Assembly (NCBI GenBank): GCA_001779115.1 | Contig: MFJF01000006.1 | Location: 359 to 39,015 of the forward strand | From: Candidatus Gottesmanbacteria bacterium RIFCSPHIGHO2_01_FULL_40_15 | GTDB taxonomy: Bacteria > Patescibacteriota > Microgenomatia > 2-02-FULL-39-11 | Direction of reading: 5' to 3' | DNA: 38,657 nucleotides | In this document: positions 1-38,657 of the stretch, piece by piece | How positions within the stretch are numbered: position 1 is the stretch's first letter | Layout: every line of letters begins with the position of its first letter | Made by a program: the position numbers and the translations under genes | The notes under the pieces: generated by a model | Database searches by the model: none | What the model saw: the letters and a program-made list of their open reading frames with translations, nothing else | Told to the model about the DNA's origin: nothing

Positions 1-227
1 ATTTGAACGGAAAAAATCCCTTCCAGATAAACGACCAGGCCCTTCTTCGTGCCGTCCAATACCAGTGGTATCTTCAGCAAAAATTCGGCGGTTCCTGGTA
101 TGACTCCGGTCGGGCTGCCTGGGTCAAACATCTGGCCTGGTATTTCTATGGATATAAACCCGTGAGTTATGATCCCTCGGATGCGGGCCGAAACATAGGT
201 TTTACCCAATGGACCCATCAGAAATAA
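1..227 (+). CDS. Alginate-lyase-like protein, C-terminal fragment (cut by left edge)
   Basis: The open frame runs in from the left edge and ends with TAA at 227, so only about 75 C-terminal residues are seen. The TTG at position 3 need not be the true start. The tail aligns by eye with the ends of the two lyase-like proteins at 4721 and 6061: a DQALLRA helix corresponds to DKAILRA, and the final IGFTQWTH corresponds to MGFFEWTH and LGFTGWTH. It is therefore probably a third member of the same family, more divergent than the tandem pair. The missing N-terminus would show whether it also carries a dockerin. Family assignment rests on this short alignment only. Confidence 0.6.
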   Translation, partial: LNGKNPFQINDQALLRAVQYQWYLQQKFGGSWYDSGRAAWVKHLAWYFYGYKPVSYDPSDAGRNIGFTQWTHQK

Positions 228-228
228 A

Positions 229-258
229 TTGTAGTTTTATTTCTAAACACTTTATAAT
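229..258 (+). promoter_or_regulatory. Promoter for the dockerin protein at 266 (leaderless type)
   Basis: A perfect TATAAT (253-258) lies 18 nt after a weak -35 TTGTAG (229-234). The ATG at 266 follows 7 nt after the -10 box, so transcription would begin at or next to the start codon. No Shine-Dalgarno sequence is present. Confidence 0.5.
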
Positions 259-265
259 AATTTAA

Positions 266-1399
266 ATGACTCTTTTTATCCGTCTCTTTGCTTTGTTGTT
301 TATAATTATTAATCCCGGTAAAACCCATGCTCAAACCTGTCCAATACCTCCACCGGGCGACGCCAATCAGGACTGCCGGGTTGACGGTCTCGATTATTCC
401 GTCTGGCTTAATAATTATAACCATTCAACAACAAAAGGAGCAGAAAACGGTGATTTCAATAATGACGGATTTGTTGATGGACTTGACTATGTCATCTGGT
501 TCAAAAGTTATAAAGATTTTGAAATTACACCAACAGACAGGACGGATAAAACTTCCCCGACTCCCTCAGAAAATGATATTGCTGTGTGCCTCCGGCCATA
601 TAAAGAAAACAGTCCCTGGAATACCCCGATTGGTCCGAGTCCTAAAATCCACCCCAATTCTGATAAAATCATTTCCGGTCTGCCCGGCTCCTTCGGCCCG
701 GATCCGTTTATATATGCCTATCCTGTATACCATACTGACCGGAAATTAAAACTGAAAAAAATCAAATATACGGGTTATTACCGTTATGTTACGGATGATG
801 AAAGAAGAATTATCACCAATAAAGGAGAAAATTTTCTCGCTCTTCAAATCCCTGATGACGCACTACCTTCAGATGACGGAAATCTGATTATCCTTGATAA
901 AGATTCAGGGGTTGAATGGAATATAACAAAAGCTATAAAAGAAAAAGACGGTTCATGGTCAGTTAAAGACATTTATAAATATAATATCCGTCACAGCGGA
1001 TTTGCCGCCGGTCCTTTCAGCCGGGAAAACGGGACGCCTTTTTTGGCCGGATTAATAAGATCCTGTGAGATAAAAACCGGAATTATTAAGCACGCCATTG
1101 CTTTTTCTTACAAACATCAGAAAAATAATGCTTCCCCTTTCAATATTCCCCGGGGCACCCGTCTTCAACTCGATCCGGACTCATCCGCGGAAAAATTAAA
1201 ATCCTGGTGCGGAAACGATAAAGTTTGCCAAATAATGGTCAATGCTATGCAAAAATACGGTATGTATCCGGTCGGTTTCAGTGATTCTCCGAAAATATTT
1301 GTGGAAAACCAGGGTTCAGCCCGTTGGGAAAATCTTCTGGAAAATACCGTTCTTGGCCGGATTCCCTTCTCTGCCTTTAAAATCGTCATCCCAAAATGA
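266..1399 (+). CDS. Secreted protein with N-terminal dockerin and unknown C-terminal domain
   Basis: The first 23 residues form a signal peptide with a likely cut after THAQ. A two-loop type I-like dockerin follows: calcium loops at about residues 32-43 (DANQDCRVDGLD) and 63-74 (D-x-N-x-D-x3-D-x2-D), each followed by a VW/VIW helix. A short Thr/Pro linker leads to a domain of about 285 residues (95-377) with motifs SPWNTPI, HAIAFSY and GTRLQLDP. I have an impression of similar domains in extracellular bacterial proteins but cannot name a family or an activity. The dockerin implies attachment to the cohesin protein encoded at 7422. The ATG is chosen because a TATAAT lies 7 nt upstream. Confident as a dockerin protein; function of the large domain unknown. 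Confidence 0.85.
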   Translation: MTLFIRLFALLFIIINPGKTHAQTCPIPPPGDANQDCRVDGLDYSVWLNNYNHSTTKGAENGDFNNDGFVDGLDYVIWFKSYKDFEITPTDRTDKTSPTPSENDIAVCLRPYKENSPWNTPIGPSPKIHPNSDKIISGLPGSFGPDPFIYAYPVYHTDRKLKLKKIKYTGYYRYVTDDERRIITNKGENFLALQIPDDALPSDDGNLIILDKDSGVEWNITKAIKEKDGSWSVKDIYKYNIRHSGFAAGPFSRENGTPFLAGLIRSCEIKTGIIKHAIAFSYKHQKNNASPFNIPRGTRLQLDPDSSAEKLKSWCGNDKVCQIMVNAMQKYGMYPVGFSDSPKIFVENQGSARWENLLENTVLGRIPFSAFKIVIPK

Positions 1400-1407
1400 C
1401 TACCACC

Positions 1408-1437
1408 TCCGAGGTGTTATAAGTATAACACCTCGGA
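1408..1437. repeat. Perfect 14-bp inverted repeat (hairpin) after the dockerin gene
   Basis: Arms 1408-1421 and 1424-1437 are perfectly complementary with a 2-nt centre (AG). The hairpin starts 9 nt after the TGA at 1399. No clear T-run follows on the + strand, so it is either a terminator lacking a U-tract, an mRNA 3'-end stabiliser or a protein site. Confidence 0.6.
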
Positions 1438-1467
1438 AAGTAACAAATAAATCTTAATAGTCTCCAT

Positions 1468-1497
1468 TTGCTTTATTATTGCCTATTGGCCTATTAT
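1468..1497 (+). promoter_or_regulatory. Promoter for the phytase gene (leaderless type)
   Basis: TTGCTT (1468-1473), an 18-nt spacer and TATTAT (1492-1497, five of six to consensus) lie 8 nt before the GTG at 1506. This arrangement places the earlier TTG at 1479 upstream of the transcription start, which favours GTG 1506 as the start codon. Confidence 0.4.
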
Positions 1498-1505
1498 TAA
1501 TTTAC

Positions 1506-2819
1506 GTGACCAGAAAATATATTATCTACCTTATCTTAATAGTAGGAAGTCTTTTTCATGTCTTTGCCTCCCCTTCCCTTGCTCAGACCTCTTTTTCTCC
1601 CTCAAAAACATATAAGGATTCAACAGCTTCAAATCAGGACGACATGGCCATCTGGATCCATCCGACAGATAAATCAAAATCTGCGGTTATAGGCTCCGAT
1701 AAAAGCAACGGTAAAGTCTATGTTTATGACCTCTCGGGATCAACCGTTCAGACGGTTACTGATACCGGCGGTCAACCGGGTAATATTGATATCCGTTATA
1801 ATTTCCCCCTTTCCGGTCAACCGGTTGATATTGTCGCTTTCAATGACAGAAGCGGTGACATTATCCGGATATTTAAAATCGATCCCAACTCAAGAACCTT
1901 AACCAGAGTTGATAACGGTTCAATAGCTACTTCTCCTGCTTCAGCCAATTACGGTTTCGGACTTTACTATAACAAAGGCAGTCAGAAATTCTATGCATTC
2001 ACCACCAAAGACGGAGGAGGTCCGATCGTCCAAATAGAACTTAAAGACGCAGGTGGCGGAAAAGTCAGCGGTACAATAGTTAAAAACTGGAATTACTCCA
2101 GCCAGACGGAAGGAATTGTCGGAGATGATGAAAACGGTTTTGTCTTTTTTGCCGAAGAAGGCAAACCGATTCATAAAGTTAATTGCCAGACGGGCATTTG
2201 CGATCCTAATTCATCAGTAACCATTGACGGAGGATTCTTAAATGCGGACGTTGAAGGAATAACTCTTTACCGGACTTCAGATAACAAAGGCTATCTTCTC
2301 TCCTCCAGCCAGGGTGCCAGTGAATTTGAAATTTATGATCGCTTACCTCCGCATGCCCACAAAGGCGTATTTAAAATATCAGGCGCCTCCTCAACTGACG
2401 GCATTGATGTCTCAAGTGTTAATTTAGGATCACTTTTCCCTCAGGGCCTCTTTTTGGTTCACAGCGGCGGTTCGGCAGTTTTAGGTACTCCCTGGCAGAC
2501 AATTGCCAACTCTTTCGGTTTAACAATCAATACTTCCTGGGATCCAAGAGGAAATAGCGGTTCACCTCCGCCTACCGGTACACAACCGACAATCACCAGT
2601 CCTCCACCGTCATTGACAGGCGGCAATCCTATACCGTCTGGTACGGAAAAACCCGGCGACGCCGACGGTGATTATAAAGTTGACGGTCTTGACTATGTCA
2701 TCTGGATGAATAACTATAACCGTTCTACTCTGGCTGGTCCTTCTCTTGGTGATTTTAACAGAAATAATTTCGTCGACGGACTGGACTACGTAATCTGGCT
2801 GAATAATTACAATAAATAA
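1506..2819 (+). CDS. Secreted beta-propeller phytase with C-terminal dockerin
   Basis: This matches the beta-propeller phytase family (3-phytase, PF02333), which releases phosphate from calcium phytate outside the cell. Family signatures are visible in order: DDMAIWIHPTD near the N-terminus, YVYDLSG, NIDIRY, GFGLYY, SQTEGIVGDDE, DVEGITLYR, LSSSQGASEFEIYDR and STDGIDV. A signal peptide precedes the domain with a likely cut after SLAQ. After a Pro/Thr linker a dockerin closes the protein, with loops at about residues 385-396 and 416-427 and the shared VDGLDYVIW pattern. GTG 1506 is preferred over TTG 1479 because it gives a compact signal peptide and fits the promoter spacing. Phytases fused to a dockerin are unusual; with the phosphoesterase at 8312 this points to phosphate scavenging by the same surface complex. 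Confidence 0.92.
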   Translation: MTRKYIIYLILIVGSLFHVFASPSLAQTSFSPSKTYKDSTASNQDDMAIWIHPTDKSKSAVIGSDKSNGKVYVYDLSGSTVQTVTDTGGQPGNIDIRYNFPLSGQPVDIVAFNDRSGDIIRIFKIDPNSRTLTRVDNGSIATSPASANYGFGLYYNKGSQKFYAFTTKDGGGPIVQIELKDAGGGKVSGTIVKNWNYSSQTEGIVGDDENGFVFFAEEGKPIHKVNCQTGICDPNSSVTIDGGFLNADVEGITLYRTSDNKGYLLSSSQGASEFEIYDRLPPHAHKGVFKISGASSTDGIDVSSVNLGSLFPQGLFLVHSGGSAVLGTPWQTIANSFGLTINTSWDPRGNSGSPPPTGTQPTITSPPPSLTGGNPIPSGTEKPGDADGDYKVDGLDYVIWMNNYNRSTLAGPSLGDFNRNNFVDGLDYVIWLNNYNK

Positions 2820-2823
2820 TTTG

Positions 2824-2850
2824 TTTGCCCGCCGTAGCTTAAACTAAGTT
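2824..2850. repeat. Degenerate copy of the CCGCCGAAGCTT hairpin repeat
   Basis: The sequence TTTGCCCGCCGTAGCTT and the following bases match, with several changes, the 26-nt hairpin found twice at 27060-27085 and 27131-27156. The outer arms (CCCGCC and GTTGGG) still pair partly. It sits directly after the phytase stop codon. Confidence 0.45.
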
Positions 2851-2874
2851 GGGATTGAATAACTACAATAAATA
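2851..2874 (+). other. Remnant of a duplicated dockerin gene end, now containing a -10-like box
   Basis: The bases from 2855 read LNNYNK-stop in one frame, repeating the last residues and stop codon of the phytase dockerin that ended at 2819. The copy lies immediately before the next ATG (2875) and supplies a TACAAT (2864-2869) 5 nt upstream of it. It looks like a short duplication or recombination scar between homologous dockerin ends. Confidence 0.45.
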
Positions 2875-4587
2875 ATGTCCGATACCGTTTCCGGAGAATT
2901 CAGGATATCGCTTTCCATCATATCGCTTGCCATAATTACCGTCGGCTTGTTAACAACCTCATATTTAGTGAGAAATAATCAGGATATCCGAAAAAAGGCA
3001 GTCATATCGACCTCACTAACTGTCAGAGTCAGTAAAAATTTTGTATTGCCGGGTGAATCATATAATCTTTACGTTTTCGACCAAAAAAGTCCCCAGCACG
3101 GTTACACCGGTCAATTGGAAGTTCAAACCGGCACCTATACCGGCATCTGGAAAGATTTTTCGGGTAATCCTGTACAAGTTAATAACGGTGTTGCTGTTAT
3201 AAATGTACCATCGGGCACTGCCTCTTTTACGACTCCTTCTGCCAGATTCAGACCTTATCCAAACACTTACGGATTTGATTGGAGCAATGATATTTCACAA
3301 GCGGTGGGAACAACGACTGGTCTTACTGACATGGCCAATTACTATAAAATGCCAACAAGCAACATTTTATTCGAAGGCAAGAATTATACTTACAGTACCC
3401 CGGTTAGTTTTAAAACAGTAATTGGTTTTGAAGGCGCTTCTAATCTCTGCAGTTTAGGCAACGGTCAGGTAATGTATTTTATAAAAGATAAACCAGAAGG
3501 TTATTGGGGACCGAGCTATTCTTGGACAGGAATACAGTCTTCACATAAAAGAAATTTACGCTGGCCTTTAGTGAATTTTACGCAAAAATCAGGCTGGTAT
3601 GATAATTATCTGACAGCATCGGGAGACATTCATTACAACTATAACCCGACAAAACCATTAACTCCTGAATATGGATTTGCCTTAGGTCAAATTGTTTTTC
3701 ACAGATATTATTCAAATAATCCTTCCTTACCGGGCTATTTCTTAACACCAAGATATGTTGGAAAAGGTTGGGGGCACAGCAATGCAAAGCAAAATGCACC
3801 GGCAAGCGCGACTTTAGACTATTGCAGTGTGGGACCAGACCCAAACAGCAATGGAACTTGGGCTGTACACGCCGACCAGATGTCGATTTCCGGCTATAGC
3901 GATACAATTAGACTAAGATATTACGAAGGCGGGGCCGGTTTTCCAACCAACGATAGCGTATCTGTGCTTCGGGAGGACTGGTATTTTGCCAAGAATGTCG
4001 GATTGGTCAGAATTGATGTAAAAAACTTCTGTACTAAATCTACGTCAAATGCATATTGCAAACCTTGTGTTGAAGATCCGGACTGCACTTATGCTGAACA
4101 AATAAGTGCTCCTCACGTCAGATTAACCCGAACCGGTCCCTATGTTATACCAACTAATACACCAGTTCCCCCTCCAGCAACAAAAACTCCTACAAAAACA
4201 CCTTCTCCTCTACCGCCAACCCTTACTCCCACCAAAACCCCTACCAAAACCCCTACCAAAACCCCAACACCAACCAAATCACCTTCTCCCACCAAAACGC
4301 CGACTCCCATTCTTTCAATAACTCCTACCCCTCCTCCCGCATTTACTCCCACGCCAATATTAACATTAACTCCTACACCTTCCTTTACTCCAAGCCCGAC
4401 ACTTACGCCAACTATTGCAGGCAAACCCGGCGACGCCAACGGTGACAACAAAGTAGATGGAATTGACTACATCGTTTGGCTCAACCACTACAATCAAACC
4501 ACCACAAGCGGTCCGCTTCACGGTGATTTCAACAACTCCGGATTCGTCGACGGATTAGATTATATTATCTGGTTGAACAACTACTAA
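2875..4587 (+). CDS. Membrane-anchored PT-rich protein with C-terminal dockerin
   Basis: A single hydrophobic segment at about residues 10-33 anchors the protein or acts as a signal anchor. Residues 40-420 form an extracellular region that I do not recognise, with many Tyr, Asn, Ser and Trp residues as in beta-sheet carbohydrate-active or adhesive domains, and a Cys cluster near 390-410 (FCTK, YCKPC, CTYAE). A linker of about 90 residues of TPTK/TPSP repeats follows. The C-terminus is a dockerin with loops at about 520-531 ([12 protein letters not shown]) and 551-562 ([12 protein letters not shown]). The ATG is set by the TACAAT 5 nt upstream. Docking to the cohesin at 7422 is inferred. No function is assigned to the large domain. 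Confidence 0.8.
4228..4264 (+). repeat. 12-bp tandem repeat coding TPTK in the linker
   Basis: Copies of CCCCTACCAAAA occur head to tail and encode TPTK units. The unit is a multiple of three, so copy-number changes would lengthen or shorten the Pro/Thr linker without a frameshift. Confidence 0.6.
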
Positions 4588-4594
4588 AGAATCA

Positions 4595-4609
4595 GGGACG
4601 GGGGTAGAA
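4595..4609 (+). repeat. GGGACGGGGGTAGAA motif, copy 1
   Basis: This 15-nt G-rich motif starts 8 nt after the TAA of the dockerin gene. An identical copy sits 3 nt after the TAA of the sortase gene at 19892-19906, and the AT-rich bases that follow are also similar (ATTATTGTAA and ATTATTATAA). The shared position just after a stop codon suggests a 3'-end element or a small mobile repeat. Confidence 0.45.
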
Positions 4610-4681
4610 CAGATTATTGTAATAAGCTAAATACTCTCATTTTTTTGGATTTGTCATGATTGGTCCCGAGATTAAACTGCC

Positions 4682-4709
4682 TTGACACAACAATTATTTC
4701 AATTAATAC
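4682..4709 (+). promoter_or_regulatory. Promoter for the lyase-like gene at 4721
   Basis: A consensus -35 TTGACA (4682-4687) is followed after 16 nt by a weak -10 TAATAC (4704-4709), 11 nt before the ATG at 4721. The paralogous gene at 6061 has TTGACA at almost the same distance from its ATG (37 nt against 39). The TTG of this -35 box is therefore unlikely to be a start codon. Confidence 0.45.
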
Positions 4710-4720
4710 TTAAACTGAAT

Positions 4721-6004
4721 ATGTCGGTTGCTGTAATAATTTTTTTTCTTTTCTCATGGCTTTTATCACCGCAACCAACTTTTGCCCAATCCTGTCCCAA
4801 ATCCGATGCCAATAATGACTGCCGGGTAGATGGAACTGACTATATTCCCTGGTTGAATAATTACGGCCAGACAACATCACAGGGCAAAGCTAAAGGCGAC
4901 TTTAACGGTAACGGAGTCGTGGACGGCCTTGATTATGTCCTCTGGTTAAATGAATACGGCCAGACGGGAACTAACATTACTCCCATATCTGGAATTTCTG
5001 TTACACCACCTGTTTCAATCGGAAAAGGTATTTGGCTGTCAAAGGAGGAAATAGCCAAACTACCAACTTCAGGATCAGCCTGGAATAATGTTTTATCTTA
5101 TGCAAATGGATCAGTTAATAACCCAAGCCTTCAATTAAGGGATTATTCATCAGATCATTCCAACGTAAGAACTTATACAAAGGCCCTTGTATATGCCCGG
5201 ACAGGGAATAACACCATGAGGCAGGAAGTCAGAACGATTTTGGAAAAAATTATCGGAACCCATAAGGGAGGAGATGAACTTGCAGTTCTTAGAAATATGT
5301 ATGCATATGTTATTTCTGCGGATTTGATAGATTTGAAAAGTTATGATCCGTCATTTGATACTACCTGGAGGAATTTCATAAGATTAACTTTAACAGAAGG
5401 CTCCGGTGGATCATGTTCCAGTATTATCGAGTGCCATAATAAGCGCCCCAATAACTGGGGAGCCGAAGCCGGGGCATCCCGGGCTGCCATTGCTTTATAT
5501 CTTAACGATTCCGCACAAATAGCCGAAACTGCCCGGGTTCACAAGGGATACTTGGGTGACCGTTCTTCATATGCCGGTTTCCAGTATGGTGAACTTTCCT
5601 GGCAGTGTGATGCCTCTAAACCCGTCGGCATAAATGCCAAAGGCTGTACCAAACAGGGGCATAATATTGACGGTGTCTTGCCTGATGACCAAAGACGCGG
5701 CGGTAGTTTCACCTGGCCGCCTTTTTGTGAAAATTATGTCTGGGGCGCCCTGCAGGGAGCGTTAGTAACCGCAGAGCTCCTGCATCGGGCCGGCTATCCC
5801 GCTTGGGAGTGGCAGGATAAGGCAATTTTAAGGGCAATGGAATGGCTCCACTCACCATCCGTTAAATCAACCAATTGGTGCGCGGCAACAGGCGATGACA
5901 GGGGTTTTCCTTTCCTGGTAAACAGGGCTTATAAAACTAATTTTCCCGCATCAGCTTCTGTTGGAAAAGGCATGGGATTTTTCGAATGGACCCATGCTGA
6001 ATAA
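4721..6004 (+). CDS. Secreted alginate-lyase-like protein with N-terminal dockerin (paralog 1)
   Basis: A hydrophobic signal peptide (residues 1-23, cut after TFAQ) precedes a dockerin with loops at about 29-40 (DANNDCRVDGTD) and 60-71. A linker leads to a catalytic-type domain (about 105-427) resembling the alginate lyase superfamily with an alpha-toroid fold. It has KALVYARTGN, a helix with VLRNMYAYVISADLI, the RPNNWGAEAGASRAAIALYL motif, and then GVLPDDQRRGG and ENYVWGALQGA. In this superfamily the NNW/NNH segment lies in the active cleft; the substrate here cannot be told. ATG 4721 is preferred over TTG 4682 because that TTG belongs to a TTGACA -35 box. It is a tandem duplicate of the gene at 6061 and is presumably displayed on the cohesin anchor. 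Confidence 0.82.
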   Translation: MSVAVIIFFLFSWLLSPQPTFAQSCPKSDANNDCRVDGTDYIPWLNNYGQTTSQGKAKGDFNGNGVVDGLDYVLWLNEYGQTGTNITPISGISVTPPVSIGKGIWLSKEEIAKLPTSGSAWNNVLSYANGSVNNPSLQLRDYSSDHSNVRTYTKALVYARTGNNTMRQEVRTILEKIIGTHKGGDELAVLRNMYAYVISADLIDLKSYDPSFDTTWRNFIRLTLTEGSGGSCSSIIECHNKRPNNWGAEAGASRAAIALYLNDSAQIAETARVHKGYLGDRSSYAGFQYGELSWQCDASKPVGINAKGCTKQGHNIDGVLPDDQRRGGSFTWPPFCENYVWGALQGALVTAELLHRAGYPAWEWQDKAILRAMEWLHSPSVKSTNWCAATGDDRGFPFLVNRAYKTNFPASASVGKGMGFFEWTHAE

Positions 6005-6023
6005 AAATCGTTGTCTTTTCAGT

Positions 6024-6053
6024 TTGACAAATGCAGCCCGGCCATTCAATAAT
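6024..6053 (+). promoter_or_regulatory. Promoter for the lyase-like gene at 6061 (leaderless type)
   Basis: TTGACA (6024-6029), an 18-nt spacer and AATAAT (6048-6053) lie 7 nt before the ATG at 6061. There is no Shine-Dalgarno sequence. This is the clearest leaderless-type promoter in the enzyme cluster. Confidence 0.6.
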
Positions 6054-6060
6054 TGAATAA

Positions 6061-7377
6061 ATGAAAATATTTTTAATTCTTCTTACGGTAAAACTGTTTT
6101 TTGCCGCCCGGCTTCTGTTTCCCGCTCCTCTGACTGCTCAATCATGTCCGATAGCCGATGCCAATGGTGACTGCCAGGTAGACGGTCTGGATTTTAATAT
6201 CTGGCGCAATAATTATGAACAATCAACCAGCCAGGGTAAATTAAAAGGAGATTTTAACAATGACAACATGGTTAACGGGCTTGATTATGTGCTCTGGCTG
6301 AATGATTACGGCTCTTCAGGCAATACAAATCCGCCTCCGACAATAACCTCAAACATAAGTCCGACCGGTTCTCCGGTCCCCGTCACACTCTTCCCTTCAT
6401 CGGACGGAATGTGGCTGTCATCGAAAGAAATAGCTTCGCTGCCTACCTCCGGAACAGCCTGGAATGCGGTTTTATCAGCCGCCAACTCGTCAGTCTCTAC
6501 CCCTAATTTAAATCAAAGGGATAATGACAATACCAATACCTATGCCAAAGCTTTAATCTATGCCAGAACCGGAAATACCAAATATAGGGATGAAGTCCGT
6601 CAGATACTCTCAAAAGTCATGGGAACCGAAAAATCCGCCAACGACGTCCTGGCTGTTCTAAGAAATACTTATGCTTATGTCATTGCCGCGGATTTAATCA
6701 ATCTGAAAAATTTCGACCCCTCATTTAACTCGACATTTACCGGTTGGCTCTCTAAATTAAGAACAAATACTTCAGGCGGATCCTGTAACCATATTATCGA
6801 GTGTCATGAAAAGCGTCCCAATAACTGGGGTGCCAATGCCGCAGCTTCAAGAATTGCTATAGATTTATATATTAACGATAAAACTGATCTTACCAAAGCT
6901 GCCGCCATTCATAAAGGCTGGATGGGTGACCGCTCCTCATACAGCAGTTTTACTTATGGTGATCTGTCCTGGCAATGTGACCCCGGAAAACCGGTCGGTA
7001 TCAATCCCAAAGGCTGTACCAAAAGCGGTTTTACAATTGACGGAGTTCTCCCTGATGACCAAAGGCGTGCCGGCGGATTCACTAACAACCCGCCCTGTGA
7101 AAATTACGTTTGGGGAGCGCTGCAGGGAGCGACTGTGGCTACCCAATTACTGCAACGGGCCGGCTACCCCGCCTGGGACTGGCAGGACAAGGCAATCCTG
7201 AGAGCCGCCCAATGGCTTCATTCATCACAGGTTAAAGGAACTAATTGGTGTGCCGCGTCAGGCGATGATGCCTGGGTGCCTTTCCTTATAAACAAAGTCT
7301 ACGGCACCAGCTTCCCTGGTGATCCGGCCTCAGTCGGTAAAGGCTTGGGCTTTACCGGTTGGACCCATGCTAAATAA
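6061..7377 (+). CDS. Secreted alginate-lyase-like protein with N-terminal dockerin (paralog 2)
   Basis: The layout is that of the gene just upstream: signal peptide to about residue 27 (cut after LTAQ), dockerin loops at 33-44 (DANGDCQVDGLD) and 64-75, a linker, then an alginate-lyase-like domain from about 115. Shared landmarks are ECHEKRPNNWGANAAASR, GVLPDDQRRAGG and ENYVWGALQGA, and the closing GFTGWTH. In the second dockerin loop the residue at position 9 is Asn instead of Asp (DNMVNGLD), which may weaken calcium binding at that loop. The promoter is its own, so the tandem copies are probably not one operon. Differences between the copies across the linker and surface loops suggest divergence in substrate rather than a very recent duplication. 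Confidence 0.83.
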   Translation: MKIFLILLTVKLFFAARLLFPAPLTAQSCPIADANGDCQVDGLDFNIWRNNYEQSTSQGKLKGDFNNDNMVNGLDYVLWLNDYGSSGNTNPPPTITSNISPTGSPVPVTLFPSSDGMWLSSKEIASLPTSGTAWNAVLSAANSSVSTPNLNQRDNDNTNTYAKALIYARTGNTKYRDEVRQILSKVMGTEKSANDVLAVLRNTYAYVIAADLINLKNFDPSFNSTFTGWLSKLRTNTSGGSCNHIIECHEKRPNNWGANAAASRIAIDLYINDKTDLTKAAAIHKGWMGDRSSYSSFTYGDLSWQCDPGKPVGINPKGCTKSGFTIDGVLPDDQRRAGGFTNNPPCENYVWGALQGATVATQLLQRAGYPAWDWQDKAILRAAQWLHSSQVKGTNWCAASGDDAWVPFLINKVYGTSFPGDPASVGKGLGFTGWTHAK

Positions 7378-7421
7378 CTTGATAAATAAACAGATATTTC
7401 TTTAATACTAGATTAGATAAA

Positions 7422-8252
7422 ATGGACCAAATTCCCGATTCTCAATCTGCCAATTCGGAGAAATTAAAATCAACCGTCTCCAATCTTCTCCAAATGGTAA
7501 AAGATTATTCCTCGGAAAATCCCATCTTTTTTCTTTTTATCCTTCTCATGCTGCCGGTCACTCTCTTAACTGTCCAGCAAACGGTAAATTATCTTTCTAA
7601 AGCGCAGGGAACCGATTTGCAATATACTATTACTTTCTCTCCCACTTCACTTTCACTTCCGCCTGATTCGGATTTTAAAATTATTCTTTCTTCCCAAACT
7701 AAAAAAGTCGCATTCGCCCGCGTGGTAGTTAAATATGACCCAACAAAAGTCCGCTTAACCGGAACAATAACAACTAATCCCAACCTCTCAACTGTGGTGG
7801 AGAAAACCGATATGACAACCGCCAATTCACAGGGAAAAGTTGTGATCGTCATTGCCGCTTCACCGACAGATACCCAACCGCAGGGACAGATTGAACTTGC
7901 CTCATTAAGGTTTTCCGCTTCTTCTCAAATAAACGATACGGCAATCATAAGCTTTGACGATCAGGATATGCAGATTGTGGAATCGACAGGAACAGAATTA
8001 TCAGTAAATTCCGTACAGGCTCAAGTAAATCTTAATTCCGGTCAGCAAAACACTTCCAATCCCACACCCACAATTTCCTTATCCGCCAGTCTGCCGGCAG
8101 AGCCTTGTTCAAACAAATCCTCAGCGCACTGTTTCCAACAGTGGAAAAGGGAATATACCGGAGTGGATAATACAAAAAAATCAGATTTGGATAATAACGG
8201 CATGATCGATCTTGTTGACTTCGAAATCTGGCGCCAAGCCGCCTACCCCTAA
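7422..8252 (+). CDS. Membrane-anchored cohesin-domain protein with C-terminal half-dockerin
   Basis: A cytoplasmic N-terminus of about 33 residues is followed by one transmembrane segment (about 34-56), so the rest faces outward. Residues 66-208 look like a type I cohesin-like beta-sandwich: FSPTSLSLPPDSDFKIIL, then the hallmark ARVVVKYDPTKVRLTG near 99-114, and IELASLRFSA followed by ISFDDQDMQIV. After a short Pro/Thr linker come a Cys-containing helix (CFQQWKREY) and one EF-hand-type loop at about 255-266 (DLDNNGMIDLVD), that is, half a dockerin. Its residues 10-11 are LV, not the GL of the neighbouring dockerins. In known systems cohesins bind dockerins with high affinity. Here the single cohesin is the natural membrane receptor for the surrounding dockerin proteins. 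Binding is inferred; the domain call is fairly secure. Confidence 0.82.
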   Translation: MDQIPDSQSANSEKLKSTVSNLLQMVKDYSSENPIFFLFILLMLPVTLLTVQQTVNYLSKAQGTDLQYTITFSPTSLSLPPDSDFKIILSSQTKKVAFARVVVKYDPTKVRLTGTITTNPNLSTVVEKTDMTTANSQGKVVIVIAASPTDTQPQGQIELASLRFSASSQINDTAIISFDDQDMQIVESTGTELSVNSVQAQVNLNSGQQNTSNPTPTISLSASLPAEPCSNKSSAHCFQQWKREYTGVDNTKKSDLDNNGMIDLVDFEIWRQAAYP

Positions 8253-8268
8253 CCAATCGGGGTGTTCC

Positions 8269-8299
8269 TTGTATTTACTGTCATGACAGCCCGTAAAAT
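8269..8299 (+). promoter_or_regulatory. Candidate promoter of the phosphoesterase gene, with a palindrome in the spacer
   Basis: TTGTAT (8269-8274) and TAAAAT (8294-8299, five of six) are 19 nt apart and lie upstream of the ATG at 8312. A perfect 12-bp palindrome, CTGTCATGACAG (8278-8289), fills the spacer, where a bound repressor would block polymerase. Confidence 0.35.
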
Positions 8300-8311
8300 A
8301 AACATCTTTTA

Positions 8312-9487
8312 ATGACAAAATATATTTGGTACTTCAGGAAACTAACCTCACTTATATTACTCACTTTCTTTTTTATTTCACCGCAAAAAACACTGGCTCA
8401 AATTAATCCGATGCCGGTAAAAGTTGCCTTTATCGGTGATTCGGGAGCCGCTTCCGATTTCCAGAAAGTTTTAAATTTAATTAAACAGGAAGGTGCTCAA
8501 ATGGTTCTTCATCAGGGAGATTTTGCTTATGATGACGGCCAATCCAATTGGGAAAATATGATAAACGCCACTCTTGGGGCCAATTTTCCATATTTAGGCT
8601 CCAACGGTAACCATGACAGCTGGTCAAGTTACGCTCCTTTCTTCAAAGACAGGCTTTCAACAATGGGTATGAATGAAAATGCAATATCTACCTCAAATGC
8701 CAGTTATTCTGTAATCTATAAAGATTTAAAACTGGTCTTCAGCAAGGAAAACGGGGATGCGGGTTTTATCCAATCGCAACTTACAGGTGATAATCATACC
8801 TGGAAAATCTGCTCCTGGCACAAAAATATGAATGCCATGCAGGTTGGCGGAAAAAGCGATGAACAGGGATGGGGTGATTATGAAGAGTGCCGGAAAGCCG
8901 GAGCTATTATTGCCACAGCCCATGAACACAGTTACCACCGTACTAAAACATTAACAAGCACTCAGAATCAGACTGTTGACCAAACCTGTGCCAATCCCAA
9001 TAGTGTTTGTGTTTCCCCGGGAAGGACTTTTGTTTTTGTATCGGGACTGGGAGGTAGAAGTATCAGGAATCAGGATCGTTGCCTGCCAACCGGTCCTCCT
9101 TACGGTTGCAAAGGTGAATGGGCTAATATCTACACTTCTGACCAAAATGCCCAGTATGGAGCTTTATTTATCACTTTCAATTATCAAAATGATCCCGTCA
9201 AAGCCCACGCTTATTTTAAAAATATAAGTAACCAGACAATTGACGAGTTTGATATTAAAGCCGGGTTAGGCAATGGAGGTGTCACGGTAACGCCGTATGG
9301 AGACACAATAACTCCCGGAAAACCCGGTGATGCCGATGGAAATGGCCTTGTTGACGGGCTGGACTATGTTATCTGGCTAAATAACTATAATCAGCAGACA
9401 ACAGGAGCAGGCCGTGGTGACTTCAACAACAGCGGCTACGTTGATGGCTTGGATTATGTAATTTGGTTGAATAATTATAATAAGTGA
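8312..9487 (+). CDS. Secreted calcineurin-like metallophosphoesterase with C-terminal dockerin
   Basis: A signal peptide (cut after TLAQ, about residue 30) is followed by a metallophosphoesterase domain (about 36-320). The metal ligands can be read in order: FIGDSG (near 40), HQGDFAY (67-73), SNGNHD (97-102), a His in CSWHKN, and AHEHSYH for the GHxH-type motif. This is the purple acid phosphatase/calcineurin-like superfamily, which hydrolyses phosphomonoesters or diesters with two metal ions. The C-terminus is a dockerin with loops at about 340-351 and 370-381, ending VIWLNNYNK. Together with the phytase at 1506 it suggests that the dockerin complex serves phosphate release. The substrate is not predictable. 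The gene ends just before a convergent gene at 9519. Confidence 0.9.
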   Translation: MTKYIWYFRKLTSLILLTFFFISPQKTLAQINPMPVKVAFIGDSGAASDFQKVLNLIKQEGAQMVLHQGDFAYDDGQSNWENMINATLGANFPYLGSNGNHDSWSSYAPFFKDRLSTMGMNENAISTSNASYSVIYKDLKLVFSKENGDAGFIQSQLTGDNHTWKICSWHKNMNAMQVGGKSDEQGWGDYEECRKAGAIIATAHEHSYHRTKTLTSTQNQTVDQTCANPNSVCVSPGRTFVFVSGLGGRSIRNQDRCLPTGPPYGCKGEWANIYTSDQNAQYGALFITFNYQNDPVKAHAYFKNISNQTIDEFDIKAGLGNGGVTVTPYGDTITPGKPGDADGNGLVDGLDYVIWLNNYNQQTTGAGRGDFNNSGYVDGLDYVIWLNNYNK

Positions 9488-9518
9488 TTTGGTTTACAAT
9501 GAGCTTGTCGGAGTGGGA

Positions 9519-10574
9519 TCAAACCCGATGATTCCGGTAATAGTATTCCAGTTGCCTTTCTTTTTCTATATCTCCGGTTAACTTTAGAACCTGGCCAAGA
9601 AGAGCTGCCCAGCTTAATTCTGCCGGATGTCTTAGGTCTTCCCCGCCGGATTTTTCTTTTCCGGGATGCGTATTACCATATTCACCGTAAGTATGTACCG
9701 GCTTGCTCTCGGAAGGAATATTTCTTAAGTTTAGATATACCCTCTCCTGCAGTTTGCTCATTTCGATACGCGTTCTATCCTTAATATATTTTGGTTGATC
9801 TTCAAAAAATCCGGTATATAAACTATGGTTTCTCTTTTTTGTCGAGTATAACATCGGAAAAGGATATTTTATTTTTATCTCTTCTCTTGACAGAATCAGG
9901 GCGTCACCAACAAGCGGCCAGCATATCACTCCTCCATTTTCACGGTAATCACAATATTTTTGATACGCTTCTAGTCGTCTTCTGTACCAGGAAATTTTTT
10001 TATCTTTACTCTTTTCAGCTCTTGCAACACTATAAGTTAAATACAGGTCACCTCTTCCCGGATATATGCTCAAAACAGATTTGATTCCGTCATAACCGAC
10101 CGACCATTCGCGAAATCTGTCATCTTCATTACTGCCGGGTTCAATATGTGTCAATTGCCCTTCATGGGTTCTTTCCATTATTTCCCTGATTTTCGTGCTG
10201 TTACCGTTTGCCCGGCCTATATATATCAGATCCGCTTTGTTATCGGAAAATATGTCACTTGCTATAAACACATCCGGTGGACCTTTCGTAATGATCCTAA
10301 GCTGGGATCGAGGAATTATATCTGAAACTTTATCAGCTGCCGTCATCACGCCATCCCCGTTATCTGCCAGCCACAAAAGTACATTCTCTCTCATTGAGAC
10401 CATTAGTTTATTACCAGTCATGGGAATATTTCCTAAGATGCCTACAGTCTTGTCCGATTCCATTATATCCCTGGCCAGTAATCCCCCGTTTTCATGAACT
10501 TGGGGGGCTGAAAGAATGGGAGAAGCAATCAGGCTGGGGGTTTCCGGATATGATAATTCTAACCTGGTTGCCAT
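9519..10574 (-). CDS. Hypothetical protein, 351 aa
   Basis: I do not recognise this protein. It has no signal peptide or membrane segment and reads as soluble. Residues 65-85 contain LADNGDGVMTAADK, which has an EF-hand or dockerin-like acidic spacing, and the following stretch (FIASDIFSDNKADLIYIG) resembles FG-GAP/VCBS-type repeat sequence. The C-terminal half is rich in charged and aromatic residues (SWYRRRLEAYQKY, LEYYYRNHRV). It converges with the phosphoesterase gene and diverges from the sortase-like lipoprotein gene, and may share regulation from the intervening 165 nt. Confidence 0.6.
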   Translation of the reverse strand: MATRLELSYPETPSLIASPILSAPQVHENGGLLARDIMESDKTVGILGNIPMTGNKLMVSMRENVLLWLADNGDGVMTAADKVSDIIPRSQLRIITKGPPDVFIASDIFSDNKADLIYIGRANGNSTKIREIMERTHEGQLTHIEPGSNEDDRFREWSVGYDGIKSVLSIYPGRGDLYLTYSVARAEKSKDKKISWYRRRLEAYQKYCDYRENGGVICWPLVGDALILSREEIKIKYPFPMLYSTKKRNHSLYTGFFEDQPKYIKDRTRIEMSKLQERVYLNLRNIPSESKPVHTYGEYGNTHPGKEKSGGEDLRHPAELSWAALLGQVLKLTGDIEKERQLEYYYRNHRV

Positions 10575-10610
10575 AATTTTAAAAATTTATGACTAATTCA
10601 ATCCAGGCCG

Positions 10611-10640
10611 TTGTAACGGGACTTATTACTATTATATAAT
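10611..10640 (+). promoter_or_regulatory. Promoter upstream of the sortase-like lipoprotein gene
   Basis: TTGTAA (10611-10616), an 18-nt spacer and a perfect TATAAT (10635-10640) point towards the gene at 10740. This gives an untranslated leader of about 90 nt, unlike the leaderless pattern elsewhere in the window. Confidence 0.5.
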
Positions 10641-10653
10641 ACCTTTGAGAATT

Positions 10654-10678
10654 TTCCTAACAGTAAAATAGTTAGGAA
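10654..10678. promoter_or_regulatory. Inverted repeat TTCCTAAC-N9-GTTAGGAA, possible operator
   Basis: Perfect 8-bp arms (10654-10661 and 10671-10678) flank a 9-nt AT-rich centre. The element lies just after the expected transcription start of the promoter at 10611-10640, a classic repressor position. A short RNA hairpin in the leader is the alternative. Confidence 0.4.
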
Positions 10679-10739
10679 TGGACCTCTCTGATATGCTAAA
10701 GTAAGATTAAGACTACTGCTCATTTATCCGGAAAAAAAT

Positions 10740-11609
10740 ATGGGTTTAATTGAAAGAGATCCCGCTATTACGGGAAGATCATCAATAAGTCGAAATGAGG
10801 CCATAAAAATCATGTTTACTTATACTCTTGCGTTAGTACTGCCGGGTTGTATTCCGGGCACTTTTGAAAGAGAAGAAGCACCAACTCCGGATCCCGCCTC
10901 AAGTCAACCACTGATACCGACCCCGACAGACTCCCCGCCTCCCACTCCTATAATCATCAGAATTGCCTCAACTCCACCTCCAACTCCGTCAAATGAAACT
11001 CTCCAGGAAAACATTAATTACTCTATTGCCGAAAAGTCCGACTGTGACATAGAAGCTGAAATACCGACCCTGGAAGAATTCGCGGGTATATTGAGTGAAA
11101 AATATCGGAATGAAAATCCGCACCAGGTAGTAGGAATTTATTTTAAGGGTAAAACGGAATCAGGGTCAAAAGGTTTTGCCCTGGAAATAGTCCAGCAAAA
11201 AAAAGATTTATATGTTCCGGGTGTCTGCGGTATAGCGGCCCAGTTTGGATTAGCTGCTCGAAATGGTGTTTTGGGAATATTAGCGCATAATTATTTGGAA
11301 GGAAAGGAATTTGAAAGTATTATCCAGCAATCCGAACGGGAAATAGCTGTCTTCACTGCCGAAGGTCGGAAACTTCTTTTTAAAGTCACCTCTGTGGATT
11401 ATTACCAAATGCTTGAGGATGGTGATTATTATTTAAATTTAAATAATGTTAGTAATACAAGTAAAAAAAAGTTATACACCGATAATGAAATTTTTAATAT
11501 TTATTACGGTGAGGCTAATACCGGCAATCTGACTCTTCAAACTTGCCTACAAAAAGGAACAAATAAAATATGGGGGAAAGTTTTTATTGTCGCTGAACCT
11601 TCATACTAG
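10740..11609 (+). CDS. Sortase-like lipoprotein with altered active-site Arg
   Basis: The N-terminus ends in a lipobox (VLPGC, Cys about 37), so the mature protein should be lipid-anchored outside the membrane. A Pro/Thr-rich linker spans about 45-85. The C-terminal half resembles a sortase fold: VLGILAHN with the catalytic His near 183, then a strand-rich stretch, and LTLQTC with the Cys near 269. This closely resembles the LTLQTC of the sortase at 26111. Where that enzyme has KRLIVIA, this one has GKVFIVA, so the transition-state Arg appears to be Lys (about 280). It may be a divergent transpeptidase, a hydrolase or an inactive homolog. No LPxTG-type substrate is seen nearby. Sortase kinship is an inference from motif order and spacing. 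Confidence 0.6.
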   Translation: MGLIERDPAITGRSSISRNEAIKIMFTYTLALVLPGCIPGTFEREEAPTPDPASSQPLIPTPTDSPPPTPIIIRIASTPPPTPSNETLQENINYSIAEKSDCDIEAEIPTLEEFAGILSEKYRNENPHQVVGIYFKGKTESGSKGFALEIVQQKKDLYVPGVCGIAAQFGLAARNGVLGILAHNYLEGKEFESIIQQSEREIAVFTAEGRKLLFKVTSVDYYQMLEDGDYYLNLNNVSNTSKKKLYTDNEIFNIYYGEANTGNLTLQTCLQKGTNKIWGKVFIVAEPSY

Positions 11610-11616
11610 CTTAATC

Positions 11617-12159
11617 TTATCTAGTTTCGGTAAATCCTATTGACTCATCAAATACCGTCTTCACAAACTTTGCCTCAAATGCTGTTAATTCTCGCCCTTC
11701 CGAATATCTTAATTCATGTTTAATCAGTCCTTGAGATTCATTATATTTAAAACGGGTAAATTGCATTGGAGACAGATAAATATTCCCCTCTTCCCGGAAG
11801 ATTGTCATATCCAATCTCCGGGTTTCAATATCGGCAGTTCCGGCAGGAAAAAAATCGGCAATCAGCTCTGTCCGGCTTAATTCGGGTTTATACCGCCTGT
11901 AATCTTTTCTAACAAAAGGCAACTTCAGAATTTTCACTCTATATAACGGTTCGCCTGATGGGTTATCAGAAAGCTCCTGATCCCCTTGTTTTTGATACCA
12001 TGTCTTATATTCTATTCTCCCCTCTTCTTCCTCTTTTTCAAAAAACACCCATAGTATATCAAACCAGCCTCTCAATTCTGATTCAGGCATCCTCCTGTAT
12101 TTGTCCAGTTCATCTCCGATAATGGAAGTAAATAACCGGATGGCCTTATGAAACTGCAT
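11617..12159 (-). CDS. Hypothetical protein, 180 aa
   Basis: Not recognised. It is a soluble, highly charged protein without a signal peptide: an N-terminal helical part (residues 1-60, with an acidic FFEKEEEEGRIEY stretch) and a C-terminal part that reads as beta strands (YRVKILKLPF, TRRLDMTIF, NIYLSPMQFTRFKYN). It is the last gene of the - strand run beginning at 17958, 30 nt after the phosphogluconolactonase-like gene, and may be co-transcribed. Function unknown. Confidence 0.55.
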   Translation of the reverse strand: MQFHKAIRLFTSIIGDELDKYRRMPESELRGWFDILWVFFEKEEEEGRIEYKTWYQKQGDQELSDNPSGEPLYRVKILKLPFVRKDYRRYKPELSRTELIADFFPAGTADIETRRLDMTIFREEGNIYLSPMQFTRFKYNESQGLIKHELRYSEGRELTAFEAKFVKTVFDESIGFTETR

Positions 12160-12189
12160 AATTTTTTTGAATTTGCGCCTATTTTGTTA

Positions 12190-12894
12190 TTAATAATTTT
12201 GTATATCCGTTAACAAATCAGCCGTTTTGATATTATGAATCACCATTCCGGGCAGTAAATTCAGGTCATTTTCATTATTTTGAATTATTTTCTTCAAAAC
12301 TTCCCTTTTTTCAGCTCCTGCGGCAACAAAAAGAGCGTAATCCAATAACTTTACCGCTTTTGGAGTTATGGTAATCCTGTGCCGGAATTGTCCCCGGTTT
12401 TTATACCCGACTGCAAATCTGTTTTTATCCCACATCTTTTGGTATCCCGGCAAAAGCCCGGCCGTATGTCCGTCACTCCCAATCCCTAAAACAGCCATAT
12501 GAAAATCGTATTGATTAAACAATTTGCTTAGTTGAGCGGAATAAAAATCAGCCGATTCCGGCAAAGAATTTTCCTGTGGAATACGGTAAAAAGGGATATT
12601 TTTCCCGGTTAAAACAGAAACAATTCCGCTTTCCTTGATCATTTCAAAATTTATTTCCTCCTGCTTGTCCGGTCGAATCCTCTCATCGACCTGTCCAACC
12701 GCCAAATTTTCTGAGTTGAATTGTGACCTTTTTATATATTCTGCCAACCTCGAATAGATATTAACCGAACTACCTCCTGATAAAAGAAGCAGACACCGTT
12801 TTTTCCTGATATTGGTTTTCTTTAATTTGGATAAAAGGCAGTCAGCCGCATCCTGCCAAATTTTATCCTTTGAGGATTTGATCTGATTTAACAT
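12190..12894 (-). CDS. pgl: 6-phosphogluconolactonase / glucosamine-6-phosphate isomerase family protein
   Basis: The 234-residue length and the motifs fit the 6-phosphogluconolactonase (DevB) branch: LLLSGGSS near residue 37, VDERIR near 89, and LGIGSDGHTAGLLPG near 136-150, which carries the GxDGHTA signature seen in lactonases. The enzyme hydrolyses 6-phosphogluconolactone in the oxidative pentose phosphate pathway. Glucosamine-6-phosphate deaminases share the fold but usually lack this exact signature. It lies 16 nt downstream of the CBM96-dockerin gene in a run with glycogen synthase, a setting that suggests sugar-phosphate metabolism. No glucose-6-phosphate dehydrogenase gene is in the window. 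The VDERIR loop is slightly unusual (commonly DERxVP). Confidence 0.8.
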   Translation of the reverse strand: MLNQIKSSKDKIWQDAADCLLSKLKKTNIRKKRCLLLLSGGSSVNIYSRLAEYIKRSQFNSENLAVGQVDERIRPDKQEEINFEMIKESGIVSVLTGKNIPFYRIPQENSLPESADFYSAQLSKLFNQYDFHMAVLGIGSDGHTAGLLPGYQKMWDKNRFAVGYKNRGQFRHRITITPKAVKLLDYALFVAAGAEKREVLKKIIQNNENDLNLLPGMVIHNIKTADLLTDIQNY

Positions 12895-12910
12895 TTAAAG
12901 GAGAAGTTTT

Positions 12911-14317
12911 TTATTTACCGTAATTATTCAACCAGATAACGTAATCAAGGCCGTCAGTTATACCGTTTCCGTTAAAATCACCGTCCTTATGCCCATTTAC
13001 AGTCTCCTGGTTGTAATGGTTAAGCCAGATAACATAATCTACTCCGTCTACAGCACCATTCTCATTGGCGTCTCCCGGATGAAAATCAATAATCTCAATC
13101 GGAGTAGGAGTAATAGTCAACTCATTACACCATCCTGCCGGAGGCGGATTACAGCCGACAGGTAATGTTGGAACCGGCGTAACCCAGATCGGCTCCGGAA
13201 TATTGCATCCCGTAGGCTTAGGAACACATTGGGTTAAATCACATTGACACCACTCATTGAGAGGACATTCATTATTTCTGCAAAGTCCCGAAGCTCCAAC
13301 AAGTGGTGAAGGATCCAAATTATGACAGATTAATCCTTCCTGACATATAATTTGCGGATTCACGGAATAATTGCATGTCTGATTGCATGCTGCAGGACTG
13401 ATAGTCGGACTGGGTGTCGAAGTGGCAGTCGGAACATTTTCAGGTGGCTGCGTAACACAGACAGTTCCGCAACCTCCGAAACAATCACCGGAACAATAAT
13501 AAATTTCACCGGTATTACAAGCCGGCGGAGTACACATAACGTAAGGAGTCGGTGATTTTGTTGGAGTTATAGTGAACGTTGGAGTAACCGTTAGAGTCGG
13601 AACGTCTGTTGGTGTAATTACCGGTGTTTGTGTAACTGTTGGCGGAACCGGCTCCTCGGCAGTTATACTCGGACTTTCCGTCAACTCCTGTGTCGGAGTC
13701 GGTGTTTCGTAAGTGATAGTCAATATTGGCCGGTTACTTCCTGCTTCTTTTGAAAAAAATCTTACTCCGTCGGTACTGGTCGGAACTAAGGTAAATGAAA
13801 ATAAGCCGTTGCCGGAAATTGCCGAAGTCACATCAATCGTAATTGTCGTATTTATATTTATTGCGCCCAAATCGGCAATCGCATCGCCTGATTTGGCAGG
13901 TTTGTTGTCATAATTTATTCCCGCCTCACTCCAATTATTATCAGCCGCATACACAACCGGTCCTTTATCCGTACCGTTATCATCGCTTGTTAATTTTAAT
14001 TCAGCTTTGGTTACCGTTCCTTCAATACCGGTTATGTTAAACCGCAAAAATCCTTCCCTTAACTGGCTGGAAATACCGTTAACCCGGATCGTTGGTGAAG
14101 AGCCGAAATTTTGGCCCGGAGCTGAAAAATCAACATACGAATCAGCCTCGGACAAAAATAACAAGCTGGTTACGGCCGGACCCTCCGCTTTGGGCAGCAT
14201 TCTTGTTCCAACATCAATCAGCTTTTTTCCGGCAAATATGCCTAAAGTGACAATTCCCAATCCGACCAAAGTCACCAGAATGGCAATGTTTCCCCTCCGG
14301 TTATCTTTAGTTTGCAA
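12911..14317 (-). CDS. Membrane-anchored CBM96-like (DNRLRE) protein with C-terminal dockerin
   Basis: An N-terminal transmembrane segment (about 10-32) is followed by a domain (about 55-205) with the pattern of DNRLRE/CBM96 modules: ADSYVDFSAPGQNFGSSPTI, then FLRFNITGIEG, a repeated AELKL strand, NWSEAGINYDNKP, and RFFSKEAGSNRPILTITY. Such modules bind polysaccharides, including alginate-type chains. A TPT-rich linker and a Cys-rich region (CTPPACNTGEIYYCSGDC and further pairs) lead to a dockerin with loops at about 416-427 (DANENGAVDGVD) and 447-458. The start is TTG at 14317, supported by an AAGGAG 10 nt upstream. It is the only dockerin gene of the window outside the first 9.5 kb and sits in a metabolic gene run. 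Confidence 0.85.
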   Translation of the reverse strand: MQTKDNRRGNIAILVTLVGLGIVTLGIFAGKKLIDVGTRMLPKAEGPAVTSLLFLSEADSYVDFSAPGQNFGSSPTIRVNGISSQLREGFLRFNITGIEGTVTKAELKLTSDDNGTDKGPVVYAADNNWSEAGINYDNKPAKSGDAIADLGAININTTITIDVTSAISGNGLFSFTLVPTSTDGVRFFSKEAGSNRPILTITYETPTPTQELTESPSITAEEPVPPTVTQTPVITPTDVPTLTVTPTFTITPTKSPTPYVMCTPPACNTGEIYYCSGDCFGGCGTVCVTQPPENVPTATSTPSPTISPAACNQTCNYSVNPQIICQEGLICHNLDPSPLVGASGLCRNNECPLNEWCQCDLTQCVPKPTGCNIPEPIWVTPVPTLPVGCNPPPAGWCNELTITPTPIEIIDFHPGDANENGAVDGVDYVIWLNHYNQETVNGHKDGDFNGNGITDGLDYVIWLNNYGK

Positions 14318-14327
14318 GGAAAATTTA

Positions 14328-14333
14328 CTCCTT
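14328..14333 (-). promoter_or_regulatory. Shine-Dalgarno AAGGAG for the TTG start at 14317
   Basis: On the - strand AAGGAG lies 10 nt before TTG 14317. It supports this non-ATG start in a window where such sites are rare. Confidence 0.55.
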
Positions 14334-14366
14334 ATTAATTTATTAAGAAGCTATTTTTATTATTTG

Positions 14367-15425
14367 TCAAGACAAATTGACCAGTTTAAGAATTTCTCTT
14401 TTTTTAGACTCCGTCACCGTAACTGCCACAATTCCTTCATCAGGCTGGCCGTATATAACTACTGATCCCAAAGGTGCCAGAAGTATTGCCGGTAATCCGG
14501 CCAGATCTTCCTCGCCGGTAACTTCAACAATTCTTTTTTTGCCGTCTTTAATAAACCTTTCCAAAGCTGTTTTATAAACCCGGACAAGTTCGGTTGTGAT
14601 AAAACCGGCCGGATTTTCCGCTTTAATGATTTTATCTTTATAACTCTCTCGCCAAAATACTTCAGGAAATTCCAGGTCTTTCAAATTTTGATGGACTCTC
14701 ACTCTTTTGATATGGAAATCAACAACGGAAATATCCGGTTGCCGTCCTAATCTGTTCAAAAACAGTGTCGCCTCATCTCCGACTGCCGCAACAGACGTAA
14801 GATCCGGCAGCTTGATCTGCTCATTGACTGCTCTTTCGATTGTCACACTGCTGCCTTTGATGAGATTACCCAAAGGTTTTTTAAGCCTCAGCCGTAATTT
14901 ATCCGGGATTTTTCCCCCGTAAATAGAAAGTGAGGCAAAAACTCTTCCCCACCGGTCAATTTCTCCCATCCGGATACGGGTCGATGAAATTACCTTTTTA
15001 TCCTCCGCTATAACCAACGGCACTTCTTTTATCTCCAAAAGTCCAAATCCCAGTCTTTCCCGTTTTTTGTTAATCTTTTGGGCATTTGGCAGGGTTTGAA
15101 GAGTCACAACTAGTGCTTCAATATCATTTTTATCCAGTGTCGGCCCGTAAATATCATTAATTTCTACTATCTCCGCCCTTTTCAATAATTTTTCTCCGCT
15201 CAAAAACTCCACTAGTTCTTTTTTTCTCTCTTTATAATTTTTCCATTTTATTTGTAATTTGTTATTTGTTATTTGTAATTTTTTCTTTACAAAAGAATCA
15301 CTTGTTAAACCAATAATAACTCTTTCGCCTGACTTAAAAGATTCGGAAATAATGTAACGGTGCCCCTTATGAAGCCGGTCAAAGGTTCCGGCAATTGCCA
15401 CAGTCTTAAATTTATAATCTTTCAT
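14367..15425 (-). CDS. Fusion of phosphopantetheine adenylyltransferase-like and GTP-dependent dephospho-CoA kinase (DUF359) domains
   Basis: Residues 1-155 form a nucleotidyltransferase of the archaeal/eukaryotic phosphopantetheine adenylyltransferase type: GTFDRLHKGHR at 13-23 (GTFD and HxGH motifs) and the ISSTRIR motif near 146-152. Residues 170-352 match the DUF359 family, shown in archaea to be a GTP-dependent dephospho-CoA kinase: VGDEATLFLNRLGRQPDISVVDFHIKR (two adjacent motifs near 215-241), NPAGFIT, then TGEEDLAGLPAI and YGQPDEGIV. Together these would catalyse the last two steps of CoA synthesis in one chain. An in-frame insert at about 48-61 is encoded by an AT-rich micro-repeat (15250-15284). 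It sits 10 nt from glgA and 49 nt from the dockerin gene. Both domain calls are strong; joint activity is inferred. Confidence 0.87.
   Translation of the reverse strand: MKDYKFKTVAIAGTFDRLHKGHRYIISESFKSGERVIIGLTSDSFVKKKLQITNNKLQIKWKNYKERKKELVEFLSGEKLLKRAEIVEINDIYGPTLDKNDIEALVVTLQTLPNAQKINKKRERLGFGLLEIKEVPLVIAEDKKVISSTRIRMGEIDRWGRVFASLSIYGGKIPDKLRLRLKKPLGNLIKGSSVTIERAVNEQIKLPDLTSVAAVGDEATLFLNRLGRQPDISVVDFHIKRVRVHQNLKDLEFPEVFWRESYKDKIIKAENPAGFITTELVRVYKTALERFIKDGKKRIVEVTGEEDLAGLPAILLAPLGSVVIYGQPDEGIVAVTVTESKKREILKLVNLS
15250..15284. repeat. ATTTGTAATTTGTT micro-repeat inside a coding sequence
   Basis: Alternating TTTGTAATTTG and TTTGTTATTTG units run for about 35 nt. On the - strand they read in frame as KLQITNNKLQIK inside the CoA-synthesis fusion, between the nucleotide-binding motif and the next helix. 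The composition differs sharply from the surrounding gene, so this is probably an intergenic-type repeat tolerated within a surface loop. Confidence 0.6.
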
Positions 15426-15435
15426 TATCTTTCAT

Positions 15436-16884
15436 TTATTTTTGTCCGGATTCTCCATCCTTACTGCTTGACGCCAGTAATTTCTCATAAAGCCTGATAT
15501 AATCACGCGCGCTTTTCTTCCAGGAAAAATTTGTTCTTATGGCGGCTTCAACCATTTTTTTGTATTCTTCTTTCCTTTCGGACCAGATCTTAACAGCCCT
15601 GTCCATTGCTTTTCTCAAATTTGGGGCCGAATAATTCGTGTAAAGAAATCCGTTCACTCCGTCTTTTATTGAATCGGATAGACCGCCGACCCGGTGGGCT
15701 ACCGGCAGAGTACCGTAACCCATGGCGATCATTTGAATAAGTCCGCAGGGCTCATATTTTGACGGTATCAGCAGAAAGTCTGAAGATGCGTAAATCTGCT
15801 GTGCCAAACCCGTATCAAATACAAAATGACAGGATACCATTTCCGGATTAAATGAACACAAAAGTCTGTATTTTTCTTCCCATTCTTCTTTACCTGCTCC
15901 GAGGATTATAAACTGGTATTTTTTTATGGCCCCCTGATTTAACATTTGGTACATTACCTCAATCCCCTTCTGCTCAGGATCAAATCGTCCGATATAGGCA
16001 AATAATGGAATATTTCCTGATACTTTAAGACCCATCCGGTGCTGTATAAATCTTTTATTGTACCGTTTACCTGTTTCCCAATCATAAAAATGCTTTAAAA
16101 TCCCGTTATAAACAAATGGATATTTGACATATTTGGCGTGAAGAAGAGTTGAAAATGATATATCTATACCGTTCAATATGCCGTAAAGATCTTTTTTCCG
16201 AAGCCGTAAAATTCCGTCCAGTCCTGCCCCGAACTTCTCCTTTAAAATTTCCCTTGAGTAAGTCGGAGATACCGTATTAATAAGATCAGACTGTCTGATT
16301 GCTTCCGCAAGAAAATTAACCTGCCGATTTCCCTTTTTTGTTTTCTGGATTAAAGCCTCTGCTTTTGAAACACCCAGCTTGTCAAGAATGATCTCATTCG
16401 TCTCACCTTGATAAGAAAGGTTATGGATTGTCAGGATTGTCTTAATTTCTAAACCGTAATTTTTTATAAGAAGCGGAATAAGTCCCGTATGAAGATCATT
16501 AATGTGAATAATTTGCGGACGGAAACTAATTTTCCTCTTTTTTATTGCCTCAATAATTGCTTTATTGAAAAAAGCATAAGTATCGGGAAACTTGCTTTCA
16601 TTTAAATAACGGTTGTTTTTGAACAAATATACCGGAACCCGGGTAATCGGATGGGCAACCCGGAGAATTGTTACCTGTTCATCGCGGCCGTCATATGTCA
16701 CATGAAATTTATTCACTTCATATTTTCTGACCATCCGCAAATGAAGCGCTCGATAGTAAGGTAGAGCGATTCTGATTTCAACACCAAGTTCTCTCAGAGC
16801 TCCGGGCAACGAACTGGCCACATCTCCGAGTCCGCCAACTTTTAAAAACGGATCAAGTTCCCAAACAACAAATAGTACTCTCAT
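15436..16884 (-). CDS. glgA: Glycogen/starch synthase (GT5)
   Basis: This is a full-length (482 aa) GT5 enzyme, which extends alpha-1,4-glucan from ADP-glucose. The N-terminal sugar-nucleotide motif KVGGLGDV is at 15-22. IHINDLHTGLIPL and LTIHNLSYQGE are typical of the acceptor domain. The C-terminal Rossmann domain has YIGRFDPEQKGIEV and PSKYEPCGLIQMIAMGYGTLPV, the GT5 signature with the catalytic Glu. It starts 24 nt after the GT4 gene and ends 10 nt before the CoA fusion gene, so all are probably co-transcribed. No branching enzyme or ADP-glucose pyrophosphorylase gene is in the window, so the product could be storage glucan or a surface glucan. Confidence 0.9.
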   Translation of the reverse strand: MRVLFVVWELDPFLKVGGLGDVASSLPGALRELGVEIRIALPYYRALHLRMVRKYEVNKFHVTYDGRDEQVTILRVAHPITRVPVYLFKNNRYLNESKFPDTYAFFNKAIIEAIKKRKISFRPQIIHINDLHTGLIPLLIKNYGLEIKTILTIHNLSYQGETNEIILDKLGVSKAEALIQKTKKGNRQVNFLAEAIRQSDLINTVSPTYSREILKEKFGAGLDGILRLRKKDLYGILNGIDISFSTLLHAKYVKYPFVYNGILKHFYDWETGKRYNKRFIQHRMGLKVSGNIPLFAYIGRFDPEQKGIEVMYQMLNQGAIKKYQFIILGAGKEEWEEKYRLLCSFNPEMVSCHFVFDTGLAQQIYASSDFLLIPSKYEPCGLIQMIAMGYGTLPVAHRVGGLSDSIKDGVNGFLYTNYSAPNLRKAMDRAVKIWSERKEEYKKMVEAAIRTNFSWKKSARDYIRLYEKLLASSSKDGESGQK

Positions 16885-16908
16885 ATACCTTCATTCATGG
16901 GGGCGGGG

Positions 16909-17958
16909 TTATTTTCCAAGAATTTTTTTATAAACAGATTCATAACCCGATACCATAGTCTCTTTGGAAAACTTCTCAATCACTCTTGCCCGGCAGTCTC
17001 CCCTTTGAATCCTGTCTATTTCATAAACCGCATGGACAAAGCCATCTGCTCCGCTTGCCGGATCAACAACATATCCCGTCTTGCCGTCTTCTATTACTTC
17101 AGATACTGATCCCATATTATAAGCGACTACCGGCGTACCGCAAATCATTGACTCTATCATCACCAGACCAAACGGCTCATGCCAGGAAATCGGAAAAAGT
17201 GTGCAGTACGCATTACCGTATAATCCGTCAAGAGTTTTATGGGTCAGTTCTCCGACAAAATTAACCTGTTTTCCGTCAATCCAGGGCTTAACCTCTCTTT
17301 CAAAAAAAGGTACATCTACCGGATCTATTGCCGCAGCAATAACCAGCTGGCGTTTAACTCTTTTTGCCACCTCAATTGCCAATCCCGGTCCTTTTTTCTC
17401 CGTAATTCTTCCTACCCAGAGTAAATAATCACCTCTCGGTTTTTCAACATAAGTATATTCAGATACATCCAATCCGTTATAGACGGTTCCAATAAAATTC
17501 AAGTCAGGCAACCCTTTTCTTTGGTTATCGGAAATGGAAATAAAAGGTTGTTTCTTATGTGTTTCAAGAATCCGCCGCTTCTCTTCAGGCACTTCCCCGG
17601 GATAAAACGACCCGTGCATGGTATGGACCACCGGTGTCTTAACCAGTTCAGCCAAAAACATGGGAATATATTGGGCATGGTTATGGATAAGCTCAAATTC
17701 ACCTGCTCTTCGGAAACACTCCCTGAAATGAAGAAGCGGCATCAAAGCGCTTCCCTTAGCCAGTCCGCTGTTTCCCAGTTCCTCAGCGAATACGCTGACC
17801 AGTTTGGCGCGTGTTTGGCTGTCGCCGGTCGCAAATAAAGTAACATCGTGGCCACGCTCGACCAATCCGTCAGCCAAAAGGGAAACAATTTTTTCCGTAC
17901 CTCCGTAAGCCTTGGGCGGAACCGATAAATAAGGAGGAGCCAAAAGTGCTATTTTCAT
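16909..17958 (-). CDS. GT4 family glycosyltransferase
   Basis: A 349-residue GT-B fold retaining glycosyltransferase. The N-terminal domain starts MKIALLAPPY with KAYGGTEKIVSLLADGL, the glycine-rich loop typical of a GT4 subgroup. In the C-terminal domain the nucleotide-sugar site is HEPFGLVMIESMICGTPVVAY (EPFG plus the second Glu of the E-x7-E motif). YLLWVGRITEKKGPGLAIEVAK opens that domain. It is closely similar in layout to the gene at 19934 (same QRKGLPDLN/QRKGFSDLN segment), so the two are paralogs flanking the kinase and sortase genes. It heads the - strand run and has a TATACT 9 nt upstream. Donor and acceptor cannot be predicted. Confidence 0.88.
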   Translation of the reverse strand: MKIALLAPPYLSVPPKAYGGTEKIVSLLADGLVERGHDVTLFATGDSQTRAKLVSVFAEELGNSGLAKGSALMPLLHFRECFRRAGEFELIHNHAQYIPMFLAELVKTPVVHTMHGSFYPGEVPEEKRRILETHKKQPFISISDNQRKGLPDLNFIGTVYNGLDVSEYTYVEKPRGDYLLWVGRITEKKGPGLAIEVAKRVKRQLVIAAAIDPVDVPFFEREVKPWIDGKQVNFVGELTHKTLDGLYGNAYCTLFPISWHEPFGLVMIESMICGTPVVAYNMGSVSEVIEDGKTGYVVDPASGADGFVHAVYEIDRIQRGDCRARVIEKFSKETMVSGYESVYKKILGK

Positions 17959-17967
17959 CCTGAACTT

Positions 17968-17973
17968 AGTATA
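17968..17973 (-). promoter_or_regulatory. -10 box for the GT4-glgA run
   Basis: TATACT on the - strand lies 9 nt before the ATG at 17958. No convincing -35 is seen. It probably drives the run down to 11617. Confidence 0.4.
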
Positions 17974-18057
17974 ACTAAAAAAACATTATCTATAAAGGAA
18001 GAATCTCTTCACCAAAATAAATTGGAATATTCAAATAAGGTTATCATTAATGTAAAA

Positions 18058-18088
18058 TTAACCTGACTTATCCATTAAAATATATAAT
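18058..18088 (+). promoter_or_regulatory. Promoter of the histidine kinase gene (leaderless type)
   Basis: A perfect TATAAT (18083-18088) lies 6 nt before the ATG at 18095. A weak TTAACC (18058-18063) is 19 nt upstream of it. No Shine-Dalgarno sequence is seen. Confidence 0.5.
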
Positions 18089-18094
18089 AATCGC

Positions 18095-19132
18095 ATGACT
18101 GATAAGACTTTATTTTATGAGGCGTTCAAACAGGCCGATGACGGTATCTTCATCACCGATTCCGACGGGTTGATAAGATACGCCAATCCCGCTTTCGAAA
18201 AGATTACCGGTTTTTCTTTAAAAGAGGCCCGTGGAAAAACACCCAGAATAATAAAATCCGGCTATCATTCACTGAAATATTATCAGTCCATGTGGACAAA
18301 AATTCTTTCCGGAAAGATGCACCGATCCAGGGTCATTAATCGGCGCAAAAACGGCCGCATTTTTTACGCGGACCACACTGTCTCTCCTATCAAGGACAAA
18401 AACGGCCGGGTAGTGTACTTTATCGGTATCTGGAAGGATATTACCAAACAGGTCAAACTGGAGAAGGTCAAGGATGAATTTATTTCTGCGGCCAGCCATG
18501 AACTGAAAACGCCGTTGACAAGCCTCAAAGCATATTCACAACTGTTGAAATTGCAGCTTGAAAAAAAGGGTGATCGCCGGACATTTATCCTATCGGAAAA
18601 AATAAATGACCGGTTAAACCATCTGATGAAATTAGTCAAAGCCTTATTGAATACGGAAAAACTTCAGGAAGGTAAATTACAGCTGGATAAAAGAACATTC
18701 GGACTTCTGCCGCTCCTTAAGGAAGTCAGGATGGAATTAAACGCTGTCTATCCCAAAAGAAAAATCAATTTTCCCAAGTCTAAAATCAGTGTATATGCGG
18801 ACAGGATAAGGTTATCGGAAGTAATTACCAACCTGCTTTCAAATGCCGTTAAATATTCACCCGATAACAAAAAAATTGACATCACTGCAGAAGTTGTGAA
18901 AGATGAGGTTGTAATCAGCATCAGAGATCAGGGTCCGGGCATTCCTGAAAACGAAAGGGCGAAAATATTTCGCCGGTTTTATAAAATTCGAAACGCAAAA
19001 TACGATAATAATTCCGGTTTCGGACTGGGCCTTTATATTTCAGCCGAGATCGTTAAAAGCCATGGCGGCAGGATCTGGGTAGAAAACAATAAGGAAATAG
19101 GTTCAAAATTCTGCTTCACTTTACCCGGATAA
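18095..19132 (+). CDS. Soluble PAS-domain sensor histidine kinase
   Basis: A PAS sensor domain occupies about residues 8-118 (GIFITDSDGLIRYANPAFEKITG, ending GIWKDITKQ). HisKA follows with the phospho-acceptor in SHELKTPL (His 135), then a HATPase_c domain with the N box (NLLSNAVKYS), G1 (DQGPGIPE), F box (FRRFYK) and G2 (GFGLGLYIS). There is no transmembrane segment, so it senses a cytoplasmic cue, perhaps via a PAS-bound ligand. No response regulator gene is adjacent, making it an orphan in this window. It is transcribed divergently from the GT4 run and precedes a sortase gene by 58 nt. It has the length (345 aa) of a complete kinase. Confidence 0.93.
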   Translation: MTDKTLFYEAFKQADDGIFITDSDGLIRYANPAFEKITGFSLKEARGKTPRIIKSGYHSLKYYQSMWTKILSGKMHRSRVINRRKNGRIFYADHTVSPIKDKNGRVVYFIGIWKDITKQVKLEKVKDEFISAASHELKTPLTSLKAYSQLLKLQLEKKGDRRTFILSEKINDRLNHLMKLVKALLNTEKLQEGKLQLDKRTFGLLPLLKEVRMELNAVYPKRKINFPKSKISVYADRIRLSEVITNLLSNAVKYSPDNKKIDITAEVVKDEVVISIRDQGPGIPENERAKIFRRFYKIRNAKYDNNSGFGLGLYISAEIVKSHGGRIWVENNKEIGSKFCFTLPG

Positions 19133-19150
19133 ACTTTCTTATATGCCGGT

Positions 19151-19180
19151 TTGTTATATTTAGTGGATTTCAGCTATAAT
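19151..19180 (+). promoter_or_regulatory. Promoter of the sortase gene at 19191
   Basis: TTGTTA (19151-19156), an 18-nt spacer and a perfect TATAAT (19175-19180) lie 10 nt before the ATG at 19191. The predicted leader is only 3-4 nt. Confidence 0.55.
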
Positions 19181-19190
19181 ACAGAGCCTT

Positions 19191-19889
19191 ATGGCAATCC
19201 ATATGAAAAAAAGCGGAATTATATACGCGCATATTCAGGAAAAACAAAAACTGTCAGTTAATGGTATAAAAATATTTTTTATCTTACTGATAATGTTTTT
19301 TATCTGGACAAACCAAACCCGGATAGCCGGTTCAAAAAATCAGCAGAATAAAAGTATCGTTGCCCGGTTGGTCCGGTTAGCTGTTTCAAATACGCCCACT
19401 CCTTCTCCTACAATTACACCCTCTCCTACTCCCACACCGACACCTGTCTTTCTTCCGTCAAGACTTATTATTGAAAAGTTGGGTATTGATGCGCAAATCG
19501 AGTTTGTGGGAGCCGATGAAAACGGCAAAATGGAAAATCCGTCACAATGGAATACGGTTGGCTGGTATAAAATCGGACCGGTACCGGGTCAACATGGTAA
19601 TTCTGTCATCGCCGGCCATCTTGATACAAATTTGGGTAAACCGGCGGTATTTTATAATTTGGAGAATCTGGAAACTGGGGATATCATTCAGGTTCTGAAA
19701 ATGAACCAAAGCTCAGTTACCTTTCAGGTAACAGGTAAGGAAATTTTTCCATATGACCAGGTACCTGTTGATAACATTTTTATGTCTGATGATAAATCTA
19801 AATTAATTCTCATTACCTGTAATGGCCAATATTTCCGCAATTTAAAAAGCTACTCTCATCGCCTGGCAGTTATATCGGAATTAATCTAA
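19191..19889 (+). CDS. Sortase, class F-like
   Basis: A membrane anchor at about residues 26-40 is followed by a PT-rich linker (68-85) and a sortase domain. The catalytic triad is visible: His 143 in SVIAGHLD, Cys 210 in LILITCNG and Arg 224 in YSHRLAV. The AGHLD motif and the WYKIGPVPGQHGNSVI lead-in are typical of the small actinobacterial-type class F sortases. Such enzymes cut a sorting signal and transfer the protein to a surface nucleophile. No LPxTG-tailed substrate is in the window. An alternative ATG at 19203 is possible, but the promoter fits both. The G-rich repeat at 19892 follows the stop codon. Confidence 0.88.
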   Translation: MAIHMKKSGIIYAHIQEKQKLSVNGIKIFFILLIMFFIWTNQTRIAGSKNQQNKSIVARLVRLAVSNTPTPSPTITPSPTPTPTPVFLPSRLIIEKLGIDAQIEFVGADENGKMENPSQWNTVGWYKIGPVPGQHGNSVIAGHLDTNLGKPAVFYNLENLETGDIIQVLKMNQSSVTFQVTGKEIFPYDQVPVDNIFMSDDKSKLILITCNGQYFRNLKSYSHRLAVISELI

Positions 19890-19891
19890 AC

Positions 19892-19906
19892 GGGACGGGG
19901 GTAGAA
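19892..19906 (+). repeat. GGGACGGGGGTAGAA motif, copy 2
   Basis: Identical to 4595-4609 and again placed directly after a TAA stop (3 nt). It lies between convergent genes, so it may mark a transcript 3' end. Confidence 0.45.
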
Positions 19907-19933
19907 TTAATTATTATAACAATCTGAAACACC

Positions 19934-20995
19934 TCAAATTTTCTTCAGTGCTTCCTCATATCCCTTGACCATTTTCTCAACCGTAAAATTCTCCATTACA
20001 TGGCTCCGGCAGTCCTGCCGTTTGATTGAGCCAATTTTCCCGACCGCTTCAATCATACCGACTTCATTATTACTATCTATAACAAAACCGGTCTTCCCGT
20101 CGACTACAACTTCCGGAATTGCTCCGTTTGAAAAAGCAACTACCGGTGTCCCGCAGGCCATCGCCTCAATCATTACCAGTCCGAAAGGCTCCTCCCAGAC
20201 TATCGGAAACAAAAAAACTTTGGCATTCTGGTACATCTCCACCTTCCTATAAAACTCCAACTCCTTATGCCAGACTATCTGCTTCCCGTCGATCTCTTTT
20301 TTCAGCTCTTCAAAATAATCCTCATCCCTTATTTTCCCTGACAAATAAAGCTTCATACCGAGCTTTTTGGCCACTCTTATGGCCGCTCCCTGGTTTTTAT
20401 GCCGGCCGATTGTTCCCAGCATCAGAAGATATTCCCCTTTTGGAATCGGATTAAAAGTATATTTCTCAGTATCCACGCAATTGTAAACCGTCGCCAGGTA
20501 ATTCAGATCAGAAAATCCTTTCCTTTGGGCATTGCTGATGGTTACAACATGAGTTTTAGATTCCTCAAAAAGATGCGCCAGTTCGGGAAAAAGAGGCAGA
20601 TGCATCACATTGATAAAAGGCTTTTCCAGCATCTTAGTAAGCGGCAAAAAAACAGCCTCGCCCCGCATATTATTCAATATCACATCATATTCATCTTTCA
20701 AATCGATTAGCTTCTGCATAACTTCGGCCAAATTGACATTTTCTTTGCGAAGCCGCCTTGATGCCTCAATCTCCTCACTCTCGGCTCCCGCTCTGCCTGC
20801 TCCGATAGATTTATTACCCTGCCCTATCTCTATCAGCCGGTATTTTCCCCCTAATGACCCCCTGGCAGCCAAAAGAATTACCTCATGCCCCAAATCAGCT
20901 AATCCCTTAGCCTGATAATAGGCAATCCACTCCGTTCCGCCCTGCCTTGGAGGCGGCACCGGTAAAACAACGGATCCTAATATTGCGATTCGCAT
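19934..20995 (-). CDS. GT4 family glycosyltransferase
   Basis: A 353-residue GT-B enzyme starting MRIAILGSVVLPVPPPRQGGTEW with the N-terminal glycine-rich loop. The C-terminal donor site is EEPFGLVMIEAMACGTPVVAF. MLGTIGRHKNQGAAIRVAK opens the second domain. It is paralogous to the gene at 16909 but has a longer charged insert in the N-terminal domain (residues 55-95, GNKSIGAGRAGAESEEIEAS region). A TATACT lies 10 nt upstream of the start. The next gene upstream (21052) is also a GT4, 56 nt away, and a WecG/TagA enzyme follows, suggesting a surface polysaccharide or glycolipid set. Specificity is not predictable. Confidence 0.88.
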   Translation of the reverse strand: MRIAILGSVVLPVPPPRQGGTEWIAYYQAKGLADLGHEVILLAARGSLGGKYRLIEIGQGNKSIGAGRAGAESEEIEASRRLRKENVNLAEVMQKLIDLKDEYDVILNNMRGEAVFLPLTKMLEKPFINVMHLPLFPELAHLFEESKTHVVTISNAQRKGFSDLNYLATVYNCVDTEKYTFNPIPKGEYLLMLGTIGRHKNQGAAIRVAKKLGMKLYLSGKIRDEDYFEELKKEIDGKQIVWHKELEFYRKVEMYQNAKVFLFPIVWEEPFGLVMIEAMACGTPVVAFSNGAIPEVVVDGKTGFVIDSNNEVGMIEAVGKIGSIKRQDCRSHVMENFTVEKMVKGYEEALKKI

Positions 20996-21005
20996 ATTAA
21001 TAAAA

Positions 21006-21011
21006 AGTATA
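21006..21011 (-). promoter_or_regulatory. -10 box of the GT4 gene at 20995
   Basis: TATACT on the - strand, 10 nt before the ATG at 20995, suggests that this gene has its own promoter in the gap after the upstream GT4 gene. Confidence 0.35.
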
Positions 21012-21051
21012 TAGTAAATAATTCAGGGGGAAAATAGGAATCAGAAAAAAG

Positions 21052-22263
21052 TTATCCTATCTTCAATTGCTTGTGCTTGGGTCCGTGGTTGTTTTTAACT
21101 TTGGGAAAATGGGCAAAACGCATATACATCAGGATGAATTTATGGGCAATAGTTTGCCAGGAAAATCTTGATTCAACAATCTTTCTGGCATTTTCTCCCA
21201 TTTTAATTCTTTTTTCTTCATTACTCAAAAGCTTATTAACTTTTTGGGCAATTTGGGAAGCGTTTTTCGGACGGACGAAATATCCGTTGACTCCGTCTTT
21301 AACGGCCAGGGGTATCCCTCCTTTTCTGGTAACCACCACCGGCGTTTTACAGGCCATCGCTTCAAGAATAACCAGTCCCAAAGGCTCATCCCAAACGGAA
21401 GGCACTACTAATACATCGGCCCGGTTATAAAACTTATTAATGCCGGCTTTCTCCCCCAAATGTCCGATAAAATGGACATTATTTAGCTTTAAATCTTTGG
21501 CTTTTTTCTCCAAATGTTTCCTTTCCGGACCCTCACCGATAATAACCACTTCAGCATTAATTTTTTTGGCTGCCGCAATCAAATAACGTACTCCTTTATA
21601 GGCAGTCAGCTTTCCGGCAAAAAGAACTACGTTTTTATCCTTAAGTTTGTATTTCGTATCAATGTCCGATGTATCCAGATTGGGATTGAATTTTTTAATG
21701 TCGACCCCGCCGGGAATAACCCTTACCTGTGATCTGAATTCATCCCCAAACACCTGAAACAGCCACTCTTTAGTCCAAAAAGAATTGGGTACGATCCTTC
21801 TGGCCCGCCTCAATGCGTCGCTGGTTAATGCGTGAAATCGTTTGTCTTTTTGAAGTGTGGGCAACTCTGACCCGTGTATTGATATGATATAGGGAATCTG
21901 GTAAATGCTTTTGACAAGTCTGGCTGTCCAGGATAAGGGGAAAGCATGATGGACATGGATAATATTTGGAGAAAAATCCTCAACCGCCGTCGTGATTGAA
22001 TTTAGCATCTCCTCGTAATGCCGGACCATTGCGCTGTTTTCTATCTCTGTATATAAAGTACATTTAGGCCATTCCGGATGCCCCGTAAAAGCAACTTTCA
22101 TAGTGGTATTTAACGGATATAGCTTTACGTTGGGAACATCCCGGTCATCGGGAGCGACCATTGCGACATTAAAGTGCCTGCCGACTTCGCTGGCTAAATA
22201 TCTGGCGTACGTCCCCGATCCTGAACCCCACAGAGGAAAAGTTTGCAGGAATAATATTCTCAT
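21052..22263 (-). CDS. GT4 family glycosyltransferase
   Basis: A 403-residue GT-B glycosyltransferase. The N-terminus has GSGSGTYARYLASEVGRH, and IIHVHHAFPLSW and ISIHGSELP follow. The donor domain begins NVVLFAGKLTAYKGVRYLIAAAK and carries DEPLGLVILEAMACKTPVVV. This arrangement is like the PimA/WsaF-type GT4 enzymes that build glycolipids or polysaccharide backbones. The C-terminal tail is basic (KNNHGPKHKQLKIG), which could favour contact with anionic lipid. It is not a close paralog of the other two GT4 genes here. The acceptor is unknown. Confidence 0.88.
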   Translation of the reverse strand: MRILFLQTFPLWGSGSGTYARYLASEVGRHFNVAMVAPDDRDVPNVKLYPLNTTMKVAFTGHPEWPKCTLYTEIENSAMVRHYEEMLNSITTAVEDFSPNIIHVHHAFPLSWTARLVKSIYQIPYIISIHGSELPTLQKDKRFHALTSDALRRARRIVPNSFWTKEWLFQVFGDEFRSQVRVIPGGVDIKKFNPNLDTSDIDTKYKLKDKNVVLFAGKLTAYKGVRYLIAAAKKINAEVVIIGEGPERKHLEKKAKDLKLNNVHFIGHLGEKAGINKFYNRADVLVVPSVWDEPLGLVILEAMACKTPVVVTRKGGIPLAVKDGVNGYFVRPKNASQIAQKVNKLLSNEEKRIKMGENARKIVESRFSWQTIAHKFILMYMRFAHFPKVKNNHGPKHKQLKIG

Positions 22264-22367
22264 GGGTGTTATTATTAATAAATTCCCCCAATTTTAATTG
22301 ATAGCCTTTTATAAAAGCAAATTGAAGGACTGTAATACAATGAAAAATAGCATTCCAACGGCTTTTT

Positions 22368-23216
22368 TTACTTTCTAAGAAAACCCTGTGTCGTTCCTTT
22401 CAGGATAATTTGAAGAAAAAATTGTGAACCTGTAATTTGCCTGTTTATTCGCCATGGTTGGTTGACTAACCGGAAAAGCCATTCCTGGCCTCTTACTCTC
22501 AGAAACAATGGCGCCCGCCTGGCATTTCCTGTTATATAATCAAACGATCCACCGACTCCCATAATTACCAAAGGTGAGTTACCTGTGTAATATCTTAATC
22601 GGTCTATAAAAATTTCCTGTTTGGGGAATCCCAACGCTACAAAAAACATATCAACTTTTTTCCGCAATATTTCTTTAGCTAAATTTCGCATATAAATTCT
22701 GCTGTCTGCTTCCTTTTTATCCGAATAAATTGATAATTTTAATTTATCGTTGCTTAAATTTATTTCCGGTTCGACAAATACCGAAATTTTCAGTTTCGGG
22801 TATAATTGCCGTAAGCACTCAGCCGTCTTGACTGCTAAACCTCCTCTTCCTCCTATAAGTCCTATTCTGAAGACATTTTTTTCGCTTAATTTAACCAGTT
22901 CCGACATCAAATCAACACCTGGAATTGTGTTTATTTTAATCCCCCATTCCTTTTTCATCGCCCATACAATGCCGGATCCGTCAGCAATATTGATTTGGCT
23001 TGAATTGACGATCCTTTTAAATAAAGGATATTTTTGGGCAAAAGTAATAATTTCCGGATTCGGTGTGAAAATAACCAAAGGTTTTGGTTCTTTTTTTGCA
23101 GATTGAAAATTGGAATTTGGCAATTGTTTAAGATACTTTCTTACTTCTTCTAGGATATTTTCTTTAGTGGTAATTGATATCTTAACACCTAAAAGTTTTT
23201 TGAATTTTATACTCAT
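22368..23216 (-). CDS. WecG/TagA/CpsF family glycosyltransferase (GT26)
   Basis: This family transfers N-acetylmannosamine-type sugars to lipid-linked GlcNAc in teichoic acid or enterobacterial common antigen synthesis. Motifs seen are TPNPEII near residue 51, NIADGSGIVWA (about 76-86), GLIGGRGG, FFVALGFPKQE and GVGGSFDYITGNARRAP. The family's GQEWLFRL-x-QP-x-R segment is also present. At 282 residues it is slightly longer than usual, partly from a lysine-rich insert near 35-45 (SNFQSAKKEPKP). It sits near the GT4 genes and mreB, supporting a role in cell-surface glycan synthesis. The sugar used is not known. Confidence 0.9.
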   Translation of the reverse strand: MSIKFKKLLGVKISITTKENILEEVRKYLKQLPNSNFQSAKKEPKPLVIFTPNPEIITFAQKYPLFKRIVNSSQINIADGSGIVWAMKKEWGIKINTIPGVDLMSELVKLSEKNVFRIGLIGGRGGLAVKTAECLRQLYPKLKISVFVEPEINLSNDKLKLSIYSDKKEADSRIYMRNLAKEILRKKVDMFFVALGFPKQEIFIDRLRYYTGNSPLVIMGVGGSFDYITGNARRAPLFLRVRGQEWLFRLVNQPWRINRQITGSQFFLQIILKGTTQGFLRK

Positions 23217-23462
23217 AATAAAATATTAGAAGTTACACCGATGAATGAAGATTAACAATTCACCGGTTTTATGTATACAATTAGTATTCATATAATAATT
23301 CTTTCAATAAAGCCTTAAATAATAACAGTTTAAAACAATTTTTCTCATCTAAATATCGTTATTATCAATTAACTATAAGTTACATCCTTAATTCCCGCAT
23401 ATAAGTGAGGTATTTTATCAATACAAACTTATATAATACAATTATAAGCCATTGAGCGGATC
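23217..23462. other. AT-rich intergenic gap, 246 nt
   Basis: No open frame, RNA gene or convincing terminator was found between mreB and the glycosyltransferase gene, both on the - strand. The gap is very AT-rich and has several TATAAT-like strings in both directions, so it may hold the glycosyltransferase promoter, but I could not choose one. Confidence 0.4.
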
Positions 23463-24512
23463 TTATCGTTTGGAAATTGTTCTTTTGTATAAATCAATGT
23501 TTTCAAGTGCGACTCCGGTTCCCTTGACAACACAAAGTAGCGGATCTTCAGCTATATGGACCGCCACGCCTGTAGCCTGCATTATCAGCTTATCAATATT
23601 CTTTAAAAGTGCCGTTCCTCCTGATAAAACAATTCCTTTATCTATAATATCGGAAGCCAACTCTGGCGGAGTATTCTCCAAAACTTCTTTTATCCCGGTT
23701 ATTATGCTGTTTAACTGGTTGTTTAGAGCAGAAGCAACTTCTTCACTGGTCAATTCTATCATTCGAGGAAGTCCCGTAAGTGAATCTCTGCCGCGCACTT
23801 CCATCTTCCTGGCCGGATTTTTTACGGCACTTTTTTGCGGCATGGCATCTCCGATTTGAATCTTAACATCTTCCGCCATCCGTTCTCCTATTATAAGATT
23901 AAATTTTTTTTTAATGTATGTTGCCACTGCCTCATCCAATTTCGTCCCGGCCACTCTGACTGAATTATGAACAACTACCCCTCCCAAAGATATTACTGCT
24001 GCCTCGCTTGATCCTCCGCCGGTATCAACAATCATATTTCCCGAAGCCTGGGCAATTGGAATTTTAGCTCCGATGGCCGCCGCCAAGGGTTCTTCAATCA
24101 GATATACCGTCCGGGCTCCGGCTGATAAAGTTGCATCCATTACCGCTCTTTTTTCGACCTGCGTACATCCGGCCGGAATACATATCATCACTTCAGGTTT
24201 GAAAAATCTTGTTCTCCCGCATACCTTGTCAAGAAAATATCTGAGCATCGCCTCAGTTAATGCGTAATCGGCAATTACTCCGTCTTTAAGGGGTCTTGAT
24301 GCAATAATGTTACCGGGGGTTCTGCCAAGCATCTCTCTGGCTTCATTCCCGACAGCCACCACCCGGTTGTCTTCAATCGACACAGCTACCACCGTCGGTT
24401 CGTTTAATACTACTCCTTCACCTGCCAGATAAACCAGTGAATTTGCGGTTCCAAGATCTATTCCAAGTCGCTTAAATAACATAAAAAGAAATTCTAGAAA
24501 AAATATTAACAT
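23463..24512 (-). CDS. mreB: Rod shape-determining protein MreB
   Basis: Actin-like ATPase that forms membrane-bound filaments and guides cell-wall synthesis. Diagnostic motifs are GIDLGTANSLVY (phosphate 1), RPLKDGVIADYALTEAMLRYF, MICIPAGCTQVEKRAV, IEEPLAAAIGAKIP, MIVDTGGGSSEAAVISLGG (phosphate 2) and GIVLSGGTALLKNID (adenosine). Length (349 aa) is normal. The start at 24512 is supported by a strong AGGGAGG 8 nt upstream and gives a hydrophobic MLIFFLEFLFMLF N-terminus. That may act as a membrane-targeting helix, a role known for the MreB N-terminus. The more usual MLFKRLG start at 24482 has no ribosome site. No mreC or mreD is adjacent. Confidence 0.95.
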   Translation of the reverse strand: MLIFFLEFLFMLFKRLGIDLGTANSLVYLAGEGVVLNEPTVVAVSIEDNRVVAVGNEAREMLGRTPGNIIASRPLKDGVIADYALTEAMLRYFLDKVCGRTRFFKPEVMICIPAGCTQVEKRAVMDATLSAGARTVYLIEEPLAAAIGAKIPIAQASGNMIVDTGGGSSEAAVISLGGVVVHNSVRVAGTKLDEAVATYIKKKFNLIIGERMAEDVKIQIGDAMPQKSAVKNPARKMEVRGRDSLTGLPRMIELTSEEVASALNNQLNSIITGIKEVLENTPPELASDIIDKGIVLSGGTALLKNIDKLIMQATGVAVHIAEDPLLCVVKGTGVALENIDLYKRTISKR

Positions 24513-24520
24513 AATTTTAT

Positions 24521-24527
24521 CCTCCCT
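24521..24527 (-). promoter_or_regulatory. Strong Shine-Dalgarno AGGGAGG of mreB
   Basis: Lies 8 nt before ATG 24512 on the - strand. It supports the longer N-terminus and is one of few strong sites in the window. Confidence 0.7.
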
Positions 24528-24531
24528 ATGC

Positions 24532-24537
24532 TATAAT
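24532..24537 (+). promoter_or_regulatory. -10 box upstream of the PEGA-domain gene
   Basis: A perfect TATAAT 24 nt before the ATG at 24562. The only -35-like string, TTAACA at 24506, is 20 nt away, so the promoter is uncertain. Confidence 0.35.
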
Positions 24538-24561
24538 TACAATCACCTTTAGGCCAACAAT

Positions 24562-25791
24562 ATGCTCAGAAAAATCTTCCCTTTCGCTGTATCTATTGCC
24601 GTAATTCTTAGCCTGGCCGGAGCCGTAATCCTCTACGGCCGGGGTTATCGCTATAATCCGCAAAATAACTCAATTAATACTACGGGAATACTCTCTGTTT
24701 CTTCATATCCGGAAAAAGCTTCAATCTATATTAACGGCAAGCTGAAATCGGCAACTAATGCTTCCTTAACCCTGCCCCCGGATTGGTATCAGGTTAAAAT
24801 TACCAAAGAAGGCTATCAGTCTTGGGAAAAAAATATCCGGATTCAGGGAGAAGTAGTCAGCCAGATAGACGCCCTTCTGATACCCAATAATCCCTCGTTT
24901 AAAGCTATCACATCTACCGGGATTGAAAATCCGGTTCTGTCATCAACAGGAACTAAAATTGCTTATTTTATAACCGGCGCCGAAACGAATCCAGCTCCAT
25001 TAAAAAGCAAAAACGGCTTATGGATCCTTGAGTTGCGAACAACAACATTGGGCAACCGGAGTGAACCCAAACAGGTTTTTATTGCCGACCAGAACTATAA
25101 TTACGGCCAAGCTAAAATTTACTGGTCTCCTGATGAAAAGGAAATTGTTATAGCAATATATAACGAAGAGGATAAGGAAGGACTGCCTGTTCAGGCCTGG
25201 TTAGTCAATACGGATAATTCAGCCGATGAGATTCCCATTGATGTCACCGGTAGAACTGCCGTCATTTTTACGAAATGGGAACAGGAATCCCTGGAAAATA
25301 AAGAGCTCCAACTGACAGCGCTTCCGCTGGCTATGGCTGATTTATTGAAAAATAATGCAGCCGATATCCGTTTTTCGCCTGATGAGAAAAAAATTCTTTA
25401 TGAGGCTACCTCTTCAGCCGAAATAAAATTAATGATCAATCCTCCCCTTATTGGAGCAAATCCGACTGAAGAAGAAAGGTTATTAGAAGACGGAAAATAT
25501 TATATTTATGATATCAAGGAAGATAAAAATTTCTTCATTACGAATGTTCCTAAGGTTCCAAGCGGTGCTCTGCCTCCGGTTTGGTATACCGATTCCAAGC
25601 ATCTGCTCATAATCGAAAATGACAGTATTAATATTGTCGATTATGACGGGACGAACAAAAGATCAATTTACACCGGTCCTTTTGAAAAAAATATTGTTTT
25701 TCCCTGGTCAACAGGCAGTAAAATCGTCATTCTGACCAATTTCAATAAACAGGCTCCTCTGGTAGATTTCTATGAAATAGACCTTCGCTGA
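24562..25791 (+). CDS. Membrane-anchored PEGA-domain protein with beta-propeller-like repeats
   Basis: One transmembrane segment (about 6-26) precedes a PEGA domain at about 43-98: GILSVSSYPEKASIYINGK, LPPDWYQVKITKEGYQSW. PEGA domains are surface modules of unclear function. The rest (about 110-409) shows repeated strands with SxDEKxI motifs (WSPDEKEIVIAIY, FSPDEKKILYEA, WYTDSKHLLIIE), as in TolB/WD40-like propellers. It is therefore an extracytoplasmic sensor or scaffold, not an enzyme by sequence. It diverges from mreB across a 49-nt gap and may belong to cell-envelope functions. Common in Microgenomates-type genomes as far as I recall. Confidence 0.8.
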   Translation: MLRKIFPFAVSIAVILSLAGAVILYGRGYRYNPQNNSINTTGILSVSSYPEKASIYINGKLKSATNASLTLPPDWYQVKITKEGYQSWEKNIRIQGEVVSQIDALLIPNNPSFKAITSTGIENPVLSSTGTKIAYFITGAETNPAPLKSKNGLWILELRTTTLGNRSEPKQVFIADQNYNYGQAKIYWSPDEKEIVIAIYNEEDKEGLPVQAWLVNTDNSADEIPIDVTGRTAVIFTKWEQESLENKELQLTALPLAMADLLKNNAADIRFSPDEKKILYEATSSAEIKLMINPPLIGANPTEEERLLEDGKYYIYDIKEDKNFFITNVPKVPSGALPPVWYTDSKHLLIIENDSINIVDYDGTNKRSIYTGPFEKNIVFPWSTGSKIVILTNFNKQAPLVDFYEIDLR

Positions 25792-25875
25792 TAAATCGGC
25801 TTTACAAACTTGATATACTTAACAAGCTATAAATTATTAATCTTAATTTTTAAATTTTAATTATTAAATTTTATT

Positions 25876-26097
25876 ATGTTTGATAAAAAAACTCTGGGAG
25901 TAATATTCGGACTGATAGGAATACTGGCAATTTTTTACTTCATCAGCCGGACGGGTGAATTGAAGCAATTTTTTACTTTACCCGGAGATGATTTAAATGT
26001 CACAAATAAAAAAGTCAAATCGGAAGAGTCTTCCGGTTCCGGTCAATCTACATTCTCTGATCTGCTGGAAACCCCCACTCCCACTCCTACTCCTTGA
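25876..26097 (+). CDS. Small membrane protein with PT-rich tail, 73 aa
   Basis: A short cytoplasmic start (MFDKKT) and one transmembrane segment (about 8-24) lead to an outside tail with acidic and Ser residues, ending in TPTPTPTP. The tail matches linkers of the sortase and dockerin proteins, so this could be a truncated surface protein whose outer domain was lost. It ends 13 nt before the stop of the convergent sortase gene. It may instead be a genuine small membrane protein. Function unknown. Confidence 0.5.
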   Translation: MFDKKTLGVIFGLIGILAIFYFISRTGELKQFFTLPGDDLNVTNKKVKSEESSGSGQSTFSDLLETPTPTPTP

Positions 26098-26110
26098 CAA
26101 TCCGCGATCG

Positions 26111-26911
26111 TCACAGGGAAGAAAAGTCCGTAAAATCAGAATTCTTTTCCGCTGTTATCTCATTCAAATTCAGGTCTTTCTCAGGACGGGCTATAACAAT
26201 CAAACGCTTGAAGGTTGTTCCCGGAGGCCAACAAGTCTGCAGAGTCAACTGCTCATAATTTGTCTGTTGTGTGAGATATGAAACATCTGTCGGAGAAACT
26301 ATCATCTTATTTACCACTCTGTAAATATGCCTTTTTCCCTGGAAAATCAGATTGACTTCATCACCTTTCTCCAACTCCTTCAGAAGATAAAAAATCGCAT
26401 TGTATCTGCCGACATTCCAGAAATTATCTGTCGAATGGGCAAAAAGGTATATATTCCCGGTAACTCCGGGAAAAACTGATCCCATGGCATGGGCAACACC
26501 TTGTCTCAAAACCGGCAAATATTCTTTCTTATCGGCGGCATTAATATTGGGAAAAACAGGTGCATTTGCTCCGATTTTAGGAATTACCAGACCGAATTCT
26601 GTTGAAACTGGTGAAATAAATTCCACCTTGTCTCCTCCGCTGATCTGTCCGAAAAATGTAGATTGAGCTTCTTGGATGTTAGGTGTCGGAGTTAACTTTT
26701 CCGGTGCCGTTGGAGGAGAAGCAGGTTCTGCTTTTGCCGGCCGGAAAGTCAGTTCATATCGTACATTTCTGAGTTGATTAACCCGGTATTTGGTTTCAAT
26801 ATATAAAGCCGGTCCGAGAGTTCTGAATATGCCGAAAAGCGATGCTAAAACAAGAAAATTACCGATCGTTCGAAGAATGATAAATTTGATTTTCTCGCGG
26901 TTTATCTTCAC
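26111..26911 (-). CDS. Sortase (class D/E-like)
   Basis: An N-terminal transmembrane segment (about 9-32) and a Pro-rich linker (60-80) precede a sortase domain. The triad is clear: His 159 in YLFAHSTDN, Cys 227 in LTLQTCWPPGT and Arg 236 in KRLIVIA. The LTLQTC and RLIVIA pattern suits class D/E-type housekeeping sortases. The chain extends about 25 residues past the last strand with an acidic tail (DFTDFSSL end). The start is GTG at 26911, with a TAAAAT upstream. It is the second canonical sortase in the window; the LTLQTC stretch is shared with the lipoprotein at 10740. No cognate sorting signal is visible here. Confidence 0.87.
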   Translation of the reverse strand: MKINREKIKFIILRTIGNFLVLASLFGIFRTLGPALYIETKYRVNQLRNVRYELTFRPAKAEPASPPTAPEKLTPTPNIQEAQSTFFGQISGGDKVEFISPVSTEFGLVIPKIGANAPVFPNINAADKKEYLPVLRQGVAHAMGSVFPGVTGNIYLFAHSTDNFWNVGRYNAIFYLLKELEKGDEVNLIFQGKRHIYRVVNKMIVSPTDVSYLTQQTNYEQLTLQTCWPPGTTFKRLIVIARPEKDLNLNEITAEKNSDFTDFSSL

Positions 26912-26955
26912 TTATATATATTTTATTTTTTAGTTTTAAATTTTTATTTTATAAG

Positions 26956-27027
26956 TATCCCCGGGCAGAATCGAACTGCCATCGGAGGTTTAGGAAACCT
27001 CTGCTCTGTCCATTGAGCTACGGGGAC
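26956..27027 (-). tRNA. tRNA-Arg (anticodon CCT)
   Basis: A complete cloverleaf can be drawn on the - strand: acceptor GTCCCCG with CGGGGAT, D stem GCTC/GAGC, anticodon stem GAGGT/ACCTC around loop TTCCTAA, and T stem GGCAG/CTGCC. The anticodon CCT reads AGG. The first acceptor pair is a G-U wobble. CCA is not encoded. Two interrupted partial copies of its 5' half lie just upstream (27042-27179). Confidence 0.93.
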
Positions 27028-27041
27028 AAATTACCCTTAAT

Positions 27042-27179
27042 TAAACCTCTACTCCTTTGTCCGCCGAAGCTTTAGCGTAGGTGGATGTCCATTGAGCTAC
27101 GGGGACAACTTTTAAACCTCTACTCCTTTGTCCGCCGAAGCTTTAGCGTAGGTGGATGTCCATTGAGCTACGGGGACAA
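27042..27179 (-). pseudogene. Two tandem tRNA-Arg 5'-half copies, each interrupted by a hairpin repeat
   Basis: Two 67-nt units, identical to each other (27042-27108 and 27113-27179, period 71 nt), contain the tRNA-Arg acceptor and D-arm 5' part (27086-27106 and 27157-27177) followed by a GAGTAGAGGTTTA stretch matching its anticodon arm. At the D loop a 26-nt hairpin (27060-27085 and 27131-27156, arms TCCACC and GGCGGA) is inserted. Neither copy has a T arm, so they cannot give a normal tRNA. They look like partial duplications carrying a small mobile hairpin. Confidence 0.7.
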
Positions 27180-27253
27180 ATTACCCTTAATATTTTATCA
27201 CTCAAATGTTAAAATAGGAAAACGATTAAATTTCAAAGAAATTTATTCCTTTT

Positions 27254-27327
27254 CGGGGCGTAGCGCAGTTGGCTAGCGCGCGTCGTTCGGGACGACGAGG
27301 TCGGCGGTTCAAGTCCGCCCGCCCCGA
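27254..27327 (+). tRNA. tRNA-Pro (anticodon CGG)
   Basis: The cloverleaf is clear: acceptor CGGGGCG/CGCCCCG, D stem GCGC/GCGC, anticodon stem CGTCG/CGACG around TTCGGGA (anticodon CGG, reading CCG), T stem GGCGG/CCGCC and discriminator A. A T7 run follows at 27329. The last 19 nt overlap the 3' end of the convergent Tat lipoprotein gene. Confidence 0.95.
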
Positions 27328-28421
27328 CTTTTTTTCTCAAAAATAACATTTTGATCCTGTCCTTTTTGCTGGCCGCCAAACGCATACTCGGAAATAAGCT
27401 GTCTTAATCCTTGATTCTTGTTCCTGAATATTTTAGCAATCACCTCGGATTTATTGATATATTTTTTGTCATAAAAATCAAATGCTTGTTGTGGAGTTAT
27501 CAATTTTGCCGAAACGCTTTCGCATAAAAAGGATAAATCGTTCATTAGTTGCGATTCAAACTGGAACCTTTTCTCCTCGCCTTCATCCTTCTCAATATAG
27601 TCAAAATTATATTCCGTCAAAAGAGTTGTAAAGTCCCTCAAATTGCTCCTGCGGAAATAGTCAAAAGCATGATCTAAAGTTATCTCTCTTACATTCAGAA
27701 GTTTTGCTAAAAATTCCGCGCCTTTATATCTGGATTCAATAGGTATTTCTCCCTTTCCTGAATATCCCTTCACAGCCGCATCAGCCATCAACTCACAAAA
27801 AGCTCTGTGTAAAGCGTCATCGGTTTCATAATCGTTGGAGGTTTCAGGCTTTATCCTGGCAAAGCCATAAACTTTGAAATTGTCAAAACCCAAATCTCTT
27901 TCTTCTTCAACAGCAGTACCTAAAAACCAGGCTATTGCATCTCTTCCCGTTCCGGTTTCTAAACCCAAAGTTGTAATACCTACCCTACCGTCTTTAAGTA
28001 AGCACCAATTTAAATAAAAATCCTGATTCTGTAAAATACTTTTTATAACAACGTATATTTCTCTATTTAATAATACGATCCTGTTATTGCTTATAATCTT
28101 TTCTATCATTTCATCGGATATCGAAGGAACTGCCTCTTGCAAAGCCGTTTTATTATCAGTTACTGCTTTTCCTGCCGCCGTCATCGGATCATTATCCGCA
28201 AAAGAAAGATAAGATCTGAACTCAGTTTCAAATCTAAATTCCGGTGTTGTGGTTGTCGGTTCCGGTTGAAAAGTAATCCCGGTAGCAGCCGGTTTCTGTT
28301 GTTCTGTTCCCTCTTCAAAATCACCTCTCGGACCGCAAGCAGGCAATAATAATGCAAAGAGCACTGCACCCGTCAACTTCAGGAAATCCCTTCTTGATAG
28401 TCCTTCAATATTATTATTCAC
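27309..28421 (-). CDS. Tat-type lipoprotein of unknown function
   Basis: The N-terminus has a twin-arginine motif (LSRRDFLKLTG, residues 8-18) directly followed by a hydrophobic core and lipobox LLPAC (Cys 29), so it should be exported by Tat and lipidated. A Thr/Pro linker follows (about 45-62). The main domain (65-355) is mostly helical and unrecognised: EMIEKIISNNRIVLLNREIYVV, then ALHRAFCELMADAAVKGY, and LLNVREITLDHAFDYF. The stop codon lies inside tRNA-Pro, so the last residues (RGGRT) are encoded by the complement of the tRNA 3' end. That suggests loss of an earlier stop or an unusual overlap. Function unknown. Confidence 0.75.
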   Translation of the reverse strand: MNNNIEGLSRRDFLKLTGAVLFALLLPACGPRGDFEEGTEQQKPAATGITFQPEPTTTTPEFRFETEFRSYLSFADNDPMTAAGKAVTDNKTALQEAVPSISDEMIEKIISNNRIVLLNREIYVVIKSILQNQDFYLNWCLLKDGRVGITTLGLETGTGRDAIAWFLGTAVEEERDLGFDNFKVYGFARIKPETSNDYETDDALHRAFCELMADAAVKGYSGKGEIPIESRYKGAEFLAKLLNVREITLDHAFDYFRRSNLRDFTTLLTEYNFDYIEKDEGEEKRFQFESQLMNDLSFLCESVSAKLITPQQAFDFYDKKYINKSEVIAKIFRNKNQGLRQLISEYAFGGQQKGQDQNVIFEKKSRGGRT

Positions 28422-28523
28422 TCCGATATTATATTATCGGTTATGTAAATTTCTCAATACTCAACACATTGATAAACTTTATGCTATTATTTCAAAGGAT
28501 TCCTATATTTTCCCAACCTGTTT

Positions 28524-29174
28524 GTGATCAAAACACTTTCTCCGATAAAAACTGACTCCCGGGTCAAACTATTTCTTCTTTTTACATTGATACTGGTCTT
28601 ACTATCCTCTTTCCTTCTTTTGTATCTGAATTCGACTTTTTTGGTAACCGCAATTATCGACGGCGATACTTTAAGGCTAGATGACGGCAGAAGAATAAGG
28701 CTTTTAAGCGTTGACGCTCCTGATGAGTCACTTTGTATGGGCAACAAAGCAAAGGAAATGCTTGAAAATCTGACATTAAACAAAAGAATTTCCCTGAAAA
28801 GCGCTCTTATTGATGATTACGGAAGAACTGTTGCCAATATCTATGTTTTCAGAAAACTGATCAGCCTGGAATTGGTGGAAAAAGGATTCGCCCGCTTTAC
28901 CTCAGGCAAAAATCCTGAATTTGACAAATTAAAAAAAGCCCATGAGTATGCCAAAACGCATCAAGTGGGCATTTACTCCCCGCTATGCCGTCAAAAAAAG
29001 GCAATTGACGATTGTGATATCAAGGGAAATATCAGAAAAGGAGTAAAAACTTATTACACCCAAAATTGCCGGGCTTACTCCCAGGTGATTATTGACAAGA
29101 GTTACGGTGACCTGTGGTTTTGCACCGAACGGGAAGCCCAAGATCTGGGTTTCCAAAAAGCCGCCAACTGCTGA
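28524..29174 (+). CDS. Membrane-anchored thermonuclease (SNase-like) with C-terminal Cys/Trp domain
   Basis: A transmembrane anchor (about 15-35) precedes a staphylococcal nuclease-like OB-fold (about 38-155) with IIDGDTLRLDDGRRIRLLSVDAPDE split over two motifs and DDYGRTVANIYV. These provide the active-site Asp, Arg and Glu positions. The C-terminal 55 residues (CDIKGNIRKGVKTYY, then NCRAY and WFCTEREAQDLGFQKA) match the small domain often attached to such nucleases, a 'sunset'-like Cys module. The enzyme would cut DNA and RNA outside the cell, a possible nucleotide source for an organism with limited biosynthesis. The start is GTG; an ATG is not available nearby. Confidence 0.9.
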   Translation: MIKTLSPIKTDSRVKLFLLFTLILVLLSSFLLLYLNSTFLVTAIIDGDTLRLDDGRRIRLLSVDAPDESLCMGNKAKEMLENLTLNKRISLKSALIDDYGRTVANIYVFRKLISLELVEKGFARFTSGKNPEFDKLKKAHEYAKTHQVGIYSPLCRQKKAIDDCDIKGNIRKGVKTYYTQNCRAYSQVIIDKSYGDLWFCTEREAQDLGFQKAANC

Positions 29175-29242
29175 TAAATATTAATTAGTAAATTCTGCCG
29201 GGAAAGTAGTAAAATAAATTAAACATTATTTTCACTCAAAGT

Positions 29243-29253
29243 AAAGGAGGTGA
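29243..29253 (+). promoter_or_regulatory. Strong Shine-Dalgarno AAAGGAGGTGA
   Basis: Near-perfect complement of the 16S rRNA 3' end, with its GGAGG 7 nt before ATG 29258. It implies high expression of the small gene and shows that the organism can use this mechanism. Confidence 0.8.
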
Positions 29254-29257
29254 AAAT

Positions 29258-29527
29258 ATGGATAAAAAAACCGTGTCTGCCGACAGGCAGATCGGCAAAG
29301 TCACCCATTACTATGACAAAATAGGAGTTGCGGTAGTCAAACTTTCAGCACCTCTCAAAGTCGGTGATACCATCAGATTTTCAGGCCATGATCAGGAATT
29401 CAACCAGGAAGTAAAATCAATGCAAATAGAACATGAAAATATAGAAAAAGCCCCAAAAGGCCTTGAAATAGGTATGAAAGTCGACAAAAAAGTCAAAGAA
29501 AATGACCGGGTTTATCTGGTTACTTAA
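29258..29527 (+). CDS. EF-Tu domain 2-like small protein
   Basis: An 89-residue beta-barrel protein resembling domain 2 of translation GTPases without a G domain: GKVTHYYDKIGVAVVKL, LKVGDTIRFSGH, and GLEIGMKVDKKVKENDRVYLV. Stand-alone proteins of this kind are annotated as translation elongation factor-like and are also related to the C-terminal part of U32 peptidases. The strong ribosome site suggests abundant synthesis. Its job is unknown; RNA or ribosome contact is plausible. Its end overlaps the convergent small membrane protein gene by 8 nt. Confidence 0.8.
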   Translation: MDKKTVSADRQIGKVTHYYDKIGVAVVKLSAPLKVGDTIRFSGHDQEFNQEVKSMQIEHENIEKAPKGLEIGMKVDKKVKENDRVYLVT

Positions 29528-29735
29528 CTTTTTTCTTCTTATCAGGTTTTCGGATATAACCGTAATATATTAAATAAATAAGCGGTACAATTCCGGCGCT
29601 GTTTACTATAAGAAGAACGAGAAACCAGTATTTCTGATCCCTTCTGGCTGATTTCCAAAGTGAAATCCCCTTCAAAACCAAATCAATGATTAACATCGGG
29701 TATACCCACCAAGGTAATTGCTGTAAATTATCCAT
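29520..29735 (-). CDS. Small two-helix membrane protein (DUF5652-like)
   Basis: 71 residues with two membrane helices (about 9-24 and 36-58), a central LWKSARRDQKYWF and a basic tail (RKPDKKKKVK). The LWKxAxxxQKxWF and NSAGIVPLIYLIY pattern is that of DUF5652, frequent in CPR genomes. Function unknown. It lies between, and is antisense to, the ends of its neighbours: an 8-nt overlap with the preceding gene and 20 nt from Maf. Confidence 0.78.
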   Translation of the reverse strand: MDNLQQLPWWVYPMLIIDLVLKGISLWKSARRDQKYWFLVLLIVNSAGIVPLIYLIYYGYIRKPDKKKKVK

Positions 29736-29755
29736 TACTTTATTATACTACTCCT

Positions 29756-30379
29756 ATGGCAAAATTAATCCTGGCAAGCAGTTCCCTTGGACGGGAAAAA
29801 CTGCTCTCATATTTAAATGTACCCTTTAAAATAATCCCCAGTCAACTGGATGAAGATAAAATAAAAGGCAGTACTCCGTTGGAAACAATTAGGCTTCGTG
29901 CCCGTCTTAAAGGTGAAGACGTTGCCGGGATAATTTTAAATTCTCCCCAAATCTCTCCCAGGAATCCTGACCGTTATTTAATTATCTCTGCCGATTCAGG
30001 AGCCATAATAAATGAAAATTTGATTGGCAAGCCTGATGATAAAAAAGAAGCTGTCAGTATTCTTAAAATGCTTTCAGGCCGCACCCATCAATTTATTACT
30101 GCTGTCTACATCTTAAAAGTAGATAATAGTAAATCAAACTATTTAAAAATAATACAGGATAATTATTCAACGAGTCAGGTCACATTCAGGGATTTATCGG
30201 ATGAAGATATCAAGTTATATCTTTCATTGACCGATTACACCCGCTATGCTGCCGGTTACCGGCTGATAGGCTCACAAACATTCATAACTCAAATTCTAGG
30301 TTCAATAAGCAACGTCATCGGCCTTCCGCTGGAAGTAATTATTCCCGTCCTGAAAAAAGAAAAGCTCCTCCGGCCCTGA
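29756..30379 (+). CDS. maf: Maf family nucleoside triphosphate pyrophosphatase
   Basis: Maf proteins hydrolyse non-canonical or cell-cycle nucleotides to monophosphates. Seen are LILASSSLGREKLL at the N-terminus (SxxR nucleotide motif), IISADSGAIINENLIGKP (catalytic Asp), the GRTHQFITAV strand, YAAGYRL in place of the usual GKAGAY-type motif, and GSISNVIGLPLE. The length (207 aa) is normal, with a small insert near 62-78 (LNSPQISPRNPDR). A TATACT lies 6 nt before the ATG, so the mRNA may be leaderless. It ends 17 nt before the convergent transporter gene. Confidence 0.87.
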   Translation: MAKLILASSSLGREKLLSYLNVPFKIIPSQLDEDKIKGSTPLETIRLRARLKGEDVAGIILNSPQISPRNPDRYLIISADSGAIINENLIGKPDDKKEAVSILKMLSGRTHQFITAVYILKVDNSKSNYLKIIQDNYSTSQVTFRDLSDEDIKLYLSLTDYTRYAAGYRLIGSQTFITQILGSISNVIGLPLEVIIPVLKKEKLLRP

Positions 30380-30396
30380 CCCTGACGTATCTTGAA

Positions 30397-31257
30397 TCAG
30401 ACCGAATTGAACCCAATAAGCACAATTCCGGTCAAAGCGGATATTATCCCCAGCTTCTGCTGACCGGTCAATGGCTCCCTAAAAACAAACCTGGATAATA
30501 TTACAAATAATACCGGTGATGATCCGGCTATGGGAGCGACAATTGAAGAGTATCCGTATGTTATCCCCAAATTAAAAGAAAAATTCGCCATAGTCGATAA
30601 TGCTCCGCTCAAAATAATCATAAACAGAATTTTGCTATTCCTGACAGCCGAAATAGATATATTTTTAGTCATACCCATAAGTGGTAAAAGAAGTATCATA
30701 AAATAAAATGGGTATTCCGACCAGTACCAACCGATTTTCTGAACAGGAATCCTTATTAGCGTCCAATATATTCCCCAATTCAAAAAAGCTAAAAAGGAAA
30801 GCTTAATTCCTTTGTTCTCCGAAAGTCTCCTAAAGTTTCTGTTTTTTAAATCTTCCGGATGTAATGTTGCCAGTATTAAACCGGTAATTGTCATAATTAT
30901 TGCGCCGATCTGAAGTATTTCCAGTCTTTCACTGAAAAAAATAACCGATAAAGGAACGACAAGAATTGAAAATGAACCGGCAATTGTTCCGACTAACGAT
31001 ATATGGCTTTGTTCAAACGCTTGAACATACCATATTACCCCCAATAAACCGAAGATATTTAATATCAATGCAAAAGAAAACATTAAAAAGTCGGGGATCG
31101 GTCCGGCAAAAGGCAAATATAAACTTGATAAAATCAGGGAACTAAACATCCACCAGAATAAAGTCACCCGGCTGCCTATTTTTCTGGTTAATTTAGCTAT
31201 AAGAACATCTCCTGATCCCCAGCCTATCAGGGCAAGCATTGCAAAAAATATCGCCAT
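30397..31257 (-). CDS. EamA/DMT-family transporter
   Basis: About ten membrane helices in two repeats of five, the EamA arrangement of the drug/metabolite transporter superfamily. The start MAIFFAMLALIGWGSGDVLIAKL and the segment LSFLAFLNWGIYWTLIR mark the two halves; the family ends similarly with LTGQQKLGIISALTGIVLIGF. Family members export or take up small metabolites; the substrate is not predictable. ATG 31257 is chosen over TTG 31278 because a perfect TATAAT ends 6 nt upstream of it. It diverges from the CBS-domain gene with both promoters in the short gap. Confidence 0.88.
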   Translation of the reverse strand: MAIFFAMLALIGWGSGDVLIAKLTRKIGSRVTLFWWMFSSLILSSLYLPFAGPIPDFLMFSFALILNIFGLLGVIWYVQAFEQSHISLVGTIAGSFSILVVPLSVIFFSERLEILQIGAIIMTITGLILATLHPEDLKNRNFRRLSENKGIKLSFLAFLNWGIYWTLIRIPVQKIGWYWSEYPFYFMILLLPLMGMTKNISISAVRNSKILFMIILSGALSTMANFSFNLGITYGYSSIVAPIAGSSPVLFVILSRFVFREPLTGQQKLGIISALTGIVLIGFNSV

Positions 31258-31263
31258 GTATGA

Positions 31264-31269
31264 ATTATA
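31264..31269 (-). promoter_or_regulatory. -10 box of the transporter gene (leaderless type)
   Basis: A perfect TATAAT on the - strand ends 6 nt before ATG 31257. The -35 is not evident. It would make TTG 31278 untranscribed. Confidence 0.5.
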
Positions 31270-31332
31270 TATCAACAAAAATTAATAACTCATAAATATT
31301 AAATCATTTTTATATCAAACTATTAAAAATCA

Positions 31333-31338
31333 TATAAA
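31333..31338 (+). promoter_or_regulatory. -10 box of the CBS-domain gene
   Basis: TATAAA lies 8 nt before ATG 31347. It supports the first ATG against the internal one at 31404; no -35 is clear. Confidence 0.35.
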
Positions 31339-31346
31339 GATTCCTT

Positions 31347-32009
31347 ATGATCACCTTGACAAATATTCCGTTTATTAATAGATTTAAGAAGGGTTTCTTA
31401 AATATGCAGGTAACTCGTCTGATGAGGTTAAAACCTGTCACGGTTAGCTTCGATACACCGCTCCATGTCGTTTGGCACTTAATTTCCGACAAACAGATGC
31501 ATATGGTTCCCGTAGTTGATGATGAAAACCGTCTCCGGGGTGTTATTACCGCCGAGGATCTTCTCAAAAACCTGGTTCCCGATTACCGCAATTTCTTTAC
31601 TGAATTTTATCCCGACGCCCCCGATATCGATGATATCGAAGATCAGATTGAACAGCATGTCTATCTGACGGCTAAAGACGTTATGAACAAAACGGTCTAC
31701 TCGGCATACGAAGACATGAATGTTTTTAAGGCACTTTCCCGCATGATGGTTTATAACGTCCGCATTCTGCCGGTTATTGACGAAAATGACAAAATAATAG
31801 GATTTATTGTCGAAAAAGACATTTTCCGTTATCTGTTTGCCAAAAAAAGCCATCTCTTTGAAAAACTCAAAAAAGTGAAAAGTGCACAAGTAACAATCTC
31901 TGCTCCCGGGAAAAAAGTAAAAAAGATTTCGATTTTAGACCTGGCTAAAAATCTCAAAGCCAAACCCAGCCGTTACCTCCAAATTCTCAAAATCGGCAGG
32001 AAAAAATAG
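31347..32009 (+). CDS. Tandem CBS-domain protein
   Basis: Two CBS motifs: VTRLMRLKPVTVSFDTPLHVV to LRGVITAEDLL (about 22-72) and AKDVMNKTVYSAYEDMNVF to KIIGFIVEKDIF (about 110-162). Together they make one Bateman module that binds adenosyl ligands. The C-terminal 55 residues are very basic (KKSHLFEKLKKVKSAQ, KKVKKIS), which could bind nucleic acid or membrane. No enzyme or channel domain is fused, so it is a stand-alone regulator. The ATG at 31347 is taken from the TATAAA; a start at 31404 (MQVTRLM) is possible and would leave the CBS domains intact. Confidence 0.85.
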   Translation: MITLTNIPFINRFKKGFLNMQVTRLMRLKPVTVSFDTPLHVVWHLISDKQMHMVPVVDDENRLRGVITAEDLLKNLVPDYRNFFTEFYPDAPDIDDIEDQIEQHVYLTAKDVMNKTVYSAYEDMNVFKALSRMMVYNVRILPVIDENDKIIGFIVEKDIFRYLFAKKSHLFEKLKKVKSAQVTISAPGKKVKKISILDLAKNLKAKPSRYLQILKIGRKK

Positions 32010-32028
32010 GCAAAGGGCAAAATACTGT

Positions 32029-32058
32029 TTGATCTGTCTCCATTTACTCTGTTACCAT
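32029..32058 (+). promoter_or_regulatory. Promoter of the protease-like lipoprotein gene
   Basis: TTGATC (32029-32034), an 18-nt spacer and TACCAT (32053-32058) lie 6 nt before ATG 32065. The TTG at 32029 is thus more likely part of the -35 box than a start codon. Confidence 0.4.
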
Positions 32059-32064
32059 TCCTTT

Positions 32065-33024
32065 ATGGCCGATTCTTCCTCAGAACATCCTCAATCAGGA
32101 TTTATTTCAACATTGACTTCAAAACCTCACGATAATAAATCATGGAGTGAATTCGGAACCGAAAGACGAAGAGTATTAAAAGGATTGTCATTGTTAGCTA
32201 CCGGATTTTTAGCTGCTTGCTTGCCTCAAAAAGAACCACCCCCTCCGCCTCCTGATAGTCTTCCGACACCTATGAGCTCACAACTTAATGCTTTCGTTAA
32301 TACACCCAGAACTTTTGAACAGCAAATGGCCGTCAGGGAAAAACTTCCGCAGGATATGATAAATAATGCTGTCTACATGAATGCGGTCTCTCCTGATCGG
32401 CAAAAAGAAGTTGGTTCCGGACTGGTTCTCATGGAAAATAAAAAATATCTGGCTGTTTTAACTGCCAGACATTTCATAGTACCGCTGGATTTTCAACCTG
32501 TTGAATTAATGATTGCCCAATACCATGCAGGCAGACAGGGAAAATCAATTCCTCTGTATCCTGACAGTCATTCTGTATTGACCCTTAAAGACAATCCTTT
32601 TGCCATTATTTTAATAAATAAAAATGATCCTGATGAAAAATACACTAATTTTTCCCAAATTTTACCGATCTCTGAAAATTCTTATCAACCGGGAGATATC
32701 CTTACCAGTGTTGCTTTTCCTGAAGTATGTTTGAAATCAAATGATAAATGGATTGTTAATGAAGTACAAATAACCGGAAATAAAGGAACATTGGACAAAG
32801 AAGGAGATTTTCAATTTGATATCGGAACCGGCTGGACTGATTGGGGATCAAGCGGAGGTCCTATTAAAAACAGCCGGGATGAGCTTTCTGCCATGACATT
32901 CGGTGGAAAGGGTTATCAGGATAAAGTATATGTTGCTCCGGTATATCCGTATTTATCAAAATTCTTTGATCATCCTGACATGCCTGAACCGCTAAAAAAA
33001 GCGTTATCAGAGTCGGTAAGGTAA
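32065..33024 (+). CDS. Tat-like lipoprotein with trypsin-like serine protease domain
   Basis: A long N-terminus leads to a Tat-like ERRRVLKGLSLLATGFLAAC segment with lipobox LAAC (Cys about 52). A Pro-rich linker follows (PPPPPPDSLP). The domain at about 100-310 resembles chymotrypsin-fold proteases: VGSGLVL, LTARHFI with the putative catalytic His near 136, and GSSGGP with the Ser near 263. The third residue (Asp) is less clear: where DxAll would be expected the sequence is KDNPFAIILI, so the Asp sits two residues early. It could be an active surface protease or a degenerate member. ATG 32065 is used because of the promoter spacing. Confidence 0.7.
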   Translation: MADSSSEHPQSGFISTLTSKPHDNKSWSEFGTERRRVLKGLSLLATGFLAACLPQKEPPPPPPDSLPTPMSSQLNAFVNTPRTFEQQMAVREKLPQDMINNAVYMNAVSPDRQKEVGSGLVLMENKKYLAVLTARHFIVPLDFQPVELMIAQYHAGRQGKSIPLYPDSHSVLTLKDNPFAIILINKNDPDEKYTNFSQILPISENSYQPGDILTSVAFPEVCLKSNDKWIVNEVQITGNKGTLDKEGDFQFDIGTGWTDWGSSGGPIKNSRDELSAMTFGGKGYQDKVYVAPVYPYLSKFFDHPDMPEPLKKALSESVR

Positions 33025-33028
33025 AAAA

Positions 33029-33772
33029 TCACGCTCTTATATTCATTAACCGGTATTGGCCGATATATTCATTTAATTTTACTGATAACCCGTCTTGAAA
33101 ATTTAATGAAATCGAGTAAGGCCGGTCCGGTGTAGGATAATAAGGCAGACTTACCTTAGTTCCTCTTATATTTTCAATTCTGTCAATGACAGCCTCTGCG
33201 GGTCTTGACGGAACCATATCAATACCGGACAATCCTCCCATAAAAACCCTTAAAGTTTCATTTTTCCCGATATCTCTTATGGATGAATCTTTATTATTTA
33301 AATCTGCTTCTAATTCAGTTAAAGCCAAATCCAGACTCTCATTAATGGTTTCTGTAACTCGCTCCTCTGATACTGCTCTGCCCAAAAATATCTTAATGTC
33401 AAAAGGTAAAGGTCTCCTGCTTAATAAATTTTTCCTGATTGTATTGTAATTTAATCCGGCACCTATTAATTTAGTCAGTATTTTTAAAGATTCATCATCC
33501 CACAACTGGGTCACCGCCCCTCCCAATGCAACATCTTTCACTCCGGTAAATACGGTTATTGACATCTCATTCTCGGGTTGCCTGACCTCAACTTTATCGC
33601 CCGGCTGAAATGTTCTGCTTCTGACTAAAGTCATGGCATCCCTTTCTCTTACCGTAAACGGATAAGTAGATTGGTTTATAGAATTCAGATATCTTTGCCA
33701 TAAAATGCTTTTAACATCTTCTGTTAACAATTCTAATGATTTTCCGTTTCCGTTATCGCCTGCTTCAAGCAT
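33029..33772 (-). CDS. Hypothetical protein, 247 aa
   Basis: Not recognised. It is soluble, without a signal peptide, and mixed alpha/beta. Notable stretches are PFTVRERDAMTLVRSRTF (about 38-55), VKDVALGGAVTQLW (78-91) and FMGGLSGIDMVPSRPAEAVIDRI (176-198). It converges closely (4 nt) with the protease-like gene and has an 88-nt gap to ndk. The N-terminal GDNGNGKSLELLTEDV loosely recalls a nucleotide-binding loop, but GxxGxGKS spacing is not complete, so I do not claim a P-loop. Function unknown. Confidence 0.6.
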   Translation of the reverse strand: MLEAGDNGNGKSLELLTEDVKSILWQRYLNSINQSTYPFTVRERDAMTLVRSRTFQPGDKVEVRQPENEMSITVFTGVKDVALGGAVTQLWDDESLKILTKLIGAGLNYNTIRKNLLSRRPLPFDIKIFLGRAVSEERVTETINESLDLALTELEADLNNKDSSIRDIGKNETLRVFMGGLSGIDMVPSRPAEAVIDRIENIRGTKVSLPYYPTPDRPYSISLNFQDGLSVKLNEYIGQYRLMNIRA

Positions 33773-33860
33773 AATAAAACCGGTTTAAACCTGGAATTTA
33801 AAAAGAATCATACTTTATAGTGTCAAAAATATGTGAAAAGTCGTGCTCTGCCATCTCAAC

Positions 33861-34286
33861 TTATCTGTTGTACTCGTGGATTTCATGCGGAAGAAAAATA
33901 AGGTCCATCTCTTTATTGGCAGCATGGGCGTCCTGTGAAGCGTGAATGGCATTTTCCTGGACATCCCGGCCGTAATCTCCCCGTATTGTTCCTTTCGGCG
34001 CTTTCCGGCTGTCCGTTGGTCCGCAAATCTCCCTGACTTTTTTTATTACATCCTTTCCCTCCCATAATATTGCCATCACCGGAGTCGAAGTCATAAAAGT
34101 TTTAAGTTCAGGAAAAAAGGATTTATCCTTATGGTGGGCGTACCAGTCGTCCAGAAGATCCTCAGGCAAGCGTAAGAATTTTGCCGCGATCATGGTAAAA
34201 CCGGCATTTTCCAGCCTTGTTATGATTTTCCCGATAATGCCTTTTTTGACCGCATCCGGTTTAATTAGAACAACAGTACGCTCCAT
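33861..34286 (-). CDS. ndk: Nucleoside diphosphate kinase
   Basis: The enzyme balances nucleoside triphosphates using a phospho-histidine. IKPDAV (residues 8-13, with Lys 9), TGPTD-type segment GPTDSRKAPKGTIRGDYG, and NAIHASQD with the active His 115 (NxxHxSD family motif, here HASQD) are all present. Length (141 aa) is normal. It follows the M16 peptidase gene by 14 nt, so they may share a transcript, though TAAAAT lies 6 nt before its ATG. The Gln in HASQD is a change from the usual Asp of HxSDS. Confidence 0.95.
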   Translation of the reverse strand: MERTVVLIKPDAVKKGIIGKIITRLENAGFTMIAAKFLRLPEDLLDDWYAHHKDKSFFPELKTFMTSTPVMAILWEGKDVIKKVREICGPTDSRKAPKGTIRGDYGRDVQENAIHASQDAHAANKEMDLIFLPHEIHEYNR

Positions 34287-34300
34287 GTTAATATTTTATT

Positions 34301-35587
34301 TTAAAATTTCAATAAATTTAGAAATTTTTCCTCCTCTTTATAAGGCCCGATAATGGCCAGATTAAGATTTTTTTCAATAAATATCTCTCTTGCCGTCTTT
34401 CTGATATCAAATGCGGTTACCTCATCAATTAGTTTCATGATCTCCTCAGGAGTCCGGATTTCATTCTCCAAAAGCTCGTTCGTTGAAAATAATCCGGCCG
34501 TATTCCTGCTGTCCTCAAGCTCAAGAATAAGTTTTCCCTTCATATTTTCCTTGGTTTTTTTAAGTTCTTCTGGTTTAACCGGTACTTGTGCAATAGTACC
34601 GAGTTGTTCCAAAATTACTTTTATGGCATCATCTATTCTTTTAATATCTACTCCCGCCTGGGTGACGAAGTTCCCCACATCCAGGTACATTTCATTTGAT
34701 GCCCTAATATAGTATGCCAATCCCCTTCTTTCCCTGACCTCAATAAAAAGCCGGCTGGACATTCCCCCGCCCAATAAATTTGTCATTACCGCCAGCTTGT
34801 ATTTATCGGCATGCATCAAGTTATATGAGCGTACCCCGATACATAAATGAGCTTGTTGTGTATCCTTAAAGCGGACTAAAACTCCCGGTTTGGTCTGAAG
34901 GTCACGAACTGTATCAGCCTTTTCTGTCTGTCTTTTTTCCCATTTACCCAGATATTTCTCGGCCAGATTATTAACATTCAGTTTTTTATTTTTCCCTTTA
35001 ATATTAGTCCCTCCGGCAACTGCCACAATTGTATTTGACGGACTGTAAAATCGGCTAATATAGCTTTTAAAATCTTCCCTTTTTATTGATCTTATTACTT
35101 CGGGTCGCCCGGCCACATCACGGCCCAGTTTTGTATCTCCGTATAAAAGATTTTCATAGAGATCGGAAATCTTTCTCATCGGAGTATCTTCATACATGTT
35201 TATTTCTTCAATAATTACTCCCTTTTCCCGTTCTATCTCCTCACTGGCAAATTTGGAATGAAGTAGCATATCCGATAAAACATCAAATAAAAGTGGCAGG
35301 TGTTTGGATGCGGCTTTTATATAATAACCGGTATGGTCTTTACTGGTAAAGGCGTTAAATTCTCCTCCGATTCCGTCAATAAGTGATGCAATATGAAGTG
35401 CTGTCGGACGCTTTTTGGTGCCCTTAAATGCCATATGCTCCAAAAAATGTGACAGGCCGTTTATTTCCTTTTCTTCATAACGGCTGCCGGCTCCGACCAG
35501 AATAAAAACAGTGGCAGATTTAACACCGGGCATGGGAATATCCAAAATTCTCAAACCGTTTTCCAGAGTATGTTTTGTGTAATCCAT
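34301..35587 (-). CDS. M16 family zinc metallopeptidase (processing peptidase-like)
   Basis: A single-chain M16B-type peptidase. The inverted zinc motif HFLEH is near residues 47-51, with the third ligand Glu in VIIEEI near 127. GRDVAGRPEVI and the later GGGMSSRLFIEVRERRGLAYYI segment of the inactive half are also typical. Members degrade peptides or process precursors; here it likely acts in the cytoplasm because no signal peptide is present. The start is taken as 35587 (MDYTKHTLENGLRI): the upstream ATG at 35599 directly abuts a GATAAT -10 box and would lie before the transcription start. ndk follows 14 nt downstream. Confidence 0.92.
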   Translation of the reverse strand: MDYTKHTLENGLRILDIPMPGVKSATVFILVGAGSRYEEKEINGLSHFLEHMAFKGTKKRPTALHIASLIDGIGGEFNAFTSKDHTGYYIKAASKHLPLLFDVLSDMLLHSKFASEEIEREKGVIIEEINMYEDTPMRKISDLYENLLYGDTKLGRDVAGRPEVIRSIKREDFKSYISRFYSPSNTIVAVAGGTNIKGKNKKLNVNNLAEKYLGKWEKRQTEKADTVRDLQTKPGVLVRFKDTQQAHLCIGVRSYNLMHADKYKLAVMTNLLGGGMSSRLFIEVRERRGLAYYIRASNEMYLDVGNFVTQAGVDIKRIDDAIKVILEQLGTIAQVPVKPEELKKTKENMKGKLILELEDSRNTAGLFSTNELLENEIRTPEEIMKLIDEVTAFDIRKTAREIFIEKNLNLAIIGPYKEEEKFLNLLKF

Positions 35588-35599
35588 ATGACTCTTCAT

Positions 35600-35627
35600 A
35601 TTATCAGAATCGGGCAGTCATTCTCAA
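35600..35627 (-). promoter_or_regulatory. Promoter of the M16 peptidase gene
   Basis: On the - strand, TTGAGA (35622-35627), a 16-nt spacer and GATAAT (35600-35605) lie 12 nt before ATG 35587. Each box matches consensus at five of six positions. Confidence 0.5.
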
Positions 35628-35641
35628 CAACTAATTTTATC

Positions 35642-35682
35642 TTTTATCTTTTAACTTTTAATTTTTATCTTTTAACTTTTAA
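35642..35682. repeat. 21-bp tandem AT-rich repeat
   Basis: Two perfect copies of TTTTATCTTTTAACTTTTAA (35642-35661 and 35663-35682), with a further partial copy upstream from 35635. They lie between divergent genes, upstream of the corA promoter. Their style is like the micro-repeat at 15250-15284. Confidence 0.6.
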
Positions 35683-35693
35683 ATATTCCGGTA

Positions 35694-35723
35694 TTGACCC
35701 TTCTTAATTGGGAGGTCTAAAAT
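35694..35723 (+). promoter_or_regulatory. Promoter of the corA-like gene (leaderless type)
   Basis: TTGACC (35694-35699), an 18-nt spacer and TAAAAT (35718-35723) lie 6 nt before ATG 35730. A GGGAGG at 35710 is too far upstream of the ATG to act as a normal ribosome site. Confidence 0.55.
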
Positions 35724-35729
35724 AAAACT

Positions 35730-36770
35730 ATGGATAAACACATTAAGCTTCTTAAGGTATTCACCAACCCGACACTCCCCGTAACCCGGGGTGCCGAGCT
35801 TATTGCAGCAATGAGGAATAAAAATAATGGAAACTTAGCTAAACCGGATTTACCTGCTTTTCAAAAAATCCGTCATCAAACTACCAATTTTATTATCCTC
35901 AGAAATCCTTCTACTGAAAATATAAATGAGTTAAAAAGAATTTATGATTTCCATCCGCTTCATCTTGAAGATATTATCTCAACTGTTCAAAGGCCCAAAA
36001 TTGACGAAGAAGACGAATATGTCTTTTTTGTATTTCATTTCCCTCAATTTAATCCCAAAACCAACAAAATTTTTTCAATAGAAGTCGACTTCTTCCTGAC
36101 CGAAAACGACCTGATAACGGTAATCGATCCGGGATTTATGGCCATGGAAGAAATATTTGAAAGAATTACTAAAAACAAAAATGAGCGTGAGGCTTATTTT
36201 GCCGGAGGAGCCGGCATGCTTCTTTACCGGATTCTTGATAATTTGGTTGATTCCATATTCCCGCTCCTTGATATGTTCGAAAGGACTCTTGAGGAAATTG
36301 ATACGGAAGTTTTTTCAGCCAGCCCCAGGGATGTTACCGAACATCTGTCTTTTCTGAGAAGAAATGTTATTTTTTTCCAAAGTTTAATTAAGCCCGAACT
36401 TAATTCCTTTGCCAGAATTGAACAAAGTACCCATCCGTTTATAGATGAGGAATTGAAAGACTATCTGGCTAATATTACCGATCATTTGAAAAAAATTTGG
36501 GACCGGCTCGAAGATGTAATTGAACTATCAAATAACCTCAGCCAGACATTTGAAAGTTATCTTACCTTCAGAACAAATGAAACCATTAAAATTCTCACAA
36601 TGTTTTCCGTAATCCTCCTGCCTTTAACACTTTTATCAGGTATCTACGGCATGAACCTTGCTTTCCTTCCGTTTGCCCAACATCCTCTGGCCCTGGTCTA
36701 CCTGTCTTTTATAATGGCAACTATAATATTGGCTATGATCGCCTTCTTTAAATATAAAAAGTGGATCTGA
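35730..36770 (+). CDS. corA: CorA family magnesium/cobalt channel
   Basis: 346 residues with the CorA plan: a large cytoplasmic N-terminal domain (about 1-285), then two C-terminal membrane helices. The signature YGMNL ends the first helix (SVILLPLTLLSGIYGMNL, about 295-312), and the second helix runs LALVYLSFIMATIILAMIAFF. The channel is a pentamer that lets Mg2+ in along the membrane potential. The first about 30 residues are variable. The C-terminus ends in a basic KYKKWI as usual. The divergent neighbour is the M16 peptidase gene. Confidence 0.93.
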   Translation: MDKHIKLLKVFTNPTLPVTRGAELIAAMRNKNNGNLAKPDLPAFQKIRHQTTNFIILRNPSTENINELKRIYDFHPLHLEDIISTVQRPKIDEEDEYVFFVFHFPQFNPKTNKIFSIEVDFFLTENDLITVIDPGFMAMEEIFERITKNKNEREAYFAGGAGMLLYRILDNLVDSIFPLLDMFERTLEEIDTEVFSASPRDVTEHLSFLRRNVIFFQSLIKPELNSFARIEQSTHPFIDEELKDYLANITDHLKKIWDRLEDVIELSNNLSQTFESYLTFRTNETIKILTMFSVILLPLTLLSGIYGMNLAFLPFAQHPLALVYLSFIMATIILAMIAFFKYKKWI

Positions 36771-36866
36771 TTAAAATTCTGGCCTGTCTTCTGTAAATAC
36801 ATCTTAACAATTTCTTAATGAAAAAGCGGATGTTTTTTAAGTCAGTTTCTGATATTCTGGATATAA

Positions 36867-37202
36867 ATGAAACATATTATTGATCTTTTAATCAGGTCTG
36901 TGGTTCTCCTTTTAACAACATATCTTGTTCCCGGCTTTACCATCGATTCTTACATAACTGCCATAATTGTCGCATTGCTTCTGGCTATTTTGAACTTACT
37001 GGTTAAACCGCTGCTGGTTATTCTGACTTTGCCGGCCACCATACTTACCCTCGGGCTTTTTCTTTTTGTCATTAATGCCATCCTTCTGTTGATGGCCTCG
37101 GCACTTATCAGGGGATTTGAAGTGGAATCATTCGGAACCGCCCTCATCGCCTCAATTGTCATCACCCTTATCTCCTCTCTCCTGAACGTTTTGATTAAAT
37201 AA
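36867..37202 (+). CDS. Phage holin family / four-helix membrane protein (PF04020-like)
   Basis: 111 residues made almost wholly of four membrane helices: LLIRSVVLLLTTYLVPGF, ITAIIVALLLAILNLLVKPLL, LPATILTLGLFLFVINAILL and a last ALIASIVITLISSLLNVLI. The NLLVKPLLxxLTLPxTxLTxGLF pattern is typical of the family named phage holin family 4 or mycobacterial four-TMS, which is widespread in bacterial chromosomes and is not evidence of a prophage. Function unknown; a role in membrane stress has been suggested for relatives. Confidence 0.85.
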   Translation: MKHIIDLLIRSVVLLLTTYLVPGFTIDSYITAIIVALLLAILNLLVKPLLVILTLPATILTLGLFLFVINAILLLMASALIRGFEVESFGTALIASIVITLISSLLNVLIK

Positions 37203-37238
37203 TCCGCCAATCCTATTCTGCTGTTGATTCCTATTATA

Positions 37239-37709
37239 TTAGTTTGAAATATTTAAGTCCTTAACCATAAAGTATTTTTTATTGCCGGAAATATATCCCT
37301 CCATTACTAATTTAAATCCCTGCCTTAAATAATAAAACCTCGTTTGGGGCACTGAAACTACCCATAGTTCATCTGTTCCCTTTGCTTTAACAACTTCTTC
37401 CAGTATTTTCAAAAGTGCGTATCCGACCGCCTTTCCCCTGTACTTTTCGCTTACTGCAAAAAAACCGACCCAATAAGTCTTTTCCCCGGGAAATTTATCC
37501 CCCATAGCCTCAGTCGCATATTTCACATTATCTTGATACCAGCCGATTACTCCCACTACCTTCTCTCCGTCCAGTGCCATATAATGAGCATTAATATGCT
37601 CCAAATGATGTTCAATCTCTTCTCTGGTATCAAGTTCCGCCGCCAAAACTAACTTGACAGCCTCATTTAATTTTGTTTTTGTTAATGGAAGAATTTTAAT
37701 CTTATCCAT
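37239..37709 (-). CDS. GNAT family N-acetyltransferase
   Basis: 156 residues with the GNAT core: a VVGVIGWYQ strand, WVGFFAVSEKYRGKAVGYALLKILEE as the acetyl-CoA motif A (RGKAVG in the role of R/Q-x2-G-x-G/A), and FYYLRQGFKLVMEGYI as motif B. These enzymes transfer an acetyl group from acetyl-CoA to an amine of an unknown acceptor. It is a small single-domain protein with its start in normal position. The upstream gap holds an inverted repeat at 37745-37766. Confidence 0.88.
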   Translation of the reverse strand: MDKIKILPLTKTKLNEAVKLVLAAELDTREEIEHHLEHINAHYMALDGEKVVGVIGWYQDNVKYATEAMGDKFPGEKTYWVGFFAVSEKYRGKAVGYALLKILEEVVKAKGTDELWVVSVPQTRFYYLRQGFKLVMEGYISGNKKYFMVKDLNISN

Positions 37710-37744
37710 AACCGGACTAAATCTGTCCCGCTGGTATTTTCCCT

Positions 37745-37766
37745 TCTGCTATAAATTATTAGCAGA
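37745..37766. repeat. Inverted repeat TCTGCTA-N8-TAGCAGA
   Basis: Perfect 7-bp arms (37745-37751 and 37760-37766) in the gap between two - strand genes. There is no T-run on the - strand side, so it is as likely an operator or mRNA hairpin as a terminator. Confidence 0.35.
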
Positions 37767-37778
37767 TCAAAAGTATTA

Positions 37779-38657
37779 TTAGAGAATGGTAAAACTTAAC
37801 TCCTTACAGCCTACCCGGAGATTTACTACCGCATGAAAGGTCCCAAGTTGCAATGATTTGGCTCCCGATGGGGCCAGAATAGTCGGTTTTAATTTATCCG
37901 GTCCGGGAATTGCCGGTGGGGTCGGTGGAACAGCCAAAGGTGACAACTTCTTGTTCAGGAAAAAGACGCGGTTAAGAAAATCCATCAGGGAATTAATAAA
38001 AGTTACTCTCTGTGTTGTTTCTGTACCTAAGACCGCCGTCGTGGAAGATTTATTCAGTCCGGCAAACTTTCTGGCACAGACTATTTTTACCCAAATCCTG
38101 TATTCCCCGGGCGCGCTTTCATCTGACGGAATTGTATAATCCCAGCTTGTCTTATACCTGCCGTTGGTACCGGGAATTTCCTCTGCCGGTATTCCGTAAC
38201 CTGAATCTATTTCAACTCCGTCTTTTTCGACATGATAATCCATATATAAAATTTCAGTCGTATCAGGAGTCAAGGCTACTGCATAAGTCGTCATGGTAAT
38301 TGTCTTCCCTATTTCAAAATCTCCCGTATAAGTAACACTATCGCAGTCACAAAGGGCCGGAGGTGTCGGTGTAACTTCAACCTGGCATAAAGGATTGTCA
38401 ACCGGGCAGAAAGGGCATTCCTGAGGACATTGATTTGGTTGGTATGGTCCGCAGGGCTCTCCGCAAGCCAGTGGTGGAGTTGGAGCAACATCTGTACATA
38501 AAGGATTGTCAACCGGGCAGAAAGGGCATTCCTGAGGACATTGGTTTGGTTCATAAGGTCCGCATGGTATTCCGCAAGCCAAAGGTGGTGTCGGGTAACC
38601 GTCTGGCGGATAGGTCGGGTAACCGTCTGGCGGATAGGTCGGGTAACCGTCTGGCGG
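37779..38657 (-). CDS. Cys-rich repeat surface protein, partial (cut by right edge)
   Basis: The frame stays open to the right edge, so the N-terminus is missing; the TTG at 38582 is internal. The visible part begins with three PDGYPTYP repeats (24 bp each), then two 37-residue Cys-rich modules (CGPYxPNQCPQECPFCPVDNPLC, split as CGPY, NQCPQECPFC, DNPLC), and a Pro/Thr linker. An Ig- or fibronectin-like domain follows (about CDCDSVTYTGDF to GEYRIWVKIVCARKF). The C-terminal about 90 residues have a Pro-rich patch (PPTPPAIPGP) and end CKELSFTIL, without a sorting signal or dockerin. The repeat and Cys style resembles the linkers of the dockerin proteins, suggesting an exported surface protein. 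Function unknown. Confidence 0.65.
   Translation of the reverse strand, partial: PPDGYPTYPPDGYPTYPPDGYPTPPLACGIPCGPYEPNQCPQECPFCPVDNPLCTDVAPTPPLACGEPCGPYQPNQCPQECPFCPVDNPLCQVEVTPTPPALCDCDSVTYTGDFEIGKTITMTTYAVALTPDTTEILYMDYHVEKDGVEIDSGYGIPAEEIPGTNGRYKTSWDYTIPSDESAPGEYRIWVKIVCARKFAGLNKSSTTAVLGTETTQRVTFINSLMDFLNRVFFLNKKLSPLAVPPTPPAIPGPDKLKPTILAPSGAKSLQLGTFHAVVNLRVGCKELSFTIL
38390..38580. repeat. 111-bp tandem coding repeat (Cys-rich module), two copies
   Basis: The two Cys-rich modules are nearly identical at the DNA level, with a period of 111 nt (37 codons), for example AGGATTGTCAACCGGGCAG near 38391 and again near 38502. Such identity suggests recent duplication or gene conversion. Confidence 0.7.
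38591..38657. repeat. 24-bp tandem coding repeat at the right edge
   Basis: Two full copies (38591-38614, 38615-38638) and a third cut by the edge are identical. On the - strand they encode PDGYPTYP. The unit is eight codons, so copy number can change in frame. Confidence 0.75.

Follow-up and report, generated by a model that had tools for sequence, protein, structure and literature searches.

The stretch of DNA analysed here, hereafter the window, comprises 38,657 nt of Candidatus Gottesmanbacteria bacterium RIFCSPHIGHO2_01_FULL_40_15 (assembly GCA_001779115.1, contig MFJF01000006.1, positions 359-39,015, forward strand), a CPR bacterium of the Microgenomates group with a genome of 1.33 Mb. 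The list of open reading frames places six dockerin genes, all on the + strand, and one small membrane-protein gene in a run at positions 266-9487, and a seventh dockerin gene lies on the opposite strand 3,424 bp beyond the run (Table 1). The first-pass annotation, which had described six dockerin proteins within 9.2 kb and a seventh 3.4 kb further on, was thus correct as to the genes and their order. As the intergenic gaps within the run mostly measure 45-95 bp, the run resembles one operon. The cargo proteins carry signal-like N-termini. The lyase-like piece at the left margin of the window shares about 75 identical bp with the terminal lyase gene of contig C29. Promoter-like sites were somewhat in excess (52, as compared to a mean of 35 in shuffled sequence), the excess not being specific.

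Table 1. Features of the window and the matches or predictions on which their description is based (E-values where numbers are given).
Feature	Position	Strand	Basis
C-terminal piece of another lyase-like protein	3..227	+	gene interrupted by a gap close to the left end of C6
Exported protein, N-terminal dockerin (DNA 353-517), cargo without known family	266..1399	+	Dockerin_1 2.4e-6, above cut-off
Putative beta-propeller phytase, C-terminal dockerin (2652-2816)	1479..2819	+	Phytase 3.7e-62; dockerin via own-genome profile
Membrane-targeted protein without known family, P/T-rich linker, C-terminal dockerin (4426-4584)	2875..4587	+	Dockerin_1 4.4e-6
Exported alginate-lyase-like protein (PF05426), N-terminal dockerin (4799-4963)	4682..6004	+	Alginate_lyase 1.1e-6, Dockerin_1 1.5e-4
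Exported alginate-lyase-like protein, N-terminal dockerin (6151-6315)	6061..7377	+	Alginate_lyase 2e-7, Dockerin_1 4e-5
Membrane-anchored cohesin protein	7422..8252	+	AF2, Foldseek, orthologue, hydropathy
Cohesin domain, type unseen by Pfam	7614..8057	+	predicted fold
Half-dockerin, C-terminal, one EF-hand-like loop	8106..8249	+	kept in four anchor proteins
Exported calcineurin-like phosphoesterase, C-terminal dockerin (9323-9484)	8312..9487	+	Metallophos 2.6e-8
Membrane-targeted CBM96 protein, C-terminal dockerin (12914-13078)	12911..14317	-	CBM96 3.5e-30 and dockerin profile

The Pfam family Dockerin_1 (PF00404) matches all seven proteins. In a scan of the whole proteins the scores lay above the curated cut-off in three of the seven (266, 2875 and 6061) and just below it in 4682 and 12911; phytase and phosphoesterase gave weak matches (E 0.01 and 0.006, respectively). 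In a genome search with PF00404 five of the seven exceeded the cut-off. The genome holds 16 near-identical dockerins across three contigs. Each scores E <= 3e-24 against a profile built from these 16, which, the profile having been trained on the same sequences, demonstrates homogeneity and is not independent proof. Every dockerin has two putative calcium-binding loop repeats; in 16 of 16, each loop has D as residues 1 and 12 and either D or N as residue 9, and both repeats read G-(L)-D-Y-(V)-(I/V)-W-L-N. By sequence, the dockerins are of type I, with two nearly identical predicted calcium-binding repeats.

The small membrane protein encoded at 7422 combines an N-terminal transmembrane helix (aa 33-51, by hydropathy), a cohesin domain (aa 65-212) and a C-terminal half-dockerin. 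Pfam scans gave no PF00963 match for this domain, so that the cohesin assignment made in the first-pass annotation fails by profile; it stands by predicted fold, which overrules the negative Pfam result. AlphaFold2 modelled the domain with a pLDDT of ~97 over its length, and the best 50 matches of the model in a Foldseek search against the PDB were all cohesins (best E 1.4e-10, probability 1.00, TM-score 0.78 by target length). A PDB sequence search with cohesin profiles recovered zero cohesins; only fold comparison found them. In addition, a distant paralogue, C29:17218 (L017), passes the PF00963 cut-off. From the predicted fold and the homology to this paralogue we conclude that the 7422 domain is a cohesin of a divergent class. 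Weak Pfam matches had pointed to a link with TamB or Cu-oxidase, candidates that were dropped given the cohesin fold. An orthologue in genome G008 is 47% identical over its full length, and there, too, dockerin genes lie beside the anchor. As the standard profile misses this class of cohesins, systems of this kind are undercounted.

Across the 280 genomes of the class, 7422-type cohesins and dockerins of the same type are found together in 17, with 19 genomes having each (Fisher p 4e-23), and outside the window's family 11 genomes share both, of 13 and 12 with each (p 1e-16). The two genes lie no more than 2 kb apart in 11 of the 17 genomes and are usually neighbours. A natural cohesin-dockerin fusion from another species (G104) was modelled by AlphaFold2 with a pTM of 0.75, the estimates being ~0.75 for a docked and 0.6 for an undocked arrangement; this value fits intrachain docking of the cohesin with the dockerin. 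A fold search with the fusion model yielded cohesin matches only, as a single-chain comparison would give. Alternatively, the dockerins might bind classical PF00963-type cohesins, the 7422-type domain being a cohesin-fold module with another role. Cohesins of the classical type do occur in this genome (C29:17527, C19 and C32), where they may accept some of the dockerins, and are widespread in the class, with 199 of 280 genomes having them, yet five of the 19 dockerin genomes (G061, G062, G087, G104 and G120) have the dockerin and the 7422-type cohesin and no Pfam-detectable cohesin. Co-occurrence far above chance, adjacency and the agreement of the fusion pTM with docking of the 7422-type pair likewise argue against this alternative, which we regard as improbable, and suggest cognate binding of the 7422-type cohesin to the dockerins.

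The set extends well beyond the span assigned in the first-pass annotation, which proved too small: beyond the seven dockerin genes of the window, nine lie elsewhere in the genome, as do most cohesins. At least six 7422-type cohesins, distributed over five proteins, are encoded in the genome, those outside the window on contigs C29 and C32, and one of the proteins is a scaffoldin of 945 aa on C32 that comprises CBM96, two 7422-type cohesins and a different terminal dockerin. The complex is therefore not tied to the cell by one short anchor, as had been proposed. A scaffoldin with several cohesins is thus present, but two is the low end. According to one survey, two-cohesin scaffoldins are unlikely to make a conventional cellulosome (PMC11557425), and that the largest scaffoldin of this genome has two cohesins counts against one here. 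No cellulase family (e.g. GH5, GH9, GH48) was detected among the dockerin proteins of the genome, several of which have no known family and one of which, a giant C29 protein, was scanned in part.

The families named for the cargo in the first-pass annotation were recovered (Table 1). The phytase scores 210.9 bits as compared to a cut-off of 21 (PF02333) and aligns to the Bacillus phytase 3amr (E 3.3e-49), retaining the D-x-EG and QTEG segments, which we take to be the active-site region; the activity of the protein is putative. The phosphoesterase (PF00149) reaches 34.9 bits with a cut-off of 21.5, and the motifs GDS, GDF, GNHD, WHK and HEH, presumably the metal-ligand motifs of calcineurin-like phosphoesterases, are invariant across three homologues; a phmmer search gave no PDB relative for it. 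The lyase-like proteins 4682 and 6061 are 65% identical over the lyase region, score barely above the PF05426 cut-off and have NNW at the motif position where we would expect the NNH of alginate lyases, and no solved relative was found in the PDB, making their assignment as lyases a weak one. The 266 protein has a distant dockerin-bearing homologue in G013 (L104:11570-12721) and the 2875 protein a dockerin-bearing homologue (5e-84) in G253 (L110). Matches of 2875 to PrgH cover an N-terminal stretch only and lie far below the cut-off, and this candidate was rejected.

The data thus support the presence, in a CPR genome, of a cohesin/dockerin assembly whose cargo includes two classes of phosphatase, and two more dockerin paralogues of the phosphatase kind lie on C29 (L018:7486 and 8807). 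The phytase and the phosphoesterase could form the core of a dedicated phosphate-scavenging complex in which the lyases help; the dockerin is present on the PF02333 phytase in both of the relatives that have it (2 of 95) and on close homologues of the phosphoesterase in all four genomes concerned (of 280). The same counts, however, leave both enzymes absent from most genomes bearing the system. In relatives that have the same pair, the cargo instead includes sulfatases, GH5/GH39-like hydrolases, beta-lactamase-fold hydrolases, PQQ propellers and subtilisins, further cargo being named as glycoside hydrolases, lyases and serine hydrolases, with GH5 cellulase-type cargo in G034, so that the nameable cargo consists mostly of hydrolases acting on sugars, sulfate esters and peptides. 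A dedicated phosphate-scavenging complex is thus very improbable, and the earlier description of the locus as built around phosphate is not upheld: judged from the cargo sequences, phosphate release is a recurring cargo and not the organising theme.

We propose that the genes probably specify components of a cellulosome-like multi-enzyme system on the cell surface, in which enzymes plug their dockerins into divergent, membrane-held cohesins. Exported enzymes with one type I dockerin apiece would dock onto cohesins of the divergent class that N-terminal helices hold in the membrane, the 7422 protein being one small anchor and further cohesins being provided from C29 and C32, among them the tandem pair of the CBM96-bearing scaffoldin. 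The half-dockerin or the different dockerin at the anchor ends may link to classical cohesins, giving a second, CipA-like tier. The system would keep lyases and phosphatases, together with a protease and binding modules, at the cell surface, so that sugars, phosphate and peptides would be freed from extracellular polymers beside the cell, where they might be taken up.

Many CPR bacteria are regarded as episymbionts, and cargo without an enzymatic role (FG-GAP and PQQ propellers, CARDB, CBM96) occurs often, as would be expected if the pair served surface display or adhesion, holding a coat or host-contact layer to which the enzymes are incidental. ANME archaea have been proposed to pair such domains with S-layer proteins (PMC9012536). 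The identifiable cargo of the window, however, is dominated by catalytic families with intact motifs, making adhesion the least probable of the readings considered. The multi-enzyme system may also be conceived more broadly, as a two-tier, membrane-held exo-enzyme machine particular to Microgenomates-type CPR, with its own cohesin/dockerin class, that would work on the envelope or matrix of a neighbour or host, stripping polysaccharide, protein and phosphate from it, phosphate release being a genuine target in some lineages; this extension is speculative, and we hold it to be doubtful. CPR bacteria are usually portrayed as minimal and host-dependent; that a 1.33 Mb genome devotes at least 16 dockerin genes, along with several for cohesins, to a surface enzyme complex would imply active extracellular degradation.

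With the clostridial cellulosome (CipA, type I/II pairs) the proposed system shares dockerin-bearing exported enzymes, the cohesin fold, surface anchoring and a scaffoldin that carries a carbohydrate-binding module and ends in a different dockerin. It differs in anchoring by membrane helices instead of SLH, in having at most two 7422-type cohesins per protein in the Gottesmanbacteria genome, in its phosphatase cargo, in a cohesin sequence outside Pfam and in that no cellulase family was found among the dockerin proteins of this genome. The amylosome of Ruminococcus bromii and the mucinolysome of Limousia (PMC12997984) likewise turn the cellulosome principle to another substrate, but belong to another phylum, and the present cargo is a mixture of lyases, phosphatases and a protease without a single known substrate. 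Cellulosome components have already been reported from the window's own group, the Microgenomates, for Ca. Shapirobacterales (PMC9123182) and, as cited in that paper, Ca. Roizmanbacterium, and a cellulosome-like system from Ca. Stygibacter (Cloacimonadota; PMC8542988). All these bacteria are uncultured and, like the present one, have enzymes with dockerins and proteins with cohesins; those reports are domain annotations, whereas the cohesin class described here is invisible to Pfam and its pairing was tested in a comparison of genomes. A search for dockerin and beta-propeller phytase together found none in the set of papers covered, and neither the cohesin class nor its partner dockerin nor the phosphatase cargo seems to have been described before. 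The dockerin-borne phytase and phosphoesterase would broaden the known cargo of cellulosome-like complexes, and the cohesin-dockerin pair might serve as an orthogonal coupling module in the design of enzyme assemblies. Outside classical cellulosomes, the non-cellulosomal cohesin of Archaeoglobus fulgidus (PDB 2xdh) matches the 7422 fold with E 7e-9, but at 11% identity and as part of a separate archaeal system.

Pfam found Dockerin_1 in all seven dockerin proteins of the window, above the cut-off in three, together with matches to Phytase (E = 3.7e-62), Metallophos (2.6e-8), Alginate_lyase (1.1e-6 and 2e-7) and CBM96 (3.5e-30). The gaps within the main gene run are mostly 45-95 bp (see table). 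The first-pass annotation had therefore listed the parts correctly. The genome comprises 1.33 Mb in 32 contigs, the window belonging to contig C6, and its nearest relatives are Candidatus Gottesmanbacteria GWA2_43_14 (G008), RIFCSPLOWO2_01_FULL_42_22 (G013) and RBG_16_37_8 (G011), which places it in the Microgenomates group of the CPR. Contigs C29 and C6 both end within lyase-like dockerin genes at a shared identical stretch of ~75 bp, suggesting from the assembly that they probably join and that the dockerin locus probably continues over both contigs for 30 kb or more.

Coordinates of features (bare numbers, window; L-numbers, other fetched stretches)
Feature	Position	Strand
Run of six plus-strand dockerin genes with a small membrane gene	266-9487	
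Membrane-anchored cohesin (7422)	7422-8252	+
Seventh dockerin gene	12911-14317	-
C29/C6 break	3-227; L018:9967-11103; L021:1-582	
Sugar-phosphate enzyme-like genes	12190-12894; L017:18069-19999; L018:3-650	
Sortase-like gene near the dockerin run	10740-11609	
Further sortase-like genes	19191-19889; 26111-26911	
Cohesin-like protein with LPRAG tail	L019:15560-16399	
Giant dockerin protein	L017:4013-13798	
Cohesin-dockerin fusion of genome G232	L117:7763-8806	

In total the genome encodes 16 dockerins of a single kind, of which seven lie in the window, eight on C29 and one on C32. They align over 55 columns with a mean column identity of 72% and retain the calcium-loop acids in both repeats. The recognition positions of the repeats are nearly alike (G-(L)-D-Y-(V)-(I/V)-W-L-N), a symmetry that would permit two binding orientations, by analogy with the dual-orientation binding of clostridial dockerins. 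A WWE3 MAG (UBA1379) has the same type too, as does, with a weaker match, one MAG of Anaerolineae (L069, L073, L094), reflecting either transfer or wrong binning.

The putative cohesin 7422 gave no cohesin match in a single-sequence Pfam scan, but its predicted fold is that of a cohesin. AlphaFold2 with a 31-sequence alignment yielded a pLDDT of ~97 across the domain, and the top 50 Foldseek matches of this model in the PDB were all cohesins (best 6kgc_A, E = 1.4e-10; TM-score 0.78, normalised to target length), including 1anu and the Archaeoglobus cohesin 2xdh. Five close (34-49% identical) and two distant paralogues of the domain are encoded in the same genome, one distant paralogue exceeding the PF00963 cut-off. 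The protein has a single membrane helix (aa 33-51) and a C-terminal half-dockerin conserved in four anchor proteins; its orthologue in GWA2_43_14, 47% identical end to end, lies amid dockerin genes. The proposal that the complex is tied to the cell by one short anchor does not hold, as the genome contains at least six cohesins of the 7422 type in five proteins. Among these is a 945-aa protein on C32 in which CBM96 is joined to two cohesins of this type and the C-terminus is a different dockerin, the arrangement of a small scaffoldin. By eye and alignment we also noted a cohesin-like protein without Pfam match, whose tail (LPRAG plus membrane helix) resembles a sortase sorting signal.

A survey of the class, covering 280 genomes, found the 7422-type cohesin (E <= 1e-12) and the dockerin type (E <= 1e-15) in 19 genomes each and together in 17 of them (Fisher p 4e-23); with the window's family left out, the numbers were 13, 12 and 11 (p 1e-16), both p-values being inflated by genome kinship. 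The pair recurs in six families, and in 11 of the 17 genomes its members lie no more than 2 kb apart. Among the exceptions are G034, with a cohesin at 7.6e-11, just beyond the threshold, and G001, a genome 85% complete. Classical cohesins (PF00963) occur in 199 of the 280 genomes and are therefore non-discriminating; five genomes (G061, G062, G087, G104, G120) carry dockerin type and 7422-type cohesin without any PF00963 match.

Docking was assessed by structure prediction of a natural one-chain cohesin-linker-dockerin fusion from the relative G104 (L112). Both domains were predicted with a pLDDT of ~93-98, the linker being disordered, and the pTM was 0.75; by a simple estimate, ~0.75 is expected if the domains are confidently placed relative to each other and ~0.60 if not. 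This value, which concerns a relative's protein and is not an interface map, supports cohesin-dockerin docking. Beyond the domains and their co-occurrence, which are shown, we infer that the enzymes are exported, dock via their dockerins onto membrane-held cohesins and would work at the cell surface on polymers outside the cell. In both anchors and scaffoldin the terminal dockerin is a different one, suggesting a second tier, possibly via classical cohesins of C32, one with an LPRAG-plus-helix sorting-like tail. In genome G232 a cohesin-dockerin fusion has a differing dockerin motif (NLLDYIVLFENFG) and adjoins proteins with weak dockerin matches, suggesting that the pair may shift specificity jointly.

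Regarding the cargo, the phytase aligned with Bacillus phytase 3amr (3.3e-49), and the phosphoesterase keeps its metal-ligand motifs. The Alginate_lyase assignment is weak, as the scores are just above the cut-off, the proteins have NNW in place of the expected NNH motif, and no solved-structure relative was found. On C29 and C32 the dockerin type is borne by a polysaccharide lyase (PF14099, 7.1e-36), a subtilisin (PF00082, 1.5e-48), another phosphoesterase and a propeller resembling phytase, and in relatives by sulfatases, GH5/GH39-like hydrolases, beta-lactamase-fold hydrolases and PQQ propellers. A phytase is encoded by 2 of 95 relatives, and 4 of 280 genomes have close homologues of the phosphoesterase; all of these proteins bear the dockerin. 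Phosphate release, around which the locus had been thought to be built, is therefore real but optional cargo. In one dockerin protein, of ~3,260 aa, a DUF5060 region occurs together with a PQQ propeller.

Earlier papers describe cellulosome components from Microgenomates (Shapirobacterales, citing Roizmanbacterium as well; PMC9123182), Cloacimonadota (PMC8542988) and ANME archaea (PMC9012536), and the amylosome and the mucinolysome (PMC12997984) apply the cellulosome principle to other substrates. Among the papers searched, none combined Gottesmanbacteria with dockerin or dockerin with beta-propeller phytase. The general kind of system is already known; what looks new is the class of cohesin, the way it is paired and the presence of phosphatases among the cargo.

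On both C6 and C29, genes that by reading of the sequence resemble 6-phosphogluconolactonase, 6-phosphogluconate dehydrogenase and glucose-6-phosphate dehydrogenase lie amid the dockerin genes. The sortase-like gene near the dockerin run matches NCBIfam 'sortase_YLP' below the cut-off.
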